A stretch of 64,000 bases of DNA from Candidatus Zixiibacteriota bacterium (GTDB taxonomy: Bacteria > Zixibacteria > MSB-5A5 > GN15 > PGXB01), in the NCBI GenBank assembly GCA_900498245.1, contig LS998015.1, positions 194,380 through 258,379 of the forward strand, read 5' to 3'. Made by a program: the position numbers and the translations under genes. This document shows positions 1-64,000 of the stretch, one piece after another (positions within the stretch are counted from its first letter, which is position 1; every line of letters starts with the position of its first letter). Below the pieces are notes generated by a model. The model had not been told where the DNA came from, did not search any database, and worked only from the letters and a program-made list of their open reading frames with translations.

Positions 1-2111
1 AGGGTTCCGCCGGTTGAATCGTCATCCACAGCCAACTCACTGATATTCAAACCGGCCTTATCTTCCAAGGGACCAATGAAAATGGTGTCTGCAACCGGGC
101 GATAGCCGGATTTGACGGCACTACAATAAATCGGACCCACATGGCCGAAGGTCCAGCTAGATTGCCCGAAATCAACCTGACCATAACTATCAGTGGTGTC
201 CAAAAGGTAAATGGTGCTGTCATATTGCAGAATTACTTCTGCGCCCTGAACTGGTGAACCGCTGGCCTGGACAGTGGCGACAATTGACGAATAGTTGGCG
301 TCAAGGGTTAGGTCAGAAGGATTCAAAGAAATCGTCATAACCTGGGGATTATCTGTCCAGACTTGCATTTCCGGATCGCCCATTAAAGTATAATATATTA
401 TGGCGTCTCGCCTTGATCCGTCATAAAAGGCGTCACCAATAATACTCTGTTTGGCCAGATTTAGCGCTTTTCCCAAAGCATTATCATCGTCGGTATAGCA
501 ATGCGTTACAAAAGATCCGGCCATGATATCCGTTGCAAAGGGATTGTCATGGGCTGAACTGGCTATAGAAGCCGCAGCCCCTCCCGATGGGGATAGAATC
601 AAATGGCGGGTGATATGATCATAATTGAAATCGGATAGATCGCAGGCAATATTATAATATATCCCATATCGACCGGCATTACTCAAAGCATCCGCATCAG
701 AGTTGCCGAAATCCTGACGGGTGTGACCGGGTCCGTCCACCATCACCCAGCAGGAGGGATTGCAGGAATGACTGGTGCCGAAAACCAGATTGTAACCCTG
801 ATTCATGTAGCTGATTGCGCCTGCCTTGCTGAGATTCCCTTCAGATCCGTCAGTATTGAATTCATACAATTTGTCCTTCTGAATACCTGCGGGCATATTC
901 CCGGCCACCGTTTCACATACTTCAGCACCGTCACCCTGGTAGAAGGTAAATGAGCCAAGCAGCAGGATTCTATCCTGATAATCAGTGTATTGGGCGGCCA
1001 TTGAATAATTCATAACTTTGCTGACAAACAATTGTGCCTCTGCCGGTGTCTGAACCGGAGCTCTGCCGACGCCTATCTCCGGAATCAGGTCGCAAGAATC
1101 GTCTATTTCCCCGTAATAGTGATTGCGGTTGGCATTCCATTCTCCGTCAAGGCAAGCATAATAATAATCGCTCAATCTTTCCAATCCGCCCAAATCACTA
1201 ATCCAAACCTTTCGTGCGGGAATAAGACTATTGTCACCTCCCAACAAGACCCATTTCGTCCCCCAATTGGCATAGGCATGCTTTATAAATCGGCGAATTC
1301 GGTCCTGGGTATCGGCACCCCCCGGAAAATTGGACTCAATCCAGCTGACTGTCCGGATTGCAGCATTTATACCAAATTGGGCTTTCCACTTGGCGAAAGC
1401 ATTAAACGATGATTTCAGCGTGTCGACAGTGATAATTAAATATGGAACCAAAGTATCTACATTCGACGGGATTTCCATGGCCAAGGAAAGGTTCGGCGTT
1501 ACTTTCGATTCGACCGGTATATTCGCGAACAAATTTATATCCGCGGGATTTGCCACAATTTTCTGCAGCTCGTTCTGCATCTCGGTTCCATAACCGGGGA
1601 AGACCTTTTTCCTGGCGATGAATTCTCCCGCCGGGGCGTCAGTCTCTAATCTCACCTCAATTTCCTGATACAAAACAAGGCGGCCAGTGGCGCTTTCAAG
1701 ATGCAAAGGTCGGAAGCTTAAGACTGCCAAATGGTTTCCCTCCTGATACCCCTCATAAGCCAGGGAAACCGTTTTGGTGAAATAATCAAGGGGCAGCGTG
1801 GTGCGTTCCGCCGTATCCGAATTGATTGCAATATAATGAAAGCCCTCTAGTATAGTGGAGTCAATGACTTGGAAAGATATATTTGATATCTTGTGATCAG
1901 AGGGCAGAATAAAGGTCCGATTAATACTCGGCAATCGATATGTTCCAAAAACTATATTCGGAGACGATCCGGGCCAGGCAATTGTCTCGATGCCATTTTC
2001 GCTTTTAATCTGGAATTGATCCGCTGAGAACATCTCCGTGACTGTCATCCCCAACGCCGACGGCAGAAAGATGCGGCCGATGAGAATCAGAAAAATCATA
2101 TAACGAAGCAT
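1..2111 (-). CDS. Gingipain-type (C25) exported cysteine peptidase, C-terminus outside window
   Basis: The minus-strand frame is open from an ATG at 2111 to the window edge, about 703 codons, so the C-terminus is missing. The first ~20 residues form a signal peptide (MLRYMIFLILIGRIF then SALG). The central part matches the C25 layout: a His in GTSHSCN (about residue 448) followed some 40 residues later by a Cys in NIACDLSDF (about residue 490), the expected catalytic dyad. A region rich in short polar strands follows and probably begins an Ig-like domain. Family knowledge: C25 enzymes are exported endopeptidases of FCB bacteria, usually with a C-terminal sorting tail, which cannot be checked here. 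The usual GHG around the His is replaced by TSH. It lies 53 nt after the M23-type gene on the same strand, so co-transcription is likely. Family call is good; specificity is unknown. Confidence 0.8.
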   Translation of the reverse strand, partial: MLRYMIFLILIGRIFLPSALGMTVTEMFSADQFQIKSENGIETIAWPGSSPNIVFGTYRLPSINRTFILPSDHKISNISFQVIDSTILEGFHYIAINSDTAERTTLPLDYFTKTVSLAYEGYQEGNHLAVLSFRPLHLESATGRLVLYQEIEVRLETDAPAGEFIARKKVFPGYGTEMQNELQKIVANPADINLFANIPVESKVTPNLSLAMEIPSNVDTLVPYLIITVDTLKSSFNAFAKWKAQFGINAAIRTVSWIESNFPGGADTQDRIRRFIKHAYANWGTKWVLLGGDNSLIPARKVWISDLGGLERLSDYYYACLDGEWNANRNHYYGEIDDSCDLIPEIGVGRAPVQTPAEAQLFVSKVMNYSMAAQYTDYQDRILLLGSFTFYQGDGAEVCETVAGNMPAGIQKDKLYEFNTDGSEGNLSKAGAISYMNQGYNLVFGTSHSCNPSCWVMVDGPGHTRQDFGNSDADALSNAGRYGIYYNIACDLSDFNYDHITRHLILSPSGGAAASIASSAHDNPFATDIMAGSFVTHCYTDDDNALGKALNLAKQSIIGDAFYDGSRRDAIIYYTLMGDPEMQVWTDNPQVMTISLNPSDLTLDANYSSIVATVQASGSPVQGAEVILQYDSTIYLLDTTDSYGQVDFGQSSWTFGHVGPIYCSAVKSGYRPVADTIFIGPLEDKAGLNISELAVDDDSTGGT

Positions 2112-2164
2112 TTTTAACCTCACTTTTTATTTAATCATAATCCAGGCATTATTTTCTCCCTGAG

Positions 2165-3604
2165 TCATTTGGTCAGTATTAGCTTCCGTACCTGCGGGCC
2201 CTTATCTGTCACCAGACGGCATAAATAAACGCCGCTGCTGACGGGCCGACCATTTTGATCGGTACCGTTCCACTTGATCAAATGCTCGCCGGTCTTGAGT
2301 TCTCCTTCCACCAGCGTCTTAACCGTCTGGCCCACAAGGTTTATGATCTGGAGTTTAATCTGGCTCTTATATCCCGCCTTGATTGGAATAATTGTAACTG
2401 GATTAAAGGGATTGGGATAAGCGTCTCCCAGAACATATTCCCCGGGCAACAATTGCGATTCCTCATTCGCCACATCAGTTGACGGTCGGATGACCCAAAA
2501 TGTGGATTTCGTTTCATCATATAAATAATAATTGTAAATGTCCCGGATCATTAAATCGACCCGGTATTTTACGTTGGTCCGAAGCTGGTTTATCGGCACG
2601 AAAGTATTTGTCCCGCCGCTGGCCAATGAAATGGCATTGCTGGCCCAGTAATAATAGTTGGAATTGGTGCTCTGATGGATACTAATGTCATAGATATATG
2701 TCACGCCGCTGGTATAATTGTTCCCCGGGTTTGATTGGACAGGCAAGAGAACGAAATCATATCCCCCTTCCGAATCACTGGGGATTCTGTTGCCATAGTC
2801 GGCGGCTTCAAGTCTCCAGCGAACCGCCCAAAGTCCTTTTTTGTTGTATCCCTGTGACGGCGTATAGTCGTGGGCCTGGGTGTATATGTCAAAGTCATAA
2901 TAGACTTTATACGGATTGGACTCCGAGCCGTCGCCGGCCGTAATTTGGGTACTGGTGCCCTGTTTGTATAAAATATGCTCCATTCCCGATTCAAATGCCG
3001 GATATACATTATCGGTCCAGGGATCCAAGTAATCCAGTGGATTCAGCATGTACCAACCTATCTGCGGCAGACCATAATATCCAGGATCATTGGTATAGAA
3101 AGCTTCGGCAAAATGCAGATGGGGCTGGCTGGGATAATAGGTGGTGGCAATGGGGTAATCCCGGCCCCAGCCTGAAAGAGGCGGATACCAGCAGTCTATA
3201 ACAGTCTGGCCGACATATACGTTAATATTGGCAATATGAACATAGCGGAATCTTCTTTTTTCCGTTGTGCTGCCCCCCTGATACAGGATTTCCTCTACTT
3301 CTACCACTCCATTATCAGCCCGAACCACTGTCTGCTCTCTGTAATCATCGGATTGCACATGGTAGACATTAGTCCCGTCCGGTTCCGGAATATCAACGCC
3401 GCCATGAAAATGATATGAGCCGTCCGTCCGAAATTCTCCCAAGGTGGCTGATATTTCACCTTGGAAACTTGAATAGTAAGTTGTCGGACAGACTTCGGGC
3501 TGGTATATCGGCCATACATGAGCTTCCTGCGCCAAACTGCAGAGTGGAAGTAGAAAAACAAGGCCGATAAATAAAATTCCATAGAATATAATTCTGGCAT
3601 GCAT
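2165..3604 (-). CDS. Exported M23 (LytM-like) peptidase-fold protein with C-terminal sorting domain
   Basis: 479 residues. A signal peptide ends near residue 25 (LCSLAQ-EAH). Residues ~60-170 carry an M23 metallopeptidase pattern: HGGVD (H67, D71), YVH (H123) and PHLHF (H162, H164), the usual zinc and catalytic positions. The middle of the protein is rich in Tyr, Ser and Asn and is probably beta-structured. The last ~85 residues hold the sorting or FlgD-like domain starting at YPNPFNPVT and ending SSGVYLCRLVTD then RKLILTK. M23 enzymes cut peptidoglycan cross-bridges or Gly-rich peptides. With a surface-sorting tail, an extracellular target such as other cells or host protein is possible; that is inference. 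It lies 41 nt after the upstream propeller-like gene and 53 nt before the C25 gene. Confidence 0.8.
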   Translation of the reverse strand: MHARIIFYGILFIGLVFLLPLCSLAQEAHVWPIYQPEVCPTTYYSSFQGEISATLGEFRTDGSYHFHGGVDIPEPDGTNVYHVQSDDYREQTVVRADNGVVEVEEILYQGGSTTEKRRFRYVHIANINVYVGQTVIDCWYPPLSGWGRDYPIATTYYPSQPHLHFAEAFYTNDPGYYGLPQIGWYMLNPLDYLDPWTDNVYPAFESGMEHILYKQGTSTQITAGDGSESNPYKVYYDFDIYTQAHDYTPSQGYNKKGLWAVRWRLEAADYGNRIPSDSEGGYDFVLLPVQSNPGNNYTSGVTYIYDISIHQSTNSNYYYWASNAISLASGGTNTFVPINQLRTNVKYRVDLMIRDIYNYYLYDETKSTFWVIRPSTDVANEESQLLPGEYVLGDAYPNPFNPVTIIPIKAGYKSQIKLQIINLVGQTVKTLVEGELKTGEHLIKWNGTDQNGRPVSSGVYLCRLVTDKGPQVRKLILTK

Positions 3605-3645
3605 ATTTTCCTCCCATGAAATTAATTGAATGCAAATGCAGAAAA

Positions 3646-4896
3646 TTAACGAATTATCTTGAAAGAAAAGTCGCTTACCTCATCCGCGCCCGTAATGATA
3701 TCTCCGGCTACTTTTAGTTGAATCGCGCTTCCGCCAATGGCTTTGCGATCAACCAATGGCTGAGAGCTCATCATTCTGCCAGCCGAATCCCAGATTACCA
3801 GATTGCGGGCCGGATTTTCGGAAAGACGACTTTCATTCACAACGGCCGCAACGATACCATCGTCGTCAACTGCAAGCGCACCAATATAATTCATGGGATT
3901 TTCAAGGGAATAATCCCACTGTTTGCTGCCATCCTGCAGAAAGACGCATAATTGATTGGCATTTGCGATCGCCACGTATTTGCCTGCGATATCTGATATA
4001 CATATTTGATTGGCAAAATAAGGTATCTCAAACTCTGATTCAGTGACCCCATCCTGATTCAAAATAGTCACATATTGCGGCCACGAAGTAATGCCCTTGT
4101 ATTGCGGAGGCTTATTTCCCGGGGCAGAATCGGCTCGTGATTGCTGACCACTGTCAGATGGGCTTTCCGAACCTATCGGCATTCTTTTGTGCTTGATTTT
4201 TGACCGCATCTGATCGCGGAATTGACTTGCTTCCGGTGATGCTTCGGGCGCCGTCAGCGAACTAGAGACCAGAGCACTGCCCTCCAATAAGTCGGCAATT
4301 GCTATATGCTCAGCGCTTGAAGTCACAGCAAGATTGACATCCATATCCAATCGCTGCTTTTTGGAGAAGTAAAGTTTGCCCGAAGAATCAAACAGCATTA
4401 ATTGTCCGCCTCCGAGCAGAAGGTAATTACCATCCGGCGAAAATGAATGTTCGGTTGGATATGCTTCTGGCTGGGCGATTGGCAGTTCGGAAATATTGGT
4501 GTTATAAATTCGCACTTCACCAAATCCTTCAGGGTTGTAGGCGAAAAAGAAACCCGGTTTGGTGCTTAAGCAGACTGTGCAGCCAAGCTGCCCTGACCAA
4601 AGAACATTATTGTGTGCGTCATGCAATACTCCCTGACACATGCCCTCGGATTCCGACCCAGAAGGAAAAGTGATTTCCATCCATTGCGTCAATCCGGGTG
4701 AGACTAAGTGATTCTCGGGAAGCCCTTTTTCAGTCAACCGTTCATTGGATATTGTCTCCAGTCGCATTTGTGTTCCAACATGCCGAGCCGAGCCACCTCC
4801 AAAGATGACTCCGCAAGGACTCAGGACAATTAGCCCGCTCACCACTATCACCCTTAATAATTTGGCAGAATAGAATACTTCGGATAAGTAATTCAT
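3646..4896 (-). CDS. Exported protein of unknown family, probably beta-propeller
   Basis: The start at 4896 is preferred over an in-frame ATG at 4938 because GGGAGG lies seven bases upstream of it; this gives 416 residues. An N-terminal hydrophobic stretch (LLRVIVVSGLIVL) is a signal peptide or anchor. The rest has repeated short hydrophobic and polar strands with phrases such as FSPDGNYLLLGGG and AVDDDGIVAAVV, typical of WD40-like or PQQ-like propeller blades. A Ser/Pro/Lys-rich linker interrupts it near residues 225-265. Two Cys pairs (residues ~95-110) could form disulfides outside the cytoplasm. No catalytic motif is seen and I do not recognise the family. It is the first gene of the run that continues into the M23-type and C25 peptidases. 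Confidence 0.65.
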   Translation of the reverse strand: MNYLSEVFYSAKLLRVIVVSGLIVLSPCGVIFGGGSARHVGTQMRLETISNERLTEKGLPENHLVSPGLTQWMEITFPSGSESEGMCQGVLHDAHNNVLWSGQLGCTVCLSTKPGFFFAYNPEGFGEVRIYNTNISELPIAQPEAYPTEHSFSPDGNYLLLGGGQLMLFDSSGKLYFSKKQRLDMDVNLAVTSSAEHIAIADLLEGSALVSSSLTAPEASPEASQFRDQMRSKIKHKRMPIGSESPSDSGQQSRADSAPGNKPPQYKGITSWPQYVTILNQDGVTESEFEIPYFANQICISDIAGKYVAIANANQLCVFLQDGSKQWDYSLENPMNYIGALAVDDDGIVAAVVNESRLSENPARNLVIWDSAGRMMSSQPLVDRKAIGGSAIQLKVAGDIITGADEVSDFSFKIIR

Positions 4897-5114
4897 GATA
4901 TCCTCCCATAAGTTAAAAAATCCCTCATTCCAAGTCAAAAGGAAAAATGGTCACTAAAAATCCATCGGCATAACCTCCTTTCCAACCTCGGCGATCAATT
5001 TTTGGGGGATTTTACCCAACCAAGCAGATTATTGGGCAAAATCATCTGCCAATTTAAAAATTCAGGAAAACCAATAATGATAACATAGTACCTCGTGAAA
5101 TTCGGACCGACCCT
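4897..5114 (-). promoter_or_regulatory. Structured 5' leader with mini-ORF before the exported-peptidase gene run
   Basis: On the minus strand the predicted transcript has a leader of about 218 nt. It can form a hairpin at 5049-5024 (GCAGAT with ATCTGC) and another at 5023-5002 (TTGG..GGG with CCC..CCAA). After these comes a strong Shine-Dalgarno (AAGGAGG, 4980-4974) in front of a five-codon ORF, MPMDF (4971-4954), which ends well before the real start at 4896. The pattern resembles an attenuator or leader-peptide control region. It is not one of the riboswitch classes I can recognise. Confidence 0.4.
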
Positions 5115-5120
5115 GTAACT

Positions 5121-5148
5121 TATATATTTAATATCCCCAGGATGTCAA
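5121..5148 (-). promoter_or_regulatory. Sigma-70-like promoter for the minus-strand exported-peptidase run
   Basis: On the minus strand, TTGACA (5148-5143) and TATATA (5126-5121) are separated by 16 bases. The expected start is near 5114, about 218 nt before the first ATG at 4896. Confidence 0.6.
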
Positions 5149-5203
5149 AGTTTGTCAAGGAAAATCCCAATGAAGTACAAATATTTTAAGCGACATACCC
5201 AGA

Positions 5204-5220
5204 CTGACAGAATCTGTCAG
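5204..5220. repeat. Palindrome CTGACAGA-A-TCTGTCAG
   Basis: Perfect 8-base inverted arms around one base, upstream of the minus-strand promoter at 5121-5148. The same core occurs at 5423-5443 and, with one mismatch, at 13702-13724. It could be a dimeric repressor site or a small dispersed repeat. Confidence 0.7.
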
Positions 5221-5422
5221 GGCTCGAAAACATGATTCGCTCCGTAACGCATTGATATTCATAATAGTAATTAATGAAGCGATGAGTATTTCTGACTGGA
5301 AACGAATCTCTAAATTACCGCGCAGTCGCACTCCAACAGCTCTTGCATCGTGCATCTTGCTGTGCTGCATATGTATAATGGCATGCCGTTGTCGAAATAA
5401 ATGTTTGCCAAATGATGCAATG

Positions 5423-5443
5423 CACTGACAGATTCTGTCAGTG
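5423..5443. repeat. Palindrome CACTGACAGA-T-TCTGTCAGTG
   Basis: Perfect 10-base inverted arms around one base, sharing the core of the palindrome at 5204-5220. It lies between two divergent promoters (5121-5148 minus and 5562-5589 plus). The 200 bases between the two palindromes show no convincing gene. Confidence 0.7.
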
Positions 5444-5561
5444 GAAGCATTCACTATTAATAAGGCCGGCAAATAACGGAATTGAAGAAAGCTAAGCCGA
5501 ACATTTCTGGCTAACTGCCCCTTAAATTATTATAAAAAAGATTTCTTTGTTCAAAAAGTAC

Positions 5562-5589
5562 TTGACGTCTTGGTCTGCATCATTATATT
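5562..5589 (+). promoter_or_regulatory. Sigma-70-like promoter upstream of membrane protein gene
   Basis: TTGACG (5562-5567) and TATATT (5584-5589) with a 16-base spacer. It points toward the gene starting at 5792, leaving an untranslated leader of about 200 bases. The 4897-5791 gap otherwise holds only the leader, palindromes and promoters listed here. Confidence 0.5.
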
Positions 5590-5791
5590 GAAAACGTTGG
5601 GTGACCTCATAATTCATTACATTGACAGCCGGAATTAGAACGCACTAAAGAGAAACCTGCGGGATAATTCTATCCTCGCCTACCGCAGGCTTCATGATAA
5701 TATACAGTTGTAGTCATTCATTCGCCGTTGATCTGTGTGAATGACGGCAGCAGAATACTGCCTACTGCCATACCACCTTTGGGTTGGGAGC

Positions 5792-6460
5792 ATGAGCAAA
5801 AGACGGAAATTTGGCACCGCAGGCTTGGAGTGCTTTCTTTACGGAGGATTTGCTGCCCTGCTTCTGCAATTGGCCGACTCAATGCCCGCACTATTGATCC
5901 TTCGCCTTGGGGCCTTTGGTCTATTGTTCTGGGCAATAGTTGTTAGAAGGTTGAAATGTCCGCTTAGGTTGGGGATAGTTATGACGGGTTGCTATTATAT
6001 CCTGCTACATCCGGGAATTCTAGCAGCTTCGTCAGGACCCGCTGCGGCAAAAGCGACAGGAGTAATATTGATCTTAATGATAACATCCAAAATTGCGGAA
6101 TTCATAATCAGAATTGATACCGGCCGCTCAATTGCGATCATAATCCTCGGAATTTCTTTTGAATATGTGACGATTAAATATTCTGGCCTTAGAAACACTC
6201 TCCTTCCTGACCCGACAGATTCCGTAATTATCCCTCGAACAATATCATTATTACTCGCATTATCTGTAGTTCTTTTGGCATTATCCATAAATTTCATCCT
6301 GATATTCAATCTCAAGAGAGCAATTGCCAAGCTAAAAGGTTTGTACCAATATAAGGTCAATGGTGGGCGTCATTGGCCACGGAATGAAGATCTCCTAAAG
6401 TCAATCAATTGTATCTTTTCTGCAAATGAGGTTCGCGGTCCTCCAAGCGCAATTTTATGA
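5792..6460 (+). CDS. Polytopic membrane protein of unknown family
   Basis: 222 residues from ATG 5792, chosen because GGGAG stands just before it and because the preceding codons look unlike a protein start; an upstream ATG at 5741 is possible. At least five hydrophobic segments are visible, for example FAALLLQLADSM, GFGLLFW-like and LLLALSVVLLALSINFILIF. They are followed by a basic cytoplasmic tail (LKRAIAKLKGLYQYK). No catalytic or transport motif is apparent and I do not recognise the family. It sits 104 bases before the IPTL-CTERM-like gene on the same strand. The reading frame is plausible but lacks family support. Confidence 0.5.
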   Translation: MSKRRKFGTAGLECFLYGGFAALLLQLADSMPALLILRLGAFGLLFWAIVVRRLKCPLRLGIVMTGCYYILLHPGILAASSGPAAAKATGVILILMITSKIAEFIIRIDTGRSIAIIILGISFEYVTIKYSGLRNTLLPDPTDSVIIPRTISLLLALSVVLLALSINFILIFNLKRAIAKLKGLYQYKVNGGRHWPRNEDLLKSINCIFSANEVRGPPSAIL

Positions 6461-6564
6461 TAATCGTCCCCTTTTCGGGAGTCGATGTATAGGTAATTGA
6501 GATTGTTGCCTTCGCAATCGCCCCCCGGTATGGATTTTTTACTTTTAGTGAGGAGTGGAGGAAT

Positions 6565-7419
6565 ATGCAATCCGGAAGGTTTTATAAATGGCTGCCTGCT
6601 GTCTTGTTTATTGCAGTGGTTATGGTTATTTTATTCGGCTCGAATCCATCGGCCATGGCAACAATGATTCAGGGCAGGCTCTCCAATTTTCATCTGTGGA
6701 ACAGAAGCGCTGAGACAGTCAATGACGTAGACATCATTATTTCCAACGCCAGCTGCAGTGACATACTCTATCATTATGGGCCTTATACCCGAAGCTGCGT
6801 CCCGGTCGGCTCCAATATTAGAGTGACCTTCAGCGGCTTTTCGTGCGCTCCGGGCGCATATAAGCATTTCGGTCTACACTGGAAGTCGGGAGTGAATCCC
6901 AAAGTGAGACAGATTTATTGGACAAAGGACGGGGTTCAAACCGGTGGATATATTGATTTTACCGGCCTGGAATGGACCGGCAATATTAACTGCCCGGTAT
7001 TTATTGTTATTCGCAGAGCGGATTCTTCAATGACATCTCCATGGGTAACAATCGGCTCGGCCCAATGGGCGGTCAGATATCCCCCGGTCCCCCTGGACAG
7101 TCTTATCCCCAACAGTCCGGCGGTGACGGCTCTCCCTTGGCAATCGGCCGGCTCTCTTAACGGCACTCTTATGAACTCATTTGATAGCGTTTACTATCAG
7201 ACCCCGCCAATTCATGAAAATGGCGCCGGGGTTACCGTACAATATACAACCCTGAATTCAAGCATGGACACGGTCGGAATTTATTTTGAACAGGCTTTGG
7301 TGTCAGAAGTTCAGGTTCCTTCTTTAACTGTTTGGGGAATGGCTATTCTGATAATCCTGCTGATTGCCGCAACGGCGCTGATAATCAGGAAAAGGCGCAG
7401 GGCACAATTACTGGCTTGA
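6565..7419 (+). CDS. Exported protein with IPTL-CTERM-like C-terminal sorting signal
   Basis: 284 residues with a clear ribosome site (GGAGG, four bases before ATG). The N-terminus is a signal peptide (LPAVLFIAVVMVILFG, with AMA near residue 33). The body is Ser/Gly/Tyr-rich and beta-like, with four or more Cys. The C-terminus has the three-part sorting layout: the motif VPSLTVWGM, a hydrophobic helix (AILIILLIAATALII) and a basic end (RKRRRAQLLA). This matches the IPTL-CTERM class, where a Pro-Thr/Ser-Leu...Trp-Gly motif precedes the membrane span and is presumably handled by an exosortase-like enzyme. No sorting enzyme is in the window. Function beyond surface location is unknown. Confidence 0.75.
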   Translation: MQSGRFYKWLPAVLFIAVVMVILFGSNPSAMATMIQGRLSNFHLWNRSAETVNDVDIIISNASCSDILYHYGPYTRSCVPVGSNIRVTFSGFSCAPGAYKHFGLHWKSGVNPKVRQIYWTKDGVQTGGYIDFTGLEWTGNINCPVFIVIRRADSSMTSPWVTIGSAQWAVRYPPVPLDSLIPNSPAVTALPWQSAGSLNGTLMNSFDSVYYQTPPIHENGAGVTVQYTTLNSSMDTVGIYFEQALVSEVQVPSLTVWGMAILIILLIAATALIIRKRRRAQLLA

Positions 7420-7442
7420 ATCAGAGCGGTTCTGTAAAATGA

Positions 7443-7528
7443 CCGAGAGCGTCCCGAAGGTGAGGGGGACTTCTCGGATCACAGGGGAGGGAAACGGTTC
7501 TATGGATCAATTCCGCAATTCCCTCCCC
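7443..7528 (+). terminator. Two stem-loops after the IPTL-CTERM-like gene
   Basis: The first stem-loop (7443-7477) pairs CCGAGA..GTCCC with GGGAC.TCTCGG. The second pairs GGGGAGGGAA (7484-7493) with TTCCCTCCCC (7519-7528). Neither has a following T run, so they may end or protect the transcript rather than act as classic intrinsic terminators. Confidence 0.35.
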
Positions 7529-7665
7529 CATAATGCGGCATTAATTACCTTAAGATGCTGGCCGCGCTTTAATTTATTTCTTTTATTATATTAAGTATCC
7601 TGCTATGCAGGCGTTATTGATTAGCGGGAGCGTCATTATGAGCCCAGGTCCATTATTTTTCCTTT

Positions 7666-7706
7666 TATTCAGCAACCGGTCTTCCCCTTCTATTCTGCAA
7701 CCGGTC
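7666..7706. repeat. Direct repeat TATTC[A/T]GCAACCGGTC x2 beside recombinase 3' end
   Basis: Two 16-base copies (7666-7681 and 7691-7706) differ at one position and repeat every 25 bases, 20 bases beyond the stop codon of the tyrosine recombinase. They could be recombinase-binding or attachment sites. The rest of 7529-7725 shows nothing else recognisable. Confidence 0.55.
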
Positions 7707-7725
7707 CACGAACCGGAAAACAGCT

Positions 7726-8652
7726 TTAAAGCGTCAATTGCGAAGCGGGGCTGAAACGTTCGTAGGCGTGATTAAGGTCATCATTAGATAAGTGAATGTA
7801 TCTTTGCGTAATTGCCAGCGAGGAATGGCCAAGTATCTTCTGAAGAATGGAAGGGTTGCCGCCCATTCGTATAAATTGCGAGGCGCTGCTGTGTCTGATA
7901 AGATGCGGATGCACATAAATTCCTGCCTTGATCCCGGGTTTGGAGAATATTCGATGTGCCCGTCGCGAAGTGATTTGCCTTCCGTCGGACATGGAAAATA
8001 AAATATCTCCCGGAATTGATTTGCGGAATCGGATCAGGTAAGTATGAATGGATTTGGCGGTCCTGTCCGAAAATGGCACACATCGTTCTTTTCTGCCTTT
8101 CCCGAAAACCTTGACCAATTTATTCGTCAGATCAATGTCTGACAACTTGATAGTCAAAAGCTCATTTAATCTTAACATTGAATCATAGGTTAATAAAATC
8201 ATGCAGTAATCCCGACACCCATGAAAGGATTTTCGATCCAGTTGAGTCAGAATCTTGGCTATCTGTTCCGGGGAAAGCACAGGCTTTATCTTTAATTCAG
8301 CCTTTACCAATTTGATGTCTTCAAGCGGATTTCGATCGACAAGCCCTTCATTCTTTAGGTGCTGATAGAAAACCTTATAGACCCGGATCCGGCCATTTAC
8401 GGTCGCCGGCGAAACCTTATCCAGAATATCCATCAGGTAGGATTGGATATCCTTTGGGGCCAATTCGTCAAGTTCCTTTCCGCTTTGATTAGCAAACCTT
8501 ATAAGATATGCCAGCCGCTCTGCATAGCATTTCAATGTCGATGGGGTGAGATTTTTCACGCGGCAAGCGAACGAGAAACTCTCGAGGAGTTCGCTTTCCA
8601 TGTTCATTTCTTCGGCAATCTTAAATAATTCCTTGAATGTGATGTTTGGCAT
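7726..8652 (-). CDS. Tyrosine recombinase (Xer/integrase family)
   Basis: 308 residues from ATG 8652, chosen over an ATG at 8700 because GGAGG lies seven bases before it. Residues ~20-110 form the SAM-like core-binding domain. Residues ~125-300 form the catalytic domain with the full set: R161 (SMLRLNE), K185 (GKGRKER), H250-x-x-R253 (HPHLIRHS), H276 (ILGHSS) and nucleophile Y285 (QRYIHL). Length and domain order fit XerC/XerD-like or small integron-type enzymes rather than large phage integrases. It stands alone, with no phage or transposon genes nearby, just downstream of two tRNA-Lys genes on the same strand. It may be a chromosome-dimer resolvase or a remnant or minimal mobile element; the sequence alone does not decide. 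Confidence 0.9.
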   Translation of the reverse strand: MPNITFKELFKIAEEMNMESELLESFSFACRVKNLTPSTLKCYAERLAYLIRFANQSGKELDELAPKDIQSYLMDILDKVSPATVNGRIRVYKVFYQHLKNEGLVDRNPLEDIKLVKAELKIKPVLSPEQIAKILTQLDRKSFHGCRDYCMILLTYDSMLRLNELLTIKLSDIDLTNKLVKVFGKGRKERCVPFSDRTAKSIHTYLIRFRKSIPGDILFSMSDGRQITSRRAHRIFSKPGIKAGIYVHPHLIRHSSASQFIRMGGNPSILQKILGHSSLAITQRYIHLSNDDLNHAYERFSPASQLTL

Positions 8653-8678
8653 CAGCGGGCCTCCAATCCCTTTTTTCG

Positions 8679-8696
8679 AACGACAAAACTGTCGTT
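8679..8696. repeat. Inverted repeat AACGACA-N4-TGTCGTT upstream of recombinase
   Basis: Perfect 7-base arms with a 4-base centre, 27 bases upstream of the recombinase start codon. No T run follows on either strand, so it is not a terminator. It could be an operator or a recombination core site. Two copies of TTGAGCGG[C/T]C follow at 8703-8712 and 8739-8748. Confidence 0.45.
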
Positions 8697-8764
8697 GCAA
8701 TTTTGAGCGGCCCTGATAAGCCTAAGAAAGTGAATGGGTTGAGCGGTCGAGAACCAATAAAAAA

Positions 8765-8837
<73 letters not shown>

Positions 8838-8849
8838 ATTCAATTCATA

Positions 8850-8921
8850 TGAGGGTGGATGGGATCGAACCATCGGCCACCTGCTTAAAAGGCAGATGCT
8901 CTACCACTGAGCTACACCCCC
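8850..8921 (-). tRNA. tRNA-Lys (anticodon TTT)
   Basis: Minus-strand cloverleaf: acceptor GGGGGTG/CACCCTC (one G-T pair), D-arm GCTC...GAGC, anticodon loop CTTTTAA giving TTT, T-loop TTCGATC. The CCA end is not encoded. It lies 12 bases before the CTT tRNA, so both Lys acceptors appear to be one transcript. Confidence 0.93.
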
Positions 8922-8939
8922 AGAGTTTGGGCGAACCCC

Positions 8940-8967
8940 AAAATATAAATCCCGCCTCATATGTCAA
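8940..8967 (-). promoter_or_regulatory. Promoter of the tRNA-Lys pair, overlapping a hairpin
   Basis: On the minus strand TTGACA (8967-8962) and TATTTT (8945-8940) are 16 bases apart, about 20 bases before the tRNA. The -35 lies in the loop of CCGCC/GGCGG arms, which may also end the FKBP transcript arriving from 8985. Confidence 0.6.
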
Positions 8968-8984
8968 GGCGGTTTTTGGCAATT

Positions 8985-9506
8985 TTACTTAATTCCGAGG
9001 AGTTCTACTTCGAAAATAAGGGTCGCATTGGGCGGAATTACACCCGGATAGCCGCGCTGACCGTAAGCCAGGTTGCCGGGAATAATCAATTTGCGTTTTC
9101 CGCCGACCTTCATTGTCATAACCCCTTCATCCCAGCCCTTAATCACCTGTCCCTGACCGATGACAAATTCAAACGGTTCGCCCCGATCGACGGAACTGTC
9201 AAACTTCTTGCCGTCGGTAAGCCACCCGGTATAATGAACCCGGACCATTTGTCCGGTCTTGGGAGAAGGACCGGTTCCGACTTTCTCATCGATATATTTC
9301 AAACCGGAGGCGGTTGTGATTTCCTTGCTCTCTTTCTTAGATTCTTCTTTCATGCCTTCCTTTTTGGTCTTTTCCTGGGCTTTGGTTGTATCGGTCTCAG
9401 CCTTTTTCATTTCGATTTTGGCCTCGGTGCTGTCGCTCTTAGGGGCCGGGGCCGGGTCGCTCCCGCCGACCAGCAGTAACGAGGTCAGCAAAGCTGCAAA
9501 AAACAT
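8985..9506 (-). CDS. FKBP-type peptidyl-prolyl cis-trans isomerase, exported
   Basis: 173 residues with a short hydrophobic N-terminus ([14 protein letters not shown]), then a highly charged Lys/Glu/Thr linker (residues ~25-65), then one FKBP domain. Domain landmarks are [51 protein letters not shown] and a closing LIFEVELL. These are the conserved active-site strands of FKBP proteins, which speed proline isomerisation during folding. The N-terminus predicts export, and the charged linker may span the periplasm or tether the domain. The ribosome site GAGGAGA precedes the ATG. It lies upstream of the tRNA-Lys promoter on the same strand. Confidence 0.92.
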
Positions 9507-9644
9507 ATAATCTCCTCTAACTTATAAAGTTCTAAGGGGCATATATAGCAAATTACGGCCGGTTTGTCCAGTGCCGGCGAAAAAACTAAGGTCAAGGGAC
9601 CGGATTTACCGCATCTGACCCTGACCTTATACGAAAATCAGCCG

Positions 9645-11546
9645 TTATTTTTCCAGAATCAATTTTTCGAACTGGTCAACCAGGCCTGCAAAGAGGCGGG
9701 TAACATTTTCGACCGGAACCGGGCTGGTCATATCGATACCGGCCTTCTTCAGGATATTAATCGGATAGTCGGAATTGCCGGTGCTGATAAAAGTCCGATA
9801 TGAATCCAGAGCCCCCTTCTCGTGGGTCAGTATTTTCTGCGACAGCAGGAGCGACGCGGCGTAACTGGTGGCATACTGATAGACATAATAGTCCCGGTAA
9901 AAGTGCGAGATCCGCAGGCATCCCATATCTTTATCCGGCTCCATGACCAGGTCGGGGCCGTAATATTTCTGATAGATATCACGGTAAATCTGACGCATAG
10001 TCTTGGCCGACAGGGCCCCGCCATTTTCGACGATTTCATGAATCTTCAATTCGAATTCAGAGAACATCACCTGGGCGTAAAATGTCCCCAAAATTTGATT
10101 GATGAAATGATTCAACAAATACAATTTCTGATCTTTATCTTTGGCGCGGTCAATCAGATACTGAATCATGATTGCTTCGTTGCAGGTTGAAGCGACTTCA
10201 GCCGTGAACAGGGAGTGGCCGGAATAAATAAACGGCTCGTTGCGGTTGGTATAAAATGTATGCATGGCGTGACCCATCTCGTGGGCGAGAGTAAAGACAT
10301 TATCCAGGGTTCCGGCGTAATTCAGAAGAATATACGGGTGCGCGGTATAGGCTCCGGGAGCGGTGTAACCGCCGCTGCCTTTCCCCTGTGTCTCGTACAC
10401 GTCAATCCAGCCCGAGGAGAGAGCGGTCTTGACATTGTCCAGATATTCCTTTCCCAGCGGTTTAAGAGCATCAAGCATCAGAGCTTCGGCATCTTCGTAC
10501 TTGGGAAATTCCATTTTGGCTTCCGGAACGAGCGGCACCCACATATCGTAGGTGTAGAGAGTGTCCAGATTAAGGACCTTCTTGCGGAGCGTGACATAAC
10601 GGTGCAACGGTTCCAGATTTTTATCGACGGCATCGATAAGGTTCATGAAGACATCTTTAGGGATATTATAGGCATCGAGATTGGCCTCCAGAGCGGTATT
10701 GTACTTGCGGGCCCGGGCGTAAAAAATATCGGAATTAACCGACGAACTGAGGGTGGTCCCGAGAGTATTTTCGTAAGCAAAATAAGCCTGATTATAGGCG
10801 TCGCTGGCATCCTTGCGGACCTGGCGGTCGGTTGATTCGAGCATAACCCCGTATCGTTCCTTGGTCAGTTCCACCAGATTTCCCTTTTCGTTTTTGACCG
10901 GCGGATACTTGATATCGGCGTCATCGACCATCGAGAAAATCTGGCCGAAGCCGCGGGTGACATTGCCGGACATGGCCAGAAGATTTTCCACCTCGGTGGA
11001 CATGATATGAGCCTTGCGGCGAGTCAAATTTTCCAGATAGAAATGGTACACTGCCAGGCGCGGCTCGCGGGCCAAAAAGGAGCGGAGGGTGTCATCGGGA
11101 ATGGCCAGAATCTCCGGCTCGATAAAAGCCGAAACCGAGCCGAATTCCGAACCGAGGGCGGAAACCCGGTCGTTCATCTCCTGATAGTGGGAAACCCGGT
11201 TGTCTTCGTCCTTTTTCAGATAGGCATAATTGATGAGACGGGAAAAATCCATACTGAGGGAATCGTTGAGAGCCAGGCACTCCGCCAAGGTTTCCGGCGA
11301 TCCGCCAAGTTTGCCTTCGAAAGATTTGAATTCAGGCAAACGACTCTTGAGATTATTGAAGACCTTTTCCCAGGCGTCGTCGGTGGGGTAAAGATCCTCC
11401 AGTTTCCATTTGTATTTGGCATCGACCTGATCGCGGGTGGGGGCCGCGTTGACCTGGGCCTGCGCCGGTTGCATATCACTCATAATGAATAGGACTCCTG
11501 AAATGAGGAAAGAATACAGGATGGCGGTCTTTCCGTGGTTGAACAT
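9645..11546 (-). CDS. Exported oligoendopeptidase F-like M3B metallopeptidase
   Basis: 633 residues starting after GGGAGA. The M3B (PepF) signature HEMGHAMH lies at residues 422-429: H422 and H426 bind zinc and E423 is the base. The third ligand is expected shortly after, in the segment containing FTAEVASTCNEAI. The length and helical N-terminal half (ESF..LNDSLSMDFSRLINYAYLKKDED) fit the family. Most PepF enzymes are cytosolic, but this one begins with a signal peptide (ILYSFLISGVLFI, cleavage near QPAQAQ). It therefore probably degrades peptides in the periplasm or outside, in keeping with the other exported peptidases here. About 90 bases separate its stop from the divergent-looking hairpin at 9588-9628. 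Confidence 0.9.
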   Translation of the reverse strand: MFNHGKTAILYSFLISGVLFIMSDMQPAQAQVNAAPTRDQVDAKYKWKLEDLYPTDDAWEKVFNNLKSRLPEFKSFEGKLGGSPETLAECLALNDSLSMDFSRLINYAYLKKDEDNRVSHYQEMNDRVSALGSEFGSVSAFIEPEILAIPDDTLRSFLAREPRLAVYHFYLENLTRRKAHIMSTEVENLLAMSGNVTRGFGQIFSMVDDADIKYPPVKNEKGNLVELTKERYGVMLESTDRQVRKDASDAYNQAYFAYENTLGTTLSSSVNSDIFYARARKYNTALEANLDAYNIPKDVFMNLIDAVDKNLEPLHRYVTLRKKVLNLDTLYTYDMWVPLVPEAKMEFPKYEDAEALMLDALKPLGKEYLDNVKTALSSGWIDVYETQGKGSGGYTAPGAYTAHPYILLNYAGTLDNVFTLAHEMGHAMHTFYTNRNEPFIYSGHSLFTAEVASTCNEAIMIQYLIDRAKDKDQKLYLLNHFINQILGTFYAQVMFSEFELKIHEIVENGGALSAKTMRQIYRDIYQKYYGPDLVMEPDKDMGCLRISHFYRDYYVYQYATSYAASLLLSQKILTHEKGALDSYRTFISTGNSDYPINILKKAGIDMTSPVPVENVTRLFAGLVDQFEKLILEK

Positions 11547-11646
11547 GATGTCTCCCTGCTATAATGTTAATATTGTGGACCGTTCCGCGCATAATGGCGC
11601 TAATATGCAAGGAATACGAAAATTATCAAGAGAGGATTCAAATAAA

Positions 11647-12045
11647 TCACGTGAGCCAGATCAGCCCCAAGAGCCAGAACAAGATGATGGCAAAATAGAT
11701 GAGCCTGACCGCGTTGGAGCCGGTTATCCATCCGGCCGGGGGACGGGTGCTGTATTGCTTGAATCCCAATTCCTCTTCAAGTTGGACGGCGCGATGCATG
11801 AAGTGATACCAATACAGCATGGTGCGTTCCTGGAGAATCCAATAAAGGACACTTACCACGATCCCGGCACTTTTCAAAATAATACAGGTGACCAGAGGCG
11901 GCGGGGTCGGTTTGCCGTACAGAGCGGTGATGAGTCCTACGTTTATGGCGATGAATATGGTGAGTTGGGCAAAGCGGACGGTCTGAAAGTGCCTGATATT
12001 GTCGCTGGCGTCCTTGTATTCGCTTTTGGGATCGCTGTTTTCCAT
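11647..12045 (-). CDS. Small membrane protein of unknown family
   Basis: 132 residues from ATG 12045, preferred to 12069 because AGGAGG stands five bases before it. After a charged N-terminus there are three hydrophobic segments: FAQLTIFIAINVGLITALYG, TCIILKSAGIVVSVLYWIL and LIYFAIILFWLLGLIWL. A loop between the second and third carries YWYHFMHRAVQLEEELG. The layout resembles small RipA/DUF-type inner-membrane proteins with a cytosolic loop, but I cannot name the family. It is 100 bases upstream of the oligopeptidase start on the same strand. Confidence 0.7.
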   Translation of the reverse strand: MENSDPKSEYKDASDNIRHFQTVRFAQLTIFIAINVGLITALYGKPTPPPLVTCIILKSAGIVVSVLYWILQERTMLYWYHFMHRAVQLEEELGFKQYSTRPPAGWITGSNAVRLIYFAIILFWLLGLIWLT

Positions 12046-12252
12046 TTTTCCTCCTGATTCGGTTTGCAAGGGCCCCCTTCCGGCAAGTCTATAATGGCCT
12101 ATATTAGTCCATTATATAATTAACGGAAAAAATGTCAAGGCCGAATTGAGGAGCGGAGCGGGGGCGCAGCAGGTTTGGATCCAGGGTAGCCGGAATTCCA
12201 TTAACGGGCGAGAGAGTCGGCGCAAAAAAGCCGGAAGTTCTGTGGGCCAAAA

Positions 12253-12867
12253 TCAATCGATAAATTTGAGAATCCCGGCGGAGAGGATTAGATCCACGTG
12301 AGCATCGTCGTTGACGTCCTTGACCCGGACGGCGAGCCCGGGGCCGATATTATACGAATTGCCGATATCGAATGTTATTCCCAGAATGCCTTTCAGGCCG
12401 AATCCCCACCGGTGATCTTCGGGCTGAGGGAGCCAGTAATAATTGGGATTCGGCAGATGACCGTGGATATCAATATTGTAGTGCCGGGCGAGCAGGGCGA
12501 TTCCAAGATATGGGTAATTGCCGGCGCCGGAGGCCCGTTCCCGCTCATCGGAAGCGGCAAAAAAGATCACCGCCGGGCCGAAGCCGAGATCATGGTGGAA
12601 GCGAATATCGCTGGCAAGGTTCATATAATCGACATTGATGCCGACCGACAGGTTACGAAAGACAAAATAGCCGAAATGGGAGTCGATATGGATGGAGGTC
12701 ATGGCCTCATTCTGGTTTCCCGTCCCGCTGGAGAGGGCCACACCGCCGGCGAAGGAGAAAAATTTTTGCCCTTTGCCGGTCGGGGCCGTATCGCCGCGGG
12801 AGATACCGGCGCCAAGGATAACCAGGACAGACAAGGCAAGAAGGGTGATTTTGAAATTCCTACACAT
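12253..12867 (-). CDS. Predicted outer-membrane beta-barrel protein
   Basis: 204 residues with a strong ribosome site (AGGAGG, six bases before ATG) and a signal peptide (KITLLALSVLVILGAGISRG). The mature part alternates short amphipathic strands with Gly, Asn and aromatic residues (KFFSFAGGVAL, LSVGINVDYMNLA, YLGIALLARHYNI, WGFGLKGILGITFDIG) and ends VDLILSAGILKFID. This is the pattern of small 8-stranded OMP-type barrels. No lipid-A or protease motif is seen. Function is unknown. Confidence 0.65.
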   Translation of the reverse strand: MCRNFKITLLALSVLVILGAGISRGDTAPTGKGQKFFSFAGGVALSSGTGNQNEAMTSIHIDSHFGYFVFRNLSVGINVDYMNLASDIRFHHDLGFGPAVIFFAASDERERASGAGNYPYLGIALLARHYNIDIHGHLPNPNYYWLPQPEDHRWGFGLKGILGITFDIGNSYNIGPGLAVRVKDVNDDAHVDLILSAGILKFID

Positions 12868-13340
12868 ATTTACCTCCTCTCAACAAGGATAGATCAATCA
12901 TACGTTCCGATAATATTATATAGATAATTCCCGGTGATAGCAAGTTTCCAATTAAAAACCAACAATGGGCCAGGTTGTGAGATACCAGAGTAGCGCGGGC
13001 AGATTTCGCCATAAGATTTTGTCCCGCAATAGGGGGAATAAAACGGGGCCGATCCAAATTCCATATAATTGCATGACCGATATGGGGATTCCGGAGATTT
13101 GGGTTCGTATTGCTGATACAAAAGGGGGCCCCATTTTTTGTGTCTTTTCATTCATCCGGTTGAAGGGGCGGAGATTACGGAAATATTTTGGTGTGCATTT
13201 GTGCGATAATTTTGCGACGCGCGGGCCGATTGGCTTTTGATAATAAACGGGCATAATTATAGACCTCTCTGTACCTATTGGCCCTATGAGACGAGTCACA
13301 CCAAATTGATATCGATTTTGCACGGGACATAATAATAAGA
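12868..13340. other. Gene-poor stretch with no supported feature
   Basis: Several overlapping minus-strand open frames of 65-123 codons occur here. They lack ribosome sites and recognisable content and overlap each other in different frames, so I treat the stretch as non-coding or decayed sequence leading into the palindrome mosaic. Confidence 0.5.
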
Positions 13341-13667
13341 TGTCGGGTTTCTCGTCTGTTCGCTACGCTCACGTCTCGAGACCCGACCTACGGCTGGTGC
13401 AAATCAAGATGTCGAAACCCCGTCGTCCGGCAGAAGCCGGACTCGGGGGATTTCGACCTACAAAAATATCTGGATGCCTGCCTTCGCCGGGACGACGGCA
13501 AGAGAAGCACGGGACCAATCATTCAAATCAGCGGACGGGCAGATGTGGACATCTGCCGCGCACATGCACGATGCGAGGTCCCTCCATCAGGAAGTTGTCG
13601 GAACCGCGGGGGTTCCGACCTACCCTTGCTATTAGACGAAGAGGGCACGGCACGCCGTGCCGCTACA
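13341..13667. repeat. Mosaic of REP-like palindromic elements
   Basis: At least four hairpin units lie close together. Units at 13341-13391, 13410-13461 and 13596-13623 all begin TGTCG and end CGACCTAC, but have different arm sequences that still pair (for example GTCGGAACC with GGTTCCGAC). The fourth (13644-13667) is GGCACGGC-AC-GCCGTGCC followed by GCTACA. Between them, 13472-13498 has a GGATGCCTGCCTTCGCCGG-type unit common in many bacterial intergenic regions. A related unit lies at 47090-47115. Open frames crossing the mosaic are treated as accidental. Confidence 0.7.
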
Positions 13668-13701
13668 AAGACTCTGTTGGGATTCGGAACCCGGCCTGCA
13701 A

Positions 13702-13724
13702 GCCCTGCCAGAATCTGTCAGGGC
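13702..13724. repeat. Third copy of the TCTGTCAG palindrome
   Basis: 11-base arms around a single A with one mismatch; the core AGAATCTGTCAG matches the palindrome at 5204-5220. It ends 30 bases upstream of the promoter at 13754. Confidence 0.55.
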
Positions 13725-13753
13725 AAATATATTAGAATCATGCAAAATAATCC

Positions 13754-13783
13754 TTGACATTATAATGGTATTTATCGTCTATA
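13754..13783 (+). promoter_or_regulatory. Sigma-70-like promoter for lipoprotein and subtilase genes
   Basis: TTGACA (13754-13759) and TCTATA (13778-13783) with an 18-base spacer, pointing to the gene starting at 13941. The TCTGTCAG palindrome lies just upstream, where a regulator could act. Confidence 0.45.
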
Positions 13784-13940
13784 TATGGTGTAAGGATCTG
13801 GGATCGTGATTTTATATCAACGACCGCGAGGGAGCGAGAGCGAAGCGGCGCCCGGTGCAGGTTCGGGGATGACGCTTTCGAACAATTAATGCCGAAAATT
13901 ATTCGGCGCGGCTTTGGGACTATTTGCTTTGGGAGGTTTA

Positions 13941-15041
13941 ATGAACAATCTCAAAATGTTAACGGGAGCCATGATTGTGGTGGCTTCTATGGTCTTGTTA
14001 TTTTCCTGCGAGCGGCACTGTGTCGATTGCCCCAAAGAGCCGGAACCCCCGCCGTCGGGAAAGTATCGACTCTATGCCTTTAATGCAATGAGCGCTAACG
14101 GCCTGCTGATGTCAATTGATATCCCGGCCGATACCATTGTTGATTCGGTGCGGCTCGATTACTCCGGCAACTTTATTTTTGTCACGCCCGACGGGGAACG
14201 TCTGTTAGTAACCCATTATAATAATGACTATACCAACGCCATTGAGATTTATCGGACAAGGGATCTGGCCCATATGGGAACGTCAAATCAATATGGGTTT
14301 TATTATTTTGATGGAACGGACAATTACGGAATTCTGGTTGATGGCATTATCCAATTCATAGACCCCCTGACATTGTCCCCAGTAGATACCATTTTTAAAT
14401 CTGTCAGATGGGATGGTTATCTGGATACGGTCTCCAATGAATTTTTCGCAATTGCGGATTCGGCCATGACTATTTATCGCATCGATTGCAGCGATCGAAT
14501 GGTAACTGATTCCTTTTCCAACTTATATGGCCGCAATATAATGAAGCTCGCCTATAATCGCCTGACTAATGACATTTACTATTTTACCAAAATCTCCTTC
14601 GACCTAGCCCTATTCGTTCAGTATAGTTGCGATTTCGATTCTGTGATGAGTGTGACTTCCCTTTATGGTTCGACCGGCGCCATAGCCATTTCCCCCAACT
14701 GCAAAAAGGTCTATGTTACCGACGGCGGGATGGGCATGCTGGGCGTGATACCGCCCGGCCAGATATGGGTATTTGATGCCCTGACTCATAATGTCGAGGC
14801 CTGGATTCCCGACTACAATGGGGCAACCGGGAAAAGCATTCTACCCCTGTTCGGTCAATTTATTATCACACCCGATGACGACCGGGCCTATATCGGGGAG
14901 GCGGAAGGCGCGGGCGGAGCCTCGGCGATTCCGGTCGTAGATTTGGGTATTAACAGAATAATTAAAACCGTGGTCCCGGATTCACAATCTTTTATGTTAG
15001 GAGCCACCGCCATTGCCTTGGGGCCGATACCGAAGAACTGA
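13941..15041 (+). CDS. Lipoprotein with YncE-like beta-propeller
   Basis: 366 residues from ATG 13941; GGGAGG four bases upstream decides this start over the ATG at 13914. The signal peptide ends in a lipobox (LLFSC), predicting lipid attachment, and the mature protein starts with a Cys/Pro-rich tether (CERHCVDCPKEPEPPP). The remainder shows repeated propeller blades (DYSGNFIFVTPDGERLLVTH, AISPNCKKVYVTDGG, ITPDDDRAYIGEA), as in YncE or NHL-like 7-blade proteins, which usually bind partners rather than catalyse reactions. Only 12 bases separate it from the subtilase gene, so the two are probably co-transcribed. Confidence 0.75.
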   Translation: MNNLKMLTGAMIVVASMVLLFSCERHCVDCPKEPEPPPSGKYRLYAFNAMSANGLLMSIDIPADTIVDSVRLDYSGNFIFVTPDGERLLVTHYNNDYTNAIEIYRTRDLAHMGTSNQYGFYYFDGTDNYGILVDGIIQFIDPLTLSPVDTIFKSVRWDGYLDTVSNEFFAIADSAMTIYRIDCSDRMVTDSFSNLYGRNIMKLAYNRLTNDIYYFTKISFDLALFVQYSCDFDSVMSVTSLYGSTGAIAISPNCKKVYVTDGGMGMLGVIPPGQIWVFDALTHNVEAWIPDYNGATGKSILPLFGQFIITPDDDRAYIGEAEGAGGASAIPVVDLGINRIIKTVVPDSQSFMLGATAIALGPIPKN

Positions 15042-15053
15042 GGAGAGACTAAA

Positions 15054-16928
15054 ATGAGAAAGATATTTGGATTCAAATGTGCAATAAATGCGGCCGCCAT
15101 TCTACTTTCCCTTTTTGAAGTAGCTTTTGGAGAATATTATTACGGGGGAACTGGGCCGAAACAACTGACAATATGCGATTCCATTATTATGATAAAATTC
15201 AATCCTGAAGTACCGCAACCGTCGTATGGTACTTTCGCCCAAACGGTTGAGGGTTTGGATGAGAATTTTCTGCCGGAACAAGATTTTCAAAGATTCTATG
15301 TATTTCATGTAGATGAAGGATACAATATTGACACACTTATCAATGTTCTCTACGATATTCCGGCAGTATTATTTGCCTTCCCCGCTTATTACGATGCCGG
15401 AGGCAATGTATGTAAGCCAAATGATAATTTTGTGATTGCCTATAAGGGTGACGTTGCCCAGGAGACTATGGATAGTATGGCGGCATATTATCATGTTCAG
15501 CAAATGGACGGACCCCTGGAATTCACCGGAAGCCGGGTAATGGCCATGACAGATTACATCGGCATGAATATTCTGGAAATTGCCAATGCCTTTTATGAAT
15601 CAGGATTGGTTGATTACTCCTTCCCATCTATGTTTGTGCCGCAATCATTTGGTAGTCCGCCGAACGATCCCTTGTTCGGCTATCAATATCATTTGAAAAA
15701 TACGGGTCAAACCGGGGGGAAACCAGGCATTGACATCGCCGTGGAGAAGGCATGGGAAATTACCAATGGCGACCCTAACATTGTCGTGGCCCTAATTGAC
15801 GACGGTTTTGAACGATATCACGAAGATTTTAATAGCGACAGGATAATGTGGAGCGATGGCTATGATTTTATAGGTGCCGATGCAAGAAATGTTCAGCCTG
15901 ATGGGGATGCAAGCAACGGATATTTTGTCGCTCATGGGATTGCCTGCCAAGGCATTATTAGTGCAATTAAGAACAATGGCACTGGAATTGCAGGAATTGC
16001 ACCAGAGTGCAACCTATTACCGCTCAAGATATGCGACGATGAGGGCTATCCAAACGCAGATCCTACAATTCTTGAAAGGGCCATTAGTTATGCTCTACAT
16101 CTAAATCAGGATCGTAAATATCTATCAATGGTGATAAGTTGCTCTTGGGGATGGATTCCCGAGTCCGATCTTCCCAATATTCGAAGAATTATTGATACAT
16201 CTTCAATAATGGGGGTACCGATGGTCTTCGCCACCGGAAACTTTGGAGAACTTTATCCGTGGGGATCCTCAATTGGTTTCCCTGCCTTCATTGATACGGT
16301 AATTGCAGTCGGGGCAGTCAAAAACACCGGACTAAGATGGAATTATAGCGGCACCGGGCCAAGACTTGATGTAGTTGCACCTTCCGGCTACTGGCAAGGA
16401 TTCGATGCAGGAGATATATATACGACAGATGCGTCAGGATTGGCGGGGTATAATCCCAATTTCGTCACATGTGCTTTTACAGATAACAACTATCTATGCA
16501 CATATGGCGGGACTTCGGCGGCGGCGCCGCAGGTTGCAGGAATCCTTGCCCTTGTAAGAAGCAGGCGGCCTGATATTAAGGCAACAGACACTTTGCGCAT
16601 GATAATTGACAGTTCCGCCATTGACCAAATTGGGGATACTCTGGAAGATATACCCGGTTTCGATTTCGCCTATGGCTATGGATTGGCAAGCGCCAGTCGT
16701 GCGCTGTTGGCCGTTGTGAGAGGGGATGCCGATAACAGTGGTGCCATCGACATACTTGATGTCAGTTATCTGATAAATTTCCTGTACAAGAGCGGGCCGC
16801 CGCCGCAACCCGATGACAGGGTCGGCGACGCCAATTGCGACGGTGCCGTAAATATTAAAGACATAGCTTATCTGCTTCAGTATCTTTACCACAGTGGGCC
16901 CAAACCGCAGATATGCTTCAAATATTGA
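15054..16928 (+). CDS. Exported subtilisin-family (S8) protease with C-terminal type I dockerin pair
   Basis: 624 residues with a signal peptide (INAAAILLSLFEVAFG). Residues ~30-200 look like a pro-region. The S8 catalytic domain holds D249 (VALIDDGF), H294 (VAHGIACQG), oxyanion N396 (FATGNFG) and S488 (YGGTSAAAPQVAG). Residues ~548-624 form a dockerin: two Ca-binding F-hand repeats, GDADNSGAIDILDVSYLINFL and GDANCDGAVNIKDIAYLLQYL, separated by a Pro-rich turn. Dockerins bind cohesins in cellulosomes, and stand-alone cohesin/dockerin proteins also occur in non-cellulolytic bacteria. No cohesin is visible here. The protease probably acts on the cell surface or in a multi-protein complex (inference). 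It ends at a strong terminator. Confidence 0.92.
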   Translation: MRKIFGFKCAINAAAILLSLFEVAFGEYYYGGTGPKQLTICDSIIMIKFNPEVPQPSYGTFAQTVEGLDENFLPEQDFQRFYVFHVDEGYNIDTLINVLYDIPAVLFAFPAYYDAGGNVCKPNDNFVIAYKGDVAQETMDSMAAYYHVQQMDGPLEFTGSRVMAMTDYIGMNILEIANAFYESGLVDYSFPSMFVPQSFGSPPNDPLFGYQYHLKNTGQTGGKPGIDIAVEKAWEITNGDPNIVVALIDDGFERYHEDFNSDRIMWSDGYDFIGADARNVQPDGDASNGYFVAHGIACQGIISAIKNNGTGIAGIAPECNLLPLKICDDEGYPNADPTILERAISYALHLNQDRKYLSMVISCSWGWIPESDLPNIRRIIDTSSIMGVPMVFATGNFGELYPWGSSIGFPAFIDTVIAVGAVKNTGLRWNYSGTGPRLDVVAPSGYWQGFDAGDIYTTDASGLAGYNPNFVTCAFTDNNYLCTYGGTSAAAPQVAGILALVRSRRPDIKATDTLRMIIDSSAIDQIGDTLEDIPGFDFAYGYGLASASRALLAVVRGDADNSGAIDILDVSYLINFLYKSGPPPQPDDRVGDANCDGAVNIKDIAYLLQYLYHSGPKPQICFKY

Positions 16929-16961
16929 TCGATAGGTGGAATAAAAGCGGCGGCATAATAA

Positions 16962-16992
16962 AAAAGCCCGGCAAAAAGCCGGGCTTTTTAAA
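16962..16992. terminator. Bidirectional intrinsic terminator
   Basis: AAAAGCCCGGC-AAAAA-GCCGGGCTTTT with A and T runs on both sides. It can end the subtilase transcript from the left and the RRM gene transcript from the right, which converge here. Confidence 0.9.
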
Positions 16993-17034
16993 AAATCGGA
17001 TATCTATTGAAATATGTGACTTTCGATAGTTAAC

Positions 17035-17340
17035 TTAGAATCTACGCGGCCCTCCGGAACGACGTCCCCCGCGGTCGCCACCGCCGCCGGCCCGCTCGGT
17101 CTGCGGACGAGCCTCGTTGACTTTCAAAGTCCGGCCGGATAATTCTTTGCCGTTGAGACCGCTGATGGCCGCCTGGGCCTCGTCGTCGGTCGGCATTTCG
17201 ACAAATCCGAATCCGCGTGACTTCCCGCTGAACTTGTCTTTCAAAATGGTTACATTCGCGACCTGGCCGAACGATTCAAAGGCCTGCCGCAAGTCATCTT
17301 CGCTTGTCTCGTAAGACAAATTACCAACGTAGATGTTCAT
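17035..17340 (-). CDS. RRM-domain RNA-binding protein
   Basis: 101 residues: one RNA-recognition motif with RNP2 (IYVGNLS, residues 3-9) and RNP1 (KSRGFGFVEM, about residues 40-49), followed by a Gly/Arg-rich tail (GGGGDRGGRRSGG). Family knowledge: small single-RRM proteins of cyanobacteria and many other bacteria bind single-stranded RNA, are often cold-induced and may act as RNA chaperones. The ribosome site GAGGAG precedes the ATG. The promoter candidate lies about 160 bases upstream, so the mRNA may have a long leader, in line with temperature or self-control. Confidence 0.95.
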   Translation of the reverse strand: MNIYVGNLSYETSEDDLRQAFESFGQVANVTILKDKFSGKSRGFGFVEMPTDDEAQAAISGLNGKELSGRTLKVNEARPQTERAGGGGDRGGRRSGGPRRF

Positions 17341-17503
17341 GTGTGAACTCTCCTCAAACAGTTGAAATACTACGAGATTGTTAAGTAACGAAAAACGCCT
17401 GACCAGTACATGAATAATTCTGGAGTTTAAGCCCCCGTCTCCGATAAATTCTGAACTGAAATCAAAGTCTTATGTCTTTTAAGCAATCTCTACCAACGGG
17501 CGT

Positions 17504-17532
17504 AATTTACTACACAGGGCCGATTTTGTCCA
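17504..17532 (-). promoter_or_regulatory. Promoter candidate for the RRM gene
   Basis: On the minus strand TGGACA (17532-17527) and TAAATT (17509-17504) with a 17-base spacer. Transcription from near 17497 would give a leader of about 157 nt before the ATG at 17340. Confidence 0.4.
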
Positions 17533-17605
17533 GCCCAAAATGATGGGGGATAAAAGAATTTTGCCCGGGTATTGATTTGATCGAAGATCTCAGCCGTTGA
17601 AAATA

Positions 17606-19687
17606 TCAGTCGGCCGGGATCTCTTTTTCGGCCCGAGTCTCGTTTTCGAAGGCGGCGATGCGGGCGCTGTCTTGAGGGGTGACGGCCAGGAGTTGGGCGC
17701 GGACCAGAAATTCGGCCGCCAGGGCGGCGGCGCCGGTCCCTTTATAGGCCAGGGCCAGATTGAAAGTGGCGGCGAAATTATCGGGGTCCATTTCTATCGC
17801 TCTTTCAAACGGACGCACCGCCTCGGAAAAACGGGCCCGGCGAAGTTGCATGGCGCCATAATTAACCAGAATAAAAAAGTCGCTGCTATCAAGATTGTAG
17901 GCGCGGCGGACCGATTCTTGCGCCCGGGTGGTATCCCCGATTTCAGAATAGAGAAGGCCGGTTTGCAGCTGGCCGCGGGCATGACTTTTGAAGATTCTCT
18001 CCGAAGCGGATGCAATTTCGGCCAGTCCGGATGATTTGCCGAGAAGCCGGTAATGATCGGTCAAATATTGCAGGGCGAGAAGGTTCAATGAATCGTTTCT
18101 GTCGGACCGCCAAAAAAGAGGCGGGACAGTATCGTTTTTGGCCAGAGCAAGAAAGGCGGCATCGAGTTTAAGAAGGGTGCGGACAGTATCGTTCCGGGTA
18201 TGCGGTCCTTCCTCCCACGATTTCAGGGTGAATTCCAACTGATGATTTTTTAAGGTATCATATTTTCCGGCGTAGCCGGCGAGAAGGTTGTATTCGATAT
18301 AGAGATCGCGGAATTTCTGGACTCTAATAATCTCGGCGAAGCGCTCGGATGACATCGGGATCGAATGATTTATCCCGGCAAAAGCGAATGTCAGGATAAA
18401 GGATAGAAAGGCGGCGGGGAGAATTGCCAACTGAATTTTAGGCTCTTTGATATCGGAATAGGCGGTGACGGATGACATTAAGAGGACGAAAACGGGAAGC
18501 GCAAAGAGGTCCCAATCGCGCGGGCCGCCCAACTGCGGGGTGACCACCAAGAGAAAGAGGAGGGCCGGCGCGGCGGTCCAGAGGGCGAAGCGGGTCTCGA
18601 TTGACCGAGTCGTTTGCAGACGCCATTTTGATATCAGGTCCGGCATCATGACCACAATCGGGAGGGCCGTCAACAAAATCCAGTTGATCAGATTTGTTAT
18701 ATGACGCAAGGTGAAGACAGCCTGGGGCGATGCCGGTTCGGGGAATATGGGCAGAAGATATTTCGACAGCCCGAGAGGAGGAATATACCGGGCGATGACT
18801 ATCACTATCAGCAGGATAAAACAGCCGATTATCAGAAGCCTGTCGATTTTTATGTTGCGGTCATCCCTCATTTCGGCCTTCCCCATAAATATGAAGAGTA
18901 GAGCGGGGGCGAAAAGAATGAGGGCGATAGAGTGAACCAGGCCGCTCAGGAGATAGATTAACAGGAATATCCCACGGCGGTGGGGATTTTTGGCCGCCTT
19001 TAGGCCCTCAAGAAAGACAAAAGGCAGTAAGGCGGCGATAATGGAATAACTCTCGACATAGCCGAAAAAGAGAACCAGGATTCCGGAGGATAAGAGAGTC
19101 ATAAACCAGACCAGGAAGGAACCGGGAAAGAGATACCGGGCGAGACGGTAGATGCCGTAAATAAAGAGAGCCCCCGAAACGACGCTTATGATTTGATATC
19201 CGACAACCGGCTTGAGAGCGTATGGCAACAGAATCTGCTGAAAGAGGAAAGCATGTAATAAGAAATCAAGTAGTTCGGTCGGCAGAATGGTATGACCCAT
19301 GCTGATTTCGTTGAGGCGCAGTTGCCCGTCGCCGAGGAAAGCGGTGGCGGCTCTGAACAAGTAGAAAACAGAGAGTGAAACCATGACAAACAGCGCCAGA
19401 AGAAAGCCCCTGAGATATTTCCTGCCGTTCAAGCGGTGGGAGAGTTGCGATAGGTATTGAAAGGTATGACGGGAAAAGGCCGGCACGGCCAGCAGTACGA
19501 AGATCGAGAGGGTTATGATTCCGACCGAAACGGGGTAGAACTTGAGGAAGTTGATGCCCCAGGCCGACGGCCACCGGAGAAATGTCGCCAGAATGAAAGC
19601 GGCGAAAACGGCGCCGAGGGAAGCCAGGTATATTTTATAATTTGACGGCATCATCGGTCTCAAAATCTGTTCCTGATTGCCCCGCAT
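17606..19687 (-). CDS. Large GT-C-like membrane protein with C-terminal TPR repeats
   Basis: About 693 residues; the start is uncertain (TTG at 19693, ATG at 19687 or an ATG pair near residue 14). Residues ~20-420 contain a dozen or so hydrophobic helices (LASLGAVFAAFILATF, FLLALFVMVSLSVFYLF, MTLLSSGILVLFFGYVESYS and others). An acidic first large loop (FLGDGQLRLNE) is as in GT-C glycosyltransferases, where an Asp near the first helix binds the lipid-phosphate sugar donor. Residues ~570-690 are soluble and TPR-like (LYSEIGDTTRAQESVRRAYNLD, AVRPFERAIEMDPDNFAATFNLALAYKG). A role in envelope glycan or glycoprotein assembly is inferred. It follows a second protein of similar build on the same strand. 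Confidence 0.7.
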   Translation of the reverse strand: MRGNQEQILRPMMPSNYKIYLASLGAVFAAFILATFLRWPSAWGINFLKFYPVSVGIITLSIFVLLAVPAFSRHTFQYLSQLSHRLNGRKYLRGFLLALFVMVSLSVFYLFRAATAFLGDGQLRLNEISMGHTILPTELLDFLLHAFLFQQILLPYALKPVVGYQIISVVSGALFIYGIYRLARYLFPGSFLVWFMTLLSSGILVLFFGYVESYSIIAALLPFVFLEGLKAAKNPHRRGIFLLIYLLSGLVHSIALILFAPALLFIFMGKAEMRDDRNIKIDRLLIIGCFILLIVIVIARYIPPLGLSKYLLPIFPEPASPQAVFTLRHITNLINWILLTALPIVVMMPDLISKWRLQTTRSIETRFALWTAAPALLFLLVVTPQLGGPRDWDLFALPVFVLLMSSVTAYSDIKEPKIQLAILPAAFLSFILTFAFAGINHSIPMSSERFAEIIRVQKFRDLYIEYNLLAGYAGKYDTLKNHQLEFTLKSWEEGPHTRNDTVRTLLKLDAAFLALAKNDTVPPLFWRSDRNDSLNLLALQYLTDHYRLLGKSSGLAEIASASERIFKSHARGQLQTGLLYSEIGDTTRAQESVRRAYNLDSSDFFILVNYGAMQLRRARFSEAVRPFERAIEMDPDNFAATFNLALAYKGTGAAALAAEFLVRAQLLAVTPQDSARIAAFENETRAEKEIPAD

Positions 19688-19729
19688 TTCCAAGAAGTCA
19701 GGCAGAGATGATGCCGGGGCGGTTAAGTA

Positions 19730-21571
19730 TTAATCTCCTTTATCAAAAATCCACGGAGAATATCTCTGAATTTCGCGCCTCTGGGCCCGGGCCGCCAGAG
19801 TATCGCCATAGACTTCGTCGATTCGGGCCAGAAGTCTCCGGGCCTGCGAATTGTACGGCTCATCGGTTAACGCAGATTGCAAATAATAACGGGCGCTGTC
19901 ACCTTTCCCCAAACCATAGTAGCAAACTCCGATATTGAAGTCGAGATAGCCATACGGTGAACTCAGTAAATCCTTCGCGGACTGGAATGAGATCAGGGCC
20001 GTCATATAATTTTGCCGGTTGCGATTTTCAAACCCGTCCTTCAATTTCAACGCAAAATCAAAATTGTCAAGAGCCAGATCTTTGTTCATGGCAACGTCTT
20101 TCCATCGTTTATAAATCAGAGCCCATGTACGCGAGGAATCATGCGGGAAGGCAATAGGGCTGTAACAGCGGCGAAATTCGGAATGGAGCAGAAGCGCCAG
20201 TTCGGCAGGGGCCGATGGTTTGTCATTGGTCGAAAACAGAATAAAATCAGGATGCTGTTCGAGGATGTAGCGGCTGTTGAAATGCCGTTCCTGCCAGGTC
20301 GACTGCAGGCCGGAAATTGTTTCGGGGTGGCGCGATATATATCTGTCGGTCAGCCCGAGCATGTCGATGATGCGGTGCCCGGGTAGTTCATACCCGAGAA
20401 TGCCGATGGTGCTGGCGGCGACGGAGAAATCCGGCCCCATATGTTTTCTCAGCATTACGGCCGTAAATTGCATCTTATCGGTCAGCATCCGCTCCAATTT
20501 CAGGTAAGTATTGATATGATGGGCCGAAAGGAGGTAAGAACCGGCGGCGGTACCGACACAGACTATTAAGAGAGCCGTCCCCGAAAAGGCGGGGGATCTG
20601 AATTTTCGCAGGCCCGACCAGGCGAGCAGTTCTTTGACAGAGAGCACAAATAATAAATACAGGACCGGAACGACAGGAACGAAGAAACGATAGACTTTGA
20701 GAACATCACCGCCGACTAAAACGATATAAAGGATATAAATCGCGACAAAGAGATAAAGAAGCGAATATCTTGTCCACAGACGTTTCACGGCCAAAAGGGG
20801 CGGCACGAATATCAGTCCGAAAACGCCCAGTGTGCGGGTAAAGAACCAGAGGTAATTGAGGCCGCTCTGGATATATTCCAATCCCAGACCGCTTTTGGCG
20901 AACATGGGATTGGGGAACAGAGAACCGTAGTACAACCACTTGAAAAGGGCAAATGGTATTAAGGGCAATATATAATAAGCAGCAAAGCGCCAATCGATTT
21001 TTCTCCGGCCAATAAGACGATTAAGAAATACAATACCGAATAAGAGCGCCCCCTCCGGCCGGATCAGAGTTGCTACAATTAGAAACGCAGGGGTGACATT
21101 TGGGCGTGCATATTCGCAATAAAGGGCTATCAGTACTAAGGCCCCGAAAAAGACGGTTTCCAGACCGGAGACCGCCCAATAAGGAAGCGACAAATTGGCA
21201 AGCATCAGGACCGTAATTCCGGCAAGCATCAAGAACTTGCGCTGCACCTTGACTCTACTTAGAAGTAAAAATAAGAGAATATAGATGACGGCGATGACGC
21301 CGAAACTCAATATGCGGGCGGTTATTAAATAATCCAGCCCAAGGATCCCTTTTGACAGGGCCAGTATGATAACCCAGAGGAAATTGGTGAACCCTTCCAC
21401 CCGTTCCCCGGCATTATAGACCAATCCCTGACCATCGAGCAGATTGGAAGCATAGCGGAAAGAAATATAAGCGTCGTCCTGAACGAAGTTGAGATGAACG
21501 GCAAGAAGAATCACGGCGGTCATTGCGACCAGCAACAGCGCCAATACCAATGTCTGATACCTGGAAAGCAT
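19730..21571 (-). CDS. GT-C glycosyltransferase-like membrane protein (AftB-type signature) with TPR tail
   Basis: 613 residues. The N-terminal helix is followed by the signature QDDAYISFRYASNLLDGQG and then NAGERVEGFTNFLW, seen in bacterial membrane proteins related to mycobacterial arabinofuranosyltransferase AftB. D32-D33 are the probable donor-site acids. Ten or more membrane helices run to about residue 340, then a soluble periplasmic part, then a TPR-like tail (FQSAKDLLSSPYGYLDFNIGVCYYGLGKGDSARYYLQSAL). It ends 43 bases before the next gene of similar architecture, so the pair likely forms one unit for envelope polysaccharide or glycoprotein synthesis. The donor and acceptor are unknown. 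Confidence 0.75.
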   Translation of the reverse strand: MLSRYQTLVLALLLVAMTAVILLAVHLNFVQDDAYISFRYASNLLDGQGLVYNAGERVEGFTNFLWVIILALSKGILGLDYLITARILSFGVIAVIYILLFLLLSRVKVQRKFLMLAGITVLMLANLSLPYWAVSGLETVFFGALVLIALYCEYARPNVTPAFLIVATLIRPEGALLFGIVFLNRLIGRRKIDWRFAAYYILPLIPFALFKWLYYGSLFPNPMFAKSGLGLEYIQSGLNYLWFFTRTLGVFGLIFVPPLLAVKRLWTRYSLLYLFVAIYILYIVLVGGDVLKVYRFFVPVVPVLYLLFVLSVKELLAWSGLRKFRSPAFSGTALLIVCVGTAAGSYLLSAHHINTYLKLERMLTDKMQFTAVMLRKHMGPDFSVAASTIGILGYELPGHRIIDMLGLTDRYISRHPETISGLQSTWQERHFNSRYILEQHPDFILFSTNDKPSAPAELALLLHSEFRRCYSPIAFPHDSSRTWALIYKRWKDVAMNKDLALDNFDFALKLKDGFENRNRQNYMTALISFQSAKDLLSSPYGYLDFNIGVCYYGLGKGDSARYYLQSALTDEPYNSQARRLLARIDEVYGDTLAARAQRREIQRYSPWIFDKGD

Positions 21572-23293
<1,722 letters not shown>

Positions 23294-23316
23294 TACCTCG
23301 GAATATTGATTTGTGG

Positions 23317-23344
23317 AGGCGGGCGAAAATCGCCCGCCTTTTTT
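23317..23344 (+). terminator. Intrinsic terminator after gdhA
   Basis: AGGCGGGCGA-AAA-TCGCCCGCCT followed by a T run. Confidence 0.92.
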
Positions 23345-23376
23345 ATTTCCCTTTCAGGGAATATCGGGTGGCAGAC

Positions 23377-24447
23377 TCAGTTCGATTCCGGTGAGGCGGT
23401 TTCGGGGGTCCGGGTTTCGAAAATTTTCAGAATCGACATGAAGATGGCCGCGATGAAGGGGCCGAGGACTATGCCGACCAGGCCAAATAGGGCCATCCCG
23501 CCCATAATAGAGAAGAACATCAGCATAGTATGCATCCGGGTTTTCCCGCGGAACAGGAGCGGCCGGACAAAATTATCGACCTGGCTGATGACCAGAATTC
23601 CGAAAATCAGCGTGATGATTCCTTTCACCGGCGAACCGGCAAGGATAAGAATAATTCCGGCCGGAATATAGATAATGAACGGTCCCAGAACCGGCAGGAA
23701 GGAAAGAAAACCCATCACGGCGCCCCAGAAGACCGGCGACGTAATGCCCATAACGGCGAAAAGGATTCCACCCAGGGAGCCCTGAATGAGGGCCATCACC
23801 AGGCCGCCGTACATAGTCCCTTCGATTACTTCCCTGAGATAAACATAGGTCGGCCCGACCTGATCGGGGGCCAGGGGAGTGAGTTTTTTGAGCGATTGGA
23901 GCAGGGTTTCGCCGTCGCGGAAGAAGAAAAACATGGTAAAGAGAGTCAGAAAGAATTGAAATACGGTTTTAGGGATATTGGTGATGACCGATGTCGCCTT
24001 GGCGCCGATCGCGGCGGTAACAGTGCTGAAAATGTTTTTGATGACGGTTTCAAAATCGAGCGAGGAAAGTTCCGGGTAGGACATAAGTTTGGCCTGAATG
24101 GTGTTGATAAACGGCATGAATTTGGTGACATAGGCCTTCAATTCTCCGCTTTTATAAGCATTATCGATCCAGACAAAGGCGTCCGAGGCCTCGCCGACCA
24201 GCGCCAGGAGGAGATAGGTCGCCGGACCGATTATGATGAAAAAAATCAGGATGGAAATCACCAGAGCGGAGAGATTCGGAGATTTAATCCTGGTGCGCAG
24301 GCGGCGGTAAAGAGGGAAAAAGACGATGGTCAAAATTCCGCCCCAGCAGATCGGGATGATAAACGGAGCCATCAGCTTGTAAAACAAATAAATGACGACG
24401 GCGACAATGAGAAAGAAAAGAATGACCGGATAATTTTCCCGTTTCAT
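23377..24447 (-). CDS. AI-2E family transporter (PerM/TqsA-like membrane protein)
   Basis: 356 residues from ATG 24447, which begins with KREN before the first helix; an upstream in-frame ATG at 24525 would add an unlikely 26 residues. Seven to eight hydrophobic segments show the family layout: paired N-terminal helices (VILFFLIVAVVIYLFYKLMAPFI), a long amphipathic middle region (FVWIDNAYKSGELKAYVTKFMPFI) and a C-terminal half with VYLREVIEGTMYGGLVMALIQG, LPVLGPFIIYIPAGIIL and PLLFRGKTRMHTMLMFFSIMGG. Members export AI-2, act as Na/H antiporters or have unknown cargo, so the substrate is not assigned. Divergent to the DUF169 gene. Confidence 0.88.
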   Translation of the reverse strand: MKRENYPVILFFLIVAVVIYLFYKLMAPFIIPICWGGILTIVFFPLYRRLRTRIKSPNLSALVISILIFFIIIGPATYLLLALVGEASDAFVWIDNAYKSGELKAYVTKFMPFINTIQAKLMSYPELSSLDFETVIKNIFSTVTAAIGAKATSVITNIPKTVFQFFLTLFTMFFFFRDGETLLQSLKKLTPLAPDQVGPTYVYLREVIEGTMYGGLVMALIQGSLGGILFAVMGITSPVFWGAVMGFLSFLPVLGPFIIYIPAGIILILAGSPVKGIITLIFGILVISQVDNFVRPLLFRGKTRMHTMLMFFSIMGGMALFGLVGIVLGPFIAAIFMSILKIFETRTPETASPESN

Positions 24448-24541
24448 ATACCCACCCGCTTTATTTCCTGATGCAAGATGACCCAATTTGAAGTATAATG
24501 CAACAAGAATAATTCGAATCCGCAAAGGAGTCAGACCCGAT

Positions 24542-25282
24542 ATGAAATGCCGACTTCACGGAATCTTGAAACTTAAGTATTCCCCGATCGCGATAATTTT
24601 CAGCAATGAGAAACCTGCTAAAGCCCTGGAATTCAAGGAAGGGAAATGGGGGTGCGTGATAGCGATGTCAACCGCCGCGATTAAGGGGCGGATAGCGGTA
24701 TTGAGCCGGGAAACCTGCGGCTGTCTGGGAGGAAAGGTGGGGCTTTGCTTCGGCAATGCCTACGTCGATTTTCCCGGAGGAATCGATTATTTTCTTTCCA
24801 CCGGGCGGGGCGAGGAGTTCCGGGAAGGCGAGGCGTACATCAAAACGCCGGAATTGGCGCGTCAGAAGGTTGATTCAATGCCGATAACAGAGATCCCGTT
24901 TGATTATGTCATTTTCAAGCCGCTGGCGGAGGTTGCCCCGGAAAAAGAGGAGGTGCAACTGGTTTGCTTCTATGCCAATCCGGACCAGATATCGGCCCTG
25001 GCGGTGCTGGTCAATTATCGGCGCCCGGGATTAAATAATGTCGCAACGCCGTTCGGCGCCGGATGCCATTCTATCTGCATGCTTCCTTATCACGAGGCCC
25101 GTCAGGAGAACCCCCGGGCGGTTTTAGGGATGTTCGATATCAGCGCCCGTCCCCGGGTCCCGGCTGAAATTTTGAGTTTTACGGTGCCGTTCAAGATGTT
25201 TCAGGAAATGGAAGAAGATATTCCGGGGAGTTTTCTCGAAAAAGAGGCCTGGAAAATCGTGCGCGCGAGAATTAAAGATTAG
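24542..25282 (+). CDS. DUF169 family protein
   Basis: 246 residues from ATG 24542, preferred over 24488 because AAAGGAG lies upstream and the shorter start fits the domain. Recognisable DUF169 features are an early LKYSPIAIIFS strand, the Cys-containing SRETCGCLGGKVGLCFG, the mid-domain FDYVIFKPLAEV, QLVCFYANPDQISALAVL and GAGCHSICMLPY. Several conserved Cys suggest metal or cofactor binding. DUF169 genes often lie near redox or methyl-transfer functions, but no biochemical role is established that I can cite. Cytosolic, and divergently placed from the transporter gene. Confidence 0.8.
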   Translation: MKCRLHGILKLKYSPIAIIFSNEKPAKALEFKEGKWGCVIAMSTAAIKGRIAVLSRETCGCLGGKVGLCFGNAYVDFPGGIDYFLSTGRGEEFREGEAYIKTPELARQKVDSMPITEIPFDYVIFKPLAEVAPEKEEVQLVCFYANPDQISALAVLVNYRRPGLNNVATPFGAGCHSICMLPYHEARQENPRAVLGMFDISARPRVPAEILSFTVPFKMFQEMEEDIPGSFLEKEAWKIVRARIKD

Positions 25283-25389
25283 GGCCAATTCCTAAACTTC
25301 AATTAATACGGGTGAAAAAAAACTTAGATGGGGAGAAATTGGTCAAATTTGATAAACAATCTTGACCAATTGATTTTGCCTAATAAATT

Positions 25390-26295
25390 ATGACATCAGG
25401 TGTCAGTGCGGAGCCGTTTATTATGATTGCGAAAAGAAAATTGGTTACAAAGAAAGCAAATATGGAAATTACAGCCCGCATAATTAATGGTGATAGCAGA
25501 TTTGAGCTCCCCAAAATGCCATCGGATTCAATTGATCTGATTCTGACTTCTCCTCCTTATGCCGACAGCAGAAGACAGACCTATGGGGGTATAAGACCGG
25601 AGAAGTATGTTGAGTGGTTTCTTCCGATTGCGGATGAATTATTTCGAGTATTAAAGCCCTCCGGGACATTTATCTTGAATATCAAGGAAAAAGTCGTTAA
25701 CGGAGAAAGGCATACCTATGTACTTGAACTCATTCTCGAGATGAGGAAGCAAGGATGGTTGTGGACCGAAGAGTTCATTTGGCATAAGAAAAATTGCTAT
25801 CCCGGCAAATGGCCAAATCGGTTTCGGGACGCTTGGGAAAGACTCCTGCAATTTAATAAGGGGAAAAAATTTAATATGTATCAGGAATCGGTTATGGTTC
25901 CTACAGGTGATTGGGCGACCAATAGGCTCCGCAATTTGAGCGACGTTGACAAAAGGCGGGATAACGCTCGAAACGGCAGCGGCTTCGGCAAAAATATTTC
26001 CCATTGGCTCAGTCGGGATAAAGTCTATCCGTCAAATGTCCTCCATATGGCGACGGAGTGCAGTAATAGAGACCATAGCGCCGTATTTCCAGAAAATCTG
26101 CCCGAATGGTTTATAAAACTATTTACCAAAGAAGGAGATACGGTTCTAGACCCCTTTATGGGCTCTGGCACTACTCTTCTTGTTGCCCAACGATTGAAAC
26201 GCAATTCCATTGGCATAGAGATATTACCGGAATACTGTGAAAAAACAAAAAATGCTCTTACTCCCCCGGACTTTCAATTATTAAAGATTGGATAG
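25390..26295 (+). CDS. Type II DNA methyltransferase, beta class, probable N4-cytosine
   Basis: 301 residues as listed; the domain itself starts near residue 25 (ATG 25462), and no clear ribosome site decides the start. Motif IV TSPPY comes first (about residues 55-59) and the AdoMet motif I DPFMGSGTT comes near the end (about residues 255-263), the order of beta-class enzymes. SPPY is typical of N4-cytosine methylases, though N6-adenine cannot be excluded. The region between includes KPSGTFILNIKEKVVNGERHTYV and HKKNCYPGKWPNRFRDAWE, the usual target-recognition stretch. It overlaps the following restriction gene by 8 bases, making a self-contained restriction-modification pair. The recognition sequence cannot be read from sequence. 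Confidence 0.92.
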   Translation: MTSGVSAEPFIMIAKRKLVTKKANMEITARIINGDSRFELPKMPSDSIDLILTSPPYADSRRQTYGGIRPEKYVEWFLPIADELFRVLKPSGTFILNIKEKVVNGERHTYVLELILEMRKQGWLWTEEFIWHKKNCYPGKWPNRFRDAWERLLQFNKGKKFNMYQESVMVPTGDWATNRLRNLSDVDKRRDNARNGSGFGKNISHWLSRDKVYPSNVLHMATECSNRDHSAVFPENLPEWFIKLFTKEGDTVLDPFMGSGTTLLVAQRLKRNSIGIEILPEYCEKTKNALTPPDFQLLKIG

Positions 26296-27031
26296 TGCTT
26301 TGAAGCCGATAAAATTGAATGATGTCGTGCTTTATGTGGAAGATCATATTGGCGGTTTTCATAAAAAAAGGTTGGAAAGTCTTCAGGGCCTAAAATTAAT
26401 TAGAGTAATTGCCCGGAAAAATCCCTATCTATATAGGGCAAAAAATATTCTTACTTCTCAGGATTTGGTAAAATCACTTTTGGATGCTCATTTGTCTTCC
26501 CAGGAAGAATCCATATTCGGGGAATTTTTGGAAAACCTTGCAATATTTGTCTGTTCCGAGGTATATGACGGTCGCAAGTCGACAACCGAAGGAATTGATA
26601 TGGAATTCGACAAAGATGGCAGACGATATATTGTCACCATAAAATCAGGACCTAATTGGGGCAATAGCGGTCAGATTGCCAAAATGAGGGATTACTTCAA
26701 AAAAGCTAAAAAAATCCTAAGAACCAATGCCCCGAAAATGGATGTTATTGCGGTGAACGGCTGTTGTTACGGTAGAGACAGGCATCCGGATAAAGAAGAT
26801 TATTTCAAATATTGCGGCGCGAAATTTTGGGAATTCATTTCCGGCAACAATGATCTCTATCTTGAAATTATTGAGCCACTGGGACACAAGGCAAAGGAGA
26901 AAAATGAAGCTTTTCAAAAGGAATATTCCAGGCTAATCAACCTATTTACCCTTGAGTTTTCTAAAAAATTCTGTATAGATGGCGAAATCAATTGGGGATC
27001 ACTGGTAAAATTCAATTCTTCGCCCGATTAA
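26288..27031 (+). CDS. PmeII-like type II restriction endonuclease
   Basis: 247 residues, starting with TTG at 26288 inside the end of the methylase gene (another TTG at 26300 is possible). A PD-(D/E)xK nuclease core is visible: EGIDMEFDKDGRRYIVTIKSG, where D and E precede the K of IKSG. It is followed by GPNWGNSGQIAKM and VNGCCYGRDRH, which I recall as typical of PmeII-family endonucleases. The N-terminal third (FGEFLENLAIFV) is helical. Translation is probably coupled to the methylase. The weak TTG start could keep nuclease level below methylase level, a common safety feature. Family call rests on memory of the signature; a profile search would settle it. Confidence 0.8.
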   Translation: MDSALKPIKLNDVVLYVEDHIGGFHKKRLESLQGLKLIRVIARKNPYLYRAKNILTSQDLVKSLLDAHLSSQEESIFGEFLENLAIFVCSEVYDGRKSTTEGIDMEFDKDGRRYIVTIKSGPNWGNSGQIAKMRDYFKKAKKILRTNAPKMDVIAVNGCCYGRDRHPDKEDYFKYCGAKFWEFISGNNDLYLEIIEPLGHKAKEKNEAFQKEYSRLINLFTLEFSKKFCIDGEINWGSLVKFNSSPD

Positions 27032-27092
27032 CAAATATATCAGAGATAGTGGACAGACTTGACAATCCCCGACAATACAAAATTCCACAGTG

Positions 27093-30047
27093 TCATTTCA
27101 GCATCATCATCTTTTTGGTGATGCCGGTTCCGTCGGCGGTGAGACGATAGAAATAGATACCGCTGGCCAGATGAGAGCCATTACGGGATGTACCGTCCCA
27201 TTCGACCTGATGATTCCCGGCGGTCATTTCCCGGTCAATCAGATCGGTCAATTTTTCCCCAAGGATATTGTAAACAGAGAGTTTCACCCGGCATTTTTTC
27301 GAGATTGAAAACGAAATGACCGTAGCCGGATTGAAGGGATTGGGGTAATTTTGCTCCAACCGGAAACCGGAGGGCAGAAGATTATTATCGGCATAGGGTA
27401 TATCGGTGGTATTATAGTAGCGGTTTTTGGCGCGAATAGCGAAATCTTTCAGTTCGCTCAGATTATCGGCGCCTAGAATGGCAAAGACGGCGGTATCGGT
27501 TTCGCCCGGTCCAAGAATAAATGGCCCGGTGGAAATTATTTCAGAATAATCGCCCCAATAATCGCCGGGCGTACTGATGCCGCCGGTCAGAGAGGCGAAT
27601 TTATCCGACTCGCTCCAATATAGAAGCGGCTGGGTAGCCGGGTTGTGACGGATACGAAGCGAGGATAATCCTTTTTGATTCAAAATGGCGATGCCGCGAT
27701 AGTGGCTCAAAGTGTCAAAGGGACCATGGTAATACATATACCCGAGATTTTCCAGCGCCGAATAGCCACCGCCATTATAGGAATAATTGACAATGTCCCA
27801 GTCGAAAAAGAGACCCGCAAAGAGATTGCCGATGGCGGTATCGTTGATATTTTTGACGGAGTATTGCAGGATGACATACCCCTGATCGGGACTTCCGGTC
27901 CAACTGAAAGTCTTCTGTTCAATTTCAAGGCCAATTGGATTCTCGGCCCGGCTGTCGTTTAACAGGGAAGAGGTTTCCTGATCGGCCCTGATGCCGGGAA
28001 TACTGGAAATCAGATCGCCACCGGGCGAAACGGCAAAATCATTATCGGGCTCCTGCACGAGGTTGCGGGCCGCGTCGGAAACATGATCGGAATCGGTGGC
28101 GAACATCAGCGCCCCCTCCCAAAGGTCGTTGCTGTAGGGATCAAAATACCTGAAGCCGCTGTATCCCAGAGGCACCATGCTCCCGTTAGCAAAGCCGAAC
28201 TGCCCCAAATTGGAAACGGTGAACTGCAACGGCCCGGTATTATGGGTGAAATATCCGGCGCGGGGGATATCGCCGATCCGGATGTTCAACATGACGCTCT
28301 TGCTGTAGCCGGGGGAACCGGTCAAATTCAGATCTACGGCCAAAATAACGCCCGGGGTCACAGTATCGCTGACAGCGGCCGAGAACGGAATCATGCTGCG
28401 GGCAGTATCGTTATAATCGATTGTCCCGAAATCAAGGGTTTCGGTGTTGATGGTCAAGCCGCCGCTTCCGCCGGTTACCTGCGCGGAGACATTGGCCAGG
28501 CGGCTTCCCAAATTTTTAAGATAAATGTATCCCTGGACGGTCTCACCCGGATTGACTGCCGGATGATCAAAGGAATAAATGCGGAGTTCCGGATCGGGAT
28601 TAATCTGCACCGAAAGGGAATCAAGGGCCGCCGAGATATTTATCAGGCCCCAGCCATAATTATTGTTGGGCAGAGAGGATTCGGGAAAAGGACGGCGCTC
28701 GCAACTTTTCAGGAGGGCCTCTTTGATCTGATCCGGCGTGGCATTGGGCGCTTTTTGCCGGAGTATCGCCACCGCGCCGGCCACATGCGGGGCCGCCGCC
28801 GAGGTTCCGGCAAAGGCGGTAACATAGGCATTGATTGGAGCCGTTGTCCTGATTGATGTTCCCGGCGCCACGACATTAGGTTTGATAGATAGGCCATCGC
28901 AGTCCGACGGGCCCCGCGAGGAACTATTTTCAATACTATCGGTGGTCATATTGAGATTCCCGACCGCGAAGCAATCGAGGGAATCGAAAGCCCGGTTGGC
29001 CGGATTGACAATGGTCATGGCGCGGTAGCCGGAATTCCCGGCCGCGAAAATATTCACGATACCGAGCGCCTCGGTGTTATCTATGACTTTCCAGAAATAA
29101 TCGTTGCAGCCGATGGAGGTATTGCTGACGCCCCAACTGTGGTTGATGACATCGGGGACATCGTCAATGGTATTCGGATCGCCGTCGGGATCGGCCGCCC
29201 ACTCGAAAGCGTCAATGATAGAGGCGCCGGGGATGTCGATAACGGCCGCCGAAATCCATTTGGCATCGGGAGCGACACCGACCGTATCGCCCTCGACATC
29301 ATCGTGTCCCACCATAATTCCCATGGTCTCGGTGCCATGCGACGGATCCGAGGCCACGGATAAGGTATGGGGAAAAGATTGCCGTCCGATCGGATCGTAC
29401 CAGGCGGCGGCAGGATTGCCGTCCCACCCTTTCCAGTTCCCTTCGAGGGCCGGATGGCTGCCCTGCACCCCGGTATCGAAAGAGCAGATGATTCGTCCCT
29501 TGCCGGTATATCCTTTGGCCCAGGCGGAGTCGGCCTTAATTTTTTTCAGATTATTGGTCGGCCCGATAGCGATTTTTTCGGCATAAACGGCCACCGCCGA
29601 ATCCGGTTTTATTCCGACAATTTGCGGTAATTGGAATATTTCGGCCACATCGCTACGGGCGGCGAGACGATCGATTTCTGATGCGGCAATATCGGCGGTA
29701 ATCACATTTATCAGCCAGTGGCTCTTGATATTGGCGGCCGAGCCGGCTATTGCCATGGTATTCAGAAGGCCCAAAAGCGGTTCCTGAGTTTTTGAGGCTT
29801 CATTTTGCAGACGGGAGATTCCTTCAAGATGCCGCGCGGCCGCGGTGGCAAAGCCGGCCAGAAGTTCCTTTTTCAATACCGGAGCCGATATTTCATCTTT
29901 CATGGCGATGACGACCGGAATTTTGTCATCGGCCGATGAGGTCGCGATCTTGTTGGCCAAATCGAAGGTCACAGTGCCGGCCATAGAGGTCCGGTCTGTC
30001 CAAAGCGAGATGAATATAAGCAAAACCAATATTATCATTCTTTTCAT
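27093..30047 (-). CDS. Exported subtilisin-family (S8) protease with C-terminal sorting domain
   Basis: 984 residues from ATG 30047; the alternative ATG at 30083 adds 12 residues without a better ribosome site. A signal peptide (IILVLLIFISLW) is followed by a pro-region containing KIPVVIAMKDE. The S8 domain has D191 (SFDTGVQGSHP), H237 (DPSHGTETMG), N338 (FAAGNSG) and S416 (FAGTSAAAPHVAG). After it comes an Ig-like region (VNPGETVQGYIYLKNLG), a long beta-rich section with WSESDKF-type strands, and the sorting tail from LEQNYPNPFNPATVISF to the end (SGIYFYRLTADG, MMMLK). It is expected to be exported by the FCB secretion route and to digest protein outside the cell. Convergent with the restriction gene. 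Confidence 0.92.
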   Translation of the reverse strand: MKRMIILVLLIFISLWTDRTSMAGTVTFDLANKIATSSADDKIPVVIAMKDEISAPVLKKELLAGFATAAARHLEGISRLQNEASKTQEPLLGLLNTMAIAGSAANIKSHWLINVITADIAASEIDRLAARSDVAEIFQLPQIVGIKPDSAVAVYAEKIAIGPTNNLKKIKADSAWAKGYTGKGRIICSFDTGVQGSHPALEGNWKGWDGNPAAAWYDPIGRQSFPHTLSVASDPSHGTETMGIMVGHDDVEGDTVGVAPDAKWISAAVIDIPGASIIDAFEWAADPDGDPNTIDDVPDVINHSWGVSNTSIGCNDYFWKVIDNTEALGIVNIFAAGNSGYRAMTIVNPANRAFDSLDCFAVGNLNMTTDSIENSSSRGPSDCDGLSIKPNVVAPGTSIRTTAPINAYVTAFAGTSAAAPHVAGAVAILRQKAPNATPDQIKEALLKSCERRPFPESSLPNNNYGWGLINISAALDSLSVQINPDPELRIYSFDHPAVNPGETVQGYIYLKNLGSRLANVSAQVTGGSGGLTINTETLDFGTIDYNDTARSMIPFSAAVSDTVTPGVILAVDLNLTGSPGYSKSVMLNIRIGDIPRAGYFTHNTGPLQFTVSNLGQFGFANGSMVPLGYSGFRYFDPYSNDLWEGALMFATDSDHVSDAARNLVQEPDNDFAVSPGGDLISSIPGIRADQETSSLLNDSRAENPIGLEIEQKTFSWTGSPDQGYVILQYSVKNINDTAIGNLFAGLFFDWDIVNYSYNGGGYSALENLGYMYYHGPFDTLSHYRGIAILNQKGLSSLRIRHNPATQPLLYWSESDKFASLTGGISTPGDYWGDYSEIISTGPFILGPGETDTAVFAILGADNLSELKDFAIRAKNRYYNTTDIPYADNNLLPSGFRLEQNYPNPFNPATVISFSISKKCRVKLSVYNILGEKLTDLIDREMTAGNHQVEWDGTSRNGSHLASGIYFYRLTADGTGITKKMMMLK

Positions 30048-30360
30048 AATTTTGCAGTTCTCCGAATTATATCCATATAACAACCAGCGATATTTGTGCC
30101 ATCGTCCCTGATGCTGTCACGAAAATATTTTATTGTTTTACAAGGACTTAAGGATAATAAATCCGGGTCAAAATGGCAAGTATGAAGATTAACTCGTCAA
30201 CTATGCAATTATTTACATAATAAAAATTGCCAAATTATTGGGATAATTGCGTCTATAGATAAAAGGAACTTTTTCCCGGAGTCCCAAAAATTGGCCACGG
30301 CCCGCCCATCCCGCGATGGAACCCTTGGAACTGCCCATCGTCTAACTTATATTGGAAACT
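30048..30360. other. Divergent intergenic region, no clear element
   Basis: AT-rich in its first half. It must hold the promoters for the subtilase (minus) and the propeller protein (plus), but I could not pick convincing boxes on either strand. Confidence 0.3.
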
Positions 30361-31707
30361 ATGTTAATGTCAGATAGCCCGAGTCAAAAGGGAAATCATT
30401 TCAAGCGGGGATTCATCCCGGCAATGGCGCTTCTCTTTTTGCTGGTTGCACCATTGACCGGGTCGGCGGAGATAATTTATTTCGATACCGACAATTGCGG
30501 ACTGAGCAGTGATTATGTCAAATGTTCGGCGATCGATAATAAGGGCGACAAATGGGTGGGGACAGAGGTTACCGGGTACGGCTCGCTAAATCATTTCGGG
30601 AGTGATTCTTTGTGGTTTGTCTTCGCCCCGGGGGTTATGCCAAATAATCAGATCACTTCTATGGCCTTCGATACGGGGGGTAATCTCTGGATAGGGACCT
30701 TGACAGCTGGCTTATATAAATACAGTTCTCTATCAGAATGGCAAAGCTATGCCGCCGACTCCAATATCAGCGGGGTCAATATCTCCTCGCTTACAGTAGA
30801 TAAAAATAACCAGATCTGGATCGGGACACTGGGGAGCGGACTGCTTCGTTTTGACGGTGATTCCGCCTGGGCAAAATTTACTATGGCCGACAGCCTGAAC
30901 GACAACCGGATCCTGGCGATCTTTGCCGACAAGGCCAATCGTATCTGGGTTGGAACATATAGCGGAATTGATCTGCTGGATTCCGGGTGGCATTACTACG
31001 ACAGTCTCAATTCGCTCTTGCCCGGAAATGCGGTCAGGGCCTTCGCCGAGGATCGGTCAGGAAATATCTGGATCGGGACCAACGCCGGGGCGGCGCGGGT
31101 GGATCAGTCGGGGAACTGGACCGTTTTTGACTCCCTCAATAGCGGCCTGGCTTCCAATCAGATTTCGGCCATCACGGTCGACAGTTCCGGTAATATCTGG
31201 TTCGGGCATCGGGCGACCTCGGCCCAAGAAATAATGGTATCCGAATGGCGCGGCGGGACATCCTGGCAGGTGATAAATCTTGACCATGTACCTTTGTCAC
31301 TCTATGTTGACATCACTTGTGCCGTCACCGATCACAGCGGCAACATCTGGTTCGGAACCAACGGCGAAGGAGTGGCGGTGATAAAAGTCGAACCGATGGC
31401 CGTGAGTGCCAGGAATGATCCCCGGCCGAATCGTTTTTACCTCGGCGCCAATTACCCCAATCCGTTCAATCCGGCGACTTCCTTTGAATTTTCCCTGCCG
31501 GCTCGGAGCGAGGTGGATATCACGATCTTCGATATCCTGGGACGAAAAGTCCGAACCCTGCTGCACGACAGCCGCCCGGCAGGTTCTTATATTATGCGCT
31601 GGGAAGGGCGGAATGACGACGGGACACCGGCACCGACCGGATTTTATTTTTATCGTTTGAAAACGGAACGGGAAGCAACAACGAGAAAGATGCTTCTCCT
31701 TAAATAA
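30361..31707 (+). CDS. Exported two-component-regulator-type propeller protein with sorting tail
   Basis: 448 residues from ATG 30361 (the open frame reaches TTG 30352; ATG 30367 is also possible). Signal peptide: FIPAMALLFLLVAPLTGSA. At least six blades carry the reg-prop signature: NLWIGT, QIWIGT, RIWVGT, NIWIGT, NIWFGH and NIWFGT, each preceded by Asp/Ser and followed by a Gly-rich turn. These propellers sense ligands in hybrid two-component sensors, but here no kinase follows and the protein instead ends with the sorting domain LGANYPNPFNPATSFEF and GFYFYRLKT. It is therefore a free or surface-bound propeller, probably a binding protein. A similar sorting tail occurs on the next gene, 75 bases downstream. 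Confidence 0.85.
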   Translation: MLMSDSPSQKGNHFKRGFIPAMALLFLLVAPLTGSAEIIYFDTDNCGLSSDYVKCSAIDNKGDKWVGTEVTGYGSLNHFGSDSLWFVFAPGVMPNNQITSMAFDTGGNLWIGTLTAGLYKYSSLSEWQSYAADSNISGVNISSLTVDKNNQIWIGTLGSGLLRFDGDSAWAKFTMADSLNDNRILAIFADKANRIWVGTYSGIDLLDSGWHYYDSLNSLLPGNAVRAFAEDRSGNIWIGTNAGAARVDQSGNWTVFDSLNSGLASNQISAITVDSSGNIWFGHRATSAQEIMVSEWRGGTSWQVINLDHVPLSLYVDITCAVTDHSGNIWFGTNGEGVAVIKVEPMAVSARNDPRPNRFYLGANYPNPFNPATSFEFSLPARSEVDITIFDILGRKVRTLLHDSRPAGSYIMRWEGRNDDGTPAPTGFYFYRLKTEREATTRKMLLLK

Positions 31708-31782
31708 GTTCTGAGGAAATTGTATTTATTGAAAATTAGATAACTAGTTTGCGAAAAACTTATCATACCGCGGGGTCAAAAT

Positions 31783-33204
31783 ATGATAAAATCATCGATA
31801 AAGATCAGAGCCTTGACTGCCATCGTAATTGCTTTTCTCATGCTGGTCGGCACCACCCGGGCCTCCGGCTCCGGCTTCCAGAATAAAATTGATATTTCGG
31901 TCGGCGAGGAACCGAGCGACATTTTGGCCGCGGATCTTGACGGCGACGGCGATATTGATCTGGCAGTGGCCAATCATGCCTCGGGGACCATCTCAGTTCT
32001 ATTTAATGACGGTCTGGCCCATTTCGCGGCGCCCGTAAACTACAGTGGTATCGCGGCGCCATCGGCGATTTGCGCCGCCGACCTCGATAATGACGGCGAC
32101 CTCGATCTGGCGGTCACCGATCAGAATAACGCGCGCGTGGGGATTTTCAAAAATGACGGATCCGGGTCATTCGATCCCCCGATTTATCTTCATATCGGCC
32201 TTTATCCTCAGGCGGTTGCCGCCGCCGACATGGATAACGACGGCAATATCGATATTCTGGCCGCCAACACCACCGACAACAATTTTTCTCTATTGAAAAA
32301 TCTCGGCGGGGCCGTATTCGACACGACCACGTACAAATTCAGCGGGACGCTCGGTCCGATGGCTTTCGCTTTTCTCGATTTCAACAATGACAATTATAAA
32401 GATATCGCTATCGCCAATTCCGGGTTCTACCTTATCACTCTGCTTCAGAATACCCGGCATCTCGATTTTGCCTCGGCCATGGCACCTAATGTCGGAGACA
32501 ACCAATACGATATTTTCGCTTTTGACTACAACAAGGACGGCATCACCGATTTGATCACGGCCAGCCCGGAAAAAAATTATCTGTCGCTGATGACCGGAAA
32601 GGGGGGCGGCGTCTTTGACTCCGCCCAGAAATATACGGCCCGCGGCAATCCGTATGCGGTAATCGGCGAGGATTTCAACGGCGATGATTACCCCGATCTC
32701 GCCGTGGCCAACCGTTATTCGGGGACCATTTCCGTTCTCGATAACAAACTCGACGGGACATTTGATTATCCGGTCGATTTTGCCGCAGGCAACTACCCGG
32801 TGGCCCTATGTGCCGCCGATCTCGATAATGACGGCGACATGGACATTATCGCCGCCAATTACGGGTCCGGCACTATTTCGATTCTGCTTAACCTGTACCA
32901 TTCCCCGACGGCGGCGCCGGAGTCACACTCGTCATTACCGTATCGATTCGGCCTGGGGCAGAATTACCCCAATCCCTTCAATCCCATGACGACCTTCCGT
33001 TTCGGCCTTCCTCAGAAAACTGCGGTTCGGATAGATGTTTACGACCTGCTCGGCCGACATGTGGCGACACCGGTTGACGGCAATTTTGCGGCGGGAGAGT
33101 ACAACATGCCCTGGGATGCTTCGCGGCTGGGTTCGGGTATCTATTTTTATCGCATGACCGCCGGGTCATTCACCCAGTCCCGTAAAATGATTCTTCTGAA
33201 ATGA
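31783..33204 (+). CDS. Exported FG-GAP/VCBS repeat propeller with sorting tail
   Basis: 473 residues with a signal peptide (ALTAIVIAFLMLVGTTRA). Seven repeats of the type DLDGDGDIDLAVAN (also DNDGD, DNDGN, NNDNY, NKDGI, NGDDY, DNDGD) occur about every 50 residues. Each holds a Ca-binding DxDxDG loop, which together form a seven-bladed integrin-like propeller. The C-terminus carries LGQNYPNPFNPMTTFRF and SGIYFYRMTAG before RKMILLK, the sorting domain. Such proteins bind Ca and attach to carbohydrates or proteins; no enzyme motif is seen. It ends five bases before the stop of the convergent TPR gene. Confidence 0.88.
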   Translation: MIKSSIKIRALTAIVIAFLMLVGTTRASGSGFQNKIDISVGEEPSDILAADLDGDGDIDLAVANHASGTISVLFNDGLAHFAAPVNYSGIAAPSAICAADLDNDGDLDLAVTDQNNARVGIFKNDGSGSFDPPIYLHIGLYPQAVAAADMDNDGNIDILAANTTDNNFSLLKNLGGAVFDTTTYKFSGTLGPMAFAFLDFNNDNYKDIAIANSGFYLITLLQNTRHLDFASAMAPNVGDNQYDIFAFDYNKDGITDLITASPEKNYLSLMTGKGGGVFDSAQKYTARGNPYAVIGEDFNGDDYPDLAVANRYSGTISVLDNKLDGTFDYPVDFAAGNYPVALCAADLDNDGDMDIIAANYGSGTISILLNLYHSPTAAPESHSSLPYRFGLGQNYPNPFNPMTTFRFGLPQKTAVRIDVYDLLGRHVATPVDGNFAAGEYNMPWDASRLGSGIYFYRMTAGSFTQSRKMILLK

Positions 33205-33208
33205 AATA

Positions 33209-34156
33209 TTATCTGCGGCCGGTGGTATCGACCAGAGGCATTATCAGATCCATCATTTTCTGGGCCGCGGCCGGATTACGTTTCTGAAGGGCATCATAGA
33301 CGGCCTTGGCTTCTTTGACCATATCATTGTACATATAGGCGGCCCCGAGCGCTATTCGGGCCTCATCGCTTTCGGGGTCGAGTTTCACGGCCGTCCGGAA
33401 TTCATCGAGCGCCTCCGGGAATTTCTGGGATCCGATATAAAGAACCCCCAAATGCTGATGGACGTCGAAATTATTCGGTTCCAAACTGAGGGATTTCTTG
33501 TAGGCGACCTCGGCCTCGTAATTTTTGCCCAATTTGTCCTTAACCACTCCCTGATTATAAAAATAACGGGCCTCCAGGGCATTCAGCGCCACGGCTTTAT
33601 CGTAATATCCCTCGCTCTTGGCGAAATTTCCCTGGGTGAAGTAGATGTTCCCGAGAATAAAATTTGCTTCGGCGTCGCTGGAATCGACCTGCAATAGCTT
33701 GGTCAGCGTGGAGGCGGCCTCCGAATATCGCTTATTTGCAAGTAAAAGAGATGCGAGACTCCTGGCATAGCCGCCGTTATTCGGCTTCCTGCTGACCGCA
33801 TGGCGGTATGATTCCAACGCCCTGGCGGTGTCATTCAGACCGAGATAGGCAATCCCGAGATTATTGAAAATATCGACATCGGCGGTGTCGAGGCGGCGCG
33901 CCTTCTGCAGACATTCCATCGACTTATGATAATTCTTCTGGGCCGAATAAATGACCCCCAAATTTTTCCAGGCATTGGCCGAGGAGGAGTCAAGACGCAA
34001 AGCGCTTTCAAAATAGGCGATGGCACCGCGGAGATCGTTATTTTGTATGGCGAGTCCCCCCTGACGGAGATAAATATTCACGCTGTCCTTCGAGGATCCA
34101 AAACCAGCGGCCGCCATTATTAAAAAAAGTGTCAGAGCCGTTAGAATGTTTCGCAC
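33209..34156 (-). CDS. Exported TPR-repeat protein
   Basis: 315 residues, starting with GTG at 34156 because GAAGGAG lies seven bases before it. Signal peptide: LTALTLFLIMAAAGFG. The rest is almost entirely tetratricopeptide repeats, about seven, with clear units such as AIAYFESALRLDSSSANAWKNLG, ALESYRHAVSRKPNNGGYARSL and ALDEFRTAVKLDPESDEARIALG. TPR arrays make helical scaffolds that bind partner proteins. The export signal places this one in the periplasm or on a membrane. No enzymatic domain is present. Its partner is unknown. Confidence 0.85.
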   Translation of the reverse strand: MRNILTALTLFLIMAAAGFGSSKDSVNIYLRQGGLAIQNNDLRGAIAYFESALRLDSSSANAWKNLGVIYSAQKNYHKSMECLQKARRLDTADVDIFNNLGIAYLGLNDTARALESYRHAVSRKPNNGGYARSLASLLLANKRYSEAASTLTKLLQVDSSDAEANFILGNIYFTQGNFAKSEGYYDKAVALNALEARYFYNQGVVKDKLGKNYEAEVAYKKSLSLEPNNFDVHQHLGVLYIGSQKFPEALDEFRTAVKLDPESDEARIALGAAYMYNDMVKEAKAVYDALQKRNPAAAQKMMDLIMPLVDTTGRR

Positions 34157-34354
34157 GCGCGTACTCCTTCATTTCAATGCAGTTATTATCTTTATACTCT
34201 TCTGAGTATACCCGGTTGCACCAAAAAGTCAAGCCCGGCGGGCACAATGGCCTGTCAGGCCCGACGGTCAATTTAGACCTTGACAGAACCGCCGGCTTAT
34301 GAAATATTCAGCCGTGCCCGAAGAGGCGACGGGCCGTGCCGAGTCGAAAATCGT

Positions 34355-36349
34355 ATGAGAGATAACATCTTGCTGGCGGATTTTTCCGGAAAAGAACGGG
34401 AGTGGCGCCATTTCCTGATTTTAATATTATGGGGGGCGCTGTTTCTGGCCGCGGTTACATTCCTTTATTTTACGTTTGCCCATCCTATCATTGAAGATAT
34501 CTATCGCGGGCAGTCCCTGCGGATCCTCAATAAATTGATTGCCGGGCAGGGGGAGAGATCCCTGGGAAGTTATATTCAAAGCACCGATCGCTATTTCTGG
34601 AGAGTGATAATTCCGCAAATTTTCGCCACCTTTTATTTTTGGTATGTTTTCCTGAGGGTGCTGGTTTTCATTTTCGGAAAAATCAAATCGGACCTGCCTC
34701 TTATCCCCACCGAAAGTCAAAGGTTATTCAAATATGATTGGCTGGCCGCCGTGGCGATTTATAGTATTTTGACCATCATTTATTTTTTCCCGTTTCTTAA
34801 AGGATTTTCGGACCATCTCATTGGCCCGGCGGAAGATAACATGATGACCTACTGGAACCTATGGTGGGGACACCGGGTATTTTTCGAAGGAGGGGGTAGT
34901 CTCACTTTCTGCAGCCTGATCTGTTACCCGCAGGGCGTCTCGCTTTATTATCAAGCCTATTCGTTTTACAATTTGTTCCTGTCGCTTCCCCTGACATCAC
35001 TCTTCGGTCTGGCGGCCTCATATAACCTGCTTATCATGCATAGTTTTCCTCTGGCCGGACTGGGGGCATTTCTTTTAATTCGATATCTGACGCGAAACTC
35101 CTGGCTAGCCCTGTTCGGCGGCTTTATGTACGCTTTCGCGCCTTATCATATCGCCCGCGCCCTGCACCATGTCAATATCAATTCGCTTCAGTTTGTCCCG
35201 TTTTTCATTCTCTTCTTCATCCGGGCGGTGAAAGAAAAGGGGGCCGGGAATGTCATATGGGCGGCTCTTTTCTTTCTTCTTAATGCCCTATGCGACTGGA
35301 ATTTCATGATTTTCGCCGGATATTTTGTCCTGTTCAGTTACATCTACCTGGCAATCCGCCGCAAGAGAATAGTACTAAGGGACCTTCTAATTAAGGGCAG
35401 TCTTATAGTCCTACCGCCGCTGGCGGTTCTGTCGCCGTGGCTGGTGCATATGATTGTGCCGGGTCTTCATACCGATGGTATCACGGCGATCGGCCACGAT
35501 AATTTCGTCACCGATCCGCTCGGCGTCTTTTTCCCGTCGCAGTATCATCTTCTGGCGCAACTCGGCTTTGTTAAAAGCGCTATCAGATATGTGGATCGCT
35601 ACAGCAATCCCTGGGAGGCGGCGCTTTATCTGGGCATTCCCGCCCTCGTTGTCACTATCGCCTCTTTCAGATATCATTTCTCCCGGATCGCCAAGTATTT
35701 TGTCGGTTTCCTGGCGATGTTTATCATGGGGGCCGGGTGCCATCTGCATATCCTGGGAACCCGCCTGGCGATCGATCTGCCCTATGAAATAATCGTGCAT
35801 ATCCCTTTTCTTTCCAATGTCCGGGCTCCGTCGCGATTTTTCATCTACGCGATTGTTTTCTGGATAATTATCGTGGCGGTCGGGTTGAATCATCTTTATG
35901 AAAAATGGAAAGGGCGCAAATATGGAAGGTATCTTTTTGCGGGGCTTATGGTGCTGTTGGCAGTCGATTTCTATTCCTATGATTCCGCGCAGACCGAGGT
36001 TAAGGTTCCTGCCTGTTACGATTTGATTAAGAATGAGCCCGGACGGTGGGGCGTTCTGGACCTGCCGTCGGGGTACGCTCCGACCGCCCAATATATGATG
36101 AACCAGACCTTTCATCATTTGCCGATCGTGCAGGGTTATGTTTCCCGAAAACTGGGCCCGTCTCTTATTGACAGTCTGGAAATGAATGACCTGGCGGTGC
36201 AGAAGAAGCAACTTATGGCCGACCGCGTGAAATATATAGTCATTCATCGCGAGTACCCCGAAGCCGATTCGCTGGATTTGAATCTTTACCGGACAATATA
36301 TGAAGCGGTGGCGGATGCTCCTTCATTTCTAATGCTCAAAGTATACTAA
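34355..36349 (+). CDS. Large polytopic membrane protein, probable GT-C glycosyltransferase
   Basis: 664 residues from ATG 34355; the open frame extends to 34280 but the extra part is Arg-rich and unlike a start. About twelve hydrophobic helices are visible. The first large external loop has AEDNMMTYWNLWWGHR and LICYPQGVSLYYQAYSF, an acidic, aromatic-rich segment like the donor site of GT-C enzymes. Further on are FGGFMYAFAPYHIARALHHVNINSLQFVPFFILFF and FPSQYHLLAQLGFV. A soluble C-terminal domain (~130 residues) holds short strands (WGVLDLPSGYAPTAQYMMNQ). Likely transfers a sugar from a lipid carrier outside the inner membrane; the substrate is not known. Divergent to the TPR gene. Confidence 0.65.
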   Translation: MRDNILLADFSGKEREWRHFLILILWGALFLAAVTFLYFTFAHPIIEDIYRGQSLRILNKLIAGQGERSLGSYIQSTDRYFWRVIIPQIFATFYFWYVFLRVLVFIFGKIKSDLPLIPTESQRLFKYDWLAAVAIYSILTIIYFFPFLKGFSDHLIGPAEDNMMTYWNLWWGHRVFFEGGGSLTFCSLICYPQGVSLYYQAYSFYNLFLSLPLTSLFGLAASYNLLIMHSFPLAGLGAFLLIRYLTRNSWLALFGGFMYAFAPYHIARALHHVNINSLQFVPFFILFFIRAVKEKGAGNVIWAALFFLLNALCDWNFMIFAGYFVLFSYIYLAIRRKRIVLRDLLIKGSLIVLPPLAVLSPWLVHMIVPGLHTDGITAIGHDNFVTDPLGVFFPSQYHLLAQLGFVKSAIRYVDRYSNPWEAALYLGIPALVVTIASFRYHFSRIAKYFVGFLAMFIMGAGCHLHILGTRLAIDLPYEIIVHIPFLSNVRAPSRFFIYAIVFWIIIVAVGLNHLYEKWKGRKYGRYLFAGLMVLLAVDFYSYDSAQTEVKVPACYDLIKNEPGRWGVLDLPSGYAPTAQYMMNQTFHHLPIVQGYVSRKLGPSLIDSLEMNDLAVQKKQLMADRVKYIVIHREYPEADSLDLNLYRTIYEAVADAPSFLMLKVY

Positions 36350-36450
36350 ATCGGAACGACTGCCCTCACCCACTTTTATCTTTACATCCCCGGTCGAATC
36401 GGTTAAATTGTTCAGTTTTGAAGAAGTGAAAAATGCGAGCATGAAATACG

Positions 36451-39400
36451 ATGAAATTCGAACAACCAAAAGATGATTATAGCATCCCCCGGATGGAGGA
36501 GAAGATCCTCGAATACTGGGAAAAAGAAGATATTTTCAAAAAAGCCCTGGCGGCGGCTAAGGACCGTCCGGAATTTATATTCTATGAGGGCCCGCCGACA
36601 GCCAACGGCCGGCCCGGCAGTCATCATGTTATCTCCAGAACTATCAAGGACTTAATCTGTCGCTATAAGTCGATGAAAGGGTTTAGGGTGGAGCGGAAGG
36701 CCGGCTGGGACACCCATGGTCTGCCGGTTGAAATTGAGGTCGAAAAGCAACTCCAATTGGACACCAAATCGAAGGTTCTTGAGTATGGCATCGACAAATT
36801 CAACCAGAAATGCAAAGAGTCGGTTTTCAAATATATCGATGACTGGAACGAAATTACCCGGAGAATCGGGTACTGGATCGATCTATCGGACGCCTATATC
36901 ACCCTGACCAACGATTATATCGAGACGGTCTGGTGGATTCTCAAAAACTATTTCGATCGGGATCTTATCTATAAGGGATTCAAGACGGTTCCCTATTGTC
37001 CGCGCTGTGAGACCGCCCTGTCCAGCCATGAAGTGGCGCAGGGGTACGATGAGGTCGCGGATCCGTCGGTATTCGTCAAAGTCAAAGCCGCCGACGGCGA
37101 TTTTAATTATCTGGTCTGGACCACCACCCCCTGGACGCTGCCGTCGAATGCCGCCCTCTGCATGCATCCCGAGGCCGATTATTCTCTGGTCGAATTCGAA
37201 GGGGAAAAATATGTTCTGGCGACCGCCCTGCTGGTAAAAGTTTTGGGGCCCGGATTTAATTTGCTGGAAACGAAGAAGGGGTCGGAGTTTGCCGGGCGGA
37301 AATATCAACCGATTTTTGAAACGTTCAAGAAACAGGCGGACAAGGCCTTTTATATCATCAACGGCGATTTCGTGACGCTGGAAGATGGCACCGGGATAGT
37401 CCATATCGCGCCCGGTTACGGGGCCGACGACTATGAAATCGGTTTGAAATTCAATCTTCCGGTTTTGCAGGCGGTGGAAGCCAACGGGCATTTTAAACCG
37501 GATTCCGGCAAGTATGCCGGGAAGTTCGTGAAAGACGCCGATCCGGAAATAATTAAGGATTTGAAGGCCGCCGGGGTTCTTTTCAAAAAAGAATCATACA
37601 TTCACAACTATCCTTTCTGCTGGCGCTGTGATTCACCGCTGATCTATATAGCCCGGCAGGCCTGGTATATAAAGACGACTCAGTTCAAGAATGAATTGAT
37701 CAAGAACAGCAATATAATAAAGTGGTACCCGGATGAGATTCGGACCGGCCGGATGCTGGACTGGCTGGAAAATAATGTCGATTGGGCGCTGTCGCGGGAA
37801 CGGTTCTGGGGAACACCCCTGCCGATCTGGATTTGCGACAATAGGGATTGCGAGCATAAGGAAGCGGTCGGCTCGATCGAGCAGTTGAGTAAAAGCGGTA
37901 TCGATGTCCCGGCCGATATTGATTTGCACAAACCGGCGATCGATGCCGTGAAGCTGCGGTGTCCCAAGTGCGGGGGAATGATGAGCCGGGTTCCGGAAGT
38001 GATTGACACCTGGTTTGATTCCGGGGCGATGCCGTTCGCTCAATGGCACTATCCCTTTGAGCACAAGGAATATATCGATAAGGGGATCAAATATCCGGCG
38101 GATTTCATATCCGAGGCGGTCGATCAGACCCGGGGATGGTTCTATTCCCTGCTGGCGATATCGACCCTCCTCTTCGATAAGCCGTCATTCAGGAATGTGC
38201 TTGTTATCGAATTGGTTCTCGACAAGGTCGGCAAGAAGATGTCCAAGCACAAAGGGAACGTGGTTGATCCGTTCATGATCGTGAAAACCCATGGGGCCGA
38301 CCCCATGCGCTGGTATATGCTGGCCAATTCCAACCCCTGGGTTCCGACCAAATTCGACGAGGACGGGCTGGTCGACATGATCCGCAAATTCTTCGATACC
38401 TTGAAAAACAGCTATGCTTTTTTTGCCCTATACGCCAATATCGATGACATTTCGACGCGAGCCCATAAGGAAGGGAAATCGGTCGAAAAATTTCTGGAGC
38501 AGTTTGCCGGCGAATCGGAAAGGACCGATCAATGGATTGAATCGCGGTTCAATTCGCTGATTCGAGATGTTACGGTGCGTCTGGACAATTATGATCTGAC
38601 GCCGGCGGCCAGGATGATATCTGATTTCGTCATTAACGATCTCTCCAACTGGTATATCCGTCTCAATCGCCGCCGCTACTGGGGCCCCGGCAATGATCCG
38701 TCGAAAATGAGGGCTTTTCTGACGCTTTACCGGATGCTTCTCGGGACCGCCAAATTGATTGCTCCTTATGTTCCCTTTACGGCGGAGTATCTCTGGCGGG
38801 AACTGACGGCGGCCGAGGACGGACAACGTCTGCCGACGATTCATATGGCCGAATACCCGGAGAGTGACAAGTCAAAAATCTATCCGGAACTCGAGGAATC
38901 GATGGCGCTGGCGGAAAAGATTGTCTCGATCGGCCGCGCCGCACGGAGCCGCAAAAATCTCAAGGTTCGTCAGCCCCTGGCCGGAATTTTGGTCAATATC
39001 GCCGGAATAAACCAATTTGCGAAAATCTCCGGGGAACAGGAGACTATCCTTGAAGAGTTAAATATAAAGGAAATAGAGGAACTCCCCGATCTGGCCGCGG
39101 TGGTCAGTTTCAAAGCCAAATTGAATTTCGCCAAAGCCGGGCCGAAATTAGGGGGGTTGGTAAAAGAGACAGCCGCCAGGGTAGGGAACTTCTCGAGCGA
39201 AGAAATAAGAACCTTCCTCTCCTCCGGTGAAATAATTATGACGATTGCCGATTCTACGGTTAGGCTCACATCGGAAGAGCTGGAAATCCAGAAGATAGAA
39301 AAGGACGGTTTCGCGGTCGAGAGTGACGGCCCGATAACGGTGGCACTGAAGACGACGGTCGATAGCGGCCTGCGGGATGAAGGATTTGCCCGGGAAATGG

Positions 39401-39636
39401 TGAATAAAATCCAGAATATGAGAAAATCTTCGGGGTTCGAGGTGACCGACCGTATCAATGTGCTGGTAAATACAAGTGAGCCCCTGGTTTCAGCCGTCAA
39501 CAGATTCAACCAGTTTATCTGCAAGGAAACGCTGGCCGACAAACTGGACCTGGTGGAATCGATACCGAGCGGAAACGGCGGTACAAAGTGGAACATCAAC
39601 GGCATAAATGCCGAAATTGCCGTTATTAGAAAATAG
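36451..39636 (+). CDS. ileS: Isoleucyl-tRNA synthetase, type 2, with GXHH signature
   Basis: 1061 residues, the length of type 2 (eukaryote-like) IleRS. Class I motif 1 reads PPTANGRPGSHHV: residues 56-59 are GSHH instead of HxGH. KMSKS is KMSKH at 596-600. Other landmarks are GWDTHGLPVEIEVEK, the CP1 editing domain with WTTTPWTLPSNAALC, two Zn-type Cys clusters (CPRCETALS, CPKCGG) and the type 2 C-terminal domain instead of the type 1 zinc end. It attaches Ile to tRNA-Ile and edits Val. Type 2 enzymes resist mupirocin. It is the first of the block with the DksA-like, lspA and mrp genes. Annotation as ileS rather than valS or leuS rests on overall motif fit, which is strong. Confidence 0.95.
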   Translation: MKFEQPKDDYSIPRMEEKILEYWEKEDIFKKALAAAKDRPEFIFYEGPPTANGRPGSHHVISRTIKDLICRYKSMKGFRVERKAGWDTHGLPVEIEVEKQLQLDTKSKVLEYGIDKFNQKCKESVFKYIDDWNEITRRIGYWIDLSDAYITLTNDYIETVWWILKNYFDRDLIYKGFKTVPYCPRCETALSSHEVAQGYDEVADPSVFVKVKAADGDFNYLVWTTTPWTLPSNAALCMHPEADYSLVEFEGEKYVLATALLVKVLGPGFNLLETKKGSEFAGRKYQPIFETFKKQADKAFYIINGDFVTLEDGTGIVHIAPGYGADDYEIGLKFNLPVLQAVEANGHFKPDSGKYAGKFVKDADPEIIKDLKAAGVLFKKESYIHNYPFCWRCDSPLIYIARQAWYIKTTQFKNELIKNSNIIKWYPDEIRTGRMLDWLENNVDWALSRERFWGTPLPIWICDNRDCEHKEAVGSIEQLSKSGIDVPADIDLHKPAIDAVKLRCPKCGGMMSRVPEVIDTWFDSGAMPFAQWHYPFEHKEYIDKGIKYPADFISEAVDQTRGWFYSLLAISTLLFDKPSFRNVLVIELVLDKVGKKMSKHKGNVVDPFMIVKTHGADPMRWYMLANSNPWVPTKFDEDGLVDMIRKFFDTLKNSYAFFALYANIDDISTRAHKEGKSVEKFLEQFAGESERTDQWIESRFNSLIRDVTVRLDNYDLTPAARMISDFVINDLSNWYIRLNRRRYWGPGNDPSKMRAFLTLYRMLLGTAKLIAPYVPFTAEYLWRELTAAEDGQRLPTIHMAEYPESDKSKIYPELEESMALAEKIVSIGRAARSRKNLKVRQPLAGILVNIAGINQFAKISGEQETILEELNIKEIEELPDLAAVVSFKAKLNFAKAGPKLGGLVKETAARVGNFSSEEIRTFLSSGEIIMTIADSTVRLTSEELEIQKIEKDGFAVESDGPITVALKTTVDSGLRDEGFAREMVNKIQNMRKSSGFEVTDRINVLVNTSEPLVSAVNRFNQFICKETLADKLDLVESIPSGNGGTKWNINGINAEIAVIRK

Positions 39637-39648
39637 ATTGGAGTAGCG

Positions 39649-40029
39649 ATGAAAAAAGAAGAAATCGAAAAATATGAAAAGCTTCTTCTAAAGAAGAGAG
39701 AAGAACTTCTCGAAGAACTGAAGATCAGCAAGTCGCAGTTCAGCGAGACCACCAAGGACGCCACCGGGGATCTCTCCAGCTATTCATATCATATGGCCGA
39801 TCAGGGGACCGATGCCATGGAGCGGGAAAAGGCATTTTTATTCGCATCCAAATCGGGACGTCTTCTGTATCATATCGACGAGGCCCTGCGCCGCCTTCGC
39901 AAAGGGGATTTCGGCAATTGCCAGAATTGTGGCAAGCCGATCCAGAAGGCCCGTCTCGAAGCGGTTCCGCATGCCCGGCTCTGTCTTGAGTGCAAAGAGC
40001 GCGAAGAGGAGGCGAAAGCCGGCCGGTAA
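39649..40029 (+). CDS. DksA/TraR zinc-finger protein
   Basis: 126 residues with GGAG before the ATG. A coiled-coil N-terminal half (YEKLLLKKREELLEEL) is followed by an acidic tip (ADQGTDAMERE) and a C4 zinc finger: C91-x2-C94 and C112-x2-C115 (CQNC, CLEC). Members bind in the secondary channel of RNA polymerase and adjust initiation at stringent promoters with ppGpp. The tip sequence is of the ADxGTD...ERE type found in YteA-like members rather than the classic DksA DxxDxA, so a DksA-equivalent role is not certain. It lies 12 bases after ileS and 4 bases before lspA, so it is probably in the same operon. Confidence 0.9.
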   Translation: MKKEEIEKYEKLLLKKREELLEELKISKSQFSETTKDATGDLSSYSYHMADQGTDAMEREKAFLFASKSGRLLYHIDEALRRLRKGDFGNCQNCGKPIQKARLEAVPHARLCLECKEREEEAKAGR

Positions 40030-40033
40030 AGAA

Positions 40034-40561
40034 ATGCGCCGTTTAATCTTTCCGGTCATTTTCCTGCTGGCTGTCGTCGCCTTCGACCAGATTTCAAAAA
40101 TTTGGGTTCTCAACTCTTTGTCCCCGGGCCAGACCAAATCGGTCATCGGCCAATTTTTCCAACTAAGACTGGCATATAACGAGGGTGGGGCCATGGGCAC
40201 GGTCCTCGGTTCCGGCACCTTTTATTTGGTGACGTCCTGCATTGTCCTGATCATTGTTCTGTATCTGTTATATAATAACAGAAACAGGGCTTTGCTGGCC
40301 TTCTCTCTGGCGGCGATTGCCGGAGGGGCAATCGGCAACATTATTGACCGCATCCGGATCGGCTGGGTGGTCGATTTTCTGGATTTCGATTTTTTTGACA
40401 TCAATATCTTGGGGTACAAACTCGATCGGTGGTGGACTTTCAATGTGGCCGATTCCGCTATCACGGTCGGGATTATCATACTACTGGCATATATTCTGTT
40501 TTCACCCCGCCCCAAAGGGATTCAACGGGCAGTGCCGGATGATATTCAGCAAATGCCATAA
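40034..40561 (+). CDS. lspA: Lipoprotein signal peptidase II
   Basis: 175 residues from ATG 40034, four bases after the DksA-type gene; a longer open frame in the same phase overlaps that gene and is not the start. Four membrane helices are visible. Family motifs: FDQISK near residue 18, YNEGGAMG, GGAIGNIIDR (D105), VVDFLDF (D114) and FNVADSAI (D140); the D114/D140 pair is the catalytic aspartate dyad. The enzyme removes the signal peptide from diacylglyceryl-prolipoproteins, of which this window encodes at least two. Located in the inner membrane. Confidence 0.96.
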   Translation: MRRLIFPVIFLLAVVAFDQISKIWVLNSLSPGQTKSVIGQFFQLRLAYNEGGAMGTVLGSGTFYLVTSCIVLIIVLYLLYNNRNRALLAFSLAAIAGGAIGNIIDRIRIGWVVDFLDFDFFDINILGYKLDRWWTFNVADSAITVGIIILLAYILFSPRPKGIQRAVPDDIQQMP

Positions 40562-40651
40562 ATATAAATATAAAAGCATTACTATTCCGGCGGAACCGGG
40601 GCGTTTAATATTAGTTATGTGGCACAAGAACAACATCACATGAGGAATGAA

Positions 40652-41719
40652 ATGATAGACAAAAATGCCGTAATGAAAATCCTATCGGAAATTGAGGATC
40701 CGGAACTGCGCCGGCCTCTGACCGAGCTTGATATGATAAAATCTGTCGAAATTCAAGGGGGACGGGTCGCCATCGATATTTCTCTGACTATCCCGGGATG
40801 TCCGTTAAAAAAGAAAATCACCGATGATGTAAAATCCCGGGTCGGTCAGTTGCCGGGAATTGAGACGGTCGATATCACTTTCGGGGTTATGTCCGAAGAA
40901 CAAAGAAGAAATCTTCTGGGAAAATTGCATGGTTCTGCGCCGAGCGGCGCCGGGACGCCGAATGAAAAACCGGCCGGAACGTTCGCCAAGAGGGTGATCG
41001 CGGTCGCCTCGGGAAAAGGCGGAGTGGGAAAATCGACCGTCACAAGCAATCTGGCGGCTGCTCTGAGCAAGAGAGGACATAAAGTGGCCGTTCTTGATGC
41101 CGATGTTTATGGATTTTCCATTCCGAGGATTTTGGGACTCCAGGGGACACCGACAATTATCGATGAAAATATTGTCCCTCTAAGAAAAGAGAATATCCAG
41201 GTAATTTCCATGGGGTTCTTTGTTGAGGAAGACGCCCCGGTCATCTGGCGCGGCCCGCTTCTCCATAAAGCCATAAATCAGTTTCTCACCGATGTTCTCT
41301 GGGACCAGAGTGATTTCCTCCTGCTGGATCTTCCGCCCGGCACGGGAGATGTTACGCTCACTATCGCCCAGGCTCTACCGAACGCGGAACTATTGGTGGT
41401 GACCACGCCTCAGCCGGTGGCGTCACATACCGCCGGACGGGTTGCCAAATTGGCAGAAAAAACCAATCTGACAGTTCTGGGTGTAATAGAAAATATGGCC
41501 TACTATGAAAATAACGGCCATCGGGAGTACATCTTCGGAAAAGATGGTGGAAAAAACCTCGCCATGGAGTTAAATGTACCCTTCCTGGGTCAGATACCGA
41601 TCATGACGGAAATTCGTGAAGCGGCCGACTGCGGTTTGCCGGCAGCATTTTCGGACAGAGATGATATCGCCGAGTATTATTTAAAAATTGCCGATGCAAT
41701 TGTTAGAATGAAGTTATGA
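40652..41719 (+). CDS. Mrp/NBP35-type Fe-S carrier ATPase
   Basis: 355 residues from ATG 40652; GAGG seven bases before it decides against GTG 40619 and ATG 40640. Residues ~1-85 are a MIP18/DUF59 domain (LSEIEDPELRRPLTELDMIKSV, IPGCPLKKKI). Residues ~110-355 are the ParA/MinD-type ATPase with the deviant Walker A GKGGVGKST, DADVYGFSIPRILG and the Walker B region LLLDLPPGTGDV. These proteins carry Fe-S clusters to target enzymes (ApbC/Mrp). The C-terminal CxxC of many members is not obvious, so cluster binding is uncertain. It is the last gene before the putative origin. Confidence 0.93.
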   Translation: MIDKNAVMKILSEIEDPELRRPLTELDMIKSVEIQGGRVAIDISLTIPGCPLKKKITDDVKSRVGQLPGIETVDITFGVMSEEQRRNLLGKLHGSAPSGAGTPNEKPAGTFAKRVIAVASGKGGVGKSTVTSNLAAALSKRGHKVAVLDADVYGFSIPRILGLQGTPTIIDENIVPLRKENIQVISMGFFVEEDAPVIWRGPLLHKAINQFLTDVLWDQSDFLLLDLPPGTGDVTLTIAQALPNAELLVVTTPQPVASHTAGRVAKLAEKTNLTVLGVIENMAYYENNGHREYIFGKDGGKNLAMELNVPFLGQIPIMTEIREAADCGLPAAFSDRDDIAEYYLKIADAIVRMKL

Positions 41720-42139
41720 TTCAGTACTTATTGAGTAAAATCACTTTATAAGATTTGATAATTTTTTTTGGTGCTGTATGTGACCCTGCCCATTCATAGA
41801 GAAAAAATTCTTCTCTCTCTAATTATTAACAAATTAACAGGTTGTGTTGAGAATCAATTTTTCACTCGACGGCCTTGACGGTATCCCCTTATTGTCATTT
41901 ATTGACGGGGTCAGTGATCCGAAACTGACAGATTGTTAATAAGGTGTGGACAAATTACGAGTGGGGATGTCTCCTTTTATGCTGCAACGACTTAATTATA
42001 ACGAAGCCGTTTTATGCTGTGGATTATGGTGTGAGTAATTCATAGCCGCATTTCAATCGTAATAACATTTTAAAGGAATTTTTTCTCAACCGGACGAGAG
42101 GAGCATCTCATTTTTTCTTATCAATTGATTGGGGGACAG
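41720..42139 (+). other. Candidate replication origin / dnaA promoter region
   Basis: A 420-base non-coding gap directly before dnaA, AT-rich near 41750-41850. Near-consensus DnaA boxes on the minus sense are TTGTCCACA (41945-41953 as TGTGGACAA) and TAATCCACA (42018-42026 as TGTGGATTA), each one mismatch from TTATCCACA. No exact box was found. The dnaA-dnaN gap (43493-43772) has TGTTGATAA, a looser match. Without GC-skew data, the origin could be in either gap. The gap also contains the dnaA promoter, not resolved. Confidence 0.45.
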
Positions 42140-43492
42140 ATGACAACCGCAGGTAAGAGTAACAACTGCCATTTGTGGGGGGAATGCCTCAATTATATTT
42201 CCCTTCGCATCAAAAGTTCAACTTTCAGCACCTGGTTCAAGCATACCGGGGGCGCAATGGATGAAAAGGGACAATTACGAATTATTGTCCAGAATGATTT
42301 TGTCGGTCATTGGATGTCGGATAAATACTCCGAATTGATCAGTGAAGCGATTCGTGAGGTCAACGGCAGTCCGATGAAATATTATTTTGAAATTGAGGAA
42401 AAAGAAGAGGCCGCACAGACGGAATTTGAATTTCACCACGTCCCGGCGCCGGTCCGGCCTATGCCCAATGATTGTATTCTCAATGAGCGGTATCGTTTCG
42501 ACACTTTCGTGGTCGGGGATTTCAATCAATTTCCCCATGCCGCGGCGATCGCGGTGGCCGAATCGCCGGGAAAGACAAATTATAATCCGCTCTTCATTTA
42601 CGGCGGAACCGGCCTGGGCAAAACTCACCTGGTCCAGGCGACGGGACACTATATCCGGGACAAGTACCCCAATAAAAAGGTCATTCTTGTCTCTTCGGAG
42701 AAATTTACGCGGGATTTCATAGACTCCTTATCAAATGGGACGATTGCCAGTTTCACTTCGCAGTACCGCACCGCCGATGTCCTGCTTATCGACGATATTC
42801 AATTCTTTTCCGGCAAGGAATCGACTCAGGAGCAGTTTTTTCATACTTTCAATGAATTGTATCAATTGGGAAAGCAGATAATCCTGACTTCGGATCGTCA
42901 TCCCAAGGATACCAAGGGGTTGGAGGAGCGGCTTCTGTCGCGATTTTCATCGGGTCTGGTGGCGGATCTGCAGCCGCCCAATCTCGAGGCGCGAGTGGCA
43001 ATATTGAGGAAGCGGACCGTGGCGGAAGATGTTTCGATTCCGGATGATGTCCTTTACTTTATTGCCAATAACGTGACGACAAATATCCGCGAATTGGAGG
43101 GGTGTTTTAATCGTCTTTTGGCCTACAGTTCGCTTGAGAAAGGGCCGATCACGGTGGAATTCGCGATGAGGATCCTTGGCAAGGAACTTGCGTATGGAAA
43201 AAAGGATGTGACAATAGATCTAATCAAGAGAAAGACGGCCGAATTTTTCAAGATTGAGCCGGCCATGCTGATTGCCAAGAAAAAGACCTCGGAGATCGCC
43301 CTGGCCCGGCAGGTGGCGATGTTCCTGTCGCGCAAATTTACCCGGAGTTCCTTAAAAGCCATCGGCGACGCCTTCGGCGGCCGGGATCATACCACGGTGA
43401 TTCATGCCTGCAATCTTATCGAAGGCCGGATCAAAATGGATCTGAGTTTCGGGGAGAAAGTCAACAAGCTGACCGCTATTATTATGGGATAA
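42140..43492 (+). CDS. dnaA: Replication initiator DnaA
   Basis: 450 residues from ATG 42140; GGGGGA before it favours this over TTG 42125. Domain I: residues ~8-75 (HLWGECLNYISLRIKSSTFSTWFK). A short domain II linker follows. Domain III AAA+: Walker A YGGTGLGKTH (residues ~154-163), Walker B VLLIDDIQFF (~214-223), sensor II region RELEGCFNRLLAYS. Domain IV: DNA-binding helix-turn-helix with GGRDHTTVIHAC near residues 415-426. It binds boxes at oriC and opens the strands with ATP. Followed by dnaN after 280 bases of non-coding sequence. Confidence 0.98.
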   Translation: MTTAGKSNNCHLWGECLNYISLRIKSSTFSTWFKHTGGAMDEKGQLRIIVQNDFVGHWMSDKYSELISEAIREVNGSPMKYYFEIEEKEEAAQTEFEFHHVPAPVRPMPNDCILNERYRFDTFVVGDFNQFPHAAAIAVAESPGKTNYNPLFIYGGTGLGKTHLVQATGHYIRDKYPNKKVILVSSEKFTRDFIDSLSNGTIASFTSQYRTADVLLIDDIQFFSGKESTQEQFFHTFNELYQLGKQIILTSDRHPKDTKGLEERLLSRFSSGLVADLQPPNLEARVAILRKRTVAEDVSIPDDVLYFIANNVTTNIRELEGCFNRLLAYSSLEKGPITVEFAMRILGKELAYGKKDVTIDLIKRKTAEFFKIEPAMLIAKKKTSEIALARQVAMFLSRKFTRSSLKAIGDAFGGRDHTTVIHACNLIEGRIKMDLSFGEKVNKLTAIIMG

Positions 43493-43772
43493 TTAATGTG
43501 CGGCGGATGTGGAATTGTGCGTTGATAAGAGTTGCAGAGTGACGGTATGTTGATAAAGAGAGGAAATAAATTCTTTTGTTGACATTCTATCCTCAAAAGA
43601 GATATTCTTTATGGTGAAATTAAGTGCTTTACTGCGAACAAAATAAAGCGGGGAAACGGTATCGATTCAGGACCAATAAACATCTCAACAGGACTTATTA
43701 ATACTACTTTTATATATTAAGGAATGAGAAAATATTATTCTTATGTGAAAAGAACGCCGGAGGAACTCTGAA
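43493..43772. other. dnaA-dnaN intergenic region
   Basis: 280 bases without a gene. It contains several TTGATAA or TGTTGATAA words that resemble degenerate DnaA boxes (43506-43600) and an AT-rich stretch near 43690-43740. It could hold the dnaN promoter or part of the origin; I see no clear -35/-10 pair. Confidence 0.3.
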
Positions 43773-44885
43773 ATGAAATTCAATCTTTCAAAATCCAGAC
43801 TCAGCGGATATCTCCAATCTGTTTTGCAGGTTGTTCCCACCAAATCGACTCTACCTATTCTGTCCAATATTCTTTTTGAAGCTCTGGAAGATAAATTGAA
43901 AATATCCGCGACCGATCTCGAGGTCTCCATAACCGCGACTTTCGACTGTGCGGTGAGCAAAAAAGGAACCGCGGTTCTTCCGGGTAAAATGCTTTTTGAT
44001 ATTATAAAAGAATTACCGGAATCGGAATTATCCTTCGAGGGTACCGCCAGCCGGGTGGAGATCAAGGTTCCCAATGGAAATTATCGCCTCGCCTGCGCCG
44101 CCGCCGACGATTTCCCCAAACTGCCGCAGATTAACACCAAGAAACAGATTAATATTGATGGCGCCGATCTGGTGGCGATGATAAAAAAGACGACCTTTGC
44201 CTGTTCCACCGATGAGACTCGTCCGGCGCTTAACGGTGTTCTCTGGTCGACCAAGGGGGACTTGATGAATATGGTGGCCACTGACGGGCATCGACTGGCG
44301 AAAGTATCGATCGAAAACAAGAAATTGAAAGGGATGTCGGAAGATATAATCATTCCCCCCAAGGTCTTGAATATTATTCCGAGGTTTGTCAGTGAATCGG
44401 ACGGGGAAATTGGGATAATTTTCGGTGAGAATAATATAATTTTCAACCTCGGCGATATTGTTCTGACCTCCCGCCTGATTGAAGGACCATATCCCAATTA
44501 TGAGCAGGTTATCCCATCGAACAACGATAAGAAACTGGTGATGTCCAAAGAAGAACTGGGGGGAGCGGTCCGGCGCGTTTCCATACTTTCCAATTCGCTG
44601 ACGCATCAGGTCAAGTTCACCATTAAGGGAAACGCTGTTACGGTTTCGACCACCAATGCCGATGTCGGCGGGGAAGCCAAAGAGACTCTGACCTGTGATT
44701 TCACCGGCGAAGGGGTCGAACTGGGGTATAACGCCAATTATGTCACCGAGATACTGAGCAAGATTGACGGCGAAGAGGTTATATTTGAACTATCGAGCCC
44801 GGTTTCAGCGGGCATTGTCTATTCGCCGGCGGTTCCGAGGGAGAATTTCCTTTGCCTGATAATGCCGCTCAGGCTGGCGGACTAA
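43773..44885 (+). CDS. dnaN: DNA polymerase III beta clamp
   Basis: 370 residues, normal length; GGAGG nine bases before ATG. Landmarks of the sliding clamp: the N-terminal MKFNLSKSRLSGYLQSVLQVVPTKSTLPILSNI, ISATDLEVSI, LPGKMLFDIIKELPE, FACSTDETRPALNGVLW, ATDGHRLAKV, EGPYPNYEQVIP and the C-terminal SAGIVYSPA...LCLIMPLRL, which ends in the hydrophobic pocket that binds clamp partners. It encircles DNA and tethers polymerase. The dnaA-dnaN-recF order is the classic one for the origin region. Followed by a terminator-like hairpin. Confidence 0.98.
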   Translation: MKFNLSKSRLSGYLQSVLQVVPTKSTLPILSNILFEALEDKLKISATDLEVSITATFDCAVSKKGTAVLPGKMLFDIIKELPESELSFEGTASRVEIKVPNGNYRLACAAADDFPKLPQINTKKQINIDGADLVAMIKKTTFACSTDETRPALNGVLWSTKGDLMNMVATDGHRLAKVSIENKKLKGMSEDIIIPPKVLNIIPRFVSESDGEIGIIFGENNIIFNLGDIVLTSRLIEGPYPNYEQVIPSNNDKKLVMSKEELGGAVRRVSILSNSLTHQVKFTIKGNAVTVSTTNADVGGEAKETLTCDFTGEGVELGYNANYVTEILSKIDGEEVIFELSSPVSAGIVYSPAVPRENFLCLIMPLRLAD

Positions 44886-44893
44886 AAATAATC

Positions 44894-44931
44894 GGCCGGG
44901 TTGTCGAAGCAAAGGGTAGCCCGGCCTTTTT
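44894..44931 (+). terminator. Intrinsic terminator between dnaN and recF
   Basis: GGCCGGG (44894-44900) pairs with CCCGGCC (44920-44926), then TTTTT. The RecF start codon is only five bases after the T run, with no room for a normal promoter or ribosome site between. Confidence 0.85.
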
Positions 44932-44936
44932 GTCGC

Positions 44937-46031
44937 ATGCAGGTTCAATCATTAAATCTTGTATCATTCCGCAATTTCAAATCGTCATCGGCGGCATTTG
45001 ATCCGGGAATCAATGTTTTCCACGGCCGGAATGGCGCGGGAAAAAGCAATCTTCTCGAGGCGATTTTTGTTCTCCTTTTGGGGCGATCGATGCGGGGCGC
45101 GCCCGACGCCGTAATGGTCAAAGAGGGAGCGGGCGTGTACCGTCTGGAAGGAGAGGTCGAACTCGACGGCCGCAATCATTCTCTGGCGGTGGCTTATCAG
45201 GACGGCGGGCGGAAGAAAATAACGATTGATAAGGTGACGGCCCGCACCTCGGAACTATTCGAGCGATGCTGTGTGGTCTCGACCGCTCCTCTTGATATAG
45301 AGATTCCGGCCGGGGCACCGTCGAAGAGAAGGGATTTCCTTAATATATATCTTTCGCAGGCGTCCAAAAGATACCTGGCGCTTCTCACCGATTATCATAA
45401 GGTTCTGGAACAGAAAAATTCCTTTCTCAAACAGGACACGGAAGGATTGGAGACCCCGTATAATGACCTGCTTCTCAAATTCGGCTCGGATTTGATGCTG
45501 GAGCGCCTTTCATTTTTACTTTCTGTCGGAGAGCGGGCCTCGTGGCACTACGAGCAGATTTCCGGGGGGCAAAAACTGGCCGTGACCTATGCTCCGTCGG
45601 TGCAACTCGGCGAGCAGGATACGACTGCAGAAAAGATTGAAACGAAATTCCGGGAAAAACTGACCAGATATAAGGATCGGGAAAGGATTCTGCAGACGGC
45701 GCTGGTAGGGCCGCACCGTGACGATATCGATTTCCGGATCGGCGGCTATCCAGCCCGCACTCATGGTTCTCAGGGGGAACTCCGGACCGCCGCGGTGGCG
45801 CTCAAACTGGCGGTCTTCGAATATCTCAAGGAGGTACGAAAAATTACCCCTATCCTGCTTCTGGATGAAATATTCGCGGAACTTGATAATGGTCGAAAAG
45901 AAAAATTGATTGAATCATTCGGGGAATTCGGACAATTGTTTTTGACCACGGCTTCCGAAATTCCGCCTCGATTGCTGGAAAGCGGAAGAAAATTTATTAT
46001 CAGCGACGGCTCAGTAACTGGAGAGAAATAA
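44937..46031 (+). CDS. recF: DNA repair/recombination ATPase RecF
   Basis: 364 residues from ATG 44937, which gives the expected N-terminus MQVQSLNLVSFRNF; the longer frame starting in the terminator stem is rejected. SMC-type features: Walker A GRNGAGKSN (residues ~32-40), the central coiled region, signature-like HGSQGELRTAAVALKLAVFEYL and Walker B ILLLDEIFAELD. It helps load RecA onto gapped DNA with RecO and RecR. It lacks a recognisable ribosome site and follows a terminator by five bases, so expression may be low or leaderless. Its stop overlaps the next gene start (TAATG). Confidence 0.96.
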   Translation: MQVQSLNLVSFRNFKSSSAAFDPGINVFHGRNGAGKSNLLEAIFVLLLGRSMRGAPDAVMVKEGAGVYRLEGEVELDGRNHSLAVAYQDGGRKKITIDKVTARTSELFERCCVVSTAPLDIEIPAGAPSKRRDFLNIYLSQASKRYLALLTDYHKVLEQKNSFLKQDTEGLETPYNDLLLKFGSDLMLERLSFLLSVGERASWHYEQISGGQKLAVTYAPSVQLGEQDTTAEKIETKFREKLTRYKDRERILQTALVGPHRDDIDFRIGGYPARTHGSQGELRTAAVALKLAVFEYLKEVRKITPILLLDEIFAELDNGRKEKLIESFGEFGQLFLTTASEIPPRLLESGRKFIISDGSVTGEK

Positions 46032-47071
46032 TGCCGACCCTCAAAATATCTTCTCTTTCCAAAAACTTTTCCGGGAAGAAAATACTCGATAATCTTAATT
46101 TCGAGACTTCCGATGGCGAACTGGTGGTCGTGCTGGGGCCATCGGGCTGCGGCAAGTCAACCCTCCTACGGCTCATTTCCGGGCTCGAGGAGCCGGATAC
46201 CGGTGAGATTCATATTGGAGAAAAGCAGATAGACCGTCTCCCCCCGCAGAAACGGAATGTCGCGCTCGTCTTTCAAAATTACGCCCTGTATCCGCATATG
46301 ACGGTGGCGCAGAACCTAGCCTTTCCCCTGAAGGTGGCCAAATTTGACCGAGCCGAAATCAATAACCGGGTTAAGCAGACGGCGGAGTTGATCGGATTGG
46401 GCGACCGCCTTAAATCCCGTCCGGCGGAACTCTCCGGCGGACAGCGCCAGCGGGTGGCGCTGGGGCGGGCCATTATCCGTAAACCGGATTTGTTCCTGCT
46501 CGATGAGCCGCTCTCAAATCTCGACGCCGACCTGCGGGCGCGGATGCGGCGCGAAATTGTCGAATTGCAGAAACGGCTGGGGACGACCACTATCTATGTC
46601 ACCCATGATCAGGTGGAAGCGCTCACCATGGCCGACCGGTTAATTGTCCTGGAATCGGGCCGAATCAGACAAATCGGAACGCCGGAGGAAGTGTACAACC
46701 ATCCGGTGGATACATTTGTGGCCTCGTTTCTGGGAACGCCCAAGATAAATCTGATCGACGGGATAATTGTCGATAACAAAATCAAGCCGTTTGACTGGCC
46801 GGCATCGATTCTTCCGGCGGGGTTCACGGCCGAAAAGTTCATCATTGGTATCCGCCCGGAGGATATAATTATTTCGCCGGAGGGGCAATATTCGGGGACG
46901 GTCAGGAGTGTTGAATATCTGGGGGATCGGATGATTGTATCGATTCAATATGAAGGTTTGGTACTGACCGCTTCATCCGGGGCGAAACAACTTACGGCTC
47001 AGAACAGCATAAGATTTGGCATCATGTCAGAAAAATTACTGTTCTTTCCAGATAGATCAAGAGCGGACTGA
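46031..47071 (+). CDS. ABC transporter ATPase of the CUT1/MalK-UgpC type, orphan
   Basis: 346 residues overlapping recF by one base. ATPase motifs: Walker A GPSGCGKST (residues ~37-45), Q-loop VFQNYALYPHMTV, signature LSGGQRQRVALGRA, Walker B FLLDEPLSNLDA, H-loop VTHDQVEA. The C-terminal ~110 residues are the TOBE/OB regulatory domain (FIIGIRPEDIIIS), as in sugar or glycerol-phosphate importers. Such ATPases normally pair with two permeases and a binding protein, and none are adjacent. Some cells use one shared MalK-like ATPase for many permeases, which would fit an orphan. gyrB, the usual gene after recF, is absent here. Confidence 0.9.
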   Translation: MPTLKISSLSKNFSGKKILDNLNFETSDGELVVVLGPSGCGKSTLLRLISGLEEPDTGEIHIGEKQIDRLPPQKRNVALVFQNYALYPHMTVAQNLAFPLKVAKFDRAEINNRVKQTAELIGLGDRLKSRPAELSGGQRQRVALGRAIIRKPDLFLLDEPLSNLDADLRARMRREIVELQKRLGTTTIYVTHDQVEALTMADRLIVLESGRIRQIGTPEEVYNHPVDTFVASFLGTPKINLIDGIIVDNKIKPFDWPASILPAGFTAEKFIIGIRPEDIIISPEGQYSGTVRSVEYLGDRMIVSIQYEGLVLTASSGAKQLTAQNSIRFGIMSEKLLFFPDRSRAD

Positions 47072-47089
47072 AACTAGCCGCACAAAAAA

Positions 47090-47115
47090 GGGCGGCCGCA
47101 AGGGCCGCCCCTACA
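47090..47115. repeat. REP-like hairpin GGGCGGCC...GGCCGCCC + CTACAA
   Basis: Perfect 8-base arms followed by CTACAA, the same tail type as the mosaic units at 13341-13667. It lies between the convergent ABC ATPase and M16 genes and could also end either transcript, though no T run follows. Confidence 0.6.
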
Positions 47116-47131
47116 ACATCTAATTTCCTAA

Positions 47132-49879
47132 TTACATATTTCCCGCCGTGGCGATGACATAATTGGTCGTGTCGAAATAGCGCCGCGCGGTTCTCATGAC
47201 CAGCCCCCGGCTCACTTTGCGGATATTTTCAAGATAGGTTTCGTCATAGTCGTATCCCACGCCCAGATATTCGTTTACTCCCATATAATAGGCCTGATTA
47301 ATGCGGGAAAGATTGGCGGTCAGATATGAGCCCCAGAGAGAATTGACCGCCTCGGCCACTTCGCTATCGGTCGGCATGGCGGTTTTCAGTTTTTCGATTT
47401 CCGCCAGGATGCCGGATTTGGCTTTCTCGAAATTGGCCGCCCCGGTTCCGATACTGCAGATATACCAGCCGAAATTTCGATCCAGATTGACCCCGGCCCC
47501 GACCGAATAGGCCAGCCCCTGCTGTTCCCGCAGAACTTTCTGGAGACGTTTGGAAAGAACCGCCGCGGTGACATCGAGAGCGGCGGCATCGGGGGACTTG
47601 GCCGACGGCAGAAGGTTTCCGAGATAGATATAGACCTGTTCTTTTTCCATTTTCTGGTGCGCCGTCTTGACTGTCAGGACATTGGCGGGGCGAACCGCTT
47701 CAACCGGGGTGAACCCGGACTTTGGAATTGTCCCCAGCGTGTTTTTTACCAGCGCCATGACCTCTTCGGGAGGCCGGCTGGTGCCGATAGTGACAATCAT
47801 ATTTTCCGGCGAGTAGAAATTATGATGATAAGATTTCAGGTCCTCGGCCGAAATCGAGCCGATAGTGCGGAAGGTTCCTTCAATAGTACGGGCATAGGCG
47901 GTATTTTCAAAAAGGGTCGCATAGAACAGGTCCCGCGCCACTTTATAGGTGGAGCCGCCATTTCGCCCGAGAAGTCCCAAAATATCGGCGCGGACTTTTT
48001 CCACCTGCGCCGAGTCGAAGGCCGGGTGGGCGATCATATCGGAGAAGAGTTCGATTCCCTTGGGGGCGAATTCGTCGATGGTTTCGAATTTCATGAAGGC
48101 AAACTGGCGGGTCGTGTAGCGGTCGTCGTACGGTATCCAGGGATTGTCGTACAAGGTCACCTTGGCGCCGATGGAGGCCAGGTCCTGTGACAACTGCTCG
48201 GCGGAACGGGTGATGGTGCCTTTTTCGATCATATGATTGACAAAATCGGTGATACCGTCTTTCCCGTCCGGTTCCGAAGCGGTCCGGTTTTCCCCGATGA
48301 CATTGAGGGCAAATACCCGGCTGTCGGGATTCGATTTGATAATCACGGTCAGCCCATTATCCAGGACCTGCTTCAGATAATTAGCATATCGCTTCTCCTG
48401 GGTGCCGGTAGCCACCGTGATGGCCGGCATCTTGAATTTTTTTCCGGACGTCAAATCGTATGCAGGGAAAGTTGCTGTCTTGTAATGTGCAATGACTTCT
48501 TCGGCGCTCGGCCCGGTCGGCATATAGACGGACTCATTGGGGTTGTCTTTCGCTTGCGGATAGACAATGGTAATGACATCATTCAGGTTCGCCATGTAAT
48601 CGGCGCAGGCCCGTCCGATATCAGCAATTGTTACCGAGTCGACCCGGTTCTGGAATTTCTCAAAAAAGTCCCAGCCGGTTATGGCCATTAAGGGCGCCAC
48701 CGTGAAACCGTAATAGTGCAATTTCTCGGACATGTAAATATCATTGCACCGCCGGGAGACTTTGTAGCCGTTGAGAAGTTCTTCCGACGGGGGGGTTGCG
48801 GCCAGATTCTTGAGGACGCTGTCGGTAATACGGACGATCGAATCGGCCAGCGCCGCCTGATCAGAAATTAACTGGATATTGAAACGGGAGAATTCCTCTT
48901 TGGTGTCAAGCGATGCAGAGACGGAGGAGACCAGCGGATTGGCTCCTCCTTTCAGGGCTTTCACTAGCGGGGAATTTTCCTCGTCGGAAAGATAGTCCTC
49001 GAGAATAGCGAATGCGAAATAATCCGGGTCGGTATATTTGGGGGCCTCGATCGAGAAATTGATATAGGTTGATTTGGTTTTGGCCGCGGTTTTGAAAGTC
49101 TGTTCGCCCGACAGTTTTTGGTAATCTATCACGGGCGCAGGGGGGAGGTCGGCCCGGGGAAATTTGCCGAAGATCGATTTGACCATCTCGGTCATCGCGG
49201 GAGTCTCAAAGTCGCCGATAATGAGAGCGATCATGTTATTGGGACCGTAGAATCGTTTCCAATAGTCGATTACCGCTTCGCGGGGGATATTGGCGATCGT
49301 GGATTCGTACCCTATCACCGGCCGCTCGTACGGGGTGCCGGCCAGCGCTTTTTCATCGCCAAAATCTTCGGCGGCCGTACCCTCGGCATCGTTATCTTTC
49401 TTCATTTCTTCGATGACAATTTTCCGTTCCTTGGGGAATTTGTCATCGGGGAAATTGGAATTGAAAAGCATGTCGGCTTCGGTTGCCATCCCATAGTTGA
49501 TATAATCTTTGGGCATCAGAACCAGATAGGCGGTGAATTCTTTCCGCGTGAAAGCGTTTATATACCCGCCCAGCCGTTCAATGCCCCCGGAGATCTCTTC
49601 CTGGCGGTGCGAGGCGGTGCCGTCGAAAAGGAGATGTTCCAGAAAATGGGTGACGCCGTTGTTGTACTTGGATTCATACTTGCTTCCGGCCTTTACGAAA
49701 ATCAGCGATGTTATCATCGGAGAGGCATGGTTTTCTTTGAGTATCACCTGCATCCCATTATCAAGTGTGAAACGGCTGATTTTGGCTTCCTGCCCGAACG
49801 CGGCGGCGCATATACCCAGTACGAACAAAGCCGCCATTGACGCCCTTCCCATCCCTGATTTCAGCGACAAACGTATCAT
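47132..49879 (-). CDS. Exported M16 zinc metallopeptidase (two-domain, pitrilysin-like)
   Basis: 915 residues with a signal peptide (MAALFVLGICAAAFG). The first M16 half has the inverted zinc motif HFLEH (residues 78-82: H78, H82 zinc, E81 base); the later acid ligand is expected in the KIVIEEMKKD region. The second half (from about residue 500, ANYLKQVLDNGLTVI) is the inactive M16 repeat and lacks HxxEH. The fused two-half form is typical of periplasmic or secreted insulinase-like peptidases that close like a clam around peptides. Another exported peptidase in a window rich in them. It is convergent with the ABC ATPase and divergent from the secDF block. Confidence 0.93.
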   Translation of the reverse strand: MIRLSLKSGMGRASMAALFVLGICAAAFGQEAKISRFTLDNGMQVILKENHASPMITSLIFVKAGSKYESKYNNGVTHFLEHLLFDGTASHRQEEISGGIERLGGYINAFTRKEFTAYLVLMPKDYINYGMATEADMLFNSNFPDDKFPKERKIVIEEMKKDNDAEGTAAEDFGDEKALAGTPYERPVIGYESTIANIPREAVIDYWKRFYGPNNMIALIIGDFETPAMTEMVKSIFGKFPRADLPPAPVIDYQKLSGEQTFKTAAKTKSTYINFSIEAPKYTDPDYFAFAILEDYLSDEENSPLVKALKGGANPLVSSVSASLDTKEEFSRFNIQLISDQAALADSIVRITDSVLKNLAATPPSEELLNGYKVSRRCNDIYMSEKLHYYGFTVAPLMAITGWDFFEKFQNRVDSVTIADIGRACADYMANLNDVITIVYPQAKDNPNESVYMPTGPSAEEVIAHYKTATFPAYDLTSGKKFKMPAITVATGTQEKRYANYLKQVLDNGLTVIIKSNPDSRVFALNVIGENRTASEPDGKDGITDFVNHMIEKGTITRSAEQLSQDLASIGAKVTLYDNPWIPYDDRYTTRQFAFMKFETIDEFAPKGIELFSDMIAHPAFDSAQVEKVRADILGLLGRNGGSTYKVARDLFYATLFENTAYARTIEGTFRTIGSISAEDLKSYHHNFYSPENMIVTIGTSRPPEEVMALVKNTLGTIPKSGFTPVEAVRPANVLTVKTAHQKMEKEQVYIYLGNLLPSAKSPDAAALDVTAAVLSKRLQKVLREQQGLAYSVGAGVNLDRNFGWYICSIGTGAANFEKAKSGILAEIEKLKTAMPTDSEVAEAVNSLWGSYLTANLSRINQAYYMGVNEYLGVGYDYDETYLENIRKVSRGLVMRTARRYFDTTNYVIATAGNM

Positions 49880-50025
49880 TCTATTCTCCCTTATCTTATG
49901 CTCAAAAAAGATACAACTTCCCGGTTGGCCCGGTCCCCGGCAGTCTCTATTATAACTCTATTAAATTCAAAATCTTAACCTATCCCGACCGGCGTTTCCT
50001 GTCAAGGGAAAAGAGGAGAATTGAA

Positions 50026-50053
50026 TTGACAAAGCCCCTCTTTCTCATATATT
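50026..50053 (+). promoter_or_regulatory. Strong promoter upstream of the secDF leader ORF
   Basis: TTGACA (50026-50031) and TATATT (50048-50053) with a 16-base spacer. A start near 50060 leaves about eight bases before ATG 50068 or 26 before ATG 50086, so translation would be leaderless or nearly so. Confidence 0.65.
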
Positions 50054-50067
50054 GCGGGCGAGTTTTT

Positions 50068-50496
50068 ATGTCTTATACAATTCAGATGAAAAGAAACCGC
50101 GGAATTGAGGGTTGGTGGAGGGCCATTGGGTTCACCCTGATGATCTTTACTCTGGCGCTGGGAATCGCGGCCGTGATGGCCAGTGACCGGCAACCCGGCA
50201 TTTCCGCGACCGCCGACCATGGCCCAATAGCGGGAGCGGTGGCGCCCTGGGCAGATGACGGCATGGTCGCCAACGGTACGGGCTGTCCCGCCGAGCCGGC
50301 TTTCTTTACGGTTCCGGCAGTGGTCGGAGCCTTCGGTATCGACACCAATCGCCCCGGTTCCGAAGCAGTAACTCATTTTTCCTCGGACCAGAGCGGGCCG
50401 AAGGCCTTTACCCCGCGCACCACGACGGCCTCGATTTCGGCCAAGAAGGCCATGGAATTCACCCTGATCGGCGCCAAGCCGTCCGGGACCTCTTAA
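50068..50496 (+). CDS. Short exported ORF upstream of secDF, candidate secretion monitor
   Basis: 142 residues from ATG 50068 (or 136 from ATG 50086). The codons are rich in G/C at third positions like real genes nearby. The N-terminus is a textbook signal peptide: basic MKRNRG, a hydrophobic run (AIGFTLMIFTLALGIAAV) and a likely cleavage after VMA. The remaining ~105 residues are small, Ala/Gly/Thr/Pro-rich, with a lone Cys, and match no family I know. The end reads KAMEFTLIGAKPSGTS. It lies 75 bases before secD on the same strand and shares its promoter. VemP, SecM and ApdA-type arrest peptides have the same position and size, but no known arrest motif is seen; the role is a hypothesis. Confidence 0.55.
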   Translation: MSYTIQMKRNRGIEGWWRAIGFTLMIFTLALGIAAVMASDRQPGISATADHGPIAGAVAPWADDGMVANGTGCPAEPAFFTVPAVVGAFGIDTNRPGSEAVTHFSSDQSGPKAFTPRTTTASISAKKAMEFTLIGAKPSGTS

Positions 50497-50556
50497 ATTT
50501 CCCGCTATTTTTCTTTCCCCGATTTAAGATAATATTTCAACTATTAATTTATAACC

Positions 50557-50572
50557 TAGAGGAATAACTCTA
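50557..50572 (+). promoter_or_regulatory. Small hairpin covering the secD ribosome site
   Basis: TAGAG (50557-50561) can pair with CTCTA (50568-50572), placing GAGG and the first base of the ATG in a stem-loop. The stem is only 5 bp, so weak. It matters only if the upstream ORF controls secD translation. Confidence 0.3.
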
Positions 50573-52281
50573 TGAAAGGTCAAACTTGGAGACTTGCCGT
50601 TACCGGCATCCTGATCGTGCTGGCTTTTATCGGATTCTGGAACACTCTCCGATATTGGACCCTGTCGGCCAGTGACAAAGTGCGGATGGAGGAGATTAAG
50701 CCCGGTTCCGTACAGGAATTGGAACGCAAGGCGATGCGTCTCGGTCTCGATTTGCAGGGCGGGCTGCATGTCGTCCTGCGGGTCGAAATGGAAAAGATTG
50801 AACCATCGGCCCGCGCCGATGCCGTGGACCGCGCCATTCAGGTCATCCGCAATCGTGTAGATTTTACCGGCGTCACGGAACCGCTCATTCAGAAACAGGG
50901 GGATGATCGGATTATTGTTGATCTGCCCGGTTATACCAACGCCGCTCAGGCCGAAAATATTATCGGCCAGACGGCTCAGTTGGAATTCAAACTGCTGGAA
51001 TCGCCTGATAACGCCGCTCTTATTCTGAAGAAAATCGATTCCGTGGTGGCCGCCTCGGTCAAGGCGGGAACGGCGGATGTCTCGGCTCAAGCGACCGCCT
51101 CCACTCCCAAGACAGGAGAATCATCGCCCGCCACGCCGCCCTCGGATTCGACCAAGAAGGATGTTTTTTCCGATTTTCTCAATCAGGATACCAGTCAGGT
51201 AACTAGCGAAGATATCGAGGGTGAGACCCCGTTCACGCAGTATCTGCAGCAGTTTCTGGCGGGAAGCCGGACCAGCACCATGTGGCCGGGATACATAGTG
51301 GCGACAAAAGATCGCGCCCTAATCGAGAAGATGCTGGCCATGCCGGAAGTGCAGAAGGTCATTCCCGAAGATGTTCAGTTTGCCTGGTCGACCCGATCTG
51401 ACATCCGGGATGCTCAGAATGTTTACTATCTATATATTCTCAAGAACAAGGTTCAGTTTCTGGGAAAGAATTTGGAGAGAATTAAACTGGGGCGGGGCCA
51501 GTATCAGGAACATACGGTTGATTTCCGCCTATCCGGCCCGTCCGCAGCGGCTTTTGCCCGTTTGACCGGAGCGAATATTGATAAGCCGCTGGCGATTGTC
51601 ATTGACAATAAAGTTGAATCGGCTCCCTTTATCAATTCCAAGATTCGGAACGAAGGGCAGATAACGATGGGCAGTTCCGCCTCGATGCAGGACGCCCAGA
51701 ATATGGAAATCGTTCTCAAGGCCGGTGCACTGCCGGCGCCGGTCGAAATTATCGAAAAAGACGTCGTCGGCCCGACTCTCGGCTCTGACTCGATTCGCAA
51801 GGGCCTGACCTCATCAATTATCGGACTGATAGCCGTTTTCTTTTTTGTCGGAATTTATTATCGCATCTCCGGGCTGATTGCCGATATCGGTTTGCTTTTC
51901 AACATATTCTTTCTCCTGTCTATCATGGCGGGATTGAGCGCCACCCTGACAATGCCGGGGATAGCCGGGATTATTCTGACCATCGGTATTTCGGTCGACT
52001 CCAACATTCTTATTTTCGAGCGTATACGCGAAGAATTACGGTCGGGAAAGACGGTCCGGGCATCGATCGATGCCGGTTATAACCGGGCTCTTCTGACCAT
52101 TATTGACAGCCACGTCACCACTTTGATTACGGCCGGGGCGCTCTTCATTTTCGGCGCCGGTCCGATCAAGGGATTCGCCGTCTCCCTCTTCTGGGGTGTT
52201 ACCATATCGCTATATACGGCGGTCGTGATTACCAAGACGATATTCGACATTCGCAAGGGTTATCAGACCCTCAGCATATAG
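50572..52281 (+). CDS. secD: Protein translocase subunit SecD
   Basis: 569 residues. One N-terminal helix (TGILIVLAFIGFWNTL) is followed by the SecD signature LGLDLQGGLHVVL (residues ~57-69) and a large periplasmic P1 domain. P1 includes DLPGYTNAAQAENIIGQTAQLEFKLLE and a Ser/Thr-rich insert (residues ~165-205) unlike the short form in E. coli. Five C-terminal helices follow with SVDSNILIFERIREEL and the RND-type AGYNRALLTIIDSHVTTLI. Uses proton flow to pull proteins through SecYEG on the periplasmic side. Ribosome site AGAGGA before ATG. Followed by secF after 14 bases. Confidence 0.97.
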   Translation: MKGQTWRLAVTGILIVLAFIGFWNTLRYWTLSASDKVRMEEIKPGSVQELERKAMRLGLDLQGGLHVVLRVEMEKIEPSARADAVDRAIQVIRNRVDFTGVTEPLIQKQGDDRIIVDLPGYTNAAQAENIIGQTAQLEFKLLESPDNAALILKKIDSVVAASVKAGTADVSAQATASTPKTGESSPATPPSDSTKKDVFSDFLNQDTSQVTSEDIEGETPFTQYLQQFLAGSRTSTMWPGYIVATKDRALIEKMLAMPEVQKVIPEDVQFAWSTRSDIRDAQNVYYLYILKNKVQFLGKNLERIKLGRGQYQEHTVDFRLSGPSAAAFARLTGANIDKPLAIVIDNKVESAPFINSKIRNEGQITMGSSASMQDAQNMEIVLKAGALPAPVEIIEKDVVGPTLGSDSIRKGLTSSIIGLIAVFFFVGIYYRISGLIADIGLLFNIFFLLSIMAGLSATLTMPGIAGIILTIGISVDSNILIFERIREELRSGKTVRASIDAGYNRALLTIIDSHVTTLITAGALFIFGAGPIKGFAVSLFWGVTISLYTAVVITKTIFDIRKGYQTLSI

Positions 52282-52295
52282 CAAGGAGATAAGCA

Positions 52296-53219
52296 ATGTT
52301 TCAAATACTGCATGGAACCAATGTAAATTTCATCGGCCAGCGCTATAAAGCCTTCATTTTTTCGGCGGTCCTGGTGTCCATCGGTCTGTTTGCCCTGATT
52401 ATGATTTTTCTGGGCAAGGCCAACATGGGGATCGACTTCGCCGGCGGCACGATGATTCAGGGTTCGTTCGCGAATTCCATAAATGTTTCCGACCTTCGCT
52501 CCGCGGTCAATTCCGGCGGTTTCCCGGAGGCCTCGATTCAGAAGTTGGACCGTTACAATTCCCCCAACTCGTACATTATCAGGGTCAAAGAAACGGCTGT
52601 GGGAAACGAAAAGGCGGTCGATCGCCTTATGAACATTATCAGTGAGAAATTCCCCGGTAATACCTTCACCAAGGATTCGGAGCATACTATCGGGCCGGCG
52701 GTCGGGGAATCGCTGCGCCGCAGCGCCATCTGGGCCATTCTGGTTTCTGTTATCGGTATGATTATTTATATCGGCCTGCGGTTCGATTTTCGATCCGGCG
52801 TGGCCGCGACCATCGCGACTTTTCATGATGTCCTCGCCATTACCGGTATCTTCTTTCTTCTGAATAAGGAAATAACGCTCTTGGTGGTCACCGCTCTTCT
52901 AACTCTGGCCGGTTATTCCCTGACCGATACCGTCGTTGTTTACGACCGTATTCGGGAGAATTTGAAAAAATATCGGAAGAAAGGGGAGTTCGTGGAGACG
53001 GTTAATCGCTCCATTAACGAAGTGCTGTCGCGGACCGTTATCACTTCAATGACGGTATTGATAGTGGTAGTGATTCTTTATATTTTCGGCGGCGAGGTCC
53101 TCAGTGATTTTGCTTTCGCCATGATTCTCGGGGTTATAATCGGGACCTATTCCTCGATTTTTGTCGCCAGCCCGATTGTGATTGAATGGGAAGCCAGATT
53201 TCCCAGGCGTTTTAAATAG
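52296..53219 (+). CDS. secF: Protein translocase subunit SecF
   Basis: 307 residues with AAGGAG before ATG. Signature GIDFAGGTMIQ (residues 45-55) follows the first helix, then a short periplasmic domain (DLRSAVNSGGFPEASIQKLDRYN). Five C-terminal helices include GLRFDFRSGVAATIATFHDVLAITGIFFLL, AGYSLTDTVVVYDRIRENLKK and SINEVLSRTVITSMTVLIVV. Partner of SecD in the SecDF complex. It ends at a terminator, closing the operon. Confidence 0.97.
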   Translation: MFQILHGTNVNFIGQRYKAFIFSAVLVSIGLFALIMIFLGKANMGIDFAGGTMIQGSFANSINVSDLRSAVNSGGFPEASIQKLDRYNSPNSYIIRVKETAVGNEKAVDRLMNIISEKFPGNTFTKDSEHTIGPAVGESLRRSAIWAILVSVIGMIIYIGLRFDFRSGVAATIATFHDVLAITGIFFLLNKEITLLVVTALLTLAGYSLTDTVVVYDRIRENLKKYRKKGEFVETVNRSINEVLSRTVITSMTVLIVVVILYIFGGEVLSDFAFAMILGVIIGTYSSIFVASPIVIEWEARFPRRFK

Positions 53220-53229
53220 TCATTCTTTA

Positions 53230-53257
53230 GAAAGCCCGCTCCGGCGGGCTTTCTTTT
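53230..53257 (+). terminator. Intrinsic terminator after secF
   Basis: AAAGCCCGC-TCC-GGCGGGCTTT-like hairpin (53231-53252) followed by TCTTTT. It lies only about ten bases before the CYTH gene, which therefore needs its own start signal or read-through. Confidence 0.8.
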
Positions 53258-53267
53258 AAAAGATAAT

Positions 53268-53897
53268 ATGAACCGTGAGTCTGAAATTAAAATCAATTTG
53301 GGTGACGAACCCAATTACCGTCGCCTGCTGGAAACATTGGTGCCCAAAGATGTCGAAATACGGCAGGAGAATTATTTTTTTGATTCGGATGAATCGGTTC
53401 TGCTTAAATCGCGATGGGCGCTTCGGGTCCGGATAGAGAAGGGAGGGGCCTCTTTGACTCTCAAAGGACCGGAGGAAAGCGGTCCAGCCGGCCTGACAAT
53501 CCGGCCCGAACTGATTGCGGAAATTTCCGAAGAAAAAGCCCGATATTTGGTCGCTCATGGCGTTGCGCAATTCGATCTGCCCGATAATTTTCGTGAATTT
53601 CCTGGAAACGTTCCCCCCGGCACGACGTTGGGGATAATCAGTTCATTCATCAATTTCCGCGTGACCGTTCCCTGGCCGGCAGCCGGTCATGATTTGAAAC
53701 TGGAGATAGATCGGACCCTCTTTGTGGATCAATCCATTGACTATGAACTTGAAGCGGAACTGCCGGATAGCGGTTTATTCGCGGCTGCCCTTGATGACTT
53801 AAGGCGGTTGCTTTCATCATTAAAAATCCCGCTGGTATTTCAGATGGAAAGCAAATTCGCCCGAGCCCTTAAAAAGCCGAAACGGGGGCAGAGTTGA
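53268..53897 (+). CDS. CYTH-domain phosphohydrolase/cyclase family protein
   Basis: 209 residues. CYTH tunnel-fold features in order: N-terminal ESEIKINL (the ExExK motif), YFFDSDESVLLKSRWALRVRIEKGG, LTLKGPEESG, LKLEIDRTLFVD, YELEAELP and C-terminal MESKFARAL. The alternating charged residues line a tunnel that binds triphosphate substrates with metals. Members are thiamine triphosphatases, class IV adenylate cyclases or inorganic triphosphatases; which one cannot be told from sequence. Cytosolic. The start has no evident ribosome site and lies just after the secF terminator. Confidence 0.88.
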   Translation: MNRESEIKINLGDEPNYRRLLETLVPKDVEIRQENYFFDSDESVLLKSRWALRVRIEKGGASLTLKGPEESGPAGLTIRPELIAEISEEKARYLVAHGVAQFDLPDNFREFPGNVPPGTTLGIISSFINFRVTVPWPAAGHDLKLEIDRTLFVDQSIDYELEAELPDSGLFAAALDDLRRLLSSLKIPLVFQMESKFARALKKPKRGQS

Positions 53898-53992
53898 TCC
53901 TTCTGGCCCCCATTTTATTGCGGACAAAACCGCGGCAATATTGTATAACATGAAGATGAATCAAGCACTCTGATTAAGAAGATGAGGTAAAA

Positions 53993-54844
53993 ATGCAGAA
54001 AAGGCTAATGTCCCTTTCTTTGGCAGTTATCGTTTTGTGTCTGAATATGGTTTCTTTGGCGCAGGGGCCGTCGGAAATCTACCCCTTCTCCATGAAATAT
54101 AATCCGGAATTGAACCTCTTGCGGGTTTTTGAGACCCCGGCCGGGTATGAACGATTCCCGGAGCAGAAGATGACCCATTTTCAGGCCTGGCTCACCAATC
54201 TCCCCCTTCTCCCGCCGGCCATGCCGGTGGCGCTGTGGAACGGCGAAAAAGTCCAGTCTTACGATTCCATCGGAGGGGTAATTGATCTTGGAGTAGGCAC
54301 TGAGCAACAGCAAGATCCCGATATTCCGATTCAACTTATCATGGAATATTTGAGAGTGGCCGGGGCCCTGAATGATTATCCCTTTGTTGTGACACCGACC
54401 GATACCATGACCTTCGGCAAATGGCTTGACGGTACCTATACATTCGATTCCCGAATGAAATTGATTCATACCCCGGGTCCCAAAAGAGTGGCCGATGCAA
54501 ATGAATATTACCGCTTCATGAGCATGGTGATGCATTTCATCACGGGGCGCACCCTCTTGCTGAATCTTTCTCCGATTGATGAGAAAGATATCGATCCGGG
54601 GACCTTATATGTCCAATTCAAGAACGACCAGGATTCGGTGGGCCACACCGCCGTGATTCTCGATGTCTGCGCCAATGCCAAAGGAGAGCAACTCCTTTTG
54701 GTGGGATGGGGCGGACACCCGGCGCAGTCGTTTGCGGTGGCCCGGCCGTTCCCAATTACCGATCGGGCCTGGTTCACGGTGCCGGAATTAAAGGATCGGC
54801 TCAAAGATTATGGTGCGGGTCAATTTTATCGATTCAAGCGGTAG
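53993..54844 (+). CDS. Exported DUF4846 family protein
   Basis: 283 residues with GAGG five bases before ATG and a signal peptide (LMSLSLAVIVLCLNMVSLAQ). Recognisable DUF4846 pieces are FQAWLTNLPLLPPAMPVALWNG, GGVIDLGVG, DIPIQLIMEYLRVAGALN, FTFGKWLDG-like TMTFGKWLDGTYTF, GHTAVILDVCANAKGEQLLLVGWGGHPAQSF and AWFTVPEL. The His and Gly-Gly-His segments near the C-terminus may form an active site, but no function is established to my knowledge. Periplasmic or secreted. It precedes the beta-helix gene by 42 bases and may be co-transcribed. Confidence 0.75.
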   Translation: MQKRLMSLSLAVIVLCLNMVSLAQGPSEIYPFSMKYNPELNLLRVFETPAGYERFPEQKMTHFQAWLTNLPLLPPAMPVALWNGEKVQSYDSIGGVIDLGVGTEQQQDPDIPIQLIMEYLRVAGALNDYPFVVTPTDTMTFGKWLDGTYTFDSRMKLIHTPGPKRVADANEYYRFMSMVMHFITGRTLLLNLSPIDEKDIDPGTLYVQFKNDQDSVGHTAVILDVCANAKGEQLLLVGWGGHPAQSFAVARPFPITDRAWFTVPELKDRLKDYGAGQFYRFKR

Positions 54845-54886
54845 ATTTTAGTTGCCGGCCGCCGGCCGGCATATATCTTGAAAGGG

Positions 54887-56122
54887 ATGACCTATTTTAA
54901 AGTGATCCCTTTCTTTTTTGGGGTGGTTTTGCTCCTGACCGTATTGCAGGATGCTTTATCGGCCCGGACCCTGACTCTGGATCGGGGCGACGATCTTCAA
55001 TCAATCATAGACTACGCTTCCGACGGCGATACTATCTTGATCGCCACCAAGACGGTCGTGGCCGAACCGGTTTTGTTTGTCGATTCGCTCTGCGGCAATT
55101 GCCAGGAGCAGAAGACTCCGGTGAAGGCCCATTATGGATTCATCATCAGGGGAAAGTCCCTGAATATTGTCGGTATCGATCGAAAAGAGTCTGTTCTCAA
55201 GACCAACGCCGGTTACGGCATATTTTTTCTTAATTCACCGCATTCATCAATAGAGAATCTCACAATCACAGGGGGACGGCGGGATATTGACGGCAACGCC
55301 ACCGATGCCGCTATTGTGGTCCGCAATTCCACGGTGCGAGCGACGAGTCTTGATATCATAAATAACAATCATCGTCTCGATTCCGTGGTCGTCGGGATCG
55401 GCGGCATTGTCGGCCGGGAAGGGGCGCAGATTTATATCGATCAGTGCAATATTGTGAATAATGGCTGGGACGGGGTGGCGCTGTACCGCGGGGCCTCGGC
55501 CGTGATTACCGACTGCCTGATAAAAGAAGGCCGGGGGGCCGGTATCGGCGTGACCTGGGATGCCACATGCACTGCCTATCGCAATATTGTCACCGGATAC
55601 TGGAAGGGAATCGGGGCTTTCGGGACCTCCTGGGTAATCGCCCGTAACAATGCGGTTTTCGATAATCTGGGATGGGGGATAATCGCCACCGGTTCGTCAT
55701 ATATGGATATCGCCAATAATGTTGTCAATCATAACGGCAACTGCGGCATTGCCCCGTGGTCAACCGAGAGCCGGGGGCGGATCATCAATAATATTGTGAC
55801 TAACAACGGCTGGCGAAAAGAGTGGGTGTGCCCGTGTGTGGGAATCTGGAACTACGGTGATTGGGCCAAATGGGAGTTTGCCAATAATATTGTCTGGAAC
55901 AATAAGGAAGGGAATTACCGGGATATCTGGGATCAGAGCGATCTTAACGGAAATTTATCGGTCGATCCGCAGTTTGTCGGGGAATCGGTTTTTATTTTGA
56001 AGCCGACCTCACCGGCCATAAATGCCGGGCATCCGGAAATATTCGACCCGGACGGATCCCGTTCTGATATCGGTCTTTACGGCGGTCCGCAGGCGGTGAA
56101 ACGTCAAACGTCGCGGAAATAG
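54887..56122 (+). CDS. Exported right-handed parallel beta-helix protein
   Basis: 411 residues from ATG 54887 (open frame starts with TTG 54878). Signal peptide: VIPFFFGVVLLLTVLQDALS. The N-terminal strand DDLQSIIDYASDGDTILIATKT begins a pectate-lyase-like coil. Many repeats of the form NNIVxNNGW or ITDCLIKEGRGAGIGV follow, including NNAVFDNLGWGIIATGSSYMDIANNVVNHNGNCGIAP, each turn of which stacks Asn and hydrophobic residues. The end DPQFVGESVFILKPTSPAINAGHPE is the common closing strand. These folds bind or cut carbohydrates. No catalytic acid set is plain, so binding or lyase is open. Confidence 0.82.
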   Translation: MTYFKVIPFFFGVVLLLTVLQDALSARTLTLDRGDDLQSIIDYASDGDTILIATKTVVAEPVLFVDSLCGNCQEQKTPVKAHYGFIIRGKSLNIVGIDRKESVLKTNAGYGIFFLNSPHSSIENLTITGGRRDIDGNATDAAIVVRNSTVRATSLDIINNNHRLDSVVVGIGGIVGREGAQIYIDQCNIVNNGWDGVALYRGASAVITDCLIKEGRGAGIGVTWDATCTAYRNIVTGYWKGIGAFGTSWVIARNNAVFDNLGWGIIATGSSYMDIANNVVNHNGNCGIAPWSTESRGRIINNIVTNNGWRKEWVCPCVGIWNYGDWAKWEFANNIVWNNKEGNYRDIWDQSDLNGNLSVDPQFVGESVFILKPTSPAINAGHPEIFDPDGSRSDIGLYGGPQAVKRQTSRK

Positions 56123-56192
56123 TCTTTTCTATTGTCTTGCTGATTGAATAATTAGCCTCTAATAATAGAGATTTTCTCTCTCATTATTTGAC

Positions 56193-56220
56193 TTGACAGA
56201 ATGGCATAATTTATTATACT
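56193..56220 (+). promoter_or_regulatory. Promoter of tRNA-Glu
   Basis: TTGACA (56193-56198) and TATACT (56215-56220) with a 16-base spacer, 22 bases before the tRNA. Confidence 0.7.
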
Positions 56221-56242
56221 GCCACCCGCAAACAGGCACAGT

Positions 56243-56320
56243 GTCCCCATCGTCTAGCCCGGTCTAGGACACCGCCCTTTCACGGCGGTAACAGGGGTTC
56301 GAATCCCCTTGGGGACGCCA
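56243..56320 (+). tRNA. tRNA-Glu (anticodon TTC), CCA encoded
   Basis: Acceptor GTCCCC...GGGGAC, D-arm with extended GTCTAGCCCGGTCTAGGAC, anticodon stem CCGCC/GGCGG with loop CTTTCAC giving TTC, T-loop TTCGAAT, terminal GCCA. Unlike the two tRNA-Lys genes it encodes CCA. A tyrosine integrase lies 134 bases downstream on the opposite strand, the classic arrangement for an element inserted at a tRNA 3' end. Confidence 0.95.
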
Positions 56321-56436
56321 TTTTTATTTCCCTTGTAACTCATTGTCTTTCCTGCAAAAGCCGCTATTTTATGGGGACTTACGCCCCATTGACGATATGA
56401 ATAACCCCTAATATCGTGCAATAACTTACAACGGAA

Positions 56437-56458
56437 TTTGTCTCAGTTTTGTCTCAGT
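56437..56458. repeat. Tandem 11-base repeat TTTGTCTCAGT x2 at integrase stop
   Basis: Two exact copies (56437-56447, 56448-56458) overlap the integrase stop codon (56454-56456). Tandem short repeats at this place often act as integrase-binding arm sites. The 116 bases between the tRNA and this repeat hold no gene. Confidence 0.5.
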
Positions 56459-57470
56459 CAAACACCAGCTTGTCCACAGCCGCTTGATGGACATTGGGCG
56501 ACAGGTGGGCGTAAATCATGGTCGTGGAAATGTCCGAATGGCCCAATAAATCTTTTAGGACCGGAATCGGGACCCCCGCCATGGCTAAATGTGAGGCAAA
56601 AGTGTGACGGAGGTCGTGGAGTGTCCCCTTCATGCCCAACGACTTGACCAAATTCGAAAATTTTTCATAGATCGAATACATGCTTGTATAAGGCCGAAAT
56701 ACATATTCTGCCTTCTTGTCTTCGGCCCTGAGTTTTCTGAGGGCCCGCAAGACGGGCTTATTGAGGGGTACGCTTCTTGGGCGTTTTCCCTTGGGCACAA
56801 AGCTTTCATATGGCCAGACACGGAGTTTTTTGGCCGCAAGGTCGACATCCCGCCACCTGAGATTGAACAGTTCATCCCGCCTTAGGCCGGTATTGACCAG
56901 AATAATAATGGCGGTCCTGACCGGTTCCTTGGCGTTTTCAATGAGTTTTGCCACCTCTTTTTGACTGAAGAAGTGGAAGGTCTTGACGATTTTGGGGGCT
57001 TTCACGCCGACAAGGGGGTTTTTCTCGAGGACGCCCCATTTGACGCCATAATTTAGAATTGTTTTTATAAGGGCAAGGTAGTTTTTCTTTGTCTTGGGTT
57101 TGCGGCCTTCCAAGACTACGGTCATGAATTCCTCTATAATGCCCGGTGTGATGGCATGAAGGTGTTTGACGCCCTTGCGAGCCAGGAATTCCTGTAATGT
57201 ATGAATACGTGAAAGGTCGGACTGCAGGTATTTATTGCTATAGTTGCCCTTTGCATATTCAGTAAACCGTTTGAAGAAATCTGCTATGGAAGAGCTGGAC
57301 GTTGCGACGTGGTGTACCCCAAGTTCACCCTTGAAAAGCTTCACCTTCAGGTCATCAAATCTGATCTGTGCGAGCTTTTTGTCCTGTGTGCCAGTCGAAA
57401 TGCGGAATCTTCTGCCGCCAACACTATAGCTGATATACCAAATACCGCTTCTGTTATACAGTGAAGCCAT
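56454..57470 (-). CDS. Phage-type tyrosine integrase at tRNA-Glu
   Basis: 338 residues. An N-terminal arm-binding domain (residues ~1-60, with WYISYSVGGRRFRISTGT) is followed by a SAM-like core-binding domain (~60-160). The catalytic domain has R197 (NTGLRRDEL), K227 or near (VPKGKRPRSVP), H285-x-x-R288 (LHDLRHTF), H311 (LLGHSD) and Y320 (MIYAHL). The arm-binding domain separates this from Xer enzymes and points to a mobile element. The gene runs toward the tRNA-Glu and ends about 134 bases from it, as for integrases of islands and prophages. No phage structural genes are in view. Confidence 0.92.
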   Translation of the reverse strand: MASLYNRSGIWYISYSVGGRRFRISTGTQDKKLAQIRFDDLKVKLFKGELGVHHVATSSSSIADFFKRFTEYAKGNYSNKYLQSDLSRIHTLQEFLARKGVKHLHAITPGIIEEFMTVVLEGRKPKTKKNYLALIKTILNYGVKWGVLEKNPLVGVKAPKIVKTFHFFSQKEVAKLIENAKEPVRTAIIILVNTGLRRDELFNLRWRDVDLAAKKLRVWPYESFVPKGKRPRSVPLNKPVLRALRKLRAEDKKAEYVFRPYTSMYSIYEKFSNLVKSLGMKGTLHDLRHTFASHLAMAGVPIPVLKDLLGHSDISTTMIYAHLSPNVHQAAVDKLVFD

Positions 57471-58337
57471 GAAAGTAAAATACTGATCTGACGACGAATT
57501 TCAATCACAATTCGATTCCCCGTTGGCCAAATATGAGCGGGCTTTAGAAAGGCTAATTGCTGGGCGTGAGTAGTCAGGCCCGGCTTAATGCCCCCAAGAA
57601 TGTCTTCAACCCTGCTTCCGCCCATGTTGTATTTTTCGCCATTAGCCTATTTCCCGCCCGACTTTCTGCATATCCGGAATACAAAATTCAATCACCATTA
57701 AACTCTTCACTTTCTTTCCAGTGGCGAATCTTGTCCTCTACAACCGAATGCGGCGTGCTATACCGCTCCCGCGATTGATTAATGACTTTCATCGGGTTAT
57801 CATAAATGGTGAGTTCTACGCCGAAAAGACCAAAGTCTTAAGGTTCTTTTCGCGCTCGAATATTCAAACAAAAGGAGGAGCAAATAAAGAGATGTCACGG
57901 CGAGAGTGGGATGGTCCCAGTTAAAGAAAGCTAACAGCCCCCAACACCTGGCTTTTCTACAGGAATTCTCAGCCACGCTTTGAAAGCCTGCAAATTTAGG
58001 ATCGCAGTTGTCTGCGAAACACTGCTCGAAACAAACAGTTTAGTAACGAACGATGGAAAAATCGTTTATGAATAAGTCTGTTGGGATTAAGAAAATTAAT
58101 GGTCTCCAGAAGTTCGCAGAATTACTAATTCCCATTGCCTGAACCAAATATGAGCATACAGCTATTTTTCGACGGAACCAAATCCCCACCACATGAATGT
58201 CGTGCCAGGCTATTACAGCTCAACGGATTGGCCAGTTTAATAAATTATTATCATAAAGCTCTTGACAATAAAGAGCGTTTTTGCTATCAATCTAATGATT
58301 AGGTAGAATATTAGAATTTTAGAATAAGTGGTCCATA
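57471..58337. other. AT-rich gene-poor stretch between integrase and efflux genes
   Basis: About 870 bases with no convincing gene. Two tiny candidates exist: ATG 57892 (MSRREWDGPS) behind AAAGGAGG, whose first residues look like the start of an IS-type transposase but stop after ten codons, and a 29-codon frame from ATG 58052. Codon quality is poor. This may be decayed island DNA. A copy of the tRNA 3' end is not seen here, so this is not the island boundary. Confidence 0.4.
58262..58302 (+). promoter_or_regulatory. tetR promoter with palindromic operator candidate
   Basis: TTGACA (58262-58267) and TATCAA (58285-58290) with a 17-base spacer. The perfect palindrome CTAAT-G-ATTAG (58292-58302) sits at the expected transcription start, where TetR-family proteins usually bind to repress themselves. 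35 bases remain to the start codon. Confidence 0.5.
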
Positions 58338-58952
58338 ATGGGGAATCGATATAAGCGGGTTATAAAAAAAGGTGAAATTATTGCTGCTGCCCGAAGGTGT
58401 TTCGCCAAGCACGGTTTTGCGAGGACTACGGTAGAAGATATCGCTCGTGTCGTTGGGATAAAGGCCGGCTCGCTATATCACTATTATGACAGCAAAGAGA
58501 CTATTTTTCGGGAGGTCATTATTGGCGAAGGAAAAGAAATGCTGGGTTGGCTTAAAGGCGAGGTCACAAAGGAAAAAACTGCCAAAAAAAAAGTTTTGAG
58601 GTACATAAGGGCGCGTCTCGAGCACTTTCGCAGTATGACCAATCTTCTTGACGTTTCCATCCAGGTCGTTGTTGAGGTCGCACCGTTGGTGGACAAGCTC
58701 TACCGGGAGTATCTTGACCAAGAAGTCTCCTTCCTTGCGGGTATTATAAACAGTGGCATAAAGGACGGCAGCTTCTTGCCATGCAATGGATTAAGAATTG
58801 CCAGTGCCATCCTGACCATGTCGGAATCCGTTAAGTACAAAGCCTTTCGTATGGCAGATACCTTGTCGGCTTCTGAGGTGGATTACTCGGCGGTGGATAA
58901 GGAGGTTAGTTATATAACTGAATTGATTTTGGCCGGTGTTGCCAATGATTGA
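58338..58952 (+). CDS. TetR/AcrR-family repressor
   Basis: 204 residues. The N-terminal helix-turn-helix is complete: EIIAAARRCFAKHGFARTTVEDIARVVGIKAGSLYHYYDSKETIFREV (residues ~13-60), with the typical recognition helix G-x-L-Y-H-Y-Y. The rest is a helical ligand-binding domain that does not identify the inducer. It lies ~60 bases before the TolC-type gene and is co-directional, so it is expected to repress the efflux operon and itself until a toxic compound binds. The palindrome at 58292-58302 is a good operator candidate. Confidence 0.93.
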   Translation: MGNRYKRVIKKGEIIAAARRCFAKHGFARTTVEDIARVVGIKAGSLYHYYDSKETIFREVIIGEGKEMLGWLKGEVTKEKTAKKKVLRYIRARLEHFRSMTNLLDVSIQVVVEVAPLVDKLYREYLDQEVSFLAGIINSGIKDGSFLPCNGLRIASAILTMSESVKYKAFRMADTLSASEVDYSAVDKEVSYITELILAGVAND

Positions 58953-59012
58953 GATGCAGGCTTGTTGTTAAATGAATATTCTGGGGAAGATCGGAAAGGA
59001 GATGAGTGGAGA

Positions 59013-60482
59013 TTGAGAAGGACAATAAACACTACACCTGAGCTTTTAAGTGGGATGCTTCTAAAACCCGCTGGCGTTGTGTTGGCGTTCGTGATCGCAG
59101 GACTCTTAATGTCAGTTCACACGGTGGCAGCGGATACCCTAAGCCTCGATTTGACAAAGGCCATTGACCTTGCGATCAAGAATAATCATGAATTGGCAGC
59201 ACAATCACATCGGGTAGACGAGGCCAAGTCAGGTGTAAAGATCGCGAAAACAGACTTTTTCCCAAGCCTTAATGCTCGCGCGACTTACACGCGACTCGAC
59301 GAGGCGCCTTACCTTGATGCTTCTGGATTTGGAAAGTTGTTTGAACCGCTTATGGCGCCGTTTGAAGCTCTAGTTTCCAGTGGTTATCTAGATCCAGCAA
59401 CCTTAAGCGGCCTAACCGGTGCCGCGGGGCCGGGCAGGATTGTTATGGGTGATGATGACAATTATACCATAAGTCTGTCGCTCCAGCAACCGCTTTTCAC
59501 CGGATTTTCACTGACCAATAACCTCAAAATAGCCAATTACGAGAAGACAAATTCCGAGCTCATGTTGCAAAGAACAGAAGAAAACGTGCGGTTGCGAACA
59601 ACGCTGGCATACTGGGGATTGATTCAGGCCAGAGAGTTCGTCAGAGTAACCAAGGAGTCAATTGCTCAGCTTGAGTCTCATATAGATGACCTAGGAAACA
59701 TGCTTAAGGGCGGGATTATCATTCGAAACGATCTGCTTCGGGCCGAACTGGCCCTCTCCAATACCCAGCTGGAAAACGTAATGGCAGTGAACGGCGTGCG
59801 TCTGGCCAACATGACCTTGTGCAATATTCTGGCAATTGATCAAAGCACGGTCGTTGAGCCGACCGAGTCAGTTATGGTAAATGCTTTTGAGCTGACTCCG
59901 CTGGATAATCTGTCCACCCTGGCAATTGCCTCCCGTCCGGACTTCCTTGCGTTTGGGAATAACATCAAGATCCTCGACCGAATAAAAGCCGTTCGAATGG
60001 GAGAATATCTACCCAGGCTTGCTTTGGTAGCCAACTACGACTGGAAACGACCAAATAGAGAATATGAGCCAAAATTCTATGATAGCTGGAATATCAATCT
60101 TATTGCGACTTTGAGCATTTTCCACTGGGGGGCGAGACATCATGAGATTCAGAAAGTTTCCGCCCAGAAACAGCAACTTTCCGAGCTTTATAAACAGTTG
60201 GCAGACAATATCAAGCTTGAAGTTCGTCAAACATATCAACTTGTTGAAGAATCCCAGCAGGAAGTCCGCATTGCTAAGCAAGCAGTAAATCAGGCGGAAG
60301 AAAATTTTCGGGTTACATCAACCAATTATGATGCAGGTGTACTCACCAACACCGATCTGCTGGATGCCCAAATGGGTTTAACACGGGCAAAGATGGCCCT
60401 TATCCAAGCACAAATACAATACAGAAGCGCAATAGCCAGGCTTAACGCGGCAGTTTCTGGTAACGAGGAGCCCATAAAATGA
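59013..60482 (+). CDS. TolC-family outer-membrane efflux channel
   Basis: 489 residues from TTG 59013, which has GGAAAGGAG upstream; ATG 59055 would give a cleaner signal peptide (LLKPAGVVLAFVIAGLLMSVHTVAA) and is the main alternative. The mature part is the duplicated OEP fold: DLTKAIDLAIKNNHELAAQ, FFPSLNARATYTRL, QPLFTGFSLTNNLKIANYE, LLRAELALSNTQLENV in the first half and LEVRQTYQLVEESQQEVRIAKQAVNQAEENF with NTDLLDAQMGLTRAK in the second. Forms the trimeric tunnel through periplasm and outer membrane for the pump encoded next. Overlaps the adaptor gene by four bases (ATGA). Confidence 0.93.
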   Translation: MRRTINTTPELLSGMLLKPAGVVLAFVIAGLLMSVHTVAADTLSLDLTKAIDLAIKNNHELAAQSHRVDEAKSGVKIAKTDFFPSLNARATYTRLDEAPYLDASGFGKLFEPLMAPFEALVSSGYLDPATLSGLTGAAGPGRIVMGDDDNYTISLSLQQPLFTGFSLTNNLKIANYEKTNSELMLQRTEENVRLRTTLAYWGLIQAREFVRVTKESIAQLESHIDDLGNMLKGGIIIRNDLLRAELALSNTQLENVMAVNGVRLANMTLCNILAIDQSTVVEPTESVMVNAFELTPLDNLSTLAIASRPDFLAFGNNIKILDRIKAVRMGEYLPRLALVANYDWKRPNREYEPKFYDSWNINLIATLSIFHWGARHHEIQKVSAQKQQLSELYKQLADNIKLEVRQTYQLVEESQQEVRIAKQAVNQAEENFRVTSTNYDAGVLTNTDLLDAQMGLTRAKMALIQAQIQYRSAIARLNAAVSGNEEPIK

Positions 60483-61531
60483 AATCAAGGAGATATATAC
60501 TTCTAGTCATTCTGATCCTTGGGCCAGCATTATCCGGATGTGGCGGCGATTCCCACGACACCTCCAAATCCAATGAAGTCGCCATCCCAGTACATACCGT
60601 TTTGGTCACCGATGATGAGATAACTCCGGTTTTTGAGTATGCTGGTACTGTGGAACCCAACGAGGAAGCCGCCTTAGGATCGGAAATACCCGGACGCATT
60701 GAACGTTTCCATTGTGACGTCGGCGATACAATACCAGCTGGCTTCTTGATCGCTGAGTTGGGAAGTGAAACGCTAATTCAAGCGCGGGCCAACTTTGAAG
60801 CCACCGAAAAGGACTGGAATCGCATACAATCACTTCGCGAGGCTGGTTCGGCCTCGCAGCAAGCATATGACCGTGCGCAAGCCGCATATGATGCATCAAA
60901 AGCAACTTACGATAAGACTCTGGCCAGCACTCTTCTGAAAGCTCCTTTCTCGGGAGTGGTAACCCACAAGTATCTTGAGGAAGGAGAAGTATTTACTCTC
61001 ATGCCGGGAGCGGCCGGCAGCCCTGCCATCATCCGATTGATGAAGATCGACACGGTAAAGGTTGTTATTTCAGCACCTGAAAAAGATTACTCTAAGTTAT
61101 CCAGAGGTCAGACGGCCTTACTGCATCTGGATGCTTATCCCGGAAAGGAATTTGCCGGTGAGGTCTCTCTCGTCGCGCCGACGCTGGATACGCGAACCCG
61201 CACCGCTGACGTTGAGGTTAAGTTCGCCAATCACGACGGAATAATCAGGCCGGGGATGTTCGGAAAGGTTGTCGTCAGATTGGAGTCAAATAGAGTGCTG
61301 CTGATAAACCTTGATGCTTTGATTAGACAAGAAGGAACCGGCACATTCTTTGTCTACAGGGTTATCGGCGGGCAAGCGGAACGAGTTGATATCGAAAGAG
61401 GTCAGGTTTATAACAACTTCACAGAAATCAAAAGCGGTCTTCAAGCCGGCGATACAGTTGTGACCAGTGGCAAAATGAAGATCAAGAGTGGTTCCAAAGT
61501 GGTCGTATCCTCGCAGGAGGTTATCAAGTGA
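60479..61531 (+). CDS. RND efflux periplasmic adaptor (membrane fusion) lipoprotein
   Basis: 350 residues. Lipobox ALSGC (C21) predicts lipid attachment to a membrane. Adaptor layout: a beta-barrel and lipoyl half (EYAGTVEPNEEAALGSEIPGRIERFHCDVGDTIPAGFLIAELG), a coiled hairpin (ATEKDWNRIQSLREAGSASQQAYDRAQAAYDASKATYDKTLAST), the second lipoyl half (LKAPFSGVVTHKYLEEGEVF) and a C-terminal barrel (VEVKFANHDGIIRPGMFGKVVVRLE). Bridges the RND pump and TolC-type channel. Overlaps both neighbours by four bases, so all three are translated as one unit. Confidence 0.94.
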   Translation: MKSRRYILLVILILGPALSGCGGDSHDTSKSNEVAIPVHTVLVTDDEITPVFEYAGTVEPNEEAALGSEIPGRIERFHCDVGDTIPAGFLIAELGSETLIQARANFEATEKDWNRIQSLREAGSASQQAYDRAQAAYDASKATYDKTLASTLLKAPFSGVVTHKYLEEGEVFTLMPGAAGSPAIIRLMKIDTVKVVISAPEKDYSKLSRGQTALLHLDAYPGKEFAGEVSLVAPTLDTRTRTADVEVKFANHDGIIRPGMFGKVVVRLESNRVLLINLDALIRQEGTGTFFVYRVIGGQAERVDIERGQVYNNFTEIKSGLQAGDTVVTSGKMKIKSGSKVVVSSQEVIK

Positions 61532-64000
61532 AGCTCCCCGATTTTGCCGTAAGAAGATTTATCACTGTATTAATGATATTTTTGGGAATCATGATTCTCG
61601 GTATTGTAGCCCTTGTCAGTTTGCCAATCGACTTGTTTCCCGAGATTGAAATTCCCGCCATAAGTGTCGTTACAATTTATGAGGGGGTGAGCGCCGCTGA
61701 CGTTGAGTCTCAGATAACCAAGAAGATCGAAGATCGCATTAGCACTGTGAGCAACCTTGATGAGCTAACATCAACATCGCAAGAAGGCATATCTGTGGTG
61801 ACGGCTCTGTTTGACTGGAAAACAAATCTTGACGAAGCCTCCAATGACATTCGCGACGCGTTAGAACTCGCAAAGCCTGGCCTGCCCGAAGATGCCAATG
61901 ACCCGATGATGTTCAAGATAAACACCTCAATGTTTCCAATTCTGGTGTATGCGGCAACTGCGGACGAAAATTATGGAGGGCTGAATTACTTAATTGAAAA
62001 CGAGGTGGCTGATCCCTTGAGAAGGATTCCGGGGGTCGGCGCGGTACAGACCATTGGCGGATTGGAAAGACAGATTCGAGTCGAATTCGACCCGAGGAAG
62101 ATTGAGGCTTACAATCTGAATCTCCAGGGAGTAATGTCGACTATTGCCAGAGAAAACGCCGATCAGCCGGTAGGCAGTGTCAAAATTAACCAGACCGAAT
62201 ACATTGTACGCGTTCCGGGCGAATTCGACTCACCCGACGAGATAAGCAATGTTGTGCTGGGGGTTTACGCCGGTCGTCCCGTGTATTTGAGAGACGTTGC
62301 CAGAGTCGACGACAGCTTTAAGGAAATCACTGCCATGGTTAGGTCGGAAGGCCGACAGGGTGTGATTTTCATGGTGCAGAAACAATCCGGCGCAAATAGT
62401 GTCCAGATAGCAGATAAAGTGAGGGCGGAAGTCATGGCTCTCAGCAAGAATTTGCCCAGCGACGTACATTTGACCGAGGTTTATGACACATCCATTTTCA
62501 TTAGAAGGTCCCTTTCCAACTTGAGTGAATCAGTGATACTTGGCGCTTTGGTCGTCCTCCTGGTGGTTTACCTGTTTCTTCGCCATATCAGGAGTAGTTT
62601 CATTGTGGCCCTGACCATTCCTTTCTCGCTAATCATAGCTTTTTTTGCCTTCCTCTTGCTCAAATATACTCTCAATATGGTGTCGCTGATGAGTTTTGCC
62701 ATAGCGGTAGGATTAGTGGTTGATGACGCCATAGTTGTGTTGGACAATATTACAAGGCACATAGAAAGCGGTTCAAGACCCTTAGAGGCAGCGTTATATG
62801 GCACCTCCGAGGTAGGATTGGCGGTGATGGCATCGACCTTGACGGTGGTCGCGGTATTTGCGCCGATGTTATTTGCGGGGGGATTAACCGGAATCATGTT
62901 TACCCAACTTGCCGCGGCAGTCATTATTATGATTCTCGCTTCTCTTTTTGCCTCGCTCACTTTGACCCCGGCACTCGCCTCGAGAATTCTGCGACGATCC
63001 GATTTGGAAATGAAGACAGAACATTCAGCGGTGATACGGCGAATTTATAATACCAGCGAACGCTGGTTCCATGCGACCGAGGAAAAATACGGAGTCCTGT
63101 TGGCATGGGCTTTGAGAAATAAAAAAAAGACGGTCCTGACGACGGCCGCGGTGTTTCTCGGTTCCCTGGCATTGTTGCCTTTTGTATCGACCGAGTTCAT
63201 TCCAGAAGGAGATAGTGGCGACGTGCAAATTAACTTCGAGATGGCTCCTGGGACACGAATGGAAACGACATCCGCGGTTGCAACGGAACTTGCAAAAGTA
63301 TTCACTGACAGTGTCCCGGAAGTAAAGCACGTGTTCTATCGCGCGGGGCAGTCCAGCACCGGAATGTCAGCTGCAATGGGGCAAGCCGGAGGCTCGCACG
63401 TTGGCATGGTCGGCGCAAAGCTTGTCGAACAGAAGTTTCGTGACAGATCGAGCGCCGAGGTGGCCGACATTATCCGGCGGTATGCCCAGACAGTCCCGGG
63501 AATCCTCAAAATGGATATAAAGGCCGGTAACCCTATGGGCAATATTCTTTTTGGAGGAGATAAACCAATAACGATCCAGATTATCGGCCATGATGTCGAC
63601 CAGACCAACGAACTGGCCGCGAAGATAAAAAGGATCGTAGAAAATACGCGTGGGGCAAAAGACGCGAAAATATCCAGGCCAGTAGGCAGGCCCGAATTGA
63701 TAATCAACATAGATAGAGAAAAAGCCGCCCTGCTTGGCACTGGGTTGGGAGATATTTCGGACGCCATAAAGACGCAAGTTCTCGGATCCGAAGCGACCAA
63801 GTATCGCGAAGCCGGAGATGAGTACCAAATCTATATAAGAGCAAAGGAGGATGCAAGGCAGAATATCGAAGATCTCAGTCGGCTCGTGATTACATCAAGA
63901 AGCGGGGCCACTGTGCGCTTGGATAATGTAGCCACAATCGTGGAATCAACTGGCCCGACGGAGATCGCGCGGAGGGATCGCGAGCGTATCGTGAAAGTCG
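61528..64000 (+). CDS. RND multidrug efflux pump (HAE1 type), C-terminus outside window
   Basis: Starts with GTG 61528 overlapping the adaptor stop (GTGA); open to the window edge, about 824 residues of an expected ~1030. The N-terminus VKLPDFAVRRFITVLMIFLGIMILG is the first membrane helix, followed by the PIDLFPEIEIP signature and porter domain. The transmembrane proton relay GLVVDDAIVVLDN has D399 and D400. A Gly-rich segment (SSTGMSAAMGQAGGSHVG) lies in the second porter domain. Members expel drugs, detergents or bile salts using proton flow. Substrates here are unknown. It completes an island-borne TetR-TolC-adaptor-pump operon. Confidence 0.95.
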   Translation, partial: MKLPDFAVRRFITVLMIFLGIMILGIVALVSLPIDLFPEIEIPAISVVTIYEGVSAADVESQITKKIEDRISTVSNLDELTSTSQEGISVVTALFDWKTNLDEASNDIRDALELAKPGLPEDANDPMMFKINTSMFPILVYAATADENYGGLNYLIENEVADPLRRIPGVGAVQTIGGLERQIRVEFDPRKIEAYNLNLQGVMSTIARENADQPVGSVKINQTEYIVRVPGEFDSPDEISNVVLGVYAGRPVYLRDVARVDDSFKEITAMVRSEGRQGVIFMVQKQSGANSVQIADKVRAEVMALSKNLPSDVHLTEVYDTSIFIRRSLSNLSESVILGALVVLLVVYLFLRHIRSSFIVALTIPFSLIIAFFAFLLLKYTLNMVSLMSFAIAVGLVVDDAIVVLDNITRHIESGSRPLEAALYGTSEVGLAVMASTLTVVAVFAPMLFAGGLTGIMFTQLAAAVIIMILASLFASLTLTPALASRILRRSDLEMKTEHSAVIRRIYNTSERWFHATEEKYGVLLAWALRNKKKTVLTTAAVFLGSLALLPFVSTEFIPEGDSGDVQINFEMAPGTRMETTSAVATELAKVFTDSVPEVKHVFYRAGQSSTGMSAAMGQAGGSHVGMVGAKLVEQKFRDRSSAEVADIIRRYAQTVPGILKMDIKAGNPMGNILFGGDKPITIQIIGHDVDQTNELAAKIKRIVENTRGAKDAKISRPVGRPELIINIDREKAALLGTGLGDISDAIKTQVLGSEATKYREAGDEYQIYIRAKEDARQNIEDLSRLVITSRSGATVRLDNVATIVESTGPTEIARRDRERIVKV

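Follow-up and report, generated by a model that had tools for sequence, protein, structure and literature searches.

The locus raises the question of whether the short reading frame directly before secDF encodes merely a small exported protein or a peptide that monitors protein export by arresting its own translation. The window, by which we mean the whole 64,000-nucleotide stretch of a Candidatus Zixibacteria genome that was analysed, carries a promoter, TTGACA-N16-TATATT (50026..50053, with TTGACA at 50026-50031, a 16-nt spacer and TATATT at 50048-50053; score 11/12), and 14 nt beyond it the ATG at 50068 of the upstream frame (uORF, 50068..50496), the candidate secretion-monitor arrest peptide. 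From this ATG the product has 142 residues; from the alternative ATG at 50086 it has 136. The stop codon (50494-50496) is separated by 75 nt from the ATG of secD (50572..52281), which is followed by secF (52296..53219; PF02355, E 2.8e-61). All of these lie on the plus strand, as do the other elements described below, and the gene of an M16-type zinc peptidase, named from its sequence (HFLEH motif), is divergent on the minus strand (47132..49879). This secD and secF are the only ones found by profile search of the 3.5-Mb genome, where two other SecD/SecF-domain matches are weak and lie in long frames of 1076-1182 aa. The uORF begins with a signal peptide (50068..50181; charged n-region of net charge +3, hydrophobic core with a mean of 2.48, cleavage site undetermined), and the whole ORF has no match in Pfam or NCBIfam. 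The promoter, the two ORF lengths, the good signal peptide, the absence of a known domain and the distance to secD on the same strand had all been claimed in the first-pass annotation and are borne out here. Its statement that the ORF starts within eight bases of the promoter is right if the count begins at the presumed transcription start, but wrong if it begins at TATATT.

The promoter is kept in the relatives. The pattern TTGACN-N16-TATNTT is found 5' of the uORF start in 58 of 61 loci, always with a spacing of 16, and in 0.2% of shuffled regions; the three loci without a match belong to family f3. Since an ATG follows the same box by 8-18 nt in 57 of the 58 relatives, ATG 50068 is the likely start of the uORF. 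From so short a distance between promoter and ATG we infer that the uORF message is nearly leaderless, across two families. A looser match to the promoter was seen within the uORF-secD spacer at one of 63 loci, and we therefore suggest that secD probably depends on transcription running through the uORF.

SecD was located in 60, and later in 131, related genomes and the DNA upstream was read, giving a comparison set of 65 non-redundant uORFs. An ORF ending in the motif described below precedes secD in 29 of the first 30 loci examined (in the thirtieth the contig ends 28 nt before secD), and secD lies directly downstream of every one of the 65 uORFs for which downstream sequence exists. The first-pass annotation had proposed aligning the last 25 residues of signal-peptide ORFs upstream of secD as a check; about 25 C-terminal residues prove to be common to three families, and the rest of the protein is divergent. 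In our sequence these residues, the proposed arrest motif, are encoded with the stop codon at 50419..50496, and their core, F-T-L-[VI]-G-A-K-P-S-G-T-S-stop, at 50458-50496. The consensus of the last 12 residues over all 65 uORFs, F-T-L-V-G-A-[K/R]-P-S-G-T-S, abuts the stop, with a mean pairwise identity of 0.85 against 0.17 in the body. All 65 have Gly at -8, Pro at -5 and Gly at -3; Ser -4 and Leu -10 are each kept in 64, Thr -11 in 63 and Thr -2 in 62, and position -6 is Lys in 49, Arg in 13, His in two and Val in one. Weaker conservation reaches back to about -25 ([TS] at -24, [VI] at -20, S/D at -19, L/K at -16, G/A at -15 and Q/E at -13). The near-invariant C-terminus, together with a promoter conserved at the same place with the same 16-nt spacing, is far beyond chance.

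The uORFs share an anatomy as well as a C-terminus. They are 136-178 aa long (median 146), and in all 63 of the 65 that could be scored (two are truncated by contig ends) a net positive n-region precedes a hydrophobic core, as judged by charge and hydrophobicity only. The end of the core is 104-152 residues from the C-terminal end, inside the range reported for the linkers of secDF monitors, among which VemP has a median of 133 (PMC10987492). A second, weak element, G-M-x-x-x-x-x-P-x-x-E-x-x-A-[YF]-L followed by N-x-x-R, is visible some 75 to 45 residues before the C-terminal end in f1 and f4, and is possibly a regulatory element within the linker. The uORF meets all four of the computational criteria of Fujiwara et al. 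2024 (PMC10987492): it is a small protein of unknown function encoded upstream of a sec or yidC gene, it has an N-terminal secretion signal or transmembrane segment, its C-terminal sequence is conserved among homologues, and more than 30 residues separate the signal from the end of the motif. The arrest-peptide inference of the first-pass annotation thus gains support from comparison (conserved C-terminus, linkage to secD, signal peptide), although the stall itself remains unmeasured.

From these comparisons we suggest that the uORF is very probably a Sec-monitoring arrest peptide that senses export; no stall, response to export or regulation of secDF has been measured. An ordinary exported protein, perhaps a partner or assembly factor of SecDF with a C-terminal tail that has some periplasmic binding target, without any stalling, would also have a signal peptide, could be just as completely linked to secDF and would show the purifying selection that is seen over the whole ORF in close pairs. 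We regard it as improbable, because apart from the weak positions in the middle region the conservation is limited to the last 25 or so residues, a length matching that of the exit tunnel, with a body only 17% identical, and because the motif ends at the stop codon without exception. The position of the uORF immediately upstream, under one shared promoter and with no copy elsewhere, points moreover to action in cis. No motif-bearing uORF precedes secA or yidC in the same genome. An arrest peptide could instead report a metabolite, an antibiotic or the state of the membrane, as some arrest peptides, TnaC for example, sense small molecules; a signal peptide and secDF as the target are in keeping with a sensor of export, and we think this reading very improbable.

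The conserved stretch might, given its location in the leader near secD, be an RNA structure or binding site that is merely read as peptide, yet the pattern of codons leaves this almost no room. Third positions vary freely: Gly -8 is encoded by GGC, GGT, GGA and GGG, Pro -5 by all four CCN codons, and all synonymous codons are used. The use of all four codons at four-fold sites indicates that selection acts on the peptide. Lys and Arg alternate at -6 through unrelated codons, reading frame and stop are kept, there is no Rfam match at the stretch, and the spacer beyond it has no systematic structure. In close pairs pN is 0 in the motif with pS of 0.09-0.57 (five/six pairs) and pN/pS is 0.19-0.37 in the body, from which we conclude that the ORF is a gene translated over its full length. 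In the Sec-monitoring arrest peptide that we prefer, the last 25 or so residues would occupy the exit tunnel and the nascent chain would stall the ribosome, most likely with the uORF's own stop codon in the A site. While SecDF-assisted export is active, a pull on the exported N-terminus would relieve the arrest; under slow export the stall would persist, and secDF expression would rise.

The placing of the stall at the uORF's own stop codon is likely but less secure than the arrest itself. It is inferred from the invariance or near-invariance of residues -5 to -2, from the distance to the stop, which is fixed relative to the motif in 65/65, and from the occurrence of all three stop codons (TAA 32, TAG 25, TGA 8). 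At the stall, residues -5 to -2 must already have joined the chain or occupy the A site, and so the P site would be at -3 or later. Against a P site at -1 is the variable residue there (S, G, M or H), which fits less well. Termination arrest has precedents in the NAP-stop, NSP-stop and DGMK-stop peptides (PMC10987492), in CliM of Clostridioides difficile (PMC13183943) and in TnaC, where a rut site adjoins the stop codon (PMC10941005).

How a stall would raise secDF is harder to decide. In SecM, MifM, CliM and the secDF2 of Alteromonas the stalled ribosome exposes a ribosome-binding site, an output that has been demonstrated for the described Sec/YidC monitors (PMC10987492; PMC13183943), and in a few relatives the secD Shine-Dalgarno sequence does pair with the end of the uORF. 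Predicted folds nevertheless argue against the same output as a conserved mechanism here. The median cost of opening the secD start over 62 loci is 6.8 kcal/mol for the whole leader and 6.7 kcal/mol with the share covered by a stalled ribosome removed, and a ribosome parked at the stop changes the accessibility of the secD start by a median of -0.04 kcal/mol. The spacer between uORF and secD is no more structured than shuffled sequence (median z -0.16), most spacers having only weak structure, and pairing between the Shine-Dalgarno sequence and the tract past the stop is no better than with shuffles of that tract (31 of 63). The SecM/MifM-type criterion, a structure that masks the downstream Shine-Dalgarno sequence and is opened by the stalled ribosome, is therefore not met, on predicted folds only. 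The first-pass annotation had placed the secD ribosome site in a small TAGAG/CTCTA stem. This stem exists (50557..50573), but neither its conservation nor a role in sequestration is supported by folding or by the 63 spacers listed, in which it is confined to this genome and a relative of the same genus, and a stem limited to one genus is not part of a conserved system. We therefore rejected sequestration as the conserved mechanism on the folding and duplex tests, and exposure of the secD ribosome-binding site by a stalled ribosome seems to us unlikely without being dismissed. We note small hairpins in some spacers: the genus g19 (loci L102, L103, L137 and L138) has GCCCGA..GGGC about 23 nt past the uORF stop, and several other spacers of f4 have G+C-rich hairpins 10-45 nt past it, with no common sequence.

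What the spacers do share is composition. Directly 3' of the uORF stop is a pyrimidine-rich, G-poor tract (50497..50522), which we propose is a rut-like Rho-loading element or some other control element. Over positions +1 to +20 past the stop, 63 relatives average 72% pyrimidine, compared with 53% in 43 control spacers taken from the window and from 8-kb loci, and G falls to 12-14% from 20-22%. The enrichment over the first 30 nt has p = 2.4e-9, a value that is overstated because related genomes are not independent. The tract meets the TnaC-type criterion of a C-rich, G-poor, unstructured sequence immediately after the stop, and in tnaC the rut site is found just there (PMC10941005). A stalled ribosome may, as at tnaC, shield the C/U-rich tract from Rho and so raise secDF. 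Given the conserved composition, the tnaC-like arrangement and the presence of a rho gene in the genome, this antitermination output is our leading choice; the evidence leans to it weakly, Rho action is untested here, and the preference is a tentative one. Roles besides Rho loading are also compatible with such a tract. The complete scheme, in which a monitor of a new family would stall at its own stop, inhibit both release factors and keep Rho off the pyrimidine tract to drive secDF, is possible but, taken whole, more doubtful than not.

Several known systems resemble parts of this arrangement. We know of no signal peptide in TnaC, the tryptophanase leader, which senses tryptophan, unlike the uORF. 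The likeness between the two is in the stop codon followed by a C/U-rich tract (PMC10941005). VemP, the monitor of Vibrio secDF2, shares with the uORF a signal peptide, a long linker in the same range of lengths (PMC10987492), a conserved C-terminal stretch and a position directly before secDF. VemP controls secD2/F2 (PMC11470409), whereas the secD and secF behind the uORF are the only ones found in its genome. The uORF motif also differs in abutting the stop, and no sequence match was found, although VemP was not aligned directly; among PDB chains the 25-residue consensus had no match. Like the uORF, the RQH (RAPP-like) peptides ApdA and ApdP are encoded upstream of secDF and have a localisation signal and a short conserved C-terminal motif. 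The first-pass annotation had noted that the C-terminus resembles no SecM, VemP or RAPP-type motif, and with the reservation just made for VemP this stands: the core L-V-G-A-K/R-P-S-G-T-S-stop contains no R/Q/H-A/G-P-P, R-A-P-G or R-A-G-P-like motif of the RAPP-like peptides (RQH, ApdA/ApdP, ApcA and SecM). There is a likeness, too, to the stop-abutting arrest peptides of PMC10987492, whose conserved residues likewise reach the stop codon, which in them is required for arrest; their residues are different, their motifs are shorter, and they come from other phyla (Bacteroidota and Firmicutes). CliM, encoded upstream of yidC2 in Clostridia, is also a monitor of a protein-localisation factor, and its C. 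difficile form stalls at the stop, but it is a membrane-segment peptide with a KYxIW motif and acts through a Shine-Dalgarno stem-loop (PMC13183943).

The distribution of the motif is narrow. When 133 genomes of the phylum were scanned with a degenerate DNA pattern for LVGA[KR]PSGT-x-stop, 54 had a match, all of them members of f1 or f4; the reversed pattern, used as a control, matched in none. Among about 85,000 species genomes scanned, the motif with its stop was found at 37 places, all upstream of secD, and at these 37 places as at all 96 motif loci checked secD lies 75-174 nt 3' of the motif. Family f3 and the f4 genomes that lack the exact pattern have close variants at the same place: LLGEKPSGTS, LVGHHPQGTH, LVGAVPSGTM, LVGLKPSGTS, LLGTHPSGTS, QVGAKPSGTS, LLGHKPSGVS, LVGQKPSGVS and LLGLKPSGVS, with longer forms including TLLGEKPSGTS, TLVGHHPQGTH and TLLGHKPSGVS. 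A SecD tree of 34 rows requires one change to account for the uORF, on a branch with support 100/100 that unites f1, f3 and f4; the uORF is absent from f2, of the same order, and from eight families sampled outside the order. As far as the genomes sampled can tell, the system is confined to this single branch of one order of Zixibacteria, with the sister family f2 lacking it. Some lineages without a uORF, f2 and f19 among them, have antisense fragments similar to the divergent M16-type peptidase immediately before secD, and so the neighbourhood was kept while the uORF was either gained or, in f2, lost. Records titled Ignavibacterium, Calditrichaeota and FCB group also carry the motif, but their sequences match genomes of the same Zixibacteria order; the titles look like out-of-date naming differences, and we do not count them as other phyla. 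Two near-identical uORF copies occur in one assembly (G078). One of them adjoins a truncated secD copy and a contig stretch that is masked or gapped; it was rejected as a separate system and is probably an artefact of assembly or strain mixture.

The best reading is that the uORF represents a new family among the known Sec-monitoring arrest peptides, new in motif and in phylum, with its stall not yet shown. In the main text of the arrest-peptide papers searched the motif does not appear, nor is it among the families listed there in PMC10987492. Those papers do not mention Zixibacteria and none contains GAKPSG; a supplementary listing is not excluded. Arrest peptides show that some twelve residues can be enough to inactivate the peptidyl-transferase centre, and the unrelated solutions described are few. 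If our interpretation is true, this would add an independent solution whose near-invariant core is unusually long (about 12 residues and the stop), from a phylum unmentioned in the papers searched, and the 65 natural variants make its residue requirements directly testable. Should the output run through Rho, we know of no earlier export monitor that acts by transcription termination and not by unmasking a Shine-Dalgarno sequence. The uORF would then join a sensor of the SecM/VemP type to an output of the TnaC type, within a single order of an uncultured phylum.
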